In this document: piece by piece, positions 1 through 50,534 of the stretch
How positions within the stretch are numbered: position 1 is the stretch's first letter
Layout: the number at the start of each line of letters is the position of its first letter
Assembly (NCBI GenBank): GCA_030431475.1
Contig: JAUIJD010000033.1
Location: forward strand, 1-50,534
Direction: 5' to 3'
Origin: Verrucomicrobiia bacterium
GTDB lineage: Bacteria; Verrucomicrobiota; Verrucomicrobiia; Verrucomicrobiales; Akkermansiaceae
DNA: 50,534 nucleotides
Notes under the pieces: model-generated
Databases searched by the model: none
Told to the model about the DNA's origin: nothing
Seen by the model: only the letters and a program-made list of their open reading frames with translations
Position numbers and translations under genes: made by a program

Positions 1-2
1 TG

Positions 3-77
3 AGCCTGAGCATGGGCCCGGCTCCCCCATGGTTGCTCTTCGATCCCGCCCGAAACGCCCCGTCGGCGGTCACATGA
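3..77 (+). CDS. Possible C-terminal end of an upstream gene (partial)
   Basis: A reading frame is open from the left edge of the window to a TGA at 75-77, giving a tail of about 24 residues that includes GPAPPWLLFDPARNAPSAVT. Its orientation matches menC and menE, so it could be the end of another menaquinone gene, but the tail is too short to identify. It may also be chance; an extra 200 bases upstream would settle it. Confidence 0.35.
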   Translation, partial: SLSMGPAPPWLLFDPARNAPSAVT

Positions 78-139
78 CCCTACTTGCGCCCCTCATCCTC
101 ACTCCAACTGCGGATTCTAGGTTGATGGAGAGACGGTTG

Positions 140-180
140 TGAAATCGGCATTCGCCCGGGTCCTGCAGATGCCGATTTCA
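140..180. repeat. Perfect 11-bp inverted repeat upstream of menC
   Basis: TGAAATCGGCA at 140-150 is mirrored by TGCCGATTTCA at 170-180, separated by a 19-base loop. There is no T-tract on either side, so it is not a typical intrinsic terminator. It lies in the 165 bases between the upstream fragment and menC and could be a transcription-end structure or an operator. Confidence 0.6.
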
Positions 181-242
181 TAATCGGCGCTCCGCGGGCT
201 GTTGGCGGTTGATCGTCGGGGGTTGGCGGACAAGCTTCCGGG

Positions 243-1202
243 GTGGCCGAGGAGCTTTGGTTCTGGAAATACGAGCTGACCGCGCGTCAGCCCGTGAATG
301 CGACGACGACCCGCCGGACCTACCGGGGCGTCCTGCTCCGCGTGGATGACGGGTTCGCCTGCCTGCACCCATGGCCCGAGTTGGGGGACCCGACGCTGGA
401 GAAGTGCCTGGCCGACCTCCGTGGAGCCCGGCGCTGGCCGATCGTCCGACGGGCCCTGAGGTGCGCCCAGGAGGACGCCAACGCGCGCTTCATCGGCGAC
501 GAGTTGCTGGACGAGATCGATGTCCCGGACAGCCACGCCACGCTGCCGTGGCACGACGAGCGAATCGTCGAGAGCGCGATTTCGAAGGGCTTCGCCCAGC
601 TCAAGATGAAGGTGGGTCGCAACCTGGCGGCGGAGTCGGCCTTCCTGGTGGAGATGGCGGAAAAACATCCGACGATCCGGTGGCGGCTCGATTTCAACGA
701 GGTCCCCACCGCGGAGGAGGCGAAGGCGTTTCTGCTGGGGCTTCCGGAGTCGCTCCGCGGGCGTCTGGATTTCGTGGAGGACCCCTGTCCCTATGTCGAG
801 GAGGTGTGGAAGGACCTCGGGAGAGCGACGCGGACCATCCTGGCGGTGGACCGTGAGGCGGCTCCGCGTTGCTCGGCGGCGGGGGTGATGGTGATCAAGC
901 CGGCGGTGGATGAGCCGTGGCTGCTGGCCGAGGCGGCCGCCGGCCGGGGGCAGCAGGTGGTGGTGACCAGCTACATGGAGCATCCTCTCGGCCAGTGTTT
1001 TGCCGCGTGGGAGGCGGCCAAGCTCAACGTGCAGTTCCCCGGGCTTGTGGGCATCTGCGGCTTGCAGACGCACCACCTCTTCACGCCCTGCGACTTCTCG
1101 GAGCGCCTCGGGCGCTGGTCCCCGCATTTCAAATCGCCGGGCGGAACGGGGCTCGGATTCGATGATCTCCTCGAGCGTCTGCCATGGAAACGACTCGATT
1201 GA
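243..1202 (+). CDS. menC: o-Succinylbenzoate synthase
   Basis: Enolase-superfamily protein of 319 residues, predicted to dehydrate SHCHC to o-succinylbenzoate in cytosolic menaquinone synthesis. The superfamily active site is visible: the KxK pair at K121/K123, metal ligands D150, E179 and D203, and the second general base K219 in the MVIKPA stretch. The start is a GTG; an in-frame TGA at 210-212 leaves no other canonical start upstream. It overlaps menE by 19 bases, so the two are translationally coupled. Assignment to MenC rather than another muconate-lactonizing-type enolase rests on the menE neighbour and the overall match, and is firm. Confidence 0.9.
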   Translation: MAEELWFWKYELTARQPVNATTTRRTYRGVLLRVDDGFACLHPWPELGDPTLEKCLADLRGARRWPIVRRALRCAQEDANARFIGDELLDEIDVPDSHATLPWHDERIVESAISKGFAQLKMKVGRNLAAESAFLVEMAEKHPTIRWRLDFNEVPTAEEAKAFLLGLPESLRGRLDFVEDPCPYVEEVWKDLGRATRTILAVDREAAPRCSAAGVMVIKPAVDEPWLLAEAAAGRGQQVVVTSYMEHPLGQCFAAWEAAKLNVQFPGLVGICGLQTHHLFTPCDFSERLGRWSPHFKSPGGTGLGFDDLLERLPWKRLD

Positions 1203-2272
1203 TCGATCCCGCGTTCTGGGCTTCGGATGCCCCCGCCTTTCCCGGAGTGGAGCCGCCGGCGTGGTCCGGTGAGGCGCCCGGCCTGGTGTGGTTCCGGACC
1301 TCGGGGTCGACCGGCGCGCCCCGATGGATCGGGTTGTCGAGGGAGTCGCTTCTGCTCTCCGCGGCGGTGGTCAACCGCCATCTCGGGGTCCGGGACGACG
1401 AGGTCTGGGGGCTGGCCCTGCCCCTCCGCCATGTCGGGGGTTTCGGGGTGGTCGCCCGCGCCTTTGAAGCCGGAGCGCCGCTCGAGAGGTTTTCTTCGGC
1501 ATGGGAGCCGGTCGCGTTCACCCGCTGGGTCGATGCGGCGGAGGTGGCCCACCTTTCCCTGGTGCCGACCCAGGTGCATGACCTGCTGGAGGCGGGATGC
1601 GAAGCTCCGCCGGCACTGCGCACGGTCGTCGTCGGGGGTGGCGTCCTGAAGGATGAGGCGGGCCAGTGGGCGCGGGATCTAGGGTGGCCGGTGCTTCCGA
1701 GCTACGGCATGACCGAGGCGGGATCGCAGATCGCCACCCCGCCCCCCGAAGTACTGTCCACGCCGTATGTTTCCGGTCCGCTGCCCGTGCTCCCGCACTG
1801 GGAAGTCTCCTGCGATGGGGATGGACGGATCCATCTCCGGGGGAGGTCGCTGTTCGACTGCGAGGCGCGGGAGACGGAGCAGGGCGTGAACTTCGAGCGA
1901 CGGAGCGGGGATCGCCATGCGACGGGGGACCGGGGTCGGCTCGTCGACGGGGGGCTGGAGGTGCTCGGTCGTCTCGACAGCGTGGTGAAGGTCCTGGGAG
2001 AACTGGTGGATCCGGTGGCGATCGAGCGAGATCTCGGAGTGGACGGCGCGGTCGTGGTGGCGGTGCCGGAGGAACGCCGTGGGCACCGGCTGCTGGTGGT
2101 GGTCGAAACGGAGGTGTCCGGCATCGGAGGGGCGATCGAGTCCTACAACCGGCGCGCGGAAGGCCCCCGCCGGGTCGAGGGGCCGGTCCGGGTGGATGAG
2201 ATCCCCCGCAGCGAACTCGGAAAGGTGCGCCGCATCGAGCTGGCCGCCCGGCTTTCCAGTGGTGCTCGTTGA
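1184..2272 (+). CDS. menE: o-Succinylbenzoate-CoA ligase
   Basis: AMP-forming acyl-CoA synthetase of 362 residues, shorter than most of the ANL family but typical for compact MenE. The phosphate-binding loop RTSGSTGAPR lies at 38-47, the second core motif SYGMTEAGSQ at about 173-182, a TGDRG motif follows, and the C-terminal PRSELGKVRR carries the expected catalytic lysine. It activates o-succinylbenzoate to its CoA ester, the step after MenC. The start lies inside the end of menC. Downstream the next gene is on the opposite strand, so this is the last gene of the men block on this side. Confidence 0.9.
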   Translation: METTRLIDPAFWASDAPAFPGVEPPAWSGEAPGLVWFRTSGSTGAPRWIGLSRESLLLSAAVVNRHLGVRDDEVWGLALPLRHVGGFGVVARAFEAGAPLERFSSAWEPVAFTRWVDAAEVAHLSLVPTQVHDLLEAGCEAPPALRTVVVGGGVLKDEAGQWARDLGWPVLPSYGMTEAGSQIATPPPEVLSTPYVSGPLPVLPHWEVSCDGDGRIHLRGRSLFDCEARETEQGVNFERRSGDRHATGDRGRLVDGGLEVLGRLDSVVKVLGELVDPVAIERDLGVDGAVVVAVPEERRGHRLLVVVETEVSGIGGAIESYNRRAEGPRRVEGPVRVDEIPRSELGKVRRIELAARLSSGAR

Positions 2273-2284
2273 AATCGGGGAGGT

Positions 2285-4861
2285 TCAGGCTTCTGCCACG
2301 ACGGCGGCCGGGAGGGCTGGCGGAACGGACTTGCGGCGGCATACGAAGGTCGCCTTCACCCGTTGGGAGGCGAGCATGTACCAACCCCACAGGAGCAGCC
2401 GGATCACCTGGCCGGGGATGGCACTTTCCCGCCCGTCTTCCGTCGCCAGATCGTCGAGCCCTGCTTCCATGCCGAGGAGGACGAGGTCGACCGCGAGCGC
2501 CAGAGCGGCGACACCGATGTAGACCCACGGCAGCGAGGTCCGTCGCTGGAACAAGAGCACGAGCAACAGGATGGAGGTGGGGAGAAGGAAGGCGGAACTC
2601 ATCGGGCCGACGAGATAGTAGAGGCGCCATCCGCCGAAGCCGCCTTCGCTTTCCAGGACGCCTGCCATGTCCTTGAGGTTCACGGCGTAGCTTGCCGCGT
2701 CGGCGACCAGGATCAGGGGGAGCACGAACATGCCGATGATGGGAAGCACCAGCCAGCCGCCGAGCCCCCGGTAGTCCTGGGTGGTGGCGACGCGCGCCGG
2801 AGGGTCCCAGAAGAAGAGGAGAAGGGCCATCACCGCGCCGAGCGCGAGCCCGACACTGGCGCCGCCCCCCACGATCACCGCGCCGAGAGAGCTGGAACTC
2901 GTGCCGGTCGACGCGCCGACGATGCCGCCGTCGGGGGATTGGTGGTGCCAGACGTTCATCGAGAGGTCCTCGCGGACCTGGGTCATCGACTTCACGAAGT
3001 CGTCGAAGTCGGCCGCGTCGACTTCCGACGCCAGCGAGGTGTAGTGGTTCTTCATCCGAAAGCCCTTCGGCATCGCCTCGACGGAGGAACGGTAGCGAAA
3101 CGCGGGGTGATCGATCTCGGTGGTCGCCTCGTCGATGTCCCAGGCCTCCGGGAGATGGACTTCGATGGTTTGTTCGATCTCGTTCGGGTGATCGAGCCAG
3201 TAGGGTTTCGCCCGACGCTCCGCATCCGGCGCATCGAGGTTGCTGCGGAGGAAGGCGGCGTCGACCCAGGCGTTCCACTTGCTTCCGTCGTCGTCCTCCG
3301 ACCAGAACTCGGGGAGGTGGTAGCTTTCCTCGATCACGACGCGGTTGGCGTCGGGGTCGTCGGTGAACCGCAGGGGCTCGGCGGTCGATGCCCCGGGGAA
3401 ATCCCCGCCGTAGAAATCGGTGTAGGTTTCCTCGATGGTGGCGCGGGAATTCTCGGCGAAATAGCGGCGGAGCGAATCCGCTTCTCCACCGGTGGCGACC
3501 GTGCGGACCTCGAGCCGGGCGGCGCCCCACAGGCCGTCCACCCGGTAGGTTTCGCGAATGGTGGTCCTGGTGGCGTCGAGGCCTTTCGGTTCGATTTCCT
3601 GGAGCCCGGTGACGCCCGGGCGGATGGGCAGGAACAGGCGGTAGTCCGGGCTGCTCATCCGGTCGAGTGATCCGCGTTGGTAGGTATGGGTGGGGTCGAG
3701 CAGATAGTCCCGGCCGTTCCAGCGCAGGTGGACCACGAGGTGGTTGAAGGCCGAATGGCCGGGGAGGTATTCGCGAATCCCGCGCCGACGGCTTGTGTTG
3801 ACCAATGCCGGTGCCGCGTCGAATCCCAGCTCGCGGAGCATCGCCACGGTCAGCGTGCCCTTGTCCTTGCAATCGCCGAAACGACGACGGCAGATGTCCT
3901 CCAGCGGATAGGGGGCGTGGGTGTGCTGGCCGAAGAAGCTGCCGAGGTAGCGCACGTGGCGCTGGACCCAGCGGAGCGCGGCGAGGATGCGGGCCTCATC
4001 CGTTTCCTGATCGCGGCCGATCTCCCCGCACACCTCGCGGAGCTCGCCGGGGAGGTCCTGGTCCTGCTGATAGATTGTGAGGGCATGATCGACATAGCTT
4101 TTCCAGTCGGGGAAATCGGAGTACTCGAGCCATGGGTAGTCGAACACCCATCCGGGCGTGCTGCTTTCCGGCGAGATGCGAGCCACGTTCTCCTGTTCCC
4201 AGAGGATCTCCGACAAGGGTCCGCCTTCGGTCTTTGCGGGGGAAGGCGTTCCATCGCCGTGGGTGGTCCAGGAGAGGGACCGTGCCTCGGGGCTCCAGAG
4301 CACCCGGCAGCGGATCCGATCGATCTCCGACCCGTAGCCGAGCCGGCGAAAACGGTGGAGGTGCCCGGCGTGCACGGGATTCACCCCTGAGCGTGTGAAA
4401 CTGTAGGAGAGGATGTCGCCGGGGCGGACATCCTCGAGGATGACCAATGCGGTCAGTTCGCCGTCGTAGAGGCGGGACTCCATGTCCTCTTCGCGGCGCA
4501 GCACCTCGATCTTCCTGCCGCCCAACCGGTCGAGCACCTCCCCCTCCCGCTCGAGGGTGATGTGGTGGAGGTGGAGGGTCTCGTAGGCCGGTTGATAGTC
4601 GAAATCGAGCTGCGAGAAGTCTTCGACCCCGGCCTCGTTGAGGATGCGGATGACGTAGTGCTCGTAACCGGCCCTGTTTTCCACGTGGTGCTGGAAATCG
4701 ACGAGGTGGTAGTGGGAGGCGCCGTCTTCTCCATCGACCGCCGTCCATTCGTCCTCGACCGGCAGAATCCAGTCGGGGGCCGGGGAGGTCCTCACCGCCT
4801 CATCGGCGGGAAGCGTGAGGGGAAGCAGGGCGACGATCGCCCCTCCAACCAATGATCTCAT
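2285..4861 (-). CDS. DUF3857 / transglutaminase-like / DUF2569 membrane protein
   Basis: A protein of 858 residues with an N-terminal signal peptide (about 1-20). A DUF3857-like beta region covers about 50-260. A transglutaminase-like core follows, with a plausible catalytic triad C331 (in FGDCKDKG), H374 (FNHLVVHL) and D389 (LLDPT). The last 200 residues hold several membrane helices and a GLGGWLVLP stretch typical of DUF2569. The enzymatic part should be exported and tethered to the membrane. DUF3857-transglutaminase proteins are common in Bacteroidota and Verrucomicrobiota without a settled substrate; the DUF2569 tail makes this a three-module protein. It is divergent from the Tat-exported gene at 5047. 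Confidence 0.85.
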   Translation of the reverse strand: MRSLVGGAIVALLPLTLPADEAVRTSPAPDWILPVEDEWTAVDGEDGASHYHLVDFQHHVENRAGYEHYVIRILNEAGVEDFSQLDFDYQPAYETLHLHHITLEREGEVLDRLGGRKIEVLRREEDMESRLYDGELTALVILEDVRPGDILSYSFTRSGVNPVHAGHLHRFRRLGYGSEIDRIRCRVLWSPEARSLSWTTHGDGTPSPAKTEGGPLSEILWEQENVARISPESSTPGWVFDYPWLEYSDFPDWKSYVDHALTIYQQDQDLPGELREVCGEIGRDQETDEARILAALRWVQRHVRYLGSFFGQHTHAPYPLEDICRRRFGDCKDKGTLTVAMLRELGFDAAPALVNTSRRRGIREYLPGHSAFNHLVVHLRWNGRDYLLDPTHTYQRGSLDRMSSPDYRLFLPIRPGVTGLQEIEPKGLDATRTTIRETYRVDGLWGAARLEVRTVATGGEADSLRRYFAENSRATIEETYTDFYGGDFPGASTAEPLRFTDDPDANRVVIEESYHLPEFWSEDDDGSKWNAWVDAAFLRSNLDAPDAERRAKPYWLDHPNEIEQTIEVHLPEAWDIDEATTEIDHPAFRYRSSVEAMPKGFRMKNHYTSLASEVDAADFDDFVKSMTQVREDLSMNVWHHQSPDGGIVGASTGTSSSSLGAVIVGGGASVGLALGAVMALLLFFWDPPARVATTQDYRGLGGWLVLPIIGMFVLPLILVADAASYAVNLKDMAGVLESEGGFGGWRLYYLVGPMSSAFLLPTSILLLVLLFQRRTSLPWVYIGVAALALAVDLVLLGMEAGLDDLATEDGRESAIPGQVIRLLLWGWYMLASQRVKATFVCRRKSVPPALPAAVVAEA

Positions 4862-5046
4862 GCCTCGGAGCTAGCGATCCGCCGTCCGGTGGGCGAGCCC
4901 GATTTCAGTCCTTTCCCCAGCGGCCGCGGAGGGGACGACGGCCGATGCTCGGGAACTCCTCGTCCGTGGTCGTAGCCGTCCGGGAGGGCAGGTCCCTTGT
5001 CGATGGGTGAAAGTGGCCGGGTCGGGGGAGGCGTAGTTTCCCCACC

Positions 5047-5949
5047 ATGATGAATCGCCGCCGATTTTCCGTTCTCGCCGCCGCCGGGGCCGCTTCGACC
5101 GCCGTCTCACCCGCTTGGGCGGAAACGTCCCCGGGAGAGCCCTTCAAGTCGCGGTTTGCTCCGCATCCGGGGCTGCTTCCGACCGCTCCGAAGGACTACC
5201 TCGATCAGTTGAAGTTCGCCCACGATCTCGGCTTCCGGGCGTGGGAGGACAACGGACTCGGGGGCCGCGGCGCGAAGTTGCAGGAGCGGGTCGGTGCCTT
5301 CGCGGAGGAGAACGACTTCGAGATGGGCGTGATGGTCATCACCAACGGCCGGGGGATGAAGTTCTACGATCCCGACGAGGAAGGCGTGAAGGGGGTGCTC
5401 GACGACATGCGCAAGGGCGTCGAGGTCTGCAAGCGCACCGGGCAGACGAACATGACCATGATCCCCGGCTGGCGGGACAACGAGATGCCCCGGGAGAAGC
5501 AGATCGAAATGTCGGTCGACCTGATGAAGCGCTGCTGCGATGTCGTCGAGGAACACGGCATCGTCCTCGTGCAGGAACCGCTTTCGCACGGCGTGAAAGG
5601 AGGCGCTCCCCTGTTGCGGTCCTTCGAGGACGGCCACCGGCTCTGCTCGCTCGTGAACCGCAAGTCGTGCAAGCTGCTGGCCGACTACTTCCATGAGGGA
5701 CAGATCGGCAACGGCGACAAGCTCATCGAGAACTCCGAGAAGACCTGGGACGAGGTGGCCTACGTCCAGTACGGCGATTCGCCGGGACGCAAGGAGCCGG
5801 GCACCGGGAAGCTCGACTACGTCGAGGTGACCCGGTGGTTGCGCGAGAAGGGCTACACCGGAGTCATCGGCATGGAACACGGAGCGAGCCAGAAGGGGAA
5901 GAAGGGGCTCGAGGCGCTGGTGCAGGCCTACCGGAAGGTGGACGCCTGA
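5047..5949 (+). CDS. Tat-exported TIM-barrel isomerase-like protein
   Basis: A 300-residue member of the xylose isomerase-like / hydroxypyruvate isomerase family. The first 26 residues form a twin-arginine signal (NRRRFSVLAAAG, then an AWA-type cleavage site). Likely metal ligands in the barrel are E177 (VQEPL), D213 and H216 (LADYFHEG), and E277 (GMEHG). Such proteins isomerize or epimerize small sugars or sugar acids, but the substrate cannot be read from sequence, and export is unusual for the hydroxypyruvate isomerase role. Two ATGs stand in tandem at 5047 and 5050; the first is used here. No operon partner is visible. Confidence 0.85.
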   Translation: MMNRRRFSVLAAAGAASTAVSPAWAETSPGEPFKSRFAPHPGLLPTAPKDYLDQLKFAHDLGFRAWEDNGLGGRGAKLQERVGAFAEENDFEMGVMVITNGRGMKFYDPDEEGVKGVLDDMRKGVEVCKRTGQTNMTMIPGWRDNEMPREKQIEMSVDLMKRCCDVVEEHGIVLVQEPLSHGVKGGAPLLRSFEDGHRLCSLVNRKSCKLLADYFHEGQIGNGDKLIENSEKTWDEVAYVQYGDSPGRKEPGTGKLDYVEVTRWLREKGYTGVIGMEHGASQKGKKGLEALVQAYRKVDA

Positions 5950-6253
5950 TCCGTCCGCGTCGCCCCGCCACGAGTGGGGGAGTGCGGTGTGATCGTACGC
6001 CGGGGGAGGGGAACCTCGTCGCCCCGCGTTTCGCCGGCATTCGGGGCGTCGGAACACGAAGCTCTTCCCGGGGTTTCATCCGGGGATGTCGCCATTTCGA
6101 GATTGCCTTCCAAGGTGCGAAGGTATTAGTTCGGATAGCTTGATAATTTCAGGTTCATTAAACCCGCCGTGGAGCGGACTGACGAAGGCCGGTGGCGGCC
6201 CGGTGCTTCGTCCCAACGTAGTCGCCCTTCCTTGAATCCCCCTCCCTTTTCCG
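5950..6253. other. 304-base intergenic region with an AT-rich patch
   Basis: No gene was found here. The first 170 bases are GC-rich with short imperfect inverted stretches. Between about 6120 and 6165 the composition becomes clearly AT-richer and includes GATAAT at 6142-6147, a possible -10 element for the PIN-PhoH gene, but no convincing -35 stands 16-18 bases upstream. A promoter for the gene at 6254 is likely in this patch; its exact position is not supported. Confidence 0.4.
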
Positions 6254-7780
6254 ATGATTGATCGCGTCGACGACTCCCAGGCCAAGTTGTTTGAAGAAAA
6301 CCAGTCCGCATCCGGTCGGACCAAGGCGAAGAAGGGAGGCGGGAGGAGACGGGCGTCGGCGGTCGAGTTCGGATTGAAGGCGCCATCGCAGGTGGTGAAG
6401 AACTTCGTGCTCGATACCAACGTGCTGATCCACGATCCGAGCTGTCTCAGCCGGTTCCAGGAGCACCACATCTGCATCCCGGTGGACGTGCTCGCGGAGC
6501 TTGACCGTTTCAAGAGCGAGCAATCGGAGCGGGGTGCCAATGCGCGCCGGGTGCACCGGCGTCTGACCGAACTCTTTTCATGCTCTTCTGCCATCACCTC
6601 CGGCGTGCCGACCGAGGGGGGCGGCACGCTGAGAATGGTGATCTACGATCCGGCGAGCTGTCCGAAGAATTCCGAGGCGCTCGACCGCTTCCACCGGATC
6701 TTCCCCGACCGCGAGCGGGTGGATCACCGCATCATGGCGGCGACGCTTCTGGTGATGCAGAACAACCGGGCGCCGGTGATCCTGGTGACCAAGGACATCA
6801 ACCTCCAGCTCAAGGCACGGGCGGTGGGCATCTCCTGCGAGGACTACCTCAACGACAAGGTCGACCCGCGCGAGGTGACCAGCTACGACATCCGCCGTAT
6901 TCCCGTCGATCCCGCCGAGCTCCAGCGCTTCGCGAGTTCCGGTGAACTCGTGCTTCCCCACGAGCGGCGGCCGGAAGTGGTGCTGAACCAGTACGTGCTG
7001 CTCGAGGCCTCGGCCAAGCAGACGATGCCGGCCCGCCTCGCCAGTGAAGGGCGGTTGGTGCGCCTGCAGCTTCCGGAAGCCCTGAAGATCCCGGGCGGCA
7101 TCGCCCTGAAACCACTCAACCTCGGGCAGCGCTGTCTGATCGACGCCTTGCTCAACCCGGAGATCTCGCTGGTCACCTGCTACGGTCACGCCGGTACCGG
7201 CAAGACGCTGGTGGCGGTGGCGGCGGGCCTGCACGAGATGTTCGCCCGCAAGTACAACGGCCTGACCGTGAGCCGGCCGGTGGTGGCGATGGGCGAGCAG
7301 CTCGGATTCCTCCCCGGCACGCTGGAGGAGAAGATGCGGCCGTGGCTGCAACCGATTCACGACGCGCTGGACCTGCTGATGCGTCCGCCCAAGTCCGGCG
7401 GACCGAGGAGGAAGCAGAAGCAATCGTCGGACCAGGGTGCGGTGAAGCCCTACGAGGCGCTTCTCGAGCAGGGCATCATCGAGATCGAGGCGCTGGCCTA
7501 CATCCGCGGCCGCTCGATTCCCAACCGCTTCTTCGTGCTCGACGAGGCGCAGCAGCTCACGCCGCAGGAGGCGAAGACCGTGGTCACCCGCATGTCGCGC
7601 GACTCGAAGCTGGTTCTGGTCGGTGATCCGGCGCAGATCGACAACCCCTACGTCGACAGCCGCAGCAACGGGCTCGTCTACACCCGGAACCGATTGAAGG
7701 GGCAGCCCTTCACGGCCCACGTTCCGCTCAACCGCGGCGAGCGCTCGGAGCTCGCCGAGGCGGGCGCGACGCTGATGTAG
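6254..7780 (+). CDS. PIN-PhoH fusion ATPase (PhoH2/YlaK type)
   Basis: 508 residues. The N-terminal half is a PIN ribonuclease domain (FVLDTNVLIH at 51-60, with the first acidic residue D54 and further acidic residues near 83 and 157). The C-terminal half is a PhoH ATPase with Walker A GHAGTGKT at 311-318 and Walker B FFVLDEAQ at 426-433. PhoH2 proteins studied in actinobacteria are RNA helicase/RNases, so a role in RNA turnover is likely. A Lys/Arg/Gly-rich linker follows the first 20 residues and a second basic insert lies near 380-395. It appears monocistronic. Confidence 0.92.
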   Translation: MIDRVDDSQAKLFEENQSASGRTKAKKGGGRRRASAVEFGLKAPSQVVKNFVLDTNVLIHDPSCLSRFQEHHICIPVDVLAELDRFKSEQSERGANARRVHRRLTELFSCSSAITSGVPTEGGGTLRMVIYDPASCPKNSEALDRFHRIFPDRERVDHRIMAATLLVMQNNRAPVILVTKDINLQLKARAVGISCEDYLNDKVDPREVTSYDIRRIPVDPAELQRFASSGELVLPHERRPEVVLNQYVLLEASAKQTMPARLASEGRLVRLQLPEALKIPGGIALKPLNLGQRCLIDALLNPEISLVTCYGHAGTGKTLVAVAAGLHEMFARKYNGLTVSRPVVAMGEQLGFLPGTLEEKMRPWLQPIHDALDLLMRPPKSGGPRRKQKQSSDQGAVKPYEALLEQGIIEIEALAYIRGRSIPNRFFVLDEAQQLTPQEAKTVVTRMSRDSKLVLVGDPAQIDNPYVDSRSNGLVYTRNRLKGQPFTAHVPLNRGERSELAEAGATLM

Positions 7781-7796
7781 GTGCGGCGGGCGACCA

Positions 7797-8459
7797 TCAA
7801 CCCCTCCGCCGGCGAAGGCCGGCGAGGGTGGCGCCGAAGAGGGTCAGGACGAAGCCGGAGGGCTCCGGCACGCCGCCGGCGATCCGGACCCCGGCGAGAT
7901 TGCCTTCCTGAACGCCCTGGCCGGTCAGGCCGACGCTGATCTCCCCGGAGCCGTTCGAGACGATGCTGTAGGTGGCGGCGGGGGTGCCCTGAAGCCCGTT
8001 GTCGATGTCGCTGCCGGTGATGCCCTGGCCGACGACGTCGAGACCGCGGAACTGGGCGGGCTCGGCATTGCCGTGGGTGAAGGTAATGTCGTAGGAGGCG
8101 TTCGGATCGAGGCCCGAGAACATCAGGGTCGCGGTGCTGCCGGTGCCGACGATGAAGTAGTCGGCCCGGAGTTCGTTGGTGCCGACCGCCACCGAGCTGT
8201 TGCCCGACCAGGAACCGAGCAAGCCGGTCATCGAGAGCGAGATGCCCGAGTTCGAGACCGAGGCGCTGGTGTGGGCGGTGAAGGTGCCAAAGCCTGCGGG
8301 GGCGGAGCCGGCGCCGTTCCACGGCAGGTAGCCGGCTTCGGTGGTCGGCGTTCCGAGGATCGGGTCGAAGGTCTGGCTGTCGAAGGACAGGTCGATGATG
8401 GCTCCGCTCGAGATTCCCGTCAGCACGAAACACACCGCCGGCAGACACACCTGATTCAT
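7797..8459 (-). CDS. PEP-CTERM protein, function unknown
   Basis: A secreted protein of 220 residues with a signal peptide at the N-terminus (cleaved near residue 20). The C-terminus has the canonical PEP-CTERM signal: VPEPSG, a hydrophobic helix and a terminal RRRRG. The central region is rich in Gly, Ser, Thr and Asp, as in beta-sandwich surface proteins. Exosortase is expected to cleave such tails and anchor the protein to the outer surface or matrix; no exosortase gene lies in this window. It ends 17 bases from the convergent PIN-PhoH gene. Confidence 0.85.
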   Translation of the reverse strand: MNQVCLPAVCFVLTGISSGAIIDLSFDSQTFDPILGTPTTEAGYLPWNGAGSAPAGFGTFTAHTSASVSNSGISLSMTGLLGSWSGNSSVAVGTNELRADYFIVGTGSTATLMFSGLDPNASYDITFTHGNAEPAQFRGLDVVGQGITGSDIDNGLQGTPAATYSIVSNGSGEISVGLTGQGVQEGNLAGVRIAGGVPEPSGFVLTLFGATLAGLRRRRG

Positions 8460-8642
8460 AGCCTGTGGATGATAGGGAAATGGGGGTTTGGATCAATCGG
8501 AAAGCGATCCCGCGGGGCCGGCGAGTCCCGGGAGCGCTTCGCCCGTGCGGGTGGGGGACGATGCGGGCGCTCGGGGATGGGCGCCGAAAGGGGGCAAAAG
8601 CAGATCGACGGAGCGGCCGGGTTCGGCTAGCAAGGACGCATC

Positions 8643-9059
8643 ATGAGAGCCTCCTACCTCCTCGTTCTTCCTGCCGCCTTCTTCGTCTCCTGCGCCACCG
8701 ATGCCCCGGTGACGCCGGAAGGGGCCTTCAAGACCGCCGATGCGAACGGGGACGGCCTGCTCGCCCGCGAGGAAGCCACCAATCTTCTGATCGCCGATGC
8801 CTTCGCCCGCTACGATGCGAACGGGGACGGCACCGTGGATGCCGGGGAATACAAGGCCGGCGGTGGCGATGCCGAGGGCTTCGCCAAGCTCAACAGCTCG
8901 GGCTCCGGTGCGCTCACGCTTGAGGAGGCCCAGGCGAATCCCGCGGCGGTCGAGCGCATGGCGCTTCCTTTCGACGAAGCGGATGTCAACGGGAACGGGT
9001 CGATCACCCTGGACGAGTTCCTCACCTATCGCCGCGAACTCGAGGCGGCGGTTCGCTGA
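8643..9059 (+). CDS. EF-hand lipoprotein
   Basis: 138 residues with a lipoprotein-type signal ending at C17 (FFVSC). Four calcium-loop-like segments follow: DANGDGLLAREE at 33-44, DANGDGTVDAGE at 58-69, a degenerate NSSGSGALTLEE at 84-95 and DVNGNGSITLDE at 114-125. Three have the Asp/Asn ladder and terminal Glu needed for calcium; the third has lost its first Asp. It is a likely envelope calcium-binding protein. EF-hand lipoproteins are expanded in Verrucomicrobiota and Planctomycetota with unknown roles. Its last 38 bases overlap the convergent gene at 9022-9510. Confidence 0.85.
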   Translation: MRASYLLVLPAAFFVSCATDAPVTPEGAFKTADANGDGLLAREEATNLLIADAFARYDANGDGTVDAGEYKAGGGDAEGFAKLNSSGSGALTLEEAQANPAAVERMALPFDEADVNGNGSITLDEFLTYRRELEAAVR

Positions 9060-9510
9060 CTTCCGAGAGGCTCGCCCGGTCGTCCGGGTTTTCCCGGATT
9101 TCCGGCAGGCCGCCCGCGTGGCACCGTCGTTTGTGGCGCTGCCAGGCGGCGAGGGCTCCGATCCATGCGGCGAAGAAGAGCAGGATCGCCAGCCAGTGGG
9201 GGATGACGAGAACGTAGGAGTGGTCCTCCGCGGATCGCTCCAGCGCCGGAATCTGGAACCAGGCGATCCGGTCGAGGTTGTCGAGGGTCCAGGTCCAGTC
9301 GTCGAGCGTCGTGGAGCTGTCTTTCAGGCTGGCGTCGTCGGTTCCGAAGCGCAGCGTGCCGCCTCCGTGGGAGAAGAAGATCGAGCGGCCCGGACGCACG
9401 AACATCCATCCGCGGCCGCCCTGCATCGACCACCACCACAGCCACGCGAGAAAGGGCGGAAACGGGAGCCCCAGCCAGAACAGCATCGAACGGTACCAGG
9501 GTCGCGGCAT
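9022..9510 (-). CDS. Small membrane protein, function unknown
   Basis: About 162 residues with two hydrophobic segments: one near the start (LFWLGLPFPPFLAWLWWW) and one near residue 115-135 (HWLAILLFFAAWIGALAAW). The middle contains many Trp, Asp and Ser residues. I do not recognise the family. The frame stays open to an ATG at 9552 inside upp, but the ATG at 9510 lies 14 bases after the upp stop and is preferred. It is probably co-transcribed with upp. Confidence 0.6.
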   Translation of the reverse strand: MPRPWYRSMLFWLGLPFPPFLAWLWWWSMQGGRGWMFVRPGRSIFFSHGGGTLRFGTDDASLKDSSTTLDDWTWTLDNLDRIAWFQIPALERSAEDHSYVLVIPHWLAILLFFAAWIGALAAWQRHKRRCHAGGLPEIRENPDDRASLSEVSEPPPRVRGDR

Positions 9511-9523
9511 GGGGGGCCGGTTC

Positions 9524-10141
9524 TCAGGTTCCGAAGATGCGGTCCCCGGCATCGCCGAGGCCGGGAAGGATGTAGCCCTTCGCGTTGAGGCAGCGGTCGA
9601 GGGCGGCGGTGAAGATCGGAAGATCCGGGTGGGCCCGGTGCAGGGTGTCCACCCCTTCCGGAGCGGCCACGAGGCAGGCGAAACGAAGTCGTACGGCGCC
9701 GGCGGCGCGCAGTCGCGTGACCGCCTCGGCCGCCGAGCCGCCGGTGGCGAGCATGGGATCGAGGACGATCACCTCGGCCTTCGGCAGTTCCGGCGGGGTC
9801 TTGAAATAGTAGGGTTCGGGGCGGAGCGTCTCCTCGTTGCGAGCGAGCCCGATGTGGGCGGTCGAGGCCTCGGGAAGGAGGTCGAGGAAGCCGTCGAAGA
9901 ACCCGATGCCGGCGCGCAGGATGGGCGCGAGGATGATGGGCCGGCTGGGGGTGACACCGCTGGTCACCTCCAGCGGCGTCTCGCAGGGGACCGGCTCGGT
10001 TTCGAGATTCGCGGTGACGGCGGGCACCATGAGCGAGGCGACCCGGCGGACGTGGGAGCGGAAGCGCTGGGGCGGACAGTGGCGGTCGCGCAGCAGGGTG
10101 AGTTCGGCGTGGATCAGGGGATGGTCGACGACCTCTAGCAT
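9524..10141 (-). CDS. upp: Uracil phosphoribosyltransferase
   Basis: Type I phosphoribosyltransferase of 205 residues that converts uracil and PRPP to UMP (pyrimidine salvage). The PRPP-binding loop VIVLDPMLATGGSA and the C-terminal uracil-binding GDAGDRIFGT are both present. The frame extends to 10183, but the ATG at 10141 gives MLEVVDHPLI, which aligns with the usual UPRT start and length (about 208). It is divergent from the nucleoid-associated protein gene at 10301. Confidence 0.9.
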   Translation of the reverse strand: MLEVVDHPLIHAELTLLRDRHCPPQRFRSHVRRVASLMVPAVTANLETEPVPCETPLEVTSGVTPSRPIILAPILRAGIGFFDGFLDLLPEASTAHIGLARNEETLRPEPYYFKTPPELPKAEVIVLDPMLATGGSAAEAVTRLRAAGAVRLRFACLVAAPEGVDTLHRAHPDLPIFTAALDRCLNAKGYILPGLGDAGDRIFGT

Positions 10142-10300
10142 GCGCCGAGGCTGCGCATCGACGGGCCGCCTGAGAAGTGCCAAGTTTCAGGGAGGCGGCG
10201 GGGGGCTCGTCCGGCGAACTCCGGACAGGCGGAATGCGAGAAACGGGGCGCCCGACCGTTTGATCATTGCGCGTCGCGTTGAAGTGGCTACGGAGGCGCG

Positions 10301-11365
10301 GTGAATCTGCATCTGGACTTTGAGAAGGCGAACATCTCGGGACTGGTTCTGGCCAAGGTCGGAAACCCGGCCCGGGACGAACCGCTGCAGACCTCGAAGA
10401 AGTTGTTCGCGGTCTCCGAGGACGACCAGAAGCTGCTCACGCCCATCTTCCTGAAGCCGTTCCGCAACCTGATCGGGCAGCGCTTCGATCACCACACCTC
10501 GCTCGAGCAGCATGAGATGAACGGCTGCGCGGCGGCGGTGTTCGAGGACAGCGGTGCGTTGCTCGACAAGGGACGCGAGATCGCGCAGCGGCTCTATTCC
10601 AAGTCGAACCACCCGAACATCAAGTCGGGCGACCTGTGCGTGAGCCTGGTCGAGGGCATCGCCTGCGACGGCGAGGTCAAGCGGGGGATCTGCATCCTCA
10701 AGTCGGAGAGCGTCACGCCCTTTCTCAGCATCTCGACCCGCGGCGACGACCTCGAGCTTCACACCGAGCAGGGGATCAACCCGGAGCGCATCGACAAGGG
10801 CTGCCTGATCCTCGAGCACTTCCAGGCGAAGGGGTTCTACGTGCTGACCTTCGACCGGGCGGGGGCCGAGTCCCGCTTCTGGGTGCGGGATTTCCTCGGC
10901 GTGGTGCCGATCGCCGACGCCAACCTGGTCAGCCGGCGCGTGGCGGAGATGGCCGTCTCGGCGGTGACCGGCGGCGATGAGGAATCGGACGACGCCCCGG
11001 CTCCCTGGGAACGCAAGAAGGCGGCGCAGGAGGCGCTCGGCTACTTCAAGGGGAACAAGAACTTCAGCCTGGCGGAATTCGAGGAGCAGGCGCTCCGGAC
11101 GCCGGAGGCGCGGGCGCGCTTCGCCGAGGAGAAGCGGCGGGCCGAGGAGGACGAGGGACTGAAGATCGAGGATGGCTTCGCGATTGCGAAGCGGGAGGCC
11201 TCCAAGGCGCGCAAGCTGATGGCGACGTTGATGCGGCTCGACACCGGCGTGGAGCTGAAGATCAAGCCGAAGGCGCTCGAGGCGAAGGAGCCGGTCATCG
11301 AGAAGGGTTTCGACGAGGAGCGCGGCATGAAGTTCGTGAAGGTCTACTACCGGAGCGAGTTCTGA
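10301..11365 (+). CDS. Nucleoid-associated protein (NdpA/YejK, 37-kDa family)
   Basis: 354 residues matching the NA37/YejK family throughout, e.g. the early LVLAKVGNPA-type segment and the central GIACDGEVKRG region. YejK is a minor nucleoid protein in E. coli whose role is not well defined. The start is GTG, preceded by GGAG at 10292-10295. The charged C-terminal third (about 230-354) is rich in Glu, Lys and Arg. The gene ends 10 bases before the heme O synthase gene, so it may lead that operon, although the functions look unrelated. Confidence 0.85.
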   Translation: MNLHLDFEKANISGLVLAKVGNPARDEPLQTSKKLFAVSEDDQKLLTPIFLKPFRNLIGQRFDHHTSLEQHEMNGCAAAVFEDSGALLDKGREIAQRLYSKSNHPNIKSGDLCVSLVEGIACDGEVKRGICILKSESVTPFLSISTRGDDLELHTEQGINPERIDKGCLILEHFQAKGFYVLTFDRAGAESRFWVRDFLGVVPIADANLVSRRVAEMAVSAVTGGDEESDDAPAPWERKKAAQEALGYFKGNKNFSLAEFEEQALRTPEARARFAEEKRRAEEDEGLKIEDGFAIAKREASKARKLMATLMRLDTGVELKIKPKALEAKEPVIEKGFDEERGMKFVKVYYRSEF

Positions 11366-11375
11366 TTCGGGAGCG

Positions 11376-12290
11376 ATGAGCGAGGAACCGACCGCTGACA
11401 GGCCCGAGAATCCCGCGCCGCGATTGCGCGAGGATCTGATGGTGCTGATGAAGGTGCGGCTGAACGTCTTTGTTCTGCACACGACCTTCTTCGGCTTCCT
11501 GCTGGCGTCGAAGTCGGGCGGCATCGACTGGATGCTGTTGGCGCACACCCTCGGCGGCACGGCGCTGGCGGCGTTCGGGTCGGCCGCCTTCAACCAGTTG
11601 ATGGAGGTCGATCTCGACGCCCGGATGCGGCGCACGGCGGACCGTCCGCTGCCGTCCCGGCGGATGGATCCCCTGTTCGCCTTCGGGGTCGGCTGGATGC
11701 TCTCGGCGGCGGGCATCATCCACCTCTCGGTGAAGGTGGGGCCGCTGCCGGCGATCCTGGCGGCGGTGACGGTGGCGGTCTATGTCTTCATCTACACGCC
11801 GCTGAAGCGCTACAGCAGCACCAACACCCTGGTCGGGGCGGTGCCCGGGGCGATTCCCCCGGTGATGGGATGGACGGCGGTGCCCGGCCACGAGCTCGAT
11901 GGGGCGGCGTTGTTCCTCTTTGTGCTGCTGTTCCTGTGGCAGCTTCCCCACTTCGTCGCAATCTCGTGGCTGGTCCGCGAGGAATACGAGCAGGCGGGCT
12001 ACCGGATGTGGAGCAACGGCGACGTGAGCGGTCGCCGCAGCGGCCTGCTCAGCGCGGTCTTTTCCCTGATGCTGGCGGTGCTGCCGGTGTGGCCGTGGCT
12101 CGCCGGCTGGACGCCGGGCTTGCCGGGCCACGTGGCGCTGGGCGGAGGCGTCCTTCTCGGGCTGATGATGGCGGCGCTTTCCGGTCGTTTCATGCGCGAC
12201 GGCGAGCGGAGCTCCTTCCGGCGGCTGTTCCTCTTCACCTTGCTCTACCTGCCACTCGAACTCGGATTGCTTGCGTTCGCGTGGCGCTAG
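11376..12290 (+). CDS. ctaB: Heme O synthase (protoheme IX farnesyltransferase)
   Basis: UbiA-superfamily membrane prenyltransferase of 304 residues with about eight hydrophobic segments. The Asp-rich substrate motif is clear in NQLMEVDLDARMRRTADRP, and YTPLKR in the next loop is typical of CtaB/CyoE. It farnesylates heme B to heme O for terminal oxidases. GGGAG precedes the ATG. It begins a run of cytochrome-oxidase assembly genes: two Sco-like proteins and a DUF420 protein follow at short or overlapping distances. Confidence 0.93.
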   Translation: MSEEPTADRPENPAPRLREDLMVLMKVRLNVFVLHTTFFGFLLASKSGGIDWMLLAHTLGGTALAAFGSAAFNQLMEVDLDARMRRTADRPLPSRRMDPLFAFGVGWMLSAAGIIHLSVKVGPLPAILAAVTVAVYVFIYTPLKRYSSTNTLVGAVPGAIPPVMGWTAVPGHELDGAALFLFVLLFLWQLPHFVAISWLVREEYEQAGYRMWSNGDVSGRRSGLLSAVFSLMLAVLPVWPWLAGWTPGLPGHVALGGGVLLGLMMAALSGRFMRDGERSSFRRLFLFTLLYLPLELGLLAFAWR

Positions 12291-12314
12291 TCTAGGTTCC
12301 GCGGCCCCAGCCCG

Positions 12315-13109
12315 ATGAGACCCGACATCGAGAATCTCGAACCCGCCGAGCGCGACCCGAAGAAGCTGCGTCGTACGGCTATCATCCTGGTGGCGATGAT
12401 GGTGGTCGGATCGATCCTGGTCCTGATCGCCTACAACCGCAAGGCGGCGAAGCTGGCCGAGGACGACCGCCCGGCCTTCGTCACGCGGCTGCGCCTCGAC
12501 AAGCACGACTTCAAGCTCTGGCGGCAGGATGAAAGCGAGGCCAGCCTGCTGGACCTCACGGGGGACGTTTTCGTCATCGTGCCCGTCGTCTTCCGCGAGC
12601 CGGACGGGTGGGAGACGACCCGCGCGGTGCTGCTGGAGCTCCGGGAGCGCTACGGCGACCGCGACGACTTCCACCTGGTGACCATCACCCTCGACCCGGA
12701 GAACGAGCCCCCCCGGGAACTGGCGGAGATCGCGGAGGATCTCGGCGCCGAGCTGCCCTTCTGGTGGGTGGCCGGGGCGCGCCAGGAGAGCATCCACAAG
12801 TATTTCAAGAACGTCCTTCAGGCGGGGATCATGCCCGAGCGCGAGGATGGGAAGTGGGTCTACGACACGGCGATCACGCTGGTCGACCGCGATCGCCACG
12901 TGCGGCGGCCGACGGTGCGGGCGCGGAAGCCGAGCGGCCGCGAGCTGAACCATCGGAACCCGGTGAAGCTCGACTTCGAGGAAGCCGCGCGCTGGGACGC
13001 GGAAGGTCGCGGCGAGGGCCTGGAGAAGACCAACGTCGAGACGATGAAGGAGATGCTTTTCAAGACCATCGACGAACTGCTGGCCGCCGAGCCCGAGGAC
13101 GAGACATGA
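12315..13109 (+). CDS. Degenerate Sco/thioredoxin-fold membrane protein
   Basis: 264 residues: one N-terminal membrane anchor (about 21-40) and a thioredoxin-like domain. It aligns along its length with the next protein, sharing LLEL..RYGD..DF, TLDPE and LVDRD stretches. At the place of the neighbour's CPKC it has EPDG (95-98), and the neighbour's copper-ligand-like histidine is Y183 here. It therefore cannot bind copper or do thiol chemistry the way Sco does. The stop overlaps the next start (ATGA at 13106-13109). A chaperone or scaffold role in oxidase assembly is a guess from context. Confidence 0.75.
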   Translation: MRPDIENLEPAERDPKKLRRTAIILVAMMVVGSILVLIAYNRKAAKLAEDDRPAFVTRLRLDKHDFKLWRQDESEASLLDLTGDVFVIVPVVFREPDGWETTRAVLLELRERYGDRDDFHLVTITLDPENEPPRELAEIAEDLGAELPFWWVAGARQESIHKYFKNVLQAGIMPEREDGKWVYDTAITLVDRDRHVRRPTVRARKPSGRELNHRNPVKLDFEEAARWDAEGRGEGLEKTNVETMKEMLFKTIDELLAAEPEDET

Positions 13110-13804
13110 AGATCCGAATCATCGCCATCTATGCCTTCGTGATCGTCGCCTCGGTGGCGATGATCGTGTTCTTCAAGAAGGTCGCCGACCGGGTGCCGGA
13201 GACGCCGGTCGCGTCGAATGTGGGCCGGGAGGAGGTCGACACCTACTTTCCGATCACCGCGGACCTCGAGATGACGCGTCAGGACGGTGAAAGCGTGAAG
13301 CTGAGTGATCTCAAGGGAAAGGTCACGGTGCTGGCGCAGTTCTTCGCCGTGTGTCCGAAGTGCGCGGTGCGCAACGGCGGGGACCTGCTGGAATTGTACA
13401 AGACCTTCGGGGACGATGAGGATTTCCAGCTGCTGTGCATTTCCGTCGACCCGGAAACCGACGGCGTCGAGGAACTCGCCGCCTACGCGGAGACGCTGGG
13501 CGCCGATGCGTCGAACTGGTGGTTCGCGCGCACCGGGGACCAGGCGGAGGTGCATCGCTTTCTCGAAGAGGAGCTGAAGTTCTTCCGCATCGCCGAGCGC
13601 ACCGACCCGATCGACATCGCCTCGAACGGCCGCTACGCCCACGATCTCGACCTGCTGCTGGTGGATCGGGACCTGAATGTCGTCGACAAGTACCCGCTGG
13701 CCGACGCCGCGTCGGAGGAAGGCCGGAAGCTGGATCCGACCCGCTACGACCGCGAGAAGCACGAACTCTACGAGCGCATCCGCAAGGAACTGGGAGATGA
13801 GTGA
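13106..13804 (+). CDS. Sco1/SenC-like copper-binding assembly protein
   Basis: 232 residues with an N-terminal anchor (about 4-24) and an exported thioredoxin-like domain. C83 and C86 form CPKC and H179 (GRYAHD) sits before the last strand; these are the likely copper ligands. Classical Sco proteins have CxxxC, so the CxxC spacing is a variant also compatible with a thiol reductase. It is predicted to deliver copper to, or reduce, the CuA site of cytochrome c oxidase. The open frame extends far upstream through the preceding gene, but the real ATG is at 13106. It overlaps the DUF420 gene by 8 bases. Confidence 0.85.
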   Translation: MKIRIIAIYAFVIVASVAMIVFFKKVADRVPETPVASNVGREEVDTYFPITADLEMTRQDGESVKLSDLKGKVTVLAQFFAVCPKCAVRNGGDLLELYKTFGDDEDFQLLCISVDPETDGVEELAAYAETLGADASNWWFARTGDQAEVHRFLEEELKFFRIAERTDPIDIASNGRYAHDLDLLLVDRDLNVVDKYPLADAASEEGRKLDPTRYDREKHELYERIRKELGDE

Positions 13805-14357
13805 GCGGGCGGAATGGCTGGCGCGTCCGGCGAAGGAGGAACTGGCCCGGAAGCTCCGGGTCGTGGCGTGGATTGTCTCGGCGGTGGTGCTGCTGCTCGT
13901 CGGGTTGATGCAGCGGGTGAGGCTGCCGCTGCCGGAAGGCTGGGACACCTCGATGCTGCCGCCCTTTCACGCCACGGTGAACGCGCTGGGGGCGGTGGTG
14001 CTGGTCGCCGCGCTGGTCTTCATCAAGCGTGGCCGGGTGGGGCTGCATCGCGCGGCGATGATGGTGGCGATGGTGCTCTCGGTGCTGTTCCTGCTCTCCT
14101 ACGTCGCCTACCACATCACCAACGATCCGACGACCTACCCGGAGGATGCGCCGATGCGGGGGCTCTACCTCGCGCTGTTGTTGACCCACATCGTCTCGGC
14201 GGCGGTGAGCTTCCCCTTCATCCTCTTCACCTTCATCGCGGCGTGGACGAACCGCTTCACCGCGCATCGGCGGCTGGCCCGCTGGGTGTTTCCGCTCTGG
14301 CTCTACGTCGCGGTGACCGGTCCGGTCTGCTACCTGATGCTGCGGCCGTACTACTGA
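13797..14357 (+). CDS. DUF420 membrane protein, oxidase assembly
   Basis: 186 residues with five likely membrane helices and conserved histidines (PPFHATVN, YHITND, THIVSA, HRRLARW) typical of DUF420 (YozB/CtaM-like). CtaM in staphylococci is required for heme A-type oxidase maturation, which fits this operon. The start at 13797 overlaps the end of the Sco-like gene by 8 bases; the frame is open further upstream but that part translates to non-homologous sequence. It is the last gene of the operon. Confidence 0.88.
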   Translation: MSERAEWLARPAKEELARKLRVVAWIVSAVVLLLVGLMQRVRLPLPEGWDTSMLPPFHATVNALGAVVLVAALVFIKRGRVGLHRAAMMVAMVLSVLFLLSYVAYHITNDPTTYPEDAPMRGLYLALLLTHIVSAAVSFPFILFTFIAAWTNRFTAHRRLARWVFPLWLYVAVTGPVCYLMLRPYY

Positions 14358-14361
14358 GTGA

Positions 14362-14536
14362 GGGAGCGCCGGTGATTTCTGGAACATTTCGCTCCCGGAT
14401 ACGGCCGGTGCGGGAGGACGGGGAGCGGCTCCTTTCAGGGGCCGTGAGCCGGGAGGGAGGATTTCCATCCTCACCGGTCGGACGGACCGACGACCGAAGG
14501 TCGCGCTCCCGGCTGATGGCGCTTCGGAAAGCGCCA
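14362..14536. repeat. Hairpin-rich intergenic region
   Basis: The 231-base gap before hisD holds at least five perfect small inverted repeats in a row: GGGAGCG 14362-14368 with CGCTCCC 14390-14396; GAGGAT 14457-14462 with ATCCTC 14467-14472; GTCGG 14477-14481 with CCGAC 14487-14491; CGACC 14491-14495 with GGTCG 14499-14503; and TGGCGCTT 14517-14524 with AAGCGCCA 14529-14536. Loops of the last four are 3-5 bases. None is followed by a T-tract. This resembles a mosaic of REP-like elements more than a single terminator. Confidence 0.6.
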
Positions 14537-14588
14537 CTCCGCCAAAACGCGCTTGGCCAACCCGGCCACGGGCGACACCTTTCCGCGC

Positions 14589-15875
<1,287 letters not shown>

Positions 15876-15885
15876 TCGGCCGGAG

Positions 15886-16779
15886 CTACGGTTTGCGGGT
15901 CGAGGGCGCCCCGGCTCCAAGGGCGTCGACGATGGTGCGGACGTTGTGCCGGACCATCGCTTCGTAGCTTTCGGCGGTGGTGCCGTCGGCGATGAGCGGG
16001 TCGGCGATGCGGACCCCGAGGTCACGGGCGAGGGTCTGAAGCGTCTTCGGATTGGACGTGTCTTCGGGGAAGACGGCCGGGACCCCCGACTCGCGGATCT
16101 GGTCGACCAGTTCGGCGAGGCTTTTCGCATCGGGCATCTGCTCGCGGTTGAGTCCCTGGACCGGAAGCGCGGTGAATCCGAAGTCGTGGCAAAAGTAGCC
16201 GAAGGCGGCGTGGGCGGTGGCGAGCACGCGGCGGTCGGCCGGAAGGCGGGCGACCTGGCGTCGCGTCCAGTGCTCGAGGGCATCGAGTCGCTGCCGGTAC
16301 TCAAGGGCGCGGCGGCGGTAGTCGTCGGCGCCGTCGGGGTCGGCTTCGGCGAAGGTGCCGGCTGTGACGCTGGCGGCGCGCCGGAAGGCGTCGATGGAGT
16401 GCCACCAGTGGGGGTCGACCTCGCCTTCATGGTTGTGTTCGGGATGATCGCAGGATCCGGCGAGGGAGGGCAGCGACTCGCCGATCTCAACGAGCCGGGT
16501 GCCGTCGGACAGCAGGGTCCGGAGCGAGGGGAGGTAGCTTTCGAGACCCTTGCCCGAGGCCAGACAGAGGTCCATGTCGCTCGCCTGGCGCAGGTTCTCC
16601 GGCGTCGGCTCGAAATCGTGCGGGTCGTCGGTTTTGCCGACCAGCTCGACGATCTCGACCCGCTCGCCGCCGACTTCGCGGGCGAGATCGGCGAGCAGGG
16701 GGTGGAGCGTGGCCACCTTGAGCTCCGCGGCCGGACAGGCGAGGACGAGGCCGCCGAGGATGGAGAGGACGGTGCGCAT
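15886..16779 (-). CDS. Zinc/manganese ABC transporter substrate-binding protein
   Basis: 297 residues with a signal peptide (cleavage near residue 19) and the cluster A-I metal receptor fold. Likely metal ligands are in KTDDPHDFEP, DPHWWHS, ATAHAAFGYF and FPEDTSNPKT. A short His/Glu stretch (CDHPEHNHEGE) replaces the long His-rich loop of ZnuA. The frame extends to 16950 but the ATG at 16779 gives the signal peptide. No ABC ATPase or permease is adjacent, so the partners are elsewhere or it works alone. Zn versus Mn cannot be decided from sequence. Confidence 0.85.
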   Translation of the reverse strand: MRTVLSILGGLVLACPAAELKVATLHPLLADLAREVGGERVEIVELVGKTDDPHDFEPTPENLRQASDMDLCLASGKGLESYLPSLRTLLSDGTRLVEIGESLPSLAGSCDHPEHNHEGEVDPHWWHSIDAFRRAASVTAGTFAEADPDGADDYRRRALEYRQRLDALEHWTRRQVARLPADRRVLATAHAAFGYFCHDFGFTALPVQGLNREQMPDAKSLAELVDQIRESGVPAVFPEDTSNPKTLQTLARDLGVRIADPLIADGTTAESYEAMVRHNVRTIVDALGAGAPSTRKP

Positions 16780-16829
16780 GGGGGGACGATGACGACTCCG
16801 GACGGAAGTGCAAGTGATTTGCGTTAGCA

Positions 16830-16867
16830 GGGCTTGCCTGCCGCCGCCTGGCTGGGTAGGCAGGCCC
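16830..16867 (+). repeat. Inverted repeat directly upstream of maf
   Basis: GGGCTTGCCT at 16830-16839 pairs with AGGCAGGCCC at 16858-16867, with one G-T position in ten. The right arm ends one base before the GTG start of maf, so in RNA the hairpin would cover the translation initiation region. There is no T-tract. It could hold down maf translation or be a chance structure. Confidence 0.45.
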
Positions 16868-16868
16868 G

Positions 16869-17441
16869 GTGAAAATCGTTCTGGCATCGGGATCTCCGCG
16901 GCGAAGGGAGCTGCTGGAAGCGGCGGGCCTGGTGTTCGAGGTGAGGCCATCGCCGGCGGAGGAGCTGCACGACGAATCCCTGGCTCCCGATGAGCTTTGC
17001 GAGCGCAACGCCGAGCTGAAGGCGCGGGCGGTCGAGGCGCCGGGGGCGGCGGTCATCGGCGCGGACACGCTGGTGTATCTCGACGACAAGCCGCTCGGGA
17101 AACCGAGGAGCCTGGACGAGGCGCGCGCCATGCTACGACGGCTTTCGGGCCGCGAGCACGTGGTCTGCACGGGGGTCTGCGTCGTCGGGCCGGAGGGGGT
17201 CGCCGACTGTTTTCACGAGACGACGGCGGTTCGCTTCAAGGACTTCGGCGACGAGGTCATCGAGGCCTACCTCGGCCGGGTTGATCCGCTGGACAAGGCC
17301 GGAGCGTACGGCATTCAGGAACACGGAGAGATGCTGGTCGAGAGCATCGAGGGGGCGTTCGACAACGTGATGGGCCTGCCGGTCGCACGCCTGCAGGTGG
17401 CGCTCGGTGCTTGCGACGTCGGTCGCGGCGGCCTTGAATGA
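16869..17441 (+). CDS. maf: Maf/YhdE-family nucleotide pyrophosphatase
   Basis: 190 residues with all Maf signatures: ASGSPRRREL near the start, GADTLV, DKAGAYGIQ and NVMGLP. These enzymes hydrolyse dTTP/UTP and modified nucleotides to monophosphates (house-cleaning). The start is GTG. Its stop overlaps the next start (ATGA at 17438-17441), opening a three-gene run with the lipid kinase and the SanA-like gene. Confidence 0.93.
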   Translation: MKIVLASGSPRRRELLEAAGLVFEVRPSPAEELHDESLAPDELCERNAELKARAVEAPGAAVIGADTLVYLDDKPLGKPRSLDEARAMLRRLSGREHVVCTGVCVVGPEGVADCFHETTAVRFKDFGDEVIEAYLGRVDPLDKAGAYGIQEHGEMLVESIEGAFDNVMGLPVARLQVALGACDVGRGGLE

Positions 17442-18406
17442 GCGCGATGGAACTGCCGCCGAGATATCCGGTGCTCTTCAACCCGAAGGCGCGCAGTCAG
17501 CGTGGTCGCAGGGCGCTCGAGTTCCTCATGGACAATGCCGCCGGGCTGGCGCTCTACGCGACCCGCTCGGGGGAGGAGGCGCATGCCCTGGCGCGGAAGT
17601 TCGCCGAGGACGGCGAGCCGATCGTGATCGCGGCCGGCGGGGACGGCACCCTCAACGCGGTGGTGCAGGGGCTGGCCGGTTCGAAGACGGCGCTCGGCGT
17701 GCTGCCGACCGGGACGATGAATGTTTTCGCGCGCGAACTCGGCATCCCCTACGACAACCTCGACCGGGCCTTCGAGGTCATCCTCGAGGGCAACGTCAAG
17801 GAGGTCGACCTCTTCGAGGCCAACGGCACGCCCTTCGTGCAGATGGCGGGGGTGGGGTTCGACGCGGCGGTGATCGAGGAGACGACCTGGGAAAGCAAGA
17901 AGGTGCTCGGGCCGCTGGCCTACCTCCTCTCGGCGGTGAAGGTGCTCGGCGAGAAGCCGCCGCGCATGGTGGTGACCGGCGACGACGGTCAACGCGAGGA
18001 AGGCGTCGCGGTGCTCGCGGGCAACGGCTCGCTTTACGGCGGACAGTTCAAGTTGTTCCACCGCGCCGACAACCAGGACGCGAAGCTGGATGTGCTGGTC
18101 TTCAAGGAGGCCGGCTACAAGCTGGTGCTCGACTCGCTGCGCGGCGCGCTGGGCAAGGTCGACCTCGACGGCTCGACGGTGGCGTATTTCCAATCGCGGG
18201 CGCTCAAGGTCGATGCCGACCGCGAAGTGCCGCTGGAGGTGGATGGCGAGTTGATCGGAAGGACCCGGAACGTGTGCTTCGGCGACGATCATCCGGAGCG
18301 GTTGCGGGTGCTGGCCCCGAGGGAGCCGATCGGGACCCGCTTCGAGGAGGCGATGAAGGCGATGATGGCGTGGACCAAGAAGACGGTCGGAGGTCCGCAG
18401 GGGTGA
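17438..18406 (+). CDS. Diacylglycerol kinase-family lipid kinase
   Basis: 322 residues of the DagK/YegS family. The nucleotide-binding GGDGT is at about residues 67-71, preceded by a NPKA stretch near residue 15, and the GVGFDA and GNGSLYGGQF segments typical of the second domain follow. It is predicted to phosphorylate diacylglycerol or a related lipid at the membrane. Four-base overlaps join it both to maf and, if the GTG start is right, to the SanA-like gene. The exact lipid substrate is unknown. Confidence 0.88.
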   Translation: MSAMELPPRYPVLFNPKARSQRGRRALEFLMDNAAGLALYATRSGEEAHALARKFAEDGEPIVIAAGGDGTLNAVVQGLAGSKTALGVLPTGTMNVFARELGIPYDNLDRAFEVILEGNVKEVDLFEANGTPFVQMAGVGFDAAVIEETTWESKKVLGPLAYLLSAVKVLGEKPPRMVVTGDDGQREEGVAVLAGNGSLYGGQFKLFHRADNQDAKLDVLVFKEAGYKLVLDSLRGALGKVDLDGSTVAYFQSRALKVDADREVPLEVDGELIGRTRNVCFGDDHPERLRVLAPREPIGTRFEEAMKAMMAWTKKTVGGPQG

Positions 18407-19056
18407 AGCCGAAGGGGCGGAGACGAACGATGGCGTGGTGGATCGGAGGCGTGGCAACGGCCGGCGTCCTCTGGCTCGTCTGGACCAACGTCGCCGCCGT
18501 GGTCGCCGCGTCGGGGAAGCTGCACGACGAGGTGTCGGCGGTGCCGGGGGGGCGCGTCGGCGTGGTGTTCGGGACGAGTCCGTGGATCGGGGATCGCGAG
18601 AATCTGTACTTCCGCTACCGCATCGATGCGGCCGCCGAGTTGTGGAAGGCGGGCAAGCTGCGCTGCATCCTGGTCTCCGGCGACAACGAGAACCGCAGCT
18701 ACAACGAGCCGGAGTACATGATCGAGGCCCTGGTGGAGGCCGGGGTCCCCGAGGAAATGATCGCCGCGGACTACGCCGGGTTTCGTACCTTGGACACGGT
18801 CTACCGGGCGAAGGAGGTTTTCGGCGCGGAGCGGGTGACCTTCATCAGCCAGCAGTTCCAGAACGAGCGGGCGGCGTATCTGGCGAAGGCGAAGGACCTC
18901 GATTTCGTCGGCTACAACGCGCGGGACGTGGAGGGCAGCGGCGGCTTCAAGACCAAGCTCCGCGAGATCGGAGCCCGGCTGAAGATGTGGCTCGACGTCC
19001 GGGTGCTGGGCACCGAGCCGCGGTTCTACGGCGACAAGGAGGAGCTGCCGGGATAG
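18403..19056 (+). CDS. SanA/YdcF-like membrane protein
   Basis: 217 residues with a basic start (KPKGRRRT) and one membrane helix, then a DUF218 domain close to E. coli SanA: GVVFGTSPW, FRYRIDAA, LVSGDN, SYNEP and DYAGFRTLDT all match. SanA is needed for vancomycin exclusion at high temperature and is an envelope protein of unresolved activity. GTG at 18403 (GGAGG nearby) overlaps the previous stop as GTGA; ATG at 18430 is the alternative start, giving 208 residues. Confidence 0.85.
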   Translation: MKPKGRRRTMAWWIGGVATAGVLWLVWTNVAAVVAASGKLHDEVSAVPGGRVGVVFGTSPWIGDRENLYFRYRIDAAAELWKAGKLRCILVSGDNENRSYNEPEYMIEALVEAGVPEEMIAADYAGFRTLDTVYRAKEVFGAERVTFISQQFQNERAAYLAKAKDLDFVGYNARDVEGSGGFKTKLREIGARLKMWLDVRVLGTEPRFYGDKEELPG

Positions 19057-19084
19057 GCCGGGAGGCGGTGTCGCCGTCGTCGGA

Positions 19085-19288
19085 TCAGCCCCCGGCGGCG
19101 ATGCGGACGATCTCGAGGGCGTCGCCGTCCTCGAGCGTCACCCCGGCGTAGTCGGCGGGAAGCACCGGCTGGCGGTTGTGCTCGACGACGACCGGGCGGC
19201 CGGCGAGATCCAGTTTCTCGAGCAGCGATTCGAGGGAGAGGGTTGCGGCGTCGAATTCGCGGGGCTGGCCGTTGAGGGTCAGGGTCAT
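19085..19288 (-). CDS. thiS: Sulfur carrier protein ThiS
   Basis: 67 residues with the ubiquitin-like fold pattern and the diagnostic C-terminal Gly-Gly (RIAAGG) that is thiocarboxylated to supply sulfur for the thiazole ring of thiamine. It overlaps thiH by four bases (19285-19288). thiG and thiF are not in the window. Confidence 0.9.
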   Translation of the reverse strand: MTLTLNGQPREFDAATLSLESLLEKLDLAGRPVVVEHNRQPVLPADYAGVTLEDGDALEIVRIAAGG

Positions 19289-20424
19289 GGCGTGGGTGAC
19301 AGGATGGCTTCGTCCCAGTCCTTCCAGACGGGATCGAGCCCTTTCAGGGCGAGCATCCCGGCCACCTGGGCGGGACTGCGGTCGTCGCTGATCGCGAACT
19401 GCTCGGTCGCGCGCTCGCAGCCCTTGCGCTCGTCCATCTCGACGCGACGCCCGCGGACGGTCAGGTGGAGGTCGTCGTGTCCGGCGCCGGTGTAGCCGCC
19501 GGGTTCGGTGCGGGCCCCGGCGGACATGGTGGTGATGCCGAGCGGTGCCAGCGAGTCGCGCAGCGGTGCGGGCTCGCGGGTCGAGAGGACGATGCCGGCC
19601 TGCGGAAAACAGATCCGGAAGGCGGCGACCAGCTGGACCAGCGCGCGATCGGAGAGGAAGAGATCCGGGTCCGGCTCATACTGGTAGTTGCCGGCGTAGG
19701 GGCGCATGCGGGGGAAGGCGATGGTGAAGTGGGCCTTCCAGCAGTGCTTGAGGAGATACTCGAGATGGGCGGCGAGGGCGAGGGCCTCGTGCCGCCAGTC
19801 GGCGAGTCCGAAGAGCGCGCCGATGCCGATGCGGCGGAAGCCGCCGCGGTAGGCGCGCTCGGGACAATCGAGCCGCCAGTCGAAGCGCTTCTTGGGGCCG
19901 GCGGTGTGGAGCGTGCCGTAGGTCTCGCGATGGTAGGTTTCCTGATAGACGACCAGTCCCTCGGCGCCGTGGGACACGATTTCGCCGTACTGGTCGTCCT
20001 CCATCGGGCCGACCTCGATGGCCAGCGTCGGGATGAACGGACGGAGCGCGTCGAGGCACTCCTGGAGGTAGCCGTCCGAGACGAACTTCGGGTGCTCCCC
20101 GGCGACGAGCAGGAGGTGGCGGAATCCGAGCCCGTGGAGGTGCCGCGCCTCGGCGACGACCTGATCGACGCTCAGGGTGGTGCGCAGGATGGGATTGTCG
20201 CGCGAGAACCCGCAGTAGGAGCAGTTGTTGACGCACTCGTTGGAGAGGTAGAGCGGTGCGAACAGCCGCATGGTGCGCCCGAAGTGGCGGCGGGTGGCGG
20301 CGGCCGACTGTCGGGCGAGGCTCTCGAGCTGGGCATCGCCGCAGGGTTCGATGAGCCGCGCGAGGCGCCGCATGAGCGGGGTCGGCTGCGACATCAGGGC
20401 GTCGAAATGTTCGGAAAAGGACAT
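19285..20424 (-). CDS. thiH: 2-Iminoacetate synthase ThiH
   Basis: Radical SAM enzyme of 379 residues that cleaves tyrosine to dehydroglycine (2-iminoacetate) for thiazole synthesis. The [4Fe-4S] motif CxxxCxxC is C64, C68, C71 (ECVNNCSYCGF). Later segments VVYQETYHRETY and FPRMRPYAG match ThiH and the C-terminal BATS domain. It is translationally coupled to thiS. I looked for a TPP riboswitch upstream (20425-20525) and saw neither the CTGAGA core nor the second conserved half. Confidence 0.93.
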   Translation of the reverse strand: MSFSEHFDALMSQPTPLMRRLARLIEPCGDAQLESLARQSAAATRRHFGRTMRLFAPLYLSNECVNNCSYCGFSRDNPILRTTLSVDQVVAEARHLHGLGFRHLLLVAGEHPKFVSDGYLQECLDALRPFIPTLAIEVGPMEDDQYGEIVSHGAEGLVVYQETYHRETYGTLHTAGPKKRFDWRLDCPERAYRGGFRRIGIGALFGLADWRHEALALAAHLEYLLKHCWKAHFTIAFPRMRPYAGNYQYEPDPDLFLSDRALVQLVAAFRICFPQAGIVLSTREPAPLRDSLAPLGITTMSAGARTEPGGYTGAGHDDLHLTVRGRRVEMDERKGCERATEQFAISDDRSPAQVAGMLALKGLDPVWKDWDEAILSPTP

Positions 20425-20525
20425 CGGGCGCGGCGAATCTCGGATGGCGCGACGAAAAGGTCAAAAACCGATCGCCGGCGAGGGCTTGCCAAGTGGCGGA
20501 ATGGCGTTTTTTCTGCAGGGAACCC

Positions 20526-21347
20526 ATGAGCGAGCGCATCGTCTGCAAGCCCACCCCCTGGTTCCTGCTCCGTGCGGCGGCGATGCTGCTGATGTTCGGG
20601 ATCTTCGCGGCCTTGTTCTACAAGGACGGCCGCTGGGGCTATCGTGAGAAGAACCTTTCGTTCTACATCTGGAAATCGGTCGAGCGGGCGGTGGCCGAGT
20701 TCGGCGACGCCAGGGACCGGATGAGCCCCGCCGAGTGGAAGGAGTACGCGGCGCAGCAGCGGGTCTTCGTCGGCGAGGTGGACATGGACACGCTGCCCGA
20801 GGGCACCGCGGAGGACATGCGCTGGCCCGAGCTGCTCGGCGACCACGAGGCGATGGAGGCCGGGCTGAGCCATCCCCGGCGCGAGCTTTTCGACCGCTAT
20901 CGCGACGAGACGGGGCTGAAGAAGGATGCCCCGGAGCAGCCGTATTCGGCGAAGAAGATCTTCGAGCAGTGGGTGGTCTTCTGGATCTGCCTGGTGCTCT
21001 TTCTCGGGACGCTTTTCGTGCTGTTGCGGACCCTCTCCCGGAAGATCGTGCTCGACGGCGGCACCCTCGAGCCGGCCGGTGGCCGGCCCGTCGAGCTGAA
21101 GGATCTCGTGCGCCTCGATCTCCGCCGCTGGCAGGGCAAGGGGCTGGCCTTCGCCTGGGCGGCGGACGGCAGCGGCGGCGAGCGGAAGATCCGGATCGAC
21201 GGCCTGACCTACGGCGGATTCCGGGCCGAGGACGACCAACCGGCCGAGCGCCTGATGAAGGGAGTCAAGGCGGGCTTTTCCGGCGAACTCATCGACTACG
21301 AGGAGCTGGAGGAGAAAAGCTCCGAATCCGGGCAAAACGGGGCCTGA
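20526..21347 (+). CDS. Two-helix membrane protein, function unknown
   Basis: 273 residues. Helix 1 is at about 13-32 and helix 2 at about 149-168. Between them lies a polar domain of about 115 residues containing many acidic residues, and after helix 2 a compact domain of about 105 residues. The frame is open to 20493 but the ATG at 20526 is preferred because it puts helix 1 near the start. I do not recognise the family. It precedes acpP on the same strand by 78 bases with a weak terminator-like structure between. Confidence 0.7.
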   Translation: MSERIVCKPTPWFLLRAAAMLLMFGIFAALFYKDGRWGYREKNLSFYIWKSVERAVAEFGDARDRMSPAEWKEYAAQQRVFVGEVDMDTLPEGTAEDMRWPELLGDHEAMEAGLSHPRRELFDRYRDETGLKKDAPEQPYSAKKIFEQWVVFWICLVLFLGTLFVLLRTLSRKIVLDGGTLEPAGGRPVELKDLVRLDLRRWQGKGLAFAWAADGSGGERKIRIDGLTYGGFRAEDDQPAERLMKGVKAGFSGELIDYEELEEKSSESGQNGA

Positions 21348-21360
21348 GCCCGCGTTTTTT
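21338..21360 (+). terminator. Weak terminator-like hairpin
   Basis: CGGG at 21338-21341 pairs with CCCG at 21349-21352, followed after two bases by six T residues (21355-21360). The hairpin includes the stop codon of the gene at 20526. The stem is only four base pairs, so termination is uncertain. Confidence 0.4.
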
Positions 21361-21425
21361 CGGGGTTGCCAAAAACCGTCCGCATCGCGTAAGCCCTTTC
21401 CCACGCAACCACCACAAGCACATCC

Positions 21426-21668
21426 ATGTCTGACAAGAGCATCGAAGACCGCGTCAAGGACATCATCGTCGACCAGCTCGGCGTGAATGCCGACCAAGTG
21501 AATCCGGAAGCCAAATTCATCGAGGATCTCGGTGCCGACTCGCTGGACACGGTCGAGCTGGTGATGGCCTTCGAGGAGGAGTTTGAAATCGAGGTCCCCG
21601 ACGAGGAGGCCGAGAAGCTCCAGTCGGTCGGCGACGTCATCAAGTACGTCGAAGGCGCCAAGGGCTGA
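21426..21668 (+). CDS. acpP: Acyl carrier protein
   Basis: 80 residues, acidic, with the phosphopantetheine attachment serine in [10 protein letters not shown] (residue 40). It carries acyl chains in fatty-acid synthesis in the cytosol. No fab genes flank it, which is atypical, though accA lies 1.6 kb downstream. A strong intrinsic terminator follows at 21692. Confidence 0.97.
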
Positions 21669-21691
21669 ACGCTCCACGTCTGATTTTTCCT

Positions 21692-21732
21692 ACGGGCGGC
21701 TCCGGATCCCACCGGGTCCGCCCGTTTTCTTT
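21692..21732 (+). terminator. Intrinsic terminator of acpP
   Basis: ACGGGCGG at 21692-21699 is perfectly mirrored by CCGCCCGT at 21718-21725, and the inner bases extend the stem with one bulge (CGGATCCC against GGGTCCG). TTTTCTTT follows immediately. This is the best intrinsic terminator in the window and isolates acpP as a single unit. Confidence 0.85.
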
Positions 21733-21763
21733 GCGTTCGCGCCTGTGTGGGCGAGGCTGAGCC

Positions 21764-22300
21764 ATGCATTCACCCGACGATGTCCAGTATGCGATGGAGA
21801 CGACGCGCGTCCTCCGCGCTCCGGACCGCCGCATCGACACCTTCGGAGACACCCGGTTCGAGTTCCTCCTGCTCAGCGAGTTGATGGACCGGACCGGTGA
21901 GATCCGCATCCGCAGCGGCGACATCGAGGCGGTGCGTCCGAGGTTGGTGAAGCCGGATGCCTACCAGGGCCTCGAGTTCGATGGATTCGATGACAAGGCC
22001 CGCGGTCGGATCGAGCGCATGATCGAGAAGATGCGCGAGGAGGGGAAGGACATGGCCTTCCTCAACTACGGGTTTCGTTTCGCCCGCGGAAAGGTGAGCG
22101 AGGAGGTGGTCCACGACCCGATGGAGCAGGTCCGCGACCGGGTGCTGGAGGAAGCGCGGCTGGAGGGGAATCCCGCGCAGGCGGTGATCGAGGGGGTGGA
22201 CGACGCGTGGGAGGTCTCGGTGGTGAAGTTCACCCTCGACATGATCATGGCCTCGCTTCCGATCAATCGATTCGACTTCCAGCGGAGGGGGCTTCTCTGA
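21764..22300 (+). CDS. Conserved-looking cytosolic protein, function unknown
   Basis: 178 residues, no signal peptide or membrane segment, rich in Arg, Asp and Glu. Notable stretches are FEFLLLSELMD, RPRLVKPDAYQGLEFDGF and NYGFRFARGKV. I do not recognise a family. It starts 32 bases after the acpP terminator and ends 15 bases before the LysM gene, so these two are probably one transcript. Confidence 0.75.
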   Translation: MHSPDDVQYAMETTRVLRAPDRRIDTFGDTRFEFLLLSELMDRTGEIRIRSGDIEAVRPRLVKPDAYQGLEFDGFDDKARGRIERMIEKMREEGKDMAFLNYGFRFARGKVSEEVVHDPMEQVRDRVLEEARLEGNPAQAVIEGVDDAWEVSVVKFTLDMIMASLPINRFDFQRRGLL

Positions 22301-22315
22301 GACGATGCACGGCGG

Positions 22316-23203
22316 ATGAGCTTCTGGATGCTGGTCAAGATCGTCGCCGGGATGGTGGTGGCTGCGGTCGCCGTCTTCACCCTGTTGATGGTCCGGCACG
22401 TGCGGCATGAACCGCTCGACGGCATGTTCGCGGAGCTGGTTCCCGTGAGTTTCGAAGCGCAGCCGATGCTGGCGCTGCCCGAGGCGGGCTCCGATCTGCC
22501 CGAGATCGATCCCGGGATGAAGGTCTTCGAGAAGGCCCGCGAGTGCATTGCGGTCGGGGATCTGGTGAACGCGCGCGACCGGCTCCGGACGGTGGTCAGC
22601 ATCTATCCGCGCTCGAAGGCGGCCCCGGAGGCGCGGCGCATCGTCGGGGAGATGAACCTCGATGAGGTGCTTTCCGGCGCGAACGCGGAGAACAAGAAGG
22701 TCTACCAGGTGGTCCGGGGCGACTCGTACTTCGGAATCGCCGCCAAGCACGAGACCAACCTCGACATGATCATGTACCTGAACGGGCTGATGGATCTCGG
22801 ATCGCTGCAGCCGGGCGACGAGCTGATGGTCATGCCGCTGAATTTCCGCCTGAGGGTCGAGCCGAAGCGCGAGGCGCTGTCCCTGTGGGACGAGGGGGTG
22901 TTCATCAAGGAATACCCGCTGCAGGCGGTGGTCGGGGCCCCGGGGGGCGACCAGAAGACGAAGATCGCCAAGAAAACGGCGGTCCGCGAAGGGCGGGCCT
23001 ACACCCAGGCATCGGCCGGCTATCGCGGCGCCTCGAAGGTGCTCACGGTCGAGCGGATGCCGCTGGTGATCGCGGCGATGCCCGAGGACGGAGACCCCGA
23101 GGCCCTGGCACGCGGATTCTACCTCTCGGCGGCCGACATGGAGGAGCTGGCGTTGTTGACACGGCCGGGGAATGAAGTGGAAATCCGTTCCTCGGCCCGC
23201 TAG
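22316..23203 (+). CDS. LysM-domain envelope protein
   Basis: 295 residues: one N-terminal membrane helix (about 7-26), a TPR-like helical hairpin (about 68-115), then a LysM domain at about 129-174 (YQVVRGDSYFGIAAKH ... LQPGDEL). The C-terminal 120 residues look like a beta-rich domain related in layout to LD-transpeptidase-associated regions, but no catalytic HxnSHGC-type motif is present. It is likely anchored in the inner membrane and binds peptidoglycan. Confidence 0.8.
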   Translation: MSFWMLVKIVAGMVVAAVAVFTLLMVRHVRHEPLDGMFAELVPVSFEAQPMLALPEAGSDLPEIDPGMKVFEKARECIAVGDLVNARDRLRTVVSIYPRSKAAPEARRIVGEMNLDEVLSGANAENKKVYQVVRGDSYFGIAAKHETNLDMIMYLNGLMDLGSLQPGDELMVMPLNFRLRVEPKREALSLWDEGVFIKEYPLQAVVGAPGGDQKTKIAKKTAVREGRAYTQASAGYRGASKVLTVERMPLVIAAMPEDGDPEALARGFYLSAADMEELALLTRPGNEVEIRSSAR

Positions 23204-23245
23204 TCTCCGGCCACACCGCCCCCTTTTTTCACCGACTCTTTCCTC

Positions 23246-24199
23246 ATGCAGCTGCTGGAATTCGAAAAGCCGATCGTGGAGCTCGAACGCGAGCTCGAGA
23301 AGCTCCGCGCCAAGGCGGACTCTCAGGATATCGACATGTCCGGAGAAATCTCCACGATGGAGGGCAAGCTGGCCGAGACCCGCCGCCAGATCTACGAACA
23401 CCTTTCCCCCTGGCAGCGCGTGCAGATCGCCCGACACACCCAGAGGCCCTTCATGCTTGATTACCTCGCCCACGCCTTCTCCGAATTCTGCGAGCTGCAC
23501 GGTGACCGGAAGATCGGCGACGATCAGGCCATGCCGGGTGGCTTTGCCCGACTCAACGGCCGTCGCGTGGTGGTGATCGGCCACCAGAAGGGGCGGGACA
23601 CCAAGGAGAACCTGAAGCGCAACTTCGGCAGCGCGAATCCCGAGGGATACCGCAAGGCGATGCGGCTGATGAAGCTGGCGGAGAAATTCGGCCTTCCGGT
23701 GGTGGCGCTGATCGACACGCCCGGCGCCTACCCCGGCATCGGTGCGGAGGAACGCAACATCGCCGAGGCGATCGCCCACAACCTGCGCGAGATGATGACC
23801 CTCAGGGTTCCCGTCGTCGCCGTGGTGCTGGGCGAAGGCGGCTCGGGCGGGGCGCTCGGGATCGGCGTGGCCGACCGGGTGCTGATGCTGGAGAACGCCT
23901 ACTATTCGGTGATCAGCCCGGAGGGATGCGCGGCGATTCTCTGGAAGCACCGCAAGCACGCTCCGGAGGCGGCGGAGGCGATGAAGCTCTCCGCGCCGGA
24001 TCTGGCCCAGCTGGGGTTGATCGACGGGGTCGTGCCGGAGCCGCAGGGGGGTGCCCACCACGATCACAAGGCGGCGGCCGCCGCGCTTTCGGACGTGCTG
24101 GAGAAGGAGCTGGCCGCGTTGGAGAAACTCTCGGTGAAGCAGTTGCTCGACGCCCGCTACGAGAAGTTCCGCAAGTTCGGCGCGTGGGAGGAGGGTTGA
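23246..24199 (+). CDS. accA: Acetyl-CoA carboxylase carboxyltransferase, alpha subunit
   Basis: 317 residues, the usual AccA length. The N-terminal helix (LEFEKPIVELE), HGDRKIGDDQAMPGGF, IDTPGAYPGIGAEERN and GEGGSGGALGIG oxyanion-hole region are all typical. With AccD it transfers the carboxyl group from biotin to acetyl-CoA, the first step in fatty-acid synthesis. accD is not in the window. It runs toward the Nudix gene on the opposite strand, 24 bases away. Confidence 0.96.
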   Translation: MQLLEFEKPIVELERELEKLRAKADSQDIDMSGEISTMEGKLAETRRQIYEHLSPWQRVQIARHTQRPFMLDYLAHAFSEFCELHGDRKIGDDQAMPGGFARLNGRRVVVIGHQKGRDTKENLKRNFGSANPEGYRKAMRLMKLAEKFGLPVVALIDTPGAYPGIGAEERNIAEAIAHNLREMMTLRVPVVAVVLGEGGSGGALGIGVADRVLMLENAYYSVISPEGCAAILWKHRKHAPEAAEAMKLSAPDLAQLGLIDGVVPEPQGGAHHDHKAAAAALSDVLEKELAALEKLSVKQLLDARYEKFRKFGAWEEG

Positions 24200-24223
24200 G
24201 CGGAACGCGGGGCGCTTCCGGCG

Positions 24224-24742
24224 TCAGGAGCCCTGTCCCGCCGCCCACACCGCCGCCTGAATCTTGAAGTCGACAAGTTTGCCGTCGGCTTCCCGGGCGG
24301 CGATCCATGACCGGAGCTCGGGAAGCGGCACGTGGTGGATCTCGATTTCCTCGTTTCCGACGCCGCCGCCTTCGCCGACTTTCTCCAGTCCGCGGGCGAG
24401 AAACAGATGGGTGACCTCGGCGGTCATCCCGGCCGAGGTGGGTGAGCTCATGAGTGCCGCCATCTCACCGGCGCGGTAGCCGGTTTCCTCAAGGAGCTCA
24501 CGGCGTGCGGTTTCGGCCAGCGGCTCGCCGCGATGTTCCGGTTCGTCCCCGACGATGCCCGCCGGCAGCTCGATGACGCGTCGCTGGACGGGGATGCGGT
24601 ACTGCTCGACGAGCACGACTTCACCGGCCTCGGTGAGGGCGAGGATCCCGACCGCATGGTCGGCGTCCGGCCGGCGAACGAAGTCCCAGTGTCCGTCGCG
24701 TTGCAGCTTGAGCCAGCGGGTTTCGTAGAGGGTCTCGGTCAT
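24224..24742 (-). CDS. Nudix hydrolase, ADP-ribose pyrophosphatase type
   Basis: 172 residues. The Nudix helix is present (ETARRELLEETGY) and the preceding loop (AGIVGDEPEHRGE) is a few residues longer than in standard ADP-ribose pyrophosphatases. VVLVEQYRIPVQRRVIELPAG is the usual upstream strand-loop of that subfamily. It probably hydrolyses ADP-ribose or a related nucleotide sugar. It is divergent from the cyclase-like gene with only 54 bases between starts, so promoters must be compact. Confidence 0.88.
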   Translation of the reverse strand: MTETLYETRWLKLQRDGHWDFVRRPDADHAVGILALTEAGEVVLVEQYRIPVQRRVIELPAGIVGDEPEHRGEPLAETARRELLEETGYRAGEMAALMSSPTSAGMTAEVTHLFLARGLEKVGEGGGVGNEEIEIHHVPLPELRSWIAAREADGKLVDFKIQAAVWAAGQGS

Positions 24743-24796
24743 CGTTCTAAGAATCGGTGGCTTTCGTCCGTAGCGGGGGGCAGATTACGCCAGACG

Positions 24797-25969
24797 ATGT
24801 CCCGCCACGATTTCCAGATTCCCCTCAGCTTCAAGCACCGGGTGTGCTTCACCCGCGATGCCTTCGCCCCCGCGAACCGTTTGGTGGCGGAGCTGCTGGA
24901 GGAGGGAGGCGGTCGCCGGGTGCTGGTGCTGCTGGAGGAAGCGGTGGCGACGGCCTGGCCGGAGCTGCGGCGGAACATCGGGGCCTATTTCGCCGATCTC
25001 GGCTTCGACTGGCGGGGTGTGAGGGTGCTGCCCGGCGGCGAGGAGGTGAAGGCCGACGACGCGCTGGTGCGCGAGGTGTGGGCGACCATCGACCGCGAGC
25101 GCATCGACCGCCACTCCTACGTCCTCGTGATCGGTGGCGGGGCCTTCCTGGATGCCGTCGGCTTCGCGGTGGCGACGGCCCACCGCGGCGTCCGGCTGGT
25201 CCGCTTTCCCACCACCACCCTGGCGCAGGACGACAGCGGCGTGGGGGTGAAGTGTGCGATCAATGCCTTCGGGAAGAAGAACTGGGTCGGCAGCTTTGCG
25301 GTGCCCTTCGCCGTGGTGAACGACTTTTGCTTCCTCGAGAGCCAGGACGAGGAGACGCGCCGGGCCGGTCTGATCGAGGCGGTGAAGGTGGCGCTGGTGA
25401 AGGATGCGGACTTTTTCGAGTGGATCCGCGAGAGGGCGGAGGCACTGGCGGCGCTGGAACGCGGGCCCTTCGAGGAATGCGTCGAGCGCTCGGCGCTGGC
25501 CCACGCGACGCACATCGCGGGCGGCGGTGATCCGTTTGAAACCGGCAGCAGCCGACCGCTGGATTTCGGTCACTGGGCCGCGCACAAACTCGAGCCGCTG
25601 AGCGGATTCGGACTGAGCCACGCGCATGCGGTGGCGATCGGCGTGGCGCTGGATACCCTCTATTCGGCCCGCTGCGGGCTGCTGCGCGAGTGCGACGCCG
25701 AGCGGGTCCTGAACGTGCTGGAGACGCTTCGCATGCCGATGTGGCACGAGACCCTCGACCTGCGTGACGAGAACGGCCGCCGCCGGGTGCATGAAGGGCT
25801 GGAGGAGTTCCGCGAGCACCTCGGCGGGGAACTCACCGTGCTGTTGCTGCGCGAGCTCGGTCGTGGTCAGGACGTTCACGCGCTCGACGAGGGGCTCGTC
25901 GACGCCTGCATCGACGAGCTGAAACGGACGGCGAAGCTGGAGGCCGGACGCGCTCGCTCCGCGACTTGA
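24797..25969 (+). CDS. EboD-type 3-dehydroquinate synthase-like sugar-phosphate cyclase
   Basis: 390 residues with the dehydroquinate synthase fold: VIGGGAFLDAVGF NAD site, PTTTLAQDDSGVGVK, and the metal ligands E194, H259 and H275 (one neighbouring His possible at each site). It differs from canonical AroB, which is also encoded here (40743-41828), and resembles the cyclase of the ebo gene cluster (INAFGKKNWVGSF, SSRPLDFGHWAAHKLE). Ebo clusters act in metabolite trafficking or pigment export; no other ebo gene adjoins. The frame is open to 24533 across the Nudix gene but the ATG at 24797 fits the family. Confidence 0.8.
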   Translation: MSRHDFQIPLSFKHRVCFTRDAFAPANRLVAELLEEGGGRRVLVLLEEAVATAWPELRRNIGAYFADLGFDWRGVRVLPGGEEVKADDALVREVWATIDRERIDRHSYVLVIGGGAFLDAVGFAVATAHRGVRLVRFPTTTLAQDDSGVGVKCAINAFGKKNWVGSFAVPFAVVNDFCFLESQDEETRRAGLIEAVKVALVKDADFFEWIRERAEALAALERGPFEECVERSALAHATHIAGGGDPFETGSSRPLDFGHWAAHKLEPLSGFGLSHAHAVAIGVALDTLYSARCGLLRECDAERVLNVLETLRMPMWHETLDLRDENGRRRVHEGLEEFREHLGGELTVLLLRELGRGQDVHALDEGLVDACIDELKRTAKLEAGRARSAT

Positions 25970-25987
25970 AGGGGCCGGGGGCGCGCC

Positions 25988-26392
25988 TTAGTCGTCCCGT
26001 CCCGGGGGCTTGCGGAGTTGCTTCTTCTTCGAAAGCAGGCGCTTGTCGCGGACCGACCGTTGTTTCGAACGGCGCGAGCGGCGCCGCTTCTGCCGACGGA
26101 TCTTCTCGATCTTCTGGCGCTGGCGGGATTGACGGCCGAGGAGGCGGTTCTCGAGCTCGTCGCAGAGTTCGCGGCGTGCCTGATAGCGATTCATCTCCCG
26201 CGAGCGCGACGACTGGCACTTGATCTCGATGCCGGTCGGGTGGTGCTTCAGGTAGACGCAGGAATGCGTCTTGTTGATCTTCTGCCCGCCGGACCCGGAG
26301 CCGAGGATGAACTTCTCGGTGAGCTCCTCCTCGACGATGCCGAAGGTGGCCATGCGGGTTTCGAGCGCCGTCTGCTTTTCCGGGGAAATCAT
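25988..26392 (-). CDS. RF-like GGQ-domain protein (peptidyl-tRNA hydrolase family)
   Basis: 134 residues: a single class-I release-factor catalytic domain with GSGSGGQKINKT (GGQ at 35-37), followed by a very basic tail of about 45 residues rich in Arg, Lys and Gln. There is no codon-recognition domain. The layout is that of ArfB/mtRF-R-type ribosome-rescue factors that enter stalled ribosomes through the basic tail. Tail length and composition suggest ribosome binding; stop-codon independence is inferred. Confidence 0.85.
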   Translation of the reverse strand: MISPEKQTALETRMATFGIVEEELTEKFILGSGSGGQKINKTHSCVYLKHHPTGIEIKCQSSRSREMNRYQARRELCDELENRLLGRQSRQRQKIEKIRRQKRRRSRRSKQRSVRDKRLLSKKKQLRKPPGRDD

Positions 26393-26400
26393 GGGGACGC

Positions 26401-26443
26401 CGGAACATCGGACATCGAACCCCGAACGTCCAACGCCGAAGAG
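26401..26443. repeat. Heptad repeat tract 1 (CGAACNN type)
   Basis: Six tandem degenerate units with a 7-base period (the first has 8): CGGAACAT, CGGACAT, CGAACCC, CGAACGT, CCAACGC, CGAAGAG. It fills the 54-base gap between panB and the RF-like gene. The last four units closely match tract 4 at 30187 in order and orientation, so the two are dispersed copies of one element. Confidence 0.7.
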
Positions 26444-26446
26444 GGA

Positions 26447-27211
26447 TCAGGTGCGGATGCGCCGGACATAGGTCGCGGCGGCGTCGCGGATGGAGCCGGC
26501 GACATCGGTCTCGGGTCGGGCGAAGGGCGGCACGAACCACGGGTAGCTGCCGACCAGGTCGGTGACGACCGCGACCTCGCCGTCGCAGGTGGTCTCGCCG
26601 CAGCCGATGCCGATGGTGGGCACGGCGAGGGAGCGGGTGAGTTCGGCCGCGGTGTCGGGGACGACGCTTTCCAGCACAATGGCGAAGACGCCGGCATCGA
26701 TCAGGGCCTCGGCCCCTTCGTGCAGGGCTTCGACCTGTTCGGGGGTCCGGCCCTTCTTGTGATAGCCGCCTTCCTCCAGCACGCGCTGGGGAAGCATGCC
26801 GAGGTGACCGCAGACGGGGATGCCGGACTCGACGATGGCGCGGACCTTCTCCGCCTGGCGCACGCCGCCTTCGAGTTTCACGGCCTCGGCACCGGCCGCG
26901 ACGAGCCGCCGGGCGTTGGCGAGCGCCGTTTCGGCGTCGGGGTAGGTGTCGATGGGCAGGTCACCTACGGTGATGGCCGTAGGTTCGGCACGCGCGACCG
27001 CCGCGACGTGGTGCAGCATGTGGTCGAGCGTGACGTGGGTGGTGTCGGGGAATCCCAGTACGACCATGCCGAGCGAGTCGCCGACCAGCAGGAGGTCGAC
27101 CCCGCTCTCATCGAGCAGGCGCGCGGTCGGGTAGTCGTAGGCGGTGAGGGCCGCGATGCGGGCGCCGCCTTTGCGATCGCGGAGGGCCTGGGCTTTTTCG
27201 GGGCCGGTCAC
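26447..27211 (-). CDS. panB: 3-Methyl-2-oxobutanoate hydroxymethyltransferase
   Basis: 254 residues, TIM-barrel enzyme of pantothenate synthesis that adds a hydroxymethyl group from 5,10-methylene-THF to ketoisovalerate. ALTAYDYPTA, LVGDSLGMVV, KLEGG and CGHLGM are all characteristic. The frame runs to a TTG at 27247 inside a repeat tract, but the GTG at 27211 puts ALTAYDY at the same distance from the start as in E. coli PanB. panC is not adjacent. It is part of the minus-strand block with folK upstream. Confidence 0.92.
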   Translation of the reverse strand: MTGPEKAQALRDRKGGARIAALTAYDYPTARLLDESGVDLLLVGDSLGMVVLGFPDTTHVTLDHMLHHVAAVARAEPTAITVGDLPIDTYPDAETALANARRLVAAGAEAVKLEGGVRQAEKVRAIVESGIPVCGHLGMLPQRVLEEGGYHKKGRTPEQVEALHEGAEALIDAGVFAIVLESVVPDTAAELTRSLAVPTIGIGCGETTCDGEVAVVTDLVGSYPWFVPPFARPETDVAGSIRDAAATYVRRIRT

Positions 27212-27215
27212 GAAG

Positions 27216-27266
27216 CCGAGGCTGCGCCTCGGAGTGCCGAGTGCCAAGTGCCGAGTGAGAAGTGGG
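27216..27266. repeat. Hairpin plus heptad repeat tract 2 (RAGTGCC type)
   Basis: CCGAGGC at 27216-27222 pairs with GCCTCGG at 27226-27232 around a 3-base loop. From 27232 to 27266 five 7-base units follow: GAGTGCC, GAGTGCC, AAGTGCC, GAGTGAG, AAGTGGG. This occupies almost the whole folK-panB gap and places a hairpin directly before the panB GTG start. Confidence 0.7.
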
Positions 27267-27274
27267 GAGGCCGG

Positions 27275-27778
27275 CTACCAGGCGGCCTGGACGAGTGCGA
27301 GCTCGGGCTCGTCGCTGTCGAGGTGAGCGAGGTGCTCGGCGATGGTGGCGGCGTCGCCGGGGAGGACGAGATCGGGGCGGACGTCGGCCAGCGGCTGAAG
27401 CACGAAGCGCCGCGAGGTGAGGCGAGGGTGGGGCACTTCCAGGTCCGGTTCACGGATCGTCTCGTCTCCGAAGTAGAGGAGATCGATGTCGATGGGCCGC
27501 GGGGCGTTGGGCTCCCCGGGGCGTTCGCGCCCGAGTCCGGTCTCGATGCCGAGTGCCGCCTCGAGAAGTTCCCGAGCCGAGCCGTCGAAGGTGAGTTCGA
27601 CCACCGTGTTGTAGAAGTCGGGAGAACCGTCGGGGCAGGCCACCGGTGCGGTCTGGTAGATGGGTGCCTGGCGCAGGGGCGTCAGCGAGAGCGCGCCCAA
27701 CCGGTCGCGGGCCTGCCTCAGGTTGGCGATCCGGTTGCCGAGGTTCGAACCGAGGGCGAGGCCGGCCCTGCGGGAGAC
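27275..27778 (-). CDS. folK: HPPK (dihydropterin pyrophosphokinase), start codon unresolved
   Basis: FolK transfers pyrophosphate from ATP to 6-hydroxymethyl-dihydropterin in folate synthesis. Motifs: ALGSNLGNR at the N-terminus, YQTAPV, and the catalytic APRPIDIDLLYFG. The N-terminal motif lies upstream of the TTG at 27700, so a start there would lose essential sequence. In frame above it there is no ATG, GTG or TTG before the TAA shared with dapB at 27857; the coordinate given is a GTC codon at the expected position (167 residues). CTG at 27802 is the only near-cognate start. The ATG at 27827 is out of frame by one base. A 7-base repeat tract sits exactly here. Confidence 0.75.
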   Translation of the reverse strand, partial: VSRRAGLALGSNLGNRIANLRQARDRLGALSLTPLRQAPIYQTAPVACPDGSPDFYNTVVELTFDGSARELLEAALGIETGLGRERPGEPNAPRPIDIDLLYFGDETIREPDLEVPHPRLTSRRFVLQPLADVRPDLVLPGDAATIAEHLAHLDSDEPELALVQAAW

Positions 27779-27811
27779 GGAAGACTGGACGACGGAGGAC
27801 AGAAGACTCGA
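27776..27811. repeat. Heptad repeat tract 3 (GACNNNN type)
   Basis: Read on the plus strand: GACGGAA, GACTGGAC, GACGGAG, GACAGAA, GACTCGA, that is five units beginning with GAC, four of 7 bases and one of 8. It abuts or forms the first codons of folK and lies between dapB and folK. Confidence 0.65.
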
Positions 27812-27856
27812 TGGTTGGGCGGGCCATTGCCGCGGCGGGTTGGAAGCCCGCTCTCC

Positions 27857-28594
27857 TTATTGGAGGCCGAGCACGTCCTGCATGTCGTAGAGGCCGGCGG
27901 GCTTGTCGGCGAGCCAGACGGCGGCTTGGACGGCGCCGGCGGCGAAGGTCATGCGGGACGAGGCCTTGTGGGTGAGTTCGACGCGCTCGCCGTCGGCGGC
28001 GAACATCACGGTGTGGTCACCGACCACATCGCCGCCCCGCAGCGTGTGCATGCCGATCTCCTTCCGGGTCCGGGCACCGGTGAGGCCGAAGCGGCCGTGG
28101 ACGATGTCGTCGTCGTAGGAGGTGCCGGTTTCCTCGTTGAGGATCTCGAGCAGGCGGCGGGCGGTGCCGGAGGGGGCATCGATCTTGTGACGGTGGTGCA
28201 TTTCGGTGACCTCGATGTCGAAGCGCTCCTGGTCGAGGATCCGGGCCGCCTTGCGGGTGAGCCAGAAGAGGGTGTTGACGCCAACCGAGAAGTTCGGGGC
28301 GAACACGATGGGAAGCGTTTTCGAGGCCTCGACGATGGCGGCGCGTTCCGCGTCCGAGTGGCCGGTGGTGCCGATCACGAGGCGCGTTTCGCTTTCCAAC
28401 GCAGCTGCCAGCAAATCGCGGGTGAAGGAGTGGATGGTGAAATCCACGACCGTGTCGGCCTTGGCGATGGCGGCGGCGAGATCCTCGCCGGCGTCGTGGG
28501 TGGCGGCGACTTCGGTGTCGGGGTTGGCTTCGGTGGCGGCGATGACGGCCTGGCCCATGCGGCCGGATTTACCGGTGACGAGGATTTGGTTCAT
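27857..28594 (-). CDS. dapB: 4-Hydroxy-tetrahydrodipicolinate reductase
   Basis: 245 residues, NAD(P)H-dependent reductase of the lysine/diaminopimelate pathway. VTGKSGRMGQ is the nucleotide-binding loop, VVDFTIHS and IGTTGHSD follow, and EMHHRHKIDAPSGTA carries the catalytic HH and the Lys of the active site. The frame is open far upstream but the ATG at 28594 is correct and overlaps the vapC stop by four bases (28591-28594). Confidence 0.95.
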   Translation of the reverse strand: MNQILVTGKSGRMGQAVIAATEANPDTEVAATHDAGEDLAAAIAKADTVVDFTIHSFTRDLLAAALESETRLVIGTTGHSDAERAAIVEASKTLPIVFAPNFSVGVNTLFWLTRKAARILDQERFDIEVTEMHHRHKIDAPSGTARRLLEILNEETGTSYDDDIVHGRFGLTGARTRKEIGMHTLRGGDVVGDHTVMFAADGERVELTHKASSRMTFAAGAVQAAVWLADKPAGLYDMQDVLGLQ

Positions 28595-29019
28595 GGTTCT
28601 TCGTTTTCGGGACGGTACATTCCAGCGTAGCCGGGGGTGTAGAGGCGCAGGCCGAGGAGGGGGGCCATGGCGGTGAAATGTTTGTCGATGGCGTAGACGC
28701 GACAGTCGGCGTCGAGGGCAAGGGTGGCGATGAGCACGTCGTTCCACGGAACGGTGAGACCCTCGGCGCGCAGGCGCGAGTAGATTTCGGCCCCCTTGCG
28801 CCAGAGCTTCTGGTCGTTGCGCAGGTAGGGGAGGATATTGAGCCAGGCCTGGATGCGGTCTTTTTCGTCGCGACGAGCCCCGCCGAGAAACTCCAGCTCG
28901 ACGGGGCCGCACAGGGTGACTTCGAAGGCATCCAGCAGACCGCGCACCGCCAGCTTGACCTCGAGGGCGCCTTGGCGGCGGAAGAATTCGACCATGGCGC
29001 TGGTATCGACGAGGACCAT
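28591..29019 (-). CDS. vapC: PIN-domain toxin VapC
   Basis: 142 residues, a type II toxin RNase with the PIN acidic set D5 (VDTSAMVEF), E41 or E43, D94 (WNDVLIA) and D112 (YAIDKHF). These coordinate magnesium for RNA cleavage. It overlaps its antitoxin by one base and dapB by four, so dapB appears to be expressed together with the toxin. VapC toxins often cut tRNA or rRNA; the target here is unknown. Confidence 0.9.
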   Translation of the reverse strand: MVLVDTSAMVEFFRRQGALEVKLAVRGLLDAFEVTLCGPVELEFLGGARRDEKDRIQAWLNILPYLRNDQKLWRKGAEIYSRLRAEGLTVPWNDVLIATLALDADCRVYAIDKHFTAMAPLLGLRLYTPGYAGMYRPENEEP

Positions 29020-29237
29020 CAGCGGTCGGAGGCTTCGATCTCGTCGTTGGTCATGGGGTAGTCGCCAAACTCTCCTTCCATGACCATCCGCCCGAACTCC
29101 TTGGCCATTTCACGCCGGATGAATTCCTGGGCCGCCTTGACGATGGCTGGACCTTTCTTGGTCTCGCCGGTCAAACGCATGGCATCTTCCAAGATGTCCG
29201 ACTCAATATCGACGGTGATCCGCATGAGGGTATTCAA
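29019..29237 (-). CDS. vapB: VapB-type antitoxin
   Basis: 72 residues. MRITVDIESDILEDAMRLTG is the N-terminal ribbon-helix-helix-like DNA-binding part of the short VapB family (DUF2191 type), and the C-terminal half is acidic and should wrap the toxin. ATG at 29237 is used; ATG at 29225 is an equally good start that matches homologues. It would repress its own promoter in the AT-rich region just upstream. Confidence 0.87.
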   Translation of the reverse strand: MNTLMRITVDIESDILEDAMRLTGETKKGPAIVKAAQEFIRREMAKEFGRMVMEGEFGDYPMTNDEIEASDR

Positions 29238-29297
29238 CTCGAAATGATGAAAAATTCAACCATGAAATCATCTTTTTGATTCACTCGATGATTGAAT
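29226..29297 (-). promoter_or_regulatory. AT-rich vapBC control region with repeats
   Basis: This stretch between dapA and vapB is far more AT-rich than its surroundings. ATTCAAC occurs twice in direct orientation (29232-29238 and 29254-29260), AATCATC at 29266-29272 is mirrored by GATGATT at 29287-29293, and ATTCAA at 29254-29259 by TTGAAT at 29292-29297. Such symmetric elements fit a VapB operator. The last part overlaps the end of dapA. Confidence 0.5.
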
Positions 29298-30165
29298 GAG
29301 CCTCAAGAAGGCTTCGGAGCTGTTCGAGTTGTTCCGGGGCGAGGTTGGTGAGGGGCAGACGGAAATCGCGGGAGCAGTGGCCTTGGAGGGCGACCGCTTC
29401 CTTGATCGGGATCGGGTTGGTGTCGAGCGACATCAGGCCGCGGAACAGCGGATACCACTGCTTCTGCATGGCGAGGGCCTCGTCGAAGGAGCCGTTGAGG
29501 CAGGCCCGGACGAGGCGGACCATGACGTCGGGGATGAGATTCGAGGCGACGGAAACAAGGCCGGTTGCGCCGCAGGACATGAACGGCAGGGTCAGCGGGT
29601 CGTCACCGGAGAGGACGGCGACGCCCTCGGGTAGGGCCTGGACGAGCTGGTTCACGCGATCCACGCAACCGCCGGCTTCCTTGATCGCGACCACGGTCGG
29701 GCAGTCGGCGGCGAGCCGGGCGGCAACCTCGACCGGGATCGGAATGCCGGAGCGGCCGGGGACGCTGTAAAGCATGACCGGCAGGGCGGTGGCCGAGGCG
29801 ATCGCCTTGTAGTGCTGGTAGAGCCCTTCGTCGGACGGCTTGTTGTAGTAGGGGCAGACCTGCAACGTTCCGGTGGCGCCGGCCTTCTCGGCGGCCCGCG
29901 TGAGGGTGATTGCCTCGGAGGTCGAGTTGGCGCCGGTGCCGGCGACGACCTGGCAGCGTCCGGCGGCGGACTCGACCGCCAGCCGGATCACCTCGATGTG
30001 CTCGTCGTGGTCGAGGGTGGGCGACTCGCCGGTGGTGCCGACCGGGACGATGCCGTCGATGCCGGCGTCGACCTGGCGGTCGATCAGGGCCTGGAAGGCG
30101 GGCTTGTCGACCGCGCCGTCGCGGAAGGGCGTGATCAGGGCGGTGTAGGTGCCTCGGAAGCTCAT
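29281..30165 (-). CDS. dapA: 4-Hydroxy-tetrahydrodipicolinate synthase
   Basis: 294 residues, class I aldolase that condenses pyruvate with aspartate semialdehyde at the start of the lysine/DAP branch. GTTGESPTL is at 43-51, Y107 (CPYYNKP) and Y133 (MLYSVPGR) are in the catalytic relay, and K162 (VVAIKEA) forms the Schiff base. The frame is open to 30408 but the ATG at 30165 gives the standard N-terminus. dapB is downstream but separated by the vapBC insertion. Confidence 0.95.
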   Translation of the reverse strand: MSFRGTYTALITPFRDGAVDKPAFQALIDRQVDAGIDGIVPVGTTGESPTLDHDEHIEVIRLAVESAAGRCQVVAGTGANSTSEAITLTRAAEKAGATGTLQVCPYYNKPSDEGLYQHYKAIASATALPVMLYSVPGRSGIPIPVEVAARLAADCPTVVAIKEAGGCVDRVNQLVQALPEGVAVLSGDDPLTLPFMSCGATGLVSVASNLIPDVMVRLVRACLNGSFDEALAMQKQWYPLFRGLMSLDTNPIPIKEAVALQGHCSRDFRLPLTNLAPEQLEQLRSLLEAHSIIE

Positions 30166-30186
30166 GGCGGGGGGAGAGTGGTACGC

Positions 30187-30221
30187 CGAACCCCGAAGGT
30201 CCAACATCGAACATCCCGAAG
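30187..30221. repeat. Heptad repeat tract 4 (CGAACNN type, copy of tract 1)
   Basis: Five 7-base units: CGAACCC, CGAAGGT, CCAACAT, CGAACAT, CCCGAAG. The series CGAACCC, CGAA-GT, CCAAC--, CGAA matches tract 1 at 26416-26440 in the same orientation. It lies between dapF and dapA. Confidence 0.7.
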
Positions 30222-30226
30222 ATGGG

Positions 30227-30298
30227 AAAAAGTGCGGAGCCACGCGGGGGTGGCAGGATCCCGTCGGAACCGCCGGCGGCAGGAGGCCGCAGCCACCC
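30227..30298 (-). terminator. Nested inverted repeats after dapF
   Basis: GGGTGGC at 30248-30254 pairs with GCCACCC at 30292-30298, which touches the dapF stop. Alternatively GCCAC at 30239-30243 pairs with GTGGC at 30250-30254, and on the minus strand five T residues (30227-30231) follow seven bases later. A further GCGGC-AGGAG-GCCGC hairpin lies inside. It could be a weak dapF terminator or a REP-like element. Confidence 0.4.
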
Positions 30299-31111
30299 TC
30301 AGATCTCGATGTCGCCTTCGAAGACGAAGTCGGCGGGGCCGGTGAGGGTGACCTTTTCAAAGGTCTGCTCGCCGGTCTTCTCGAAGCCGATCTCGAGGGT
30401 CTCGCCACCCTTCACATCGACCCGGATCGGCGAGGGGTCGCCGCTGCGGAGGTGGTGGAAGAGGGCGCTGGCGACCATGCCGGTGCCGCAGGCGAGGGTC
30501 TCGTCCTCGACGCCGCGTTCGTAGGTGCGGATGGCGATGTGGCCGGGGTGCCGCACCTCGACGAAGTTCGCGTTGGTGCCGTTCGGGGCGAAGCGCTCGT
30601 GCCGGCGGATGGCACGGCCGTGGCGGACGACATCGGTTTCCCCGAGCTTGTCGACGAAGGCGACGACATGGGGCACGCCGGTGTTGACCGAGTGGAGGGT
30701 GGTGTTGAGGCCCTCGACGGAGGCACCGCTGTCCATGACCAGATCGACCGGATCCGACATCGCGATGCGGATGTTTTCCTCGACCATCTCCGCGGCCAGG
30801 ATCCCGGCGATGGTTTCGAAGGTGACGCGCTCGGGCAGCTCGGGCATCAGCGCGGCGGTGAAGCGTCCGAAGCAGCGGGCGCCGTTGCCGCACATCTCGG
30901 CCTCGCCGCCGTCGGCATTGTAGTAGCGGAACTTGAAGTCCGCTCCGTCCTCGGCGGGCTCCACCGCCAGCAGGCCGTCGGCGCCGACGCCGCGGTGGCG
31001 GTCGCAGAGCAGCGCGATCTGCTCGCGGCTGAGACGGAGGGAAAGGTCGCGGTTGTCGACGACGACGAAGTCGTTGCCGGCGCCGTTCATCTTGTAGAAG
31101 TGGAGAAGCAT
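30299..31111 (-). CDS. dapF: Diaminopimelate epimerase
   Basis: 270 residues, PLP-independent epimerase converting LL- to meso-diaminopimelate for peptidoglycan and lysine. The two catalytic cysteines are C74 in EMCGNGARC and C208 in LACGTG. FYKMNGAGNDF at the start is typical. It belongs with dapA and dapB in the same strand block, but the three genes are spaced by repeats and the toxin pair rather than overlapping. Confidence 0.95.
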   Translation of the reverse strand: MLLHFYKMNGAGNDFVVVDNRDLSLRLSREQIALLCDRHRGVGADGLLAVEPAEDGADFKFRYYNADGGEAEMCGNGARCFGRFTAALMPELPERVTFETIAGILAAEMVEENIRIAMSDPVDLVMDSGASVEGLNTTLHSVNTGVPHVVAFVDKLGETDVVRHGRAIRRHERFAPNGTNANFVEVRHPGHIAIRTYERGVEDETLACGTGMVASALFHHLRSGDPSPIRVDVKGGETLEIGFEKTGEQTFEKVTLTGPADFVFEGDIEI

Positions 31112-31120
31112 GGGGCGGTG

Positions 31121-31155
31121 GCGGATTGCGGATCGCGGATTGGATGGGCGGGGAG
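31121..31155. repeat. Heptad repeat tract 5 (GCGGATY type)
   Basis: Three clear units GCGGATT, GCGGATC, GCGGATT at 31121-31141, then GGATGGG and CGGGGAG continuing the 7-base spacing. It fills the dapF-trpA gap. Confidence 0.65.
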
Positions 31156-31156
31156 G

Positions 31157-31951
31157 TCAGGCGGAGCGAGTCGCCTCGATGAGCGGGGTGACGAGTTCGC
31201 GGACGGCGTCGGCGGCGCGCTCGGGGTGAAGCTCGATCTGTTTGACGATGGCGGAGCCGACGATGATGCCGTCACCGGCTTGCGCCACCATGGCGGCCTG
31301 CTCGGGGGTGGTGATGCCGAAGCCGACGCAGACCGGCGTGGCGGTGTGCGGGGTGATGCGGGCGACCTGGTCGGCGATCTGTTCGGAGGGCGCGACGTGG
31401 GCGCCGGTCACCCCGGTGCGGGAGAGGGCGTAGATGAAACCCTCGGCGCCTTCGGCGAGGGTCTTCACCCGGGCGTCGGGCGTGTTCGGCGCGATGAGGC
31501 GGATGTGACGCAGGCCCTCGCCGCGGGCGAGGTCGGTGTTGCGGGCGGCCTCGTCGGGGGGCAGGTCGAGAAGCAGGATGCCGTCGGCTCCGGCCGCCGC
31601 GGCATCGGCGTGGAATTTCTCGTAGCCGTAGGTGAAGACGGGGTTGAGGTAGGTGAAGAGGACGATGGGCGTGTCGTGGGTCTCGCGGAAGGCGCGGATG
31701 AGTTCGAGAACGCGCGGGGTGGTCATGCCGGCCTTGAGCGCACGCTCGGCGGCCATCTGGTTGACGATGCCGTCGGCCAGCGGGTCGGAGAAGGGCACGC
31801 CGAGCTCGATGACGTCGGCCCCGGCGTCGGCGAGCGCGCGGACCACTTCCAGCGAGGCGCCGAAGTTGGGGTCGCCGGCGGCGACGTAGGCGACGAAAGC
31901 CTTTCCGCCGGAGGCGCGGAGCTTCTCGAAAGTGGCGTCGATGCGATTCAT
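31157..31951 (-). CDS. trpA: Tryptophan synthase alpha chain
   Basis: 264 residues, TIM barrel that splits indole-3-glycerol phosphate to indole and glyceraldehyde 3-phosphate. The catalytic residues fall at the canonical positions E49 (VIELGVPFSDP) and D60 (LADG). No trpB is adjacent, which is unusual because trpA and trpB are normally neighbours. A perfect 8-bp hairpin (31956-31963 with 31971-31978) lies just before the start. Confidence 0.95.
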   Translation of the reverse strand: MNRIDATFEKLRASGGKAFVAYVAAGDPNFGASLEVVRALADAGADVIELGVPFSDPLADGIVNQMAAERALKAGMTTPRVLELIRAFRETHDTPIVLFTYLNPVFTYGYEKFHADAAAAGADGILLLDLPPDEAARNTDLARGEGLRHIRLIAPNTPDARVKTLAEGAEGFIYALSRTGVTGAHVAPSEQIADQVARITPHTATPVCVGFGITTPEQAAMVAQAGDGIIVGSAIVKQIELHPERAADAVRELVTPLIEATRSA

Positions 31952-31955
31952 GGGG

Positions 31956-31978
31956 CGGCGGGAACTTCACTCCCGCCG
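31956..31978 (-). promoter_or_regulatory. 8-bp hairpin in the trpA leader
   Basis: CGGCGGGA at 31956-31963 pairs perfectly with TCCCGCCG at 31971-31978 around a 7-base loop, four bases before the trpA start codon on the minus strand. No T-tract follows. It may limit trpA translation or end transcription from the gene at 32001; no Trp-rich leader peptide was seen. Confidence 0.45.
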
Positions 31979-32000
31979 TCGCCCGAGGCAAGCGCCGGGT

Positions 32001-33074
32001 CTATTTCTTCTCGTCCTTTTCGGCGTCCTCCGGGAACTGGAAGGTCGGCTCCGGCGGTGGTGGCGACGTTTCGCCTTCTTCAGCGAAGAGGTACGGGCGG
32101 AAGACGATCAAAGGCCGGCGATGGCCGACGACGATGGGGATTTCCGGGTCGCTGAACTCCTCCGGAAGCTGGGAACGATCGCGGACGAGAAGATGATAGG
32201 TCTTGTATTCCGCTCCGGCCCCCACATAGCGCCGCGGCAGTTGCTGGGTCTTGCCTCCGGGAAGCGGGACCTCGTAGTTGAAGCGCAGGCTGGAATGCTT
32301 GGGCTGTTCGGGCGCCACGGCGATCCGCGCTTCGATCGACTTGCCGGCCAGGCCGAGCCGGACCTGGCCGTCGGGCTTGGCTTCCAGCAGGGCGAAGTAG
32401 GGTCCGTAGCTGCCGGCCCGGGCGTAGAGGATGCAGGCGTTCGGTCCGCTGGCGAGCTGGGCCAGACGCTTCGGGGCGAGGTCGTATTCGAGATGGAAGC
32501 GGTAGGTCGCCTCGTCCTCGAAGCGGGAGTCGAAGTAGTGGGCGAAGCCTTTCATCACCTCGTCGACGTCCGGGACGGTGGTGTTGCGCCCGCTGAAGCG
32601 ATCGAGCCGGGAATCGACCCACTGGGCCTTGCCGTCGAGGTCGCGGCCGCGGGGAACCTCGATCCACCCGGCCTGGTCCCACCAGACGATGAAGGTGGCC
32701 ATCGAGTTGGTGGCCCAGCGGTGGTTGAGCTCGAGTTCGTCCGGGTCGAGCAGCGGGATGAGGGTCCGGTCGAACGCCGGGTCCGGCTTGAACTTGTCGA
32801 TCTTGCCGGCGGCTTCGGCCGCGGCCTGCGCGGCGTCGGCGTGGCGCCGGTCGACGAGATCCCGGTCGGCCTGGCTCAGGTTGTCGAGGGCGATGGTGAG
32901 GATCTTGCCGGCGGAGGTGGCGATTTCGACGCTCCGGCCATCGTCGAGGGTGCGGACGTAGGTGCCGCGGAGGGTCTTGCCGTTGACGCCGGTCCAGATG
33001 CGTTCCGACCGGAGATCGTCGGCGACGACGGCGGAGGCGAGGGCGAGCAGGACGGCCAGGACGAGGCGGAGCAT
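32001..33074 (-). CDS. Secreted SHD1-like/papain-like protein, catalytically degenerate
   Basis: 357 residues with a signal peptide and an SHD1-like N-terminal segment (NGKTLRGTYVRTL). The rest aligns with the protein encoded at 33115-34308, including the shared WWD motif, but all papain-type active-site residues are replaced: Gln by D110, Cys by W120, His by P225, Asn by G241. It should be a non-enzymatic paralogue made beside its active relative, perhaps an inhibitor, decoy or binding partner. A Pro/Glu-rich tail ends the protein. The gene is 40 bases downstream of its paralogue on the same strand. Confidence 0.8.
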   Translation of the reverse strand: MLRLVLAVLLALASAVVADDLRSERIWTGVNGKTLRGTYVRTLDDGRSVEIATSAGKILTIALDNLSQADRDLVDRRHADAAQAAAEAAGKIDKFKPDPAFDRTLIPLLDPDELELNHRWATNSMATFIVWWDQAGWIEVPRGRDLDGKAQWVDSRLDRFSGRNTTVPDVDEVMKGFAHYFDSRFEDEATYRFHLEYDLAPKRLAQLASGPNACILYARAGSYGPYFALLEAKPDGQVRLGLAGKSIEARIAVAPEQPKHSSLRFNYEVPLPGGKTQQLPRRYVGAGAEYKTYHLLVRDRSQLPEEFSDPEIPIVVGHRRPLIVFRPYLFAEEGETSPPPPEPTFQFPEDAEKDEKK

Positions 33075-33114
33075 GGGACGGGATCTATCAGTTCCGCCGT
33101 CCGGCTGGCAAGTT

Positions 33115-34308
33115 TCAGGGAGCCTCGGGTTCGAGCTTCGGGAGTGTCGGGTCGCCGGGAAGGGCCGCCGGTTTGCCCTCCTCGCGGTAGCGATAGGGGC
33201 GGACCACCACGACGCCGTCCCAGTTCCGCGGGTCGAGGATGAAGCGGGTCTCCTGGTTTTTGTAGGCGTCCGGCAGATCGTCGGGATTGATGATCTCGAT
33301 CTCGTAGGTGGTCGCCGGAACGAGCTGCCGGCCGACGGTCACCGTCTCGCTGCTCTTCTCGAGCGGCTTCATCCGCCCCTCGAAGCGCATTCCCCAGGTA
33401 TTGAAGACCAGGGTGCCGTCCGGCCAGGCCTCGACCAGGGCGACCCAGTGCCCGGAATCCCGGCCGGGCGGGCGGCGGATGGTCACCTCGAGCATCGTCG
33501 CGTCGGTGCCCGTGGTGTAGCGGGCCAGATTCTCGGGGCGCAGGTCGTGGTCGCGGAAACAGCGGTGGGCCGCGAGATCCCCGATGTCCTTCTCGAAGTA
33601 CTTCGCGAAGCCCTCGCGGGCCTCGTCGACCGAGGTCCCGGCGGTGTTGCGGGTGCCGCAGTAGCGGGCGATGCGGGAGTGGATCCACTCGGCCTTGTCC
33701 TCGAAGTCGCCGCGTTTCGGAATCTCCAGGTAGCCGATCTCGTCCCACCACAGGAGGAAATTGCAGAAGGCGCTCGGCACGCAGTCGCTGGCCTTGTTCC
33801 CGAACTCGCCCTGGTTGATGACCGGGATGCCCTTGCGGTCGACGTGGGGCTCGGCCTTGAAGCGCGCGAAGGGGCCGGTGCCGGTGCGCCGGGGCTCGTC
33901 CTCGGGGTCCTTGCCGCCGAGGAACTCCTTGGCGCGATCGACCTCCTTCTCCACCCGCTCGCTGATTTCCTCGGCAAGCGCGTCGGCTTCGCCGCCGGTC
34001 AATTCGTCCACCTTCTCCCGCAGTCCGGCTCCTCCCTTTTTCGTCAGGTCGCGGAGCAGGCCTCCCATGCCGCCGCGGTTCTCCTTCTCGACGAGCTGGC
34101 GGTCCCCCCCGCTGAGGTTCTCGAGGGCGATCACCTGGAGCTTCCCCGTGCTCATGCGGATCTCGACCTTGGCGCCGTCCTCGAGCGTCCGGACGTAGGT
34201 TCCGCGCAGGGTCTTGCCGTTGGCGCCGGTCCAGACCCGCTCGCCCTCGAGATCGCCGGCGGCGGCGCTGACGATCAGGGCGGCGAGGCAGGGGAGGAGC
34301 CGTTTCAT
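33115..34308 (-). CDS. Secreted SHD1-like/papain-like cysteine peptidase candidate
   Basis: 397 residues with a signal peptide (about 1-17), an SHD1-like segment (GERVWTGANGKTLRGTYV, 23-40), an acidic helical linker (about 90-140), and a papain-like domain. The catalytic set is visible: Q166 (INQGEFG), C176 (SDCVPSAF), H287 (SGHWVALVEAW) and N303 (FNTWG, as the NSWG of papain). It is predicted to be an exported cysteine peptidase. SHD1 segments are common in secreted verrucomicrobial and planctomycetal proteins. It is divergent from nuoB with a palindromic operator between them. Confidence 0.8.
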   Translation of the reverse strand: MKRLLPCLAALIVSAAAGDLEGERVWTGANGKTLRGTYVRTLEDGAKVEIRMSTGKLQVIALENLSGGDRQLVEKENRGGMGGLLRDLTKKGGAGLREKVDELTGGEADALAEEISERVEKEVDRAKEFLGGKDPEDEPRRTGTGPFARFKAEPHVDRKGIPVINQGEFGNKASDCVPSAFCNFLLWWDEIGYLEIPKRGDFEDKAEWIHSRIARYCGTRNTAGTSVDEAREGFAKYFEKDIGDLAAHRCFRDHDLRPENLARYTTGTDATMLEVTIRRPPGRDSGHWVALVEAWPDGTLVFNTWGMRFEGRMKPLEKSSETVTVGRQLVPATTYEIEIINPDDLPDAYKNQETRFILDPRNWDGVVVVRPYRYREEGKPAALPGDPTLPKLEPEAP

Positions 34309-34369
34309 GAGTCCGGCTCCTACCAGCGGGCCGAGGGCATGGCAAGGTCGGGCGTCGTGCGGAGCGGGC

Positions 34370-34387
34370 TTGTGAAAACTTTCACAA
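34370..34387. promoter_or_regulatory. Perfect Rex-like (or CRP-like) operator upstream of nuoBC
   Basis: TTGTGAAAACTTTCACAA is an 18-base palindrome with two 8-base arms. It fits the Rex consensus TTGTGAA-N4-TTCACAA exactly and also fits the CRP core TGTGA-N6-TCACA. It lies 46 bases before the nuoB ATG and 61 bases before the divergent peptidase gene. Rex is an NADH-responsive repressor known to control complex I genes in actinobacteria, so a Rex site is favoured; a CRP-family site is not excluded. Confidence 0.75.
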
Positions 34388-34433
34388 ACCGCTTGAGGGT
34401 CGGGGATCGGCGCGCCAACGTCCGCCCGCAGCC

Positions 34434-34973
34434 ATGGTTTCCGACAACAACGAAATCGCCCACGCGGCCTACGATTCGAAGATCGAGGGCAACGTGATCT
34501 TCACCCGCGTGGATGCCGCGATCAACTGGATGCGGAAGAACTCGATGTGGCCGATGCCGATGGGCCTCGCCTGTTGCGCGATCGAAATGATGGCCTCGGC
34601 CTGCAGTCGCTTCGACCTCAGCCGCTTCGGCGCGGAGGTGATGCGCTTCTCGCCGCGTCAGGCCGACGTCATGATCGTGGCCGGCACGGTGACCTACAAG
34701 ATGGCGCTGGCGGTGAAGCGCATCTGGGACCAGATGCCCGAGCCGAAGTGGTGCATCGCCATGGGGGCCTGCGCCTCGAGCGGCGGCATGTACCGCAGCT
34801 ACGCGGTGCTGCAGGGGATCGACAACCTGATTCCGGTGGATGTCTACGTGTCCGGGTGCCCGCCACGGCCGGAGGCGCTGATCGAAGGCCTGATGAAGCT
34901 TCAGTCGAAGATCGAGGGCGAGCACGCGCTGGAAGAGCAGAAGAAGGAGTTTTTCGAGGAGCTTTCCTCCTGA
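34434..34973 (+). CDS. nuoB: NADH-quinone oxidoreductase subunit B
   Basis: 179 residues, the complex I subunit that carries cluster N2. The ligands are C47 and C48 (LACCAIEMM), C113 (MGACASSGG) and C142 (SGCPPRPE). It sits at the junction of the peripheral arm and membrane. nuoA is not upstream and nuoD is not downstream of nuoC, so the nuo set is split in this genome. A redox-type palindrome precedes the gene. Confidence 0.96.
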
Positions 34974-34978
34974 TCGCC

Positions 34979-35548
34979 ATGTCCTCCGCCCAAGACATCG
35001 AAGCCCTGAAGAAGAAGTTCGGCGAGGCCGTCGTGGCGACCGTCGAGTTCCGGGGTGAACACACCGCCGAGGTGAAGCTGGCGTCGCTCAAGGAGGTCCT
35101 GGCGCATGCCCGGGAGACCTTGGGTTATGATTTCCTGATCGACATTTCGAGCCTCGACCACTTCGGCAAGGATCCTCGCTTCGAGATGGTCTACGAGCTG
35201 GCCACGGTGGACGACTCCAAGCACCTGCGGATCCGCGCCAAGGTCGGCGAGGAGGATTCGGTGCCAAGCGTGGTGTCGCTGTGGGCGGGCGCCGAATGGC
35301 ACGAGCGCGAAGTTTTCGACATGATGGGGATCCGTTTCGACGATCACCCGGATCTCCGCCGCATTCTGATGTGGGAGGGCTATCCTTATTACCCCCTGCG
35401 CAAGGACTTTCCGCTGGCAGGACGCCCGAGCGAGATGCCGGACGTCGCCTTCACCGGCAAGGCCCCGCTGGAGGGCGGCCCCTTCGTGACCGCTCCGGGC
35501 GAAGGCAATCCGGTGACCCGCGAGCCTCGCTCGCGCGAGATCGACTGA
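34979..35548 (+). CDS. nuoC: NADH-quinone oxidoreductase subunit C
   Basis: 189 residues of the 30-kDa complex I subunit. The signature EREVFDMMGIRFDDHPDLRRILM and YPLRKDFPL are present. The ATG at 34979 is 5 bases after nuoB; the frame is open upstream inside nuoB but that part is not homologous. It is not fused to nuoD as in some bacteria. Confidence 0.95.
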   Translation: MSSAQDIEALKKKFGEAVVATVEFRGEHTAEVKLASLKEVLAHARETLGYDFLIDISSLDHFGKDPRFEMVYELATVDDSKHLRIRAKVGEEDSVPSVVSLWAGAEWHEREVFDMMGIRFDDHPDLRRILMWEGYPYYPLRKDFPLAGRPSEMPDVAFTGKAPLEGGPFVTAPGEGNPVTREPRSREID

Positions 35549-35576
35549 TTTCCAGGCTTCCGAACCGCGACCGGCC

Positions 35577-36320
35577 ATGCACCCTCGTCCCCCTATGAGC
35601 GGACGTGTGCCTGACTGGAAAAGTCTCGCCGGAGATCTCGCCGCCGCACGAGGCACGCTGGCATTCGTCGGGCTGCTGCTCGCCATCCAGATTGCGCTGG
35701 GGTGGGCAGGGGGCGTCGAGCGGGTGCCGCAGGTGTATGAGATCTTCGGGCTGAGCCGGGAAGGGCTGGGCCGGGGACGGATCTGGCAGTTGCTGAGCCA
35801 CGGATTGCTCCATGCCAACGGGCTGCATTTCGCCCTGAACGGGCTGGTGCTGCTGGCGGTCGGGCCGCGCCTCGAGCGGATCGGCGGCCTCCGGCTGTGG
35901 GGGCGCCTGATCGTGGCGGGGCTTCTCGCGGGGGGGGCGATGCACCTGGTGGCCGAAGGGGCGGGCGATCGCATCCTGATCGGCGCCTCGGGATCGGTCA
36001 TGGCGGCCTTGTTGTGGCTGACCGCCGTTTCGCCGGGTTCCCGGATGTGGCCGGTGCCGGTGTCGGGAAAAAGCCTCGGCCTCGGGGTCCTGCTGGCCTC
36101 GGCGGTGCTGACCCTCATCAACCCGGCGCTGGGTCTGCCGGTGTTCTCCGACTGGGGCCGGGCCTTGGGTGAAACGGCGGTGCCGGTGGTCTTCGGGGTC
36201 TCCCACGCCTGCCACCTCGGGGGCGCCCTGGCCGGATGGCTGGGGGCGCGCTGGACCCTGAGGCCGCGGGTCACGCTGGCCCAGCTCCAGCGTGACCGGC
36301 GTCGCCGCGAGGGCGGTTAG
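35577..36320 (+). CDS. Rhomboid-family intramembrane serine protease
   Basis: 247 residues with about six membrane helices. The rhomboid signatures are H84 and N88 (LHFALNG), the catalytic serine S138 in IGASGSVM, and the catalytic histidine H213 in SHACHLGG. It should cleave membrane-protein helices within the bilayer. ATG at 35577 is used; ATG at 35595 is possible. It follows nuoC by 28 bases and overlaps the convergent lipoprotein gene by four bases. Confidence 0.88.
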   Translation: MHPRPPMSGRVPDWKSLAGDLAAARGTLAFVGLLLAIQIALGWAGGVERVPQVYEIFGLSREGLGRGRIWQLLSHGLLHANGLHFALNGLVLLAVGPRLERIGGLRLWGRLIVAGLLAGGAMHLVAEGAGDRILIGASGSVMAALLWLTAVSPGSRMWPVPVSGKSLGLGVLLASAVLTLINPALGLPVFSDWGRALGETAVPVVFGVSHACHLGGALAGWLGARWTLRPRVTLAQLQRDRRRREGG

Positions 36321-37144
36321 CGTGCCCCTCGGCCGCGGCGTTGTTGATTGGCGTTCTGCAGGGCCTCCTTCTGCTTCTGGTACGCAGCGGCCTGCTTCTG
36401 GCGTGAGTTGCTGTAGGCTTCCCGCAGGCGGGCGTTCCGCTGTTGCTGGGCCTGGACCGCGGAGTTGACCGGCTGGTTGTAGCCGGCGCGGGCGTTGGTG
36501 TTCTGGCGGGATCCACGGTTGTTTCCACCGCCTCGCTGCGGCTGCCGGGGGGCGGCGTTCTGCGGCGGCTGGTAGCCGCGGTTGTTCTGTCGGTAGGCAT
36601 CCCGCAGCCGCTGGTTGCGCTGCTGCATCGACTCGCGCGCCCTCTGGTTGCGTTCGCGCTGGGCTTCCTGCGCCTGGCGGAAGTTCGCGGCCTGCCGGGC
36701 ACGTTGGGACTGGAACTGGGCCGCGGTGGCGCCGCGCTGGGCACGGACCTTCTCGGCCCACTGGTAGTTCTTGGCCTTGATCAGCGCCAGCCGGTCCTTG
36801 TAGCGGTCGATCTGGCGGTAGCTGACGTTCCGGGGCAGCGGGCAGGCGCCGCGACCGCTCCAGCCGTAGGGGTGGGGCATGCCGGAAACCGGCGCCGGAC
36901 AGTAGCCGCTCGGATAGTAGCCGCCGACCCAGGGATCGTAGTAGCAGCCGCGATTGCGGTCGTAGTAGCAACGGACCGCCGAATCATACAGCCAGCGGTC
37001 GCTGCTGGTGTAGACGAACGACGTGCCGCCGCCGCCGCTGAATCCGTAGCTGTCCGAGTAGCCGTAGTCGTAGGGCGTGTAGTAGCAGGAGGTCGCGAGG
37101 CCGAGGCTGCCCGCGGCCAGCAGGAGGCGAAGAACTTTTCTCAT
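36317..37144 (-). CDS. Tyr-rich then Gln/Arg/Asn-rich lipoprotein
   Basis: 275 residues with a lipobox ending at C20 (LGLATSC). Residues 21-95 are rich in Tyr, Gly and Ser with several Cys; from about 125 the protein is a low-complexity helix rich in Gln, Arg, Asn and Ala, likely coiled-coil or disordered and strongly basic. The basic tail could contact cell-wall polymers or nucleic acid. I do not know a function; short-tract composition makes homology searches unreliable. Confidence 0.75.
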   Translation of the reverse strand: MRKVLRLLLAAGSLGLATSCYYTPYDYGYSDSYGFSGGGGTSFVYTSSDRWLYDSAVRCYYDRNRGCYYDPWVGGYYPSGYCPAPVSGMPHPYGWSGRGACPLPRNVSYRQIDRYKDRLALIKAKNYQWAEKVRAQRGATAAQFQSQRARQAANFRQAQEAQRERNQRARESMQQRNQRLRDAYRQNNRGYQPPQNAAPRQPQRGGGNNRGSRQNTNARAGYNQPVNSAVQAQQQRNARLREAYSNSRQKQAAAYQKQKEALQNANQQRRGRGAR

Positions 37145-37257
37145 GGTGTTGCTGGGACGATCGCCGAGGGCGGTCTATTCAGCAAATCTCAATCGTTGTG
37201 GTCAGGGGGCGGGGTTGACAGTCCGTCCGGGCATCCGTTTTCTGAGCGCAGCAGCGA

Positions 37258-38274
37258 ATGCTGCAAAACTCCATGCAAGCCCCAGTCCTCGTCACCGGGG
37301 GAGCCGGTTACATCGGCTCCCACACCGTCCGCCTCCTAGCCCGGCAGGGTCTCAAGATCGTCGTCCTCGACAATCTCGTGTTCGGCCACGAGGGGGCCAT
37401 CGTCGACGAGGGGGTGGAACTCGTCCGCGGCGAGGTCGGGGACAAGGCGCTTCTCGAGAAGCTCTTCGCCGAGCACCGCTTCGGCGCGGTCGTCCATTTT
37501 GCGGCCTACGCCTATGTCGGGGAATCGGTGACCGATCCGCTGAAATACTACCGCAACAACACCGCGGAGCCGCTGACGCTGCTCGAGGTCATGCAGGCGC
37601 ATGACTGCAAGACCTTCGTCTTCTCCTCGACCTGCGCGACCTACGGGGTGCCCGAGTCGGTGCCGATCGTGGAGAGAAACCCCCAGGATCCCATCAACCC
37701 CTACGGACGCAGCAAACTGATGGTCGAGTGGATCCTCCGCGACTGCGAGAAGGCGTGGGGCCTGAAAAGCGCCTGTCTGAGGTATTTCAATGCCAGCGGC
37801 GCCTCCGAGGATGGCTTGATCGGTGAGGATCACGATCCAGAGACCCACCTGATCCCGAGGGTGCTGATGGCGGTCACCGGCGAGATCTCCCATCTCGACG
37901 TCTTCGGGACCGATTATCCCACTCCGGACGGCACCTGCATCCGGGACTACATCCACGTCAACGACCTCGCGGACGCCCACTTCAAGGCTCTCGAGCATCT
38001 GACCGACGGGGGAGACTCGGTCCGCTGCAACCTGGGCACGGGCGTCGGCGTGTCGGTGAAACAAATTATCGAGGCCGCCGAGGAGGTGACTGGTAAAAAG
38101 GTACCGATCCAGTATGGTCCCCGCCGCGAGGGGGATCCGCCCGCCCTCCTCGCCGATCCCTCCCTAGCCAAGGAAACGCTCGGCTGGGAAGCCCGCCACA
38201 AGGACGTCCGCGACATGGTCCGCACCGCCTGGGAGTGGATGAGCGGACCCCATCAGGGCCGATTTCCAAGCTAG
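37258..38274 (+). CDS. galE: UDP-glucose 4-epimerase
   Basis: 338 residues, SDR-type NAD enzyme that interconverts UDP-glucose and UDP-galactose. VTGGAGYIGSH is the NAD loop, S124 (FSSTCATYG), Y149 and K153 (NPYGRSK) the catalytic triad, and YIHVNDLADAH is typical. ATG at 37258 is used; ATG at 37273 is possible. It starts 113 bases from the divergent lipoprotein gene; TTGACA at about 37214 may be a -35 element, but no good -10 follows. Confidence 0.93.
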   Translation: MLQNSMQAPVLVTGGAGYIGSHTVRLLARQGLKIVVLDNLVFGHEGAIVDEGVELVRGEVGDKALLEKLFAEHRFGAVVHFAAYAYVGESVTDPLKYYRNNTAEPLTLLEVMQAHDCKTFVFSSTCATYGVPESVPIVERNPQDPINPYGRSKLMVEWILRDCEKAWGLKSACLRYFNASGASEDGLIGEDHDPETHLIPRVLMAVTGEISHLDVFGTDYPTPDGTCIRDYIHVNDLADAHFKALEHLTDGGDSVRCNLGTGVGVSVKQIIEAAEEVTGKKVPIQYGPRREGDPPALLADPSLAKETLGWEARHKDVRDMVRTAWEWMSGPHQGRFPS

Positions 38275-38353
38275 GAGTGTGGTAATCGCGATGTATTGAC
38301 ATTCCTCCTTGCCCCGGCGACCTGATTACGCTTTCTTTCACCAAACCCGCCAG

Positions 38354-39058
38354 ATGAACCCTAATATCCATCGAAAACCCCGATTCTCCGGCTTTACGCT
38401 GGTGGAGCTGCTGGTGGTCATCCTGATCATCAGCATTCTGCTGACCGTCGGTTCCGTCGCTCTCAAGGGAGCCGGCGGCAAAGGCGTGACCACCGCTCTC
38501 GCCACCACGGAAGCCCTCTTCGACGAGGCCCGTTCCGTGGCCATCGGCAAGGGCGCGCGCTCGCGGATCCTGATCAATGCCGACGATCCGCAGTCGAACG
38601 ACTATCTCCGTCAGCTCGTGATCGTCAGCGAGGTGCTCGACGAAGACGGCCAGCCCTCGGAATCGCCGGTCTGGGAGGTCTCCAGCCGCGGTTACACCAT
38701 GCCCGACAAGGTGTTCTTCAGCAAGGAGTTCAGCCGTAGGAACCACGAGGCCGGCTCCGGGGAAATCGAGACCTTCAGGCTCAGCGGCGACCGGGTGTCG
38801 GCGATGTACGAAGGCGAGTATTATTTCTACGAGTTCAACAGCGAGGGCATCTGCACCACGGGGCTCTCCGGCGATACCTACTCCGGTCCCAGCTTCGTCG
38901 TCGGCGCCGGCATCCGGACCCCCGGCTCGGATTCGCCCCGAACCACCGGCGAGGCCAAGCGCGATTTCGCGGGCTTCGTGATCTGGCGCAACGGCTCGAC
39001 CTCCGTCTTTCGCAATCCCGACCAAATCGTTGGCGGGCAGGAGCCCAAGAACTTCTAA
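38354..39058 (+). CDS. Pilin-like protein, Verru_Chthon cassette D-like
   Basis: 234 residues with a type IV prepilin/pseudopilin leader: short basic head, then GFTLVELLVVILIISILL, cleavable after the Gly with E5 conserved. The rest is an extracytoplasmic domain without recognised motifs. With the next two genes it resembles the D-B-C genes of the Verru_Chthon cassette known from Verrucomicrobium and Chthoniobacter; assignment to cassette protein D is from order and layout. The frame is open to 38309 but the ATG at 38354 gives the leader. Confidence 0.75.
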   Translation: MNPNIHRKPRFSGFTLVELLVVILIISILLTVGSVALKGAGGKGVTTALATTEALFDEARSVAIGKGARSRILINADDPQSNDYLRQLVIVSEVLDEDGQPSESPVWEVSSRGYTMPDKVFFSKEFSRRNHEAGSGEIETFRLSGDRVSAMYEGEYYFYEFNSEGICTTGLSGDTYSGPSFVVGAGIRTPGSDSPRTTGEAKRDFAGFVIWRNGSTSVFRNPDQIVGGQEPKNF

Positions 39059-39064
39059 ACTCTC

Positions 39065-39769
39065 ATGAAGCGCAATCCTTCAAACCCACGCCGTCAGGGC
39101 TTCACCCTGATGGAGACCGTCATCGCGATCGGCGTGCTCGCGGTGCTGCTGACGGCCTTCTTGGCGGTCTTCACCCCGGCAGCCCAGGGCATCCGCAAGG
39201 CGATCAGCGCCCAGGAAGCCGATCGTCTCGCCTTCACGCTCGAGCGCGAGCTGGTGACGCTTCGCGACAGCGACAGCGACTTCGCGACCGGCTTCGACAA
39301 GGCCTACGAGTGGATCGCTTCCTCGAACAACTCGGCCGAGGCGCTCCTGATTTATCAGTACCGCGGCAATCCGTCGCAGATCCGTTCCGACGGAACGATG
39401 GAGCCCTACACCGACATCGACGGCGTGGCCGGCAGTGACTTCGTCGTGCAGCCCGTCGTCCGCCGCAAGAACGCCGGAGCGGTCGTGGAAGAGGACCTCA
39501 AGGCCTTGGAAGGCCGCGTCTACACCGTGAAGCTGACCCAGTTGGTGTTCAAAAACGGCCAATTGGAGCGTGGCACCGAGGGAAAGATCGACGACCCCGT
39601 TGGAGATACCACCGTGTCGGGCCCCGACGACTACCCGGAGGCCTACATCGCCTTCGCGGCGGAGTTCTACCTCGTCCCGAACGCCTCCTACGCCTACATC
39701 CAGAATCGTCTGAATCTCGACGAACTCAAGAATCCGATCTTCACCCGCAACCTCGCGGTGCGTCGCTGA
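39065..39769 (+). CDS. Pilin-like protein, Verru_Chthon cassette B-like
   Basis: 234 residues with a prepilin leader GFTLMETVIAIGVLAVLLT and a PilV/GspI-like layout, followed by an extracytoplasmic region with YLVPNASYAYIQNR near the end. The gene starts 6 bases after the previous one and ends 19 bases before the next, so the three are one operon. Identification as cassette protein B is from position and is not certain. Confidence 0.72.
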   Translation: MKRNPSNPRRQGFTLMETVIAIGVLAVLLTAFLAVFTPAAQGIRKAISAQEADRLAFTLERELVTLRDSDSDFATGFDKAYEWIASSNNSAEALLIYQYRGNPSQIRSDGTMEPYTDIDGVAGSDFVVQPVVRRKNAGAVVEEDLKALEGRVYTVKLTQLVFKNGQLERGTEGKIDDPVGDTTVSGPDDYPEAYIAFAAEFYLVPNASYAYIQNRLNLDELKNPIFTRNLAVRR

Positions 39770-39788
39770 ACCCCTTTTCCGACATCCC

Positions 39789-40721
39789 ATGAAAAACCCG
39801 GCCAAACCATCACGCTCCGGCGGCTTCACGCTGATCGAGCTCATGGTCGCGATGGGCATCACCGCGATCATCATCACCGTGCTGGTGAGCATCACCGGCG
39901 TCGCCACGGACACCTGGACGCGCAGCCGCGCCGAGATCCGGGCGTCGCGCCAGGCGAAGGCGGCGCTCGACACCATGGCCCGCGACTTCGAGTCGTTGGT
40001 CGCGCGTCGTGGCAACGACTTCGAGTGGCTCTTCGCCGAGCTCGAATCCGGAAATCTCCCGCAGGTGGCGAAGGGCGGCAGCGCGAATGATGCCATCGCC
40101 CTCACCTTCCTGACCGCCGCGACCGACCGCTACCTCGGCCAGGTCGGCGAGGATTACCCGGAGAACGCGGGCGACGTCTCCTGCGTCTCGTATCGCCTCC
40201 GTTACCAGGACCCGATCGAAGGTGGCAGCAACGACCGCACCTCGACCTTCGTGCTCTACCGTCTGTTGGTCGATCCGGACGACACATTCCAGGACCTGCT
40301 GGGGCAGGAGGACCTCGACGGGGCCTTCACCAGTTACGCCAGCCAGGTCGACGAGCAGGAGAACTTCATCTGCGAGAACGTCCACCAGTTCACGCTCGCC
40401 TTTCATGTCGAGGTGACCCGCCCGGCCGCGGGCGGGGGCGGTGGCAGCCAGATCGAGACCAAGCGCATCGTGATGGGGAGCGGAACCAGCAACGGTGAGT
40501 TCCGACTGACCGGTCGCGGCATTGATACGAGCCTCACTGCCCAGGGCATCACGGCCGACGAACTGAAAGCCGGACGCCTCAAGGCGGTCGAGGTCAGCAT
40601 GTCGGTCCTGTCCGACGCCGGGGTGGCCCGGATGAATGCCTCGTCGGACGGCCTCAGCGAAAGGGACTACAGCCGCAACGTCTTCCACTACTCCCGGCTG
40701 ATCGAACTGCCGGGGATGTGA
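39789..40721 (+). CDS. Pilin-like protein, Verru_Chthon cassette C-like
   Basis: 310 residues with a prepilin leader GFTLIELMVAMGITAIIIT (PilW/GspJ-like) and a large extracytoplasmic region containing a Gly-rich insert (AAGGGGGSQ). VLYRLLVDPDD and RNVFHYSRLIELPG lie toward the end. The expected large cassette protein A is not downstream: aroB follows on the opposite strand 21 bases away. Confidence 0.72.
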   Translation: MKNPAKPSRSGGFTLIELMVAMGITAIIITVLVSITGVATDTWTRSRAEIRASRQAKAALDTMARDFESLVARRGNDFEWLFAELESGNLPQVAKGGSANDAIALTFLTAATDRYLGQVGEDYPENAGDVSCVSYRLRYQDPIEGGSNDRTSTFVLYRLLVDPDDTFQDLLGQEDLDGAFTSYASQVDEQENFICENVHQFTLAFHVEVTRPAAGGGGGSQIETKRIVMGSGTSNGEFRLTGRGIDTSLTAQGITADELKAGRLKAVEVSMSVLSDAGVARMNASSDGLSERDYSRNVFHYSRLIELPGM

Positions 40722-40742
40722 TGGGAGCGGGAGTCGTCCCGG

Positions 40743-41828
40743 CTAAGGTTCGCGGCGCAGGCACTCGACGGCGTCGGCAAGGTCTTCGGGCGTGATGTCC
40801 GAGGAAACGTAGGCGTCGCCTGCCGCGCGCAGGAGCACGAAGCGGATCGCGCCCGCGGCGAATTTCTTGTCGCGGGAGACCCGGTCCAGGACCGCGTCGC
40901 TTGAGATGGCGGGGCCGAGCACGAGCGGCAGGCCGAAGTGGTCGAGAAGCGAGAGAATGCGGGCGCTGTCGGCGGGGTCGAGACCGCCATGGCGCTCGCT
41001 CAGGAACAGCGCGGCGCGGAGGCCGAGCGAAATGGCTTCGCCGTGCAGCAGTTCGCCGTACGGCACGGCGGCTTCGATTCCGTGGCCGATGGTGTGGCCG
41101 AAGTTCAGCAGTGCCCGGGTGCCGGCGGTTTCCCGTTCGTCTTCCTCGACGATGCGCGCCTTGATGGCGATGTTGCGCGCGATCAGGCCGGCGGGGACGT
41201 CGGGAGACCCGGGATCGAGGGTCGCCAGTTCTTCGATCATCGCGGCGTCGCGGATCGCGGCGTGCTTGATCACCTCGGCGAAGCCTTCCCGGAACTCGCG
41301 GGACGGCAGCGTCTGCAGCGTGTCGGGATCGACGATCACGAGGCGCGGCTGGTGGAAGGCCCCGACGAGATTCTTGCCCTGCGGCAGGTTGATCCCGGTC
41401 TTGCCGCCGACCGACGAGTCCACCTGGGAGACGATGGTGGTCGGGATCTGGACGAAGGGCACCCCGCGGTAGAAGGAAGCGGCCACGTAGCCGGCGAGAT
41501 CGCCCACCACGCCCCCGCCGAGGGCGATCACGGCCGACGAGCGGTCGTGCCGTTCGGTGGCGAGGGAGGCACAGAGATCGGCGGTGCGGTCGAAGCATTT
41601 CGACGCCTCGCCGGCCGGCACGATGTGGGTGGTGACTTCCAGGCCCGCGGACTCCAGCGAGGCGACCAGGGTGCCGAGGTGGTGCCGGGCGACGTTGTCG
41701 TCGCTGATCACGGCGAACCGCCGGGCAATGCCGAGCTCGGTGATGAGAGCGCCGGCCCGGGGCATGGCGCCGTTTTCCACAATCACGCGGTAGCTGCGAT
41801 CGGCGAGATCGACGGTGACGTCGGGCAT
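40743..41828 (-). CDS. aroB: 3-Dehydroquinate synthase
   Basis: 361 residues, the canonical AroB of the shikimate pathway converting DAHP to 3-dehydroquinate. ALGGGVVGDLAGYVA, PTTIVSQVDSSVGGKTGIN, GFAEVIKHAAIRD, LNFGHTIGHGIE and LLHGEAI carry the NAD site and the zinc ligands. ATG at 41828 is preferred to the one at 41846. The window encodes a second, different cyclase of this fold at 24797, which looks like EboD and not a spare AroB. Confidence 0.94.
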   Translation of the reverse strand: MPDVTVDLADRSYRVIVENGAMPRAGALITELGIARRFAVISDDNVARHHLGTLVASLESAGLEVTTHIVPAGEASKCFDRTADLCASLATERHDRSSAVIALGGGVVGDLAGYVAASFYRGVPFVQIPTTIVSQVDSSVGGKTGINLPQGKNLVGAFHQPRLVIVDPDTLQTLPSREFREGFAEVIKHAAIRDAAMIEELATLDPGSPDVPAGLIARNIAIKARIVEEDERETAGTRALLNFGHTIGHGIEAAVPYGELLHGEAISLGLRAALFLSERHGGLDPADSARILSLLDHFGLPLVLGPAISSDAVLDRVSRDKKFAAGAIRFVLLRAAGDAYVSSDITPEDLADAVECLRREP

Positions 41829-41880
41829 GCCGCAGCAAACCAGCATCGCGAATTGGTTTGCGAGCGAAAACCACGCCCGC

Positions 41881-42492
41881 TCAGCGGCGCTGTCGGGCCC
41901 ACGGCGAAAGGTCGGGCCGGAGGAAGACGGCGAGTGGTTGGTCGAGGAGGTCGAGGGTATCGACCAGATGCTGCAGCAGGACCAGCGAGGCGGCGGCGTC
42001 GAACAGCGCGTCGTGCCACCGGCGGTCGGGGACCAGGCGCCGGACCCGCTCGGTGAGGTCGTGTTGCTCGCAGAGCTCCGACAGGGCGTGGGATGCGGCG
42101 TCGGGCCAGGCCGCGCGGGCGATCAGCAGGGTGTCGACCCACGGGCCGAAGCGGTGTCCGGGAAACGCGCGGAGGAAGCGCTTCTCGGTGCCCTTGCCAT
42201 GGGCCACCACCACGGCGTCGCCGAGCCGGCGCTTGAGCTCCGGCCACAGCTCCTGGAGGCGCGGGGCGCCGATCAGGTCCTCATCCCCGATGCCGTGGAC
42301 CTTGCGCGCGCTCCAGGTGACGGCGTGGTCGCTGTGAAGGTAGGACACGAAGGCGTCGCCGGGTTCCGATCCCGGCGTCCAGCCGGCGGTGCCGACCTGC
42401 ACCGGCACGTCGGTGCGGCCGCGGGCGGCGCCCGCCGACTCGAAGTCGATGGCGGCGAAGCGGAGCTCGCGAATCGGGGTTTCGGGGTCCAT
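41881..42492 (-). CDS. DnaQ-like 3'-5' exonuclease
   Basis: 203 residues of the DEDDh type: D16 and E18 in AIDFESAG, H160 and D165 in HDALFDAAAS. In the middle motif the usual Asp is replaced by E103 (AHGKGTEKRFL). It might be a proofreading-like or RNA exonuclease; no polymerase domain is attached. The frame is open to 42609 but the ATG at 42492 gives the standard N-terminus. It is divergent from the membrane protein gene at 42578. Confidence 0.82.
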   Translation of the reverse strand: MDPETPIRELRFAAIDFESAGAARGRTDVPVQVGTAGWTPGSEPGDAFVSYLHSDHAVTWSARKVHGIGDEDLIGAPRLQELWPELKRRLGDAVVVAHGKGTEKRFLRAFPGHRFGPWVDTLLIARAAWPDAASHALSELCEQHDLTERVRRLVPDRRWHDALFDAAASLVLLQHLVDTLDLLDQPLAVFLRPDLSPWARQRR

Positions 42493-42577
42493 CGGGTCCG
42501 AGCGAAGCGCGGACCGACGCCGAAAGGAAGGCCGGATGCCGCCCAACCGGGACTTGCCAAGGTGCCGACGGTCGCGA

Positions 42578-43483
42578 ATGGTCCGCAAGCGGATGTCGGA
42601 GGGAAGCAAGCCATGGTGGATGTGGCCGAACCTGTTGAGTCTCGACGCCCCTCTGGTGGCGGTGGCGTGGCTCTACATGTTCACCCACGCGTGGCAGGTG
42701 AACTACCTTGAGTGGGAGGCTTACCTGGCGCTCGGTCTGGGCGTGTGGGTCATCTACGTCCTGGACCGGCTCATCGACCTGCGACTCCGTGACCCGGGAG
42801 ATCCGGCGCTCGAGGAGCGGCACCGCTTTCACGCGAAGTACCGCGGGTTCTTTCTGGCCGGCGTTGTGGCGGCCTTTGCGACCGTCATCTGGTTCGTGTT
42901 CAAGGCGTTGCCGGTGGAGCTGCTGATTTCCTATTCCGGTCCGGCCGTCGGTCTGGTGGTGGCCTTCTTCCTGCTGGTGATCGGTTCGCGCCGCGATGGC
43001 GAGGTGCCGTACCTGCGCAACGCCATCGCCGGGCTCGCCTTCGGCTACGGCACGGCGATGATGGCGCACACCCGGGTGCCGTCCCAGGGGATGTTCTCGA
43101 TGCTGTTCTCGCGGGAGATGATCGCGTTTGCGGTGCTCTGCGTGCTCAACATCACCGCGATCCACCTGTGGGAGCATTCGCGCCGTTCGGACGATCCGGA
43201 AACCAAGGCGGCCGATGAGCTGAGTCTCACGCTGCCGCTCACGATTCTCGCCGGGGCGGCCCTGTTGTTCGCCTACTTCGACAACCCGGGCATGTTCGGG
43301 CGAGGCGTGGGCGGGGAGAAGGTGCCGGCCCGTCCCTTCTTCTACGCGGTGCTCATCTCCGCCGCCCTGCTGCAGATCCTCAACCGCACGCGGCGGCGGT
43401 TCTCGCTGGATGCCCTGAGGGTGCTGGCGGATGCGGCGCTGGTGGTGCCTCTGCCGCTTTTCCTCATTTTGTCGCGCGGTTGA
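42578..43483 (+). CDS. Polytopic membrane protein, possibly UbiA-like
   Basis: 301 residues with about eight hydrophobic segments. LGVWVIYVLDRLIDLRL followed by RHRFH recalls the first Asp motif of UbiA prenyltransferases, but the second Asp motif is not evident, so the relation is tentative. Such proteins are frequent in Verrucomicrobiota and Planctomycetota without known function. ATG at 42578 is used; ATG at 42593 is possible. Confidence 0.7.
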   Translation: MVRKRMSEGSKPWWMWPNLLSLDAPLVAVAWLYMFTHAWQVNYLEWEAYLALGLGVWVIYVLDRLIDLRLRDPGDPALEERHRFHAKYRGFFLAGVVAAFATVIWFVFKALPVELLISYSGPAVGLVVAFFLLVIGSRRDGEVPYLRNAIAGLAFGYGTAMMAHTRVPSQGMFSMLFSREMIAFAVLCVLNITAIHLWEHSRRSDDPETKAADELSLTLPLTILAGAALLFAYFDNPGMFGRGVGGEKVPARPFFYAVLISAALLQILNRTRRRFSLDALRVLADAALVVPLPLFLILSRG

Positions 43484-43528
43484 TCGGGCTTGCGGCCTTT
43501 TCGACCGGGTCCTAGGCTGCCCGGCCTC

Positions 43529-44161
43529 ATGACGAAGGCATTCGACGTCCGCCGCCCGGCCATCCTCATCCTCGGGGCCCCCGGGGCGGGGAAGGGAACC
43601 CAGGGCAAGATCCTCGGCTCCATTCCCCGGTTCTTCCACTGCGCCTGCGGCGACGTGTTTCGCTCGCTCGACACCCGCACCGCGATCGGCCGTCGGTTTG
43701 TCGAGTACTCCAGCCGGGGCGAGCTGGTCCCCGACGAGCTCACCATCGAGCTGTGGAAGGCCCAGGTGGAGAACTGGGCCGAGTCCCATGTCTACAAGGC
43801 GGACATCGACTTCCTGGTGCTCGACGGCATTCCCCGGAATGTCGCTCAGGCGGAGATGATCGCCGACTTCCTGGACGTGCACCAGGTTTTCCATCTCACC
43901 TGTCCGGATCGCACCGAGTTGTCGCGCCGGATGCGCAAGCGGGCGCTCAAGGAGAACCGGATGGACGACGCGTCGGAAACGGTGATCCATCACCGGATCG
44001 AGACCTACGAGGCCGAAACCCGACCGATTCTCGACCACTACCCGGATGAGATCATCACCGTGGTCGATGCGATGCGTCCCCCGGTCGAGGTGCTCTCCGA
44101 CGTCATCCGGAGCATCATTCACTTGCCCGCCTACCGGGAAATGGCCAAGGAAGTGCCTTGA
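43529..44161 (+). CDS. Adenylate kinase-family protein with short lid
   Basis: 210 residues. Walker A is GAPGAGKGTQ at 16-25, LDGIPRN is the adenylate-kinase core motif, and the region between RMRKRALKENRMDD and the end shows the lid is the short type without zinc cysteines. It likely equilibrates AMP, ATP and ADP, though UMP/CMP-type specificity cannot be excluded. It is unclear whether it is the only adk of the genome. The frame is open to 43490; ATG at 43529 is preferred. TGATG couples it to fmt. Confidence 0.85.
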   Translation: MTKAFDVRRPAILILGAPGAGKGTQGKILGSIPRFFHCACGDVFRSLDTRTAIGRRFVEYSSRGELVPDELTIELWKAQVENWAESHVYKADIDFLVLDGIPRNVAQAEMIADFLDVHQVFHLTCPDRTELSRRMRKRALKENRMDDASETVIHHRIETYEAETRPILDHYPDEIITVVDAMRPPVEVLSDVIRSIIHLPAYREMAKEVP

Positions 44162-45105
44162 TGGCTCGTATCGTTTTCCTCGGCACCGGCGACATCGCGT
44201 TGCCGGTCTTCCGCTGGCTTCTGGCCTCGGCCACGCCGCCGATCGCGCTGGTGACCCAGCCGGACCGCCCGGCGGGCCGGCGTCGGGAGCTGAAGGCCCC
44301 CGGGATCAAGACGCTCGCGCTCGAGGCCGGCCTCGAGGTCCTGCAGCCGGAGAAGGTGCGCGATCCGGCGGCGCTGGATGCCATCGAGGCCCTGCGTCCG
44401 GATCTGATCGTGGTCATGGCCTACGGGCAGATCCTGCCCCGGAGGCTCATCGAAATGGCGCCGCTCGGGTGCGTGAACCTCCACGCGTCCCTGCTGCCGA
44501 AGTACCGCGGGGCGGCCTGCATCCAGGCGGCTCTGGATGCCGGCGATCCGGAAACCGGCATGACCCTGATGCATGTCGTCCGCCAACTCGATGCCGGAGA
44601 CGTCATCCTTTCGAAGTCGATCCCGATCGGCGACCGCGACACGGCCGGGACGCTTCACGACCGGCTCGCCGAGGTGGCGGTGGACGCGCTTTCCGAGGGC
44701 CTGCCGCTTTTGCTGGAGGGTCGGGCGCCGCGGACACCCCAGGACGAACTGGGAGAGGCGAGTCACGTGCCGAAGCTCGATCGGGACGATGGACGGATCG
44801 ACTGGTCGTGGACGGCGTCGAGGATCGAGCGTCGCCTGCGTGCCTACGACCCGTGGCCGGGTTGCTGGACGAGCGTCGAAGGCCGCCGGCTGAAGGTCTT
44901 TCCCTTCGCCGGAGTCGTGGACGGCGGAGAGGGCTGCGGAGTCGTGCGCGAAGTTGACGGCCGGGTGGTGGTGTCGTGCGGCGAAGGGGGGCTCGTCCTC
45001 GATGCGGTGCAGCCGGATGGCGCCCGCCGGATGGCCGCCCGCGACTGGTGGCGGGGGCTGCATCGGGACGGGGAGGTCGGGTTCGATCCGGGAGCTTCCC
45101 GGTAA
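44161..45105 (+). CDS. fmt: Methionyl-tRNA formyltransferase
   Basis: 314 residues, standard length. The formyl-transfer residues N106, H108 and D144 lie in VNLHASLLPKYRGA and LDAGD. The C-terminal domain (from about 205) binds tRNA. It formylates the initiator Met-tRNA. Its ATG overlaps the stop of the adenylate kinase gene; def is not adjacent. Confidence 0.95.
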   Translation: MARIVFLGTGDIALPVFRWLLASATPPIALVTQPDRPAGRRRELKAPGIKTLALEAGLEVLQPEKVRDPAALDAIEALRPDLIVVMAYGQILPRRLIEMAPLGCVNLHASLLPKYRGAACIQAALDAGDPETGMTLMHVVRQLDAGDVILSKSIPIGDRDTAGTLHDRLAEVAVDALSEGLPLLLEGRAPRTPQDELGEASHVPKLDRDDGRIDWSWTASRIERRLRAYDPWPGCWTSVEGRRLKVFPFAGVVDGGEGCGVVREVDGRVVVSCGEGGLVLDAVQPDGARRMAARDWWRGLHRDGEVGFDPGASR

Positions 45106-45771
45106 CTAGATCCGGCGGCGCCTCAGGAGGACGAGCATGCCGAGTCCGCAGAGAAGGAGGGCGCCGGGTTCCGGGACGACGGTGACATCGAGCCGGGCTT
45201 TTGCGACGCCCGGTGTGCCGTCCTGATTCCAACCGGTGGGCGAGGGGGATCCCGGTGGCGTGTAGCCCCACGTTTCATCGAGGGACCAGCCGGGGGCGTT
45301 GTTCTGGGTGTCGGAGTAGCTCAGCGTGTACAACCCGCCGCCCGACGAGACGGTCAGGTGGACCCAGTAGCGGGTGTTGGGCGCGAGCAGAATGGTGTTG
45401 GGATTGGGCTGGAAGCTGAAGGTCTGGAGCGTGGGGGACGGGCTGGACGGGGTGAAGCTTCCGATGGAGACGGGGTTGGTGCCGGGTGCCGTGCTTCCGG
45501 TGGTGAGACTCGCCTCCAGGGGGGTCGAATGGTCGCCGACCGCGATCAGGAGATCGAGCTGGTTGAGCCATGAGGCGGTGGATCCCGTGTAGAAGTCGAA
45601 GGCGGCTTCCCGGTCGGTGAAGGTCCCGGGCAGGAAAAAACCGGCGGTGGGCCCCGAGGCGGCGGAGTTGCCGTTCGAGCTGCCGGAGAAGCTGTCGATC
45701 ACCACGGCGGCGGGGGAGCCGAGGGCGAGCAGGCCGGTCGCGAGGAGGGCGAGGGTCGTGGGGTGGGTCAT
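45106..45771 (-). CDS. PEP-CTERM protein with a choice-of-anchor-like domain
   Basis: 221 residues with a signal peptide (cleavage near residue 20), a Ser/Gly/Thr/Pro-rich beta domain containing NTRYWVHLTVSSG (like choice-of-anchor R domains), and a C-terminal VPEPGA, hydrophobic helix and RRRRI tail. It should be sorted to the surface by exosortase. ATG at 45771 is chosen because it gives the signal peptide. It abuts fmt, with adjacent stops. Confidence 0.85.
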   Translation of the reverse strand: MTHPTTLALLATGLLALGSPAAVVIDSFSGSSNGNSAASGPTAGFFLPGTFTDREAAFDFYTGSTASWLNQLDLLIAVGDHSTPLEASLTTGSTAPGTNPVSIGSFTPSSPSPTLQTFSFQPNPNTILLAPNTRYWVHLTVSSGGGLYTLSYSDTQNNAPGWSLDETWGYTPPGSPSPTGWNQDGTPGVAKARLDVTVVPEPGALLLCGLGMLVLLRRRRI

Positions 45772-45931
45772 GTCACCCGTGGATATGCCCTTCCCGATCA
45801 TTCGATTCGCATCGGCGGCGGAGTTTTCCGGCGGCAGGGCCGTCGGTCGCTCCGGGCCGGGCGGCGGGATGCCCCGGAGCCCCCGCGCCATGGATTGACT
45901 TTGAAGGGGGCTGCGCGTTTATTGCGTCGCG

Positions 45932-46519
45932 TTGAGCGGTTGGTTCCAGAAGGCGTTGCTCGGCGGCGTCCTGTTTCTCTCTTCCGGCTGCGGGCTCTGG
46001 CCCGGCGGCGACGCGGGAGGGTGGCAGGCGGCGGTCGAGGTGCAGGCCGCGCAACTCGGCTACCGCAACTGGATCGTGATCGCCGAAAGTTCGTTTCCGG
46101 CCCACAGCCGGCCGGGAACGCGCCAGGTGAACACGTATCAGCCCATTCCGGTGGTGCTCGACGAGGTCATGCGGACCCTCGAACGCACCGAGCACGTGCG
46201 CCCGAAGGTCTACCTGCCGCGCGAGCTGCCGATGGTGGAGAACGACTTCGCACCGGGGATCGACGAGTATCGCAAGGAACTCGAGGTGGCCCTGCACGGC
46301 TACGAGACGACCCAGCTGGATCAGGACTCGCTGCTGACGCTCGTCCAGGATGCCCAGAAGAGTTTCGACGTGTTGGTGCTGAGGACCGACACCGCGCTTC
46401 CCTACACCAGTGTCTTCCTCGAGCTCCAACCGGGCTATTGGGACGGCGAGTCCGAGCAGCGTCTGCGCTCCCGGATGCAGCGTGAGCGGATGGAAAAGCT
46501 GGCATCGCCGACGCCGTGA
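45932..46519 (+). CDS. RbsD/FucU-like lipoprotein
   Basis: 195 residues with a lipobox ending at C20 (LFLSSGC). IVIAESSFPAHS and QPIPVVLDEVMRTL resemble RbsD/FucU sugar mutarotases, here exported and lipidated, which is unusual for that cytosolic family. The start is a TTG, the only candidate that keeps the signal peptide. TTGACT at 45895 and TTTATT at 45918 with a 17-base spacer form a possible promoter that would give an almost leaderless mRNA. Homology is moderate, not certain. Confidence 0.65.
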   Translation: MSGWFQKALLGGVLFLSSGCGLWPGGDAGGWQAAVEVQAAQLGYRNWIVIAESSFPAHSRPGTRQVNTYQPIPVVLDEVMRTLERTEHVRPKVYLPRELPMVENDFAPGIDEYRKELEVALHGYETTQLDQDSLLTLVQDAQKSFDVLVLRTDTALPYTSVFLELQPGYWDGESEQRLRSRMQRERMEKLASPTP

Positions 46520-46538
46520 GCCCAGCCTCGCCGCGCCG

Positions 46539-46823
46539 ATGAACGAGAAGGATGCCATTCGGGACGAACGGGAACGCGCGTGGATCGGCGATGCCGTGCT
46601 GGCGCTCTTCGCCCGGAGCTGGGTGCTGAAGGAGCGGGGAAAAATGGACGGCGAATGGTTCACCCGACTGACGTCGAACGACTTCCTCAGCGCCTTCGGG
46701 TCGCCGACGCGGGTCGAGGCCGGGATCGGGGATCTGTATCGTCGCGAGGGACTCGAGGCGGCCTTCGCCTGGATGGAGGCCGAGTTCATCCCGCTGTTGC
46801 GCAAGCAGATGGCGAAACGGTGA
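46539..46823 (+). CDS. Minimal RNase III-fold protein
   Basis: 94 residues: only the catalytic-type RNase III fold, no dsRNA-binding domain. RDERERAWIGDAVLALF resembles the ERLEFLGDAVL signature of RNase III, and VEAGIGDLYRREGLEAA matches the second acidic helix. It is similar in concept to Mini-III (MrnC), which matures 23S rRNA in Firmicutes, but shorter. ATG at 46539 is preferred. Activity and target are inferred. Confidence 0.72.
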   Translation: MNEKDAIRDERERAWIGDAVLALFARSWVLKERGKMDGEWFTRLTSNDFLSAFGSPTRVEAGIGDLYRREGLEAAFAWMEAEFIPLLRKQMAKR

Positions 46824-46863
46824 AAACCGCGTCAAATCCGGGTTTCCCGGGTTTTGAGGATTG

Positions 46864-46900
46864 CCTGATAATCAGGAATTATTGCATGGTTCAGCCATGC
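46864..46900 (+). promoter_or_regulatory. Two palindromes in an AT-rich patch upstream of murG
   Basis: CCTGATAATCAGG (46864-46876) is a perfect palindrome that includes GATAAT, a plausible -10 element. GCATGG at 46884-46889 pairs with CCATGC at 46895-46900 seven bases later. The patch (46840-46900) is AT-richer than the surrounding DNA. A repressor site overlapping a promoter is possible; no consistent -35 was found. Confidence 0.45.
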
Positions 46901-46943
46901 CACGCCTCCGGGACAGGGGTGGGGCACATCGGGACACACACAC

Positions 46944-48035
46944 ATGGCAGAACGCAACGGGCAGCCGGGTTTGGTGATCGCCTGCGGCGGCACCGGGGGA
47001 CATTTGTTTCCCGGCCTGGCCGTCGCCGAGGCGTGGACGGCCCGCGGAGGGCGGGTGCTGCTGCTGGTTTCCGAGAAGAAGATCGATCGCGAGGCCTCGC
47101 AGAAGTACGACGCCTACCGCTTCGAGACGATTCCGGCGCTGCCGAAGCCTCCGACCTTTTCCCCGAAGATGCTGCCGTTCCTCTGGAGCGTGTGGCGGAC
47201 GATCGGTCGCTGCCGCGGCCTGCTGGCCGACTTCCAGGCGGATGCGGTGCTCGGCATGGGGGGATTCACCTCCCTGCCGCCGGTCGTGGCCGGGAGGAAG
47301 CTCGGTCTGCCGGGCTTCGTGCATGACTCCAATGCCCTTCCCGGAAAGGCCAACCGCTTGACGGCGCGCTGGTGTCACCGGGTCCTGCTGGGGCTGGAGG
47401 CGGCGAAGGCCCACTTTCCCGGCCGCCCCTGTGCGGTGACCGGTACGCCGGTGCGGACCGAGTTGCGCCAACTGCCGGCGCGACAGGAGGCCGCGGAGAA
47501 GTGGGGGCTGGACCCGTCGAAGACCACCCTGCTGGTGATGGGCGGCAGCCAGGGTGCCCGAAAACTCAATTCGCTGGTGGCCGCGGCGGGCCTGCCGGAC
47601 GGCGTGCAGGTCCTGCACATCGCGGGTCCCGGCGATGAGGACCGGGTGAAGGCGGAAGCCGGAGAGCGGGACGGCTATCGCGTGGTGGGCTTCTGCGACG
47701 ACATGCCGTCGGCCTACGCCGTGGCCGATGCGGTGGTGGCGCGCTCCGGGGCCTCCAGCATGACCGAACTCGCCCATCTCGGGCTGCCCTCGATTCTCGT
47801 GCCCTTTCCCTACGCGGCGGACGACCACCAGACGGTCAACGCGCGGGTCTTCTCGGAGGCCGGCGCCGCTTTTCTCGAGGCCGAGTCCGGCCTCGACGAG
47901 AAAACCCTCGCCGCCCGGGTCGCTGAACTCTTGCAAGACGACACGCGTGCCCGCATGTCGGCGGCGGCGAAGGCGCTGGCGGTCGACGATGCGGCCGGAC
48001 AGGTCTGCGCCGCCATCGAGGAGGCCTTGAAATGA
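46944..48035 (+). CDS. murG: UDP-GlcNAc-lipid I transferase
   Basis: 363 residues, glycosyltransferase family 28 at the inner face of the membrane, converting lipid I to lipid II. CGGTGGHLFPG at the start, GGFTSLPPVVAG, HDSNALPGKANR, MGGSQGA and the C-terminal RSGASSMTEL with PYAADDHQ are all typical. It overlaps murC-murB by four bases. It starts the division/cell-wall run that continues beyond the window. Confidence 0.96.
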   Translation: MAERNGQPGLVIACGGTGGHLFPGLAVAEAWTARGGRVLLLVSEKKIDREASQKYDAYRFETIPALPKPPTFSPKMLPFLWSVWRTIGRCRGLLADFQADAVLGMGGFTSLPPVVAGRKLGLPGFVHDSNALPGKANRLTARWCHRVLLGLEAAKAHFPGRPCAVTGTPVRTELRQLPARQEAAEKWGLDPSKTTLLVMGGSQGARKLNSLVAAAGLPDGVQVLHIAGPGDEDRVKAEAGERDGYRVVGFCDDMPSAYAVADAVVARSGASSMTELAHLGLPSILVPFPYAADDHQTVNARVFSEAGAAFLEAESGLDEKTLAARVAELLQDDTRARMSAAAKALAVDDAAGQVCAAIEEALK

Positions 48036-50329
48036 ACGAACTTTCCCAGCGACTGACCGATCTTTCCCGCCCGCTGCGCGTGCATCTCGTGGGCGTGGCC
48101 GGGTCCGGCATGAGCGGGCTGGCGCTGTTGCTGATGGGGATGGGGCACCGCGTCAGCGGCTCGGACAAGGTGACCACCGCCGAGACCGAGCGGATGCAGG
48201 GGCTCGGGCTGCGCTTTTCCTCGCCCCACACCGCCGAGGCGGTCGAGGGGGCGGAGGTGGTCGTGTACTCGTCGGCGATCCGGCCGGACAATCCGGCGCT
48301 CGCCGCGGCCCGCGAGAAAGGGATCCGCCTGATGCGCCGGGCCGAGTGCCTCGGAGCGATTCTCCACACCAAGAAGGGGATCATCGTCTCGGGAACCCAC
48401 GGCAAGACGACCACCTCGGCGATGATCGGCTACGCGCTGCGCGAGGCGGGCCTCCAACCGAGCCACTACGTGGGGGCGGAGATCCCGGTGCTCGGGCAGA
48501 ACGCGCGCTGGTCGGATGACGGCGAGTGGATGGTCGCGGAAGGGGACGAAAGCGACGGCACGCTGGCGCTCTACCGGCCGGCCTGCTCGATCGTGCTCAA
48601 CATCGAAGCCGAGCACCTCGATCACTACCGGGATCTCGACGAGATCAAGGAGGTGTTCCGGACCCTGCTTTCGCAGACCACCGGTCTCGTGGTGTACTGC
48701 CGCGAGGACGAGGGGGCGACGTCCGTGTGCGGCGACCATCCCGGGGCGGTGAGCTACGGCTGGTCGGACGCCGACTACACGGCCCGTGAGATCCGCGAGC
48801 TCCGCGGAGGTACGATGTTCTCCGTATTTCATGGCGGGGAGAAGCTCGGCGAAGTCGAGCTGGCGATCCCGGGCCGGCACAACGTGCTCAACGCGCTGGC
48901 CGCGATCGCCACCTGCGACCGCCTCGGGGCGGACTTCCTGCTCGTCTCCCGGTCGCTCAACAGCTTTGCCGGCGCCCGCCGGCGTTTCGAGACGAAGTAC
49001 CTGTCGAAGCGCCTGCGCGTGGTCGACGACTACGGCCACCATCCGACCGAGATCGCGGCGACGCTGCAGACCGCCCGCCAGCTCGAGCCGGACCGGGTCG
49101 TGGTGCTCTTCCAGCCCCACCGTTTCACCCGCACCCGGGCGCTGGCGGAGGAGTTCGGCGAGGTGCTTTCCAAGGCCCACGAGGTCTTCGTCTGCGACGT
49201 GTATCCGGCGAGCGAGCGCCCGATCCCGGGCATCAGCGGCGAAACGGTGGTCGAGGCGGTGAAGCGCCACGGCGGCCAGGCGGTGTCGGTGCCCGATCTC
49301 GCGACCGCCCATCATCGCGTCGGCAACGCGCTCGACGACGGCGACCTGCTGATCACGCTGGGGGCGGGAAACGTGCACGAAGCCGGCACCCGGATCGCCC
49401 GCGACCAGAAGGTGGTCGAGGAGTTGCGCGGGCTGGTCGACGGGGAGGCGATGGAGGTCCGTCTCTACGAGCCGATGCGCCGCCACACGACGATGCTCGT
49501 GGGAGGGCCGGCCCAGTTCTGGATCGAGCCCCGGACCTTCGAGGCCTTCGGTGAGGCCGTCAATTACTGCCGCGAGCGCGGCATTGCGGTGCGCGTGGTC
49601 GGTCGCGGCTCGAACCTGCTCGTCCGCGACGGGGGCATCCGCGGTGCGGTCATTCATCCGAAAGGCGGCGAGTTCGGCGAATGCCACGTCGACGACGAGG
49701 GTCATGTGGTGGCCGGGGCGGGCGTGCGCCTGAAGAAGGTGGCGAGCGTGGCCGAGGCGGCGGGGATCGGCGGCTTCGAGTGGATGGAGGGGATTCCCGG
49801 AAATGTCGGCGGGGCGCTGCGGATGAACGCCGGGGCGATGGGCGTCGAGACCTTCGACCAGGTGGTGCGGCTGACGATTCTCTTCGAGGACGGAGGGATC
49901 CGGACGCTCGAGCGTGACGAGATCGAGGCCTTCTACCGCAACGTGCCGGAGCTTCGCCGGAATTTCGCCCTGCGGGCCGTTTTCCAGGGCGAGCCGGACA
50001 GCGCGGAGAACATCCGCCGGCGCTGGGACGACTCACGGGCCAAGCGCCGCTCGAGTCAGCCGGTGGCGGCGAGTGCCGGCTGCATTTTCAAGAACCCCGA
50101 CGCGACCCCCGCCGGGATGCTCGTCGACCAGCTCGGATTGAAGGGGAGCGGCGAGGGCCGTGCCGAGGTCTCGGCCGAGCACGGCAATTTCATCGTCAAC
50201 CGCGGGGGCGCGACCGCCGGCGAGGTGCTGGGCCTGATCGACCGGATCAAGGCCAGGGCCCGGGGCGAGCGGGGCATCGAGCTCGAGCACGAGGTGAAGA
50301 TCATCGGGGAGGACGACACCACATTCTGA
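48032..50329 (+). CDS. MurC-MurB fusion
   Basis: 765 residues joining two cytosolic peptidoglycan enzymes. Residues 1 to about 465 are UDP-MurNAc-L-alanine ligase MurC: VAGSGMSGLA, P-loop GTHGKTTT at 121-128, EADESD-type EGDESD, and HHPTEI. From about 475 the chain is UDP-N-acetylenolpyruvoylglucosamine reductase MurB: MLVGGPAQFW, VVGRGSNLLVRDGGI (FAD), and the region SAGCIFKNP, in which the proton-donor position is C684, where E. coli MurB has Ser. MurB acts one step before MurC, so the fusion joins consecutive steps in reverse order. Confidence 0.95.
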   Translation: MNELSQRLTDLSRPLRVHLVGVAGSGMSGLALLLMGMGHRVSGSDKVTTAETERMQGLGLRFSSPHTAEAVEGAEVVVYSSAIRPDNPALAAAREKGIRLMRRAECLGAILHTKKGIIVSGTHGKTTTSAMIGYALREAGLQPSHYVGAEIPVLGQNARWSDDGEWMVAEGDESDGTLALYRPACSIVLNIEAEHLDHYRDLDEIKEVFRTLLSQTTGLVVYCREDEGATSVCGDHPGAVSYGWSDADYTAREIRELRGGTMFSVFHGGEKLGEVELAIPGRHNVLNALAAIATCDRLGADFLLVSRSLNSFAGARRRFETKYLSKRLRVVDDYGHHPTEIAATLQTARQLEPDRVVVLFQPHRFTRTRALAEEFGEVLSKAHEVFVCDVYPASERPIPGISGETVVEAVKRHGGQAVSVPDLATAHHRVGNALDDGDLLITLGAGNVHEAGTRIARDQKVVEELRGLVDGEAMEVRLYEPMRRHTTMLVGGPAQFWIEPRTFEAFGEAVNYCRERGIAVRVVGRGSNLLVRDGGIRGAVIHPKGGEFGECHVDDEGHVVAGAGVRLKKVASVAEAAGIGGFEWMEGIPGNVGGALRMNAGAMGVETFDQVVRLTILFEDGGIRTLERDEIEAFYRNVPELRRNFALRAVFQGEPDSAENIRRRWDDSRAKRRSSQPVAASAGCIFKNPDATPAGMLVDQLGLKGSGEGRAEVSAEHGNFIVNRGGATAGEVLGLIDRIKARARGERGIELEHEVKIIGEDDTTF

Positions 50330-50331
50330 TC

Positions 50332-50534
50332 ATGCTGCCAGACCATCTCCACATCGCCGTCCTGATGGGTGGCCCCGGCTCCGAACGGGAGGTCTCGCTG
50401 GCCTCCGGCAAGGCCGTGGCGGGGGCGCTGCAGGCGGCCGGAAAGACGGTGACGGCCGTGGATGTCCGCGATGCCGACTTCGCACTTCCGGAGGACACCG
50501 GGCTCGCCTTCAACGTGATCCACGGCACCTTCGG
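50332..50534 (+). CDS. ddl: D-alanine-D-alanine ligase, N-terminal part (cut by window)
   Basis: The first 67 residues are present: HIAVLMGGPGSEREVSLASG is the D-Ala-D-Ala ligase N-terminus and AFNVIHGTFG matches its next conserved segment. It supplies D-Ala-D-Ala for the peptidoglycan stem and lies two bases after murC-murB. The rest is beyond the right edge. Confidence 0.92.
   Translation, partial: MLPDHLHIAVLMGGPGSEREVSLASGKAVAGALQAAGKTVTAVDVRDADFALPEDTGLAFNVIHGTF

Follow-up and report, generated by a model that had tools for sequence, protein, structure and literature searches.

A tandem pair of papain-like genes between nuoB and trpA in a Verrucomicrobiia bacterium, one of them a probable pseudoprotease with a proposed role of its own

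The gene pair between nuoB and trpA

Two adjacent genes, here called q1 and q2, lie on the minus strand between a nuoB-like gene and trpA, separated by 40 bp, in the window (the whole stretch of DNA analysed, 50,534 nucleotides from a Verrucomicrobiia bacterium). Both proteins start with a basic, hydrophobic leader, which we read as a putative Sec signal peptide, followed by a candidate SHD1-like domain and a predicted papain-like core. The features, with coordinates in the window and strand, are:

31157..31951, minus: trpA (Pfam Trp_syntA), slot boundary, beside nuoB or cargo in the 17 readable slots of 18 genomes
32001..33074, minus: q1, 357 aa, degenerate paralog with the catalytic residues lost (open reading frame; alignment state PWPG)
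32037..32792, minus: q1 predicted papain-like core, dead, residues 95-346 (profile match; weak model, Z about 9)
32352..32354, minus: q1 Gly241, Asn replaced (alignment)
32400..32402, minus: q1 Pro225, His replaced (alignment)
32715..32717, minus: q1 Trp120, Cys replaced (alignment)
32742..32744, minus: q1 Pro111, Gln replaced (BLASTP and MAFFT alignment)
32850..33020, minus: q1 SHD1-like domain, residues 19-75 (model against 2hbp; identity to q2)
33021..33074, minus: q1 putative signal peptide, residues 1-18 (direct reading of the sequence)
33115..34308, minus: q2, 397 aa, SHD1-like and papain-like protein with a leader, catalytic set intact (open reading frame, alignment state QCHN, model)
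33142..33861, minus: q2 predicted papain-like core, residues 150-389 (family profile match and fold match of the model)
33400..33402, minus: q2 Asn303 (N in 4, R in 4 and H in 2 of 10 intact members)
33448..33450, minus: q2 His287 (H in 10/10 intact members, by group definition)
33781..33783, minus: q2 Cys176, nucleophile equivalent (C in 10/10 intact members, by group definition)
33811..33813, minus: q2 Gln166 (Q in 10/10 Cys/His-intact members)
34081..34254, minus: q2 SHD1-like domain, residues 19-76 (model against 2hbp)
34255..34308, minus: q2 putative signal peptide, residues 1-18 (direct reading of the sequence)
34434..34973, plus: nuoB-like gene (Pfam Oxidored_q6), slot boundary, on the trpA contig stretch in 17/18 genomes

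Over almost their whole lengths the q1 and q2 proteins can be aligned (127/409 identical, 31%; BLASTP E 1e-56), therefore their homology is beyond doubt, and the origin by duplication that a sequence-only reading of this DNA had proposed is borne out. The leader and SHD1-like part are 58% identical, and NGKTLRGTYVRTL is common to both proteins with no differences.

Clan CA peptidases carry Gln, Cys, His and Asn/Asp in that order. The papain-like order Gln, Cys, His, Asn is present in q2, and the alignment places the residues where the sequence-only reading had put them: Gln166, which we take by analogy with papain to be the equivalent of the oxyanion-hole Gln, Cys176, His287 and Asn303, presumably like papain Asn175. 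In q1 the catalytic Cys and His are absent, and its single Cys, residue 214, is far from the nucleophile position. Of the residues said to replace the four in q1, Trp120, Pro225 and Gly241 stand and Asp110 does not, since Gln166 pairs with Pro111 in the BLASTP and MAFFT alignments; this shift by one leaves the conclusion on the lost catalytic residues unchanged. A promoter and terminator scan yielded no promoter-like sites, and terminator-like sites were no commoner than in shuffled sequence.

Predicted fold and a family with two kinds of member

Structural models were built for both proteins on a four-sequence alignment, which in the case of q1 included q2. The q2 model reached a pLDDT of 70.8 and the q1 model, which is weak, 58.6. 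Foldseek searches against the PDB gave no match below E 0.001 for either model, the best being staphopain C for q2 (E 4.2e-3) and a small barrel for q1 (E 0.021; TDE0362 followed at E 0.11). With a second aligner, papain-like proteins filled most of the top rows for the two models alike: TDE0362 (Z 10.2), IdeS (9.9), interpain (9.9), staphopain C (9.3) and C39 domains (9.2) for q2, and PCAT1 (Z 9.1), TDE0362 (9.0) and staphopain C (9.0) for the weak q1 model with q2 in its alignment. The top row was in both cases 22oc, named 'P210 CD lyase' and left unclassified (Z 10.8 for q2 and 9.7 for q1). These models point to a papain-like fold for the q2 core, in agreement with the earlier assignment; the q1 fold match is not independent, because q2 sat in the alignment of the q1 model. 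A fold unlike papain, which the sequence-only reading had named as grounds for refutation, did not emerge from either model, that of q1 being weak. Staphopain, TDE0362, IdeS, interpain and the C39 domains are clan CA peptidases, and q2 is like them in the predicted core (Z about 9-10 over 130-200 residues) and in the order of its Gln, Cys, His and Asn. The q1/q2 family differs from them in having no sequence-family match and an SHD1-like N-terminus, in an Asn position that holds N, R or H, and in that 15 of its 25 alignable members lack Cys and/or His.

For the N-terminal domains, the SHD1 structure 2hbp gave Z 7.2 with q2 and Z 7.8 with q1 (58 residues aligned and rmsd 2.2 in each), values under the limit of 8 below which the aligner may report a common arrangement. 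Our support for an SHD1-like fold is modest, since this is a small barrel of the SH3-like type, to which other barrels match as well. Pfam SHD1 stayed below its cut-off, with q1 and q2 giving no match to it, and among ten relatives compared with Pfam none reached a cut-off and one had a sub-threshold SHD1 match (E 0.023, 15 bits versus 23.7). In addition to falling below the Pfam cut-off, the q1/q2 domain differs from SHD1 in being bacterial and in its presumably exported context.

Pfam and NCBIfam returned no family for q1 or q2 at E up to 1, and neither did the PADLOC profiles for anti-phage defence at the same threshold. Sequence searches of the PDB gave only matches treated as chance; those to the retinoblastoma pocket, with E 0.011 at best, were lost with a larger profile (E 1.4). 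A weak Pfam match to SidE_DUB (E 0.28) was also treated as chance. A search of open PMC articles turned up no paper on the family among the matches listed. The two window proteins point to a family unrecognised in them by Pfam and NCBIfam.

Profiles of this family (A1 and A4) were searched in genomes of the family, order and phylum of the window, and the window genome is included in the counts. Matches were found in 23 of 260 family-level genomes at E up to 0.001 and in 24 at E up to 0.01, in 22 of 386 genomes of the order-level draw (two outside the window's family) and in 4 of 387 genomes of the phylum-level draw, three of them within the window's genus, which belongs to the order Verrucomicrobiales and includes Haloferula rosea. 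The retrieved stretches held 30 family proteins, of which 25, including q1 and q2, were kept for the tree; L085, L087, L090, L091 and L088:3473-5461 were left out as fragments or partly alignable, and in L091 Q, C and H were aligned. Ten of the 25 alignable members have Cys and His (intact, or enzyme-like) and 15 lack one or both (dead). Gln is present in all ten intact members. The idea that the Asn is essential to the family was rejected, since only four of the ten have Asn there (R in four and H in two). Of the 15 dead members, one has kept Gln, one Cys, one His and two Asn.

Conservation was compared between the ten intact members and nine dead ones, namely q1, its ortholog in genome G001, L037, L040:6479, L077, L078, L080, L082 and L084, a set that has L077 and leaves out the near-identical L083 (the nine dead rows singled out in the 21-row tree below have L083 and leave out L077). 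Cys and His define the two groups and their loss is no result of this comparison. The two groups have 14 conserved columns in common (R158, P162, W187, W188, P197, W208, F238, A270, L291, G298, G306, L345, P346 and P371), and in each group W187, W188, P197, W208, F238, P346 and P371 reach at least 88%. A further 27 columns are conserved in the enzyme-like group only; they extend beyond the catalytic residues, therefore the changes in the dead copies are not limited to the active site. Among these 27, Q166 and C176 are found in none of the nine dead rows, P178, T219, G224, T225, N260 and H287 in one, V289 and W305 in two, and the others in as many or more.

The slot in related genomes and the co-occurrence of the two kinds

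The nuoB/trpA slot was readable in 17 of the 18 genomes of the genus. An enzyme-like and a dead copy are both present in two of them (G000 and G014), adjacent, on the same strand and in the same order; G003 has an enzyme-like copy alone and G013 and G001 a dead copy alone. The remaining 12 slots contain neither, therefore the genes are dispensable. Seven of these empty slots are gaps of about 115-310 bp and five are occupied by different reading frames, Uma2-like in three slots (one of them Pfam-tested) and of other kinds in two. No family remnant passed the inclusion threshold when the profile was compared with the ORFs of seven empty slots, all but the five shortest gaps.

In a three-gene species tree, the enzyme-like and the dead kind each occur in both main clades of the genus, a distribution consistent with an ancestral pair followed by repeated differential loss; gain by transfer into the slot may be an alternative origin of this pattern. 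A recent duplication in the window genome only was rejected, because both kinds occur in both clades, and the duplication is probably old, preceding the diversification of the genus. Orthology within each kind is poorly resolved, with L037 placed at 26/44 support in the 25-row tree. Parsimony gave five changes on this tree, three of them forced by well-supported branches, and three changes, two of them forced, on a 21-row tree without four long-branched rows. One loss for all 11 dead of the 21 rows was rejected (p-AU 0.001, the group having been named after the tree was viewed). One old loss may account for nine of these rows, of which five come from two other genera and four are q1, its G001 ortholog, L037 and the H. 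rosea copy (support 53/91), and a single loss for these nine together with L077 is possible (p-AU 0.43). On these trees, loss of Cys and/or His would have happened at least twice in the family. Judging from the aligned residues, a separate loss of catalysis is seen in a second slot, which in G028 carries a single intact copy next to a miaB-like gene and in G205 a tandem of two (PCYN and QSWS), neither of them with an intact Cys/His pair.

Constant co-occurrence of the pair, a point raised by the sequence-only reading, was not what we found: the 24 of 260 family genomes with a match comprise two with both kinds, eight with the enzyme-like kind only, 12 with the dead kind only and two unclassified (G191, a fragment, and G275, a weak match). 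Accordingly, the profile search of the family genomes found no enzyme-like copy in 12 of the 14 with a dead copy and no dead copy in eight of the ten with an enzyme-like one. Seven of the 12 dead-only genomes are at least 90% complete, or five when G230 and G240 are set aside; these two were classed from very divergent sequences with unsure catalytic columns, and G152 from a truncated frame. An enzyme-like copy may lie below the threshold or in a missing part of the genome in the dead-only cases. The two genomes with both kinds compare with 0.5 expected, an excess over chance that is small and short of significance (Fisher p 0.09-0.10, with no correction for relatedness). Tandem copies occur in four genomes (G000, G014, G205 and G240); in G240 the first copy is dead, and the sequence of the second has diverged too far for it to be classed.

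Selection on the dead copies and a proposed role without catalysis

Neutrality was rejected with a codon likelihood model for q1 against its G001 ortholog (2dlnL 157.7, dN 0.336) and for the enzyme-like pair of q2 and its H. rosea counterpart (2dlnL 160.4, dN 0.383), both with dS saturated; trpA has a dN of 0.110 for comparison. Because GC3 is 88%, this model replaced the NG86/YN00 estimates (NG86 omega 0.61 for q1 and its ortholog, 0.56 for the enzyme-like pair), and for most pairs dS was saturated and the likelihood-ratio tests alone were used. The sole dead pair with measurable dS, L082/L083 of another genus (g13), has an omega of 0.05 over 672 codons (dS 0.09), and the enzyme-like pairs L075/L076 and L072/L074 have 0.19 and 0.17. 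When neutral substitution of q1 was simulated, 26, 4, 0 and 0 of 200 runs were free of stops at 0.1, 0.2, 0.32 and 0.64 substitutions per site, with substitutions only and no indels. Between q1 and its ortholog in a second species, at 55% identity, the open frame, the leader and the SHD1-like domain are all retained. The branches of q1 and its ortholog measure 0.32 and 0.55 in the 21-row tree and 0.38 and 0.47 in the 25-row tree, and the genome branches since their split 0.075 + 0.023 and 0.18 in the three-gene tree; on these rough lengths the G001 dead copy is no faster than q1 relative to its genome. These data support purifying selection on the dead copies, which are not decaying, and neutral decay, which the sequence-only reading had named as evidence against a retained function, was not found by likelihood-ratio test or simulation.

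The purifying selection, together with the presence of dead copies where no enzyme-like copy was found, supports a selected non-enzymatic role of q1, as had been suggested from its sequence, and does not support an obligate partner role. q1 combines protease-fold homology, catalytic loss and purifying selection, the traits of a pseudoprotease, beside a presumably active q2. We consider it somewhat probable (about 0.6) that q1 is an old, selected pseudoprotease working as a non-catalytic binding module independent of the enzyme. The duplicated ancestor would have been an exported protein that joined an SHD1-like domain at its N-terminus to a papain-like core, and the duplication would probably have come before the genus diversified. 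One copy, q2, kept the Gln/Cys/His machinery and is probably a thiol hydrolase; the other, q1, would have lost this machinery and retained its leader, its SHD1-like domain and residues of structural importance. Outside the cytoplasm it would now most likely bind a ligand (a peptide, a protein or an envelope component) without catalysis, and would do so independently of the enzyme.

The same reading had proposed that q1 serves the active enzyme as inhibitor, substrate adaptor or immunity partner. A partner of this type, regulating q2 as one of these or as a chaperone, would fit the shared strand and order of the adjacent genes in both dual genomes and the slight excess of co-occurrence (p 0.09-0.10 with relatedness left uncorrected), and has a parallel in the Plasmodium SERA proteins: in the sections cited, these papain-like proteins are encoded in tandem clusters and some have another residue for the catalytic Cys, and SERA5 is a papain-like pseudoprotease with a non-enzymatic role beside other SERA proteins (PMC5500368, PMC7132891). 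As far as those sections go, the SERA family differs from ours in being eukaryotic and in a Cys-to-Ser change where q1 lost all four residues, and in that we found dead copies in genomes from which no enzyme-like copy was recovered. Toxin-immunity or enzyme-inhibitor pairs likewise differ, as the partners in our family are mostly apart (8/10 enzyme-like and 12/14 dead genomes without the other kind found). We regard a partner role as unlikely, given those 12 genomes (seven at least 90% complete, with G230 and G240 of unsure class), the dead copy alone in the same slot in G001 and G013 with no sign of speed-up in G001, and the G205 tandem, both copies of which lack Cys and/or His while G028 carries a single intact copy in the corresponding slot. 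In addition, the section cited on a papain-like toxin does not describe its immunity protein as a copy of the toxin (PMC12136450). In the two genomes with both kinds, a partner role may nevertheless exist.

It is less likely still that the papain-like pocket of the dead members carries out another reaction or binds a cofactor, in which case 'pseudoenzyme' would be the wrong word. The Asn position is free even among intact members, and some inactive-looking enzymes have been found active, as is reported for USP53. Against this, the Q/C/H/N positions of the nine dead rows read PEAH, PSHY, PWPG, EWPG, HAQA, PGCF, PSAN, PSIH and PAIH, replacements that vary and have no new set in common, and the columns conserved in the dead group and not in enzyme-like members suggest no new set either. 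Finally, that q1 is a functionless pseudogene-to-be is very improbable and largely refuted: the loss of four catalytic residues, the patchy occurrence in the genus (5/17 slots occupied) and truncated or fragmentary dead copies elsewhere (L085 in G152, L087 in G191) would suit it, and the open and conserved q1 frame, the rejected neutrality, the 0/200 stop-free runs at 0.32 and 0.64 (without indels) and the omega of 0.05 in the g13 pair stand against it.

Beyond q1 as a stand-alone binding module, we see about even odds for a wider proposal, that an unnamed family of exported proteins combines an SHD1-like domain with a papain fold, that at least two times this fold gave rise to a binding module that stands alone and has no catalysis, and that pseudoproteases are more numerous in the family than enzyme-like proteins and outlast the loss of their enzyme-like paralog. 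If true, the family would be a natural series showing, at one constant place in the chromosome, how a protease takes on a receptor-like or structural role. Species with the enzyme-like kind only, the dead kind only, both or neither at one syntenic slot make the dependence of a pseudoenzyme on its active sibling directly testable among related bacteria. To our knowledge, papain-fold pseudoproteases are known mainly from eukaryotes. The inactive cysteine proteases of Sarcoptes, as partly described, are also cysteine-protease homologs with catalytic residues lost, from other organisms, and bacterial pseudo-orthocaspases have lost catalytic residues in another fold, that of caspase homologs; in the portions of those sources seen, neither is mentioned with an SHD1-like domain such as q1 and q2 have.

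Outside the genus slot, the comparison of neighbourhoods revealed no clear pathway among the shared ORFs. An ORF is common to the neighbourhoods of L072, L073, L088 and L090; three of the four were compared with Pfam and all matched Sulfatase, a family that genomes of this kind often encode. A DnaG gene lies near L080, with a homolog near L089. A membrane-like ORF is found near L038, L079 and L091; two of the three were compared with Pfam and gave no family. A miaB-like gene lies near L038 and L079. Other ORFs are common to two loci each, many of them from the close-relative pairs L075/L076 and L082/L083.

Sequence variation within the family

In the family of putatively exported SHD1-like and papain-like proteins, a C-terminal extension of about 295–348 residues is common to five dead members (one or both of the catalytic Cys and His lost); the enzyme-like member in stretch L081 and the second copy in L088 share it weakly. 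The extension holds, by eye, a second SHD1-like stretch; neither of the two extensions tested had a Pfam match. Both window proteins, the enzyme-like one and its degenerate paralog, are without it.

Members with the C-terminal extension (coordinates within each fetched stretch)
L040:6479-8827, dead
L037:6118-8232, dead
L080:2049-4181, dead
L082:5356-7374, dead
L083:3267-5285, dead
L081:5633-7510, enzyme-like, extension shared weakly

At the column of Asn303, where papain has Asn, four of the ten Cys/His-intact members carry Arg and another two carry His. Family copies may be decaying in some genomes, because two are truncated or fragmentary:

L085:5482-6198, incomplete copy
L087:4976-5203, incomplete copy

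The SHD1-like N-terminus also gave further weak matches elsewhere in the window's genome (G000:C92:25506, C27:31910, C68:39362 and C93:155765).

Genomic slots

The interval between the nuoB-like gene and trpA behaves as a variable cargo slot, because other frames occupy it elsewhere in the genus. Three genomes carry a Uma2-like frame there (L114, L116 and L121), matched to Pfam Uma2 in L114 (E 9.8e-31) and assigned by likeness in the other two, and in L117 and L120 the slot is filled by other ORFs, one with an AP_endonuc_2 (TIM-barrel) match. A second syntenic family slot follows a miaB-like gene (L038:2172-3311 and L079:5414-7615); genome G028 has a single intact copy there and G205 a tandem pair, both without an intact Cys/His pair.

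Neighbouring genes

In four genomes a sulfatase gene lies a few kb or less from a family member, which may merely reflect how common sulfatases are.

L072:3861-5528, sulfatase by Pfam
L073:4132-5562, sulfatase by Pfam
L090:3646-5400, sulfatase by Pfam
L088:7818-9173, sulfatase by likeness

In the window, 36317-37144 (-) matched Pfam OCRE, a domain of eukaryotic RNA-binding proteins, at 24.8 bits against a cut-off of 24.7, possibly a compositional match.
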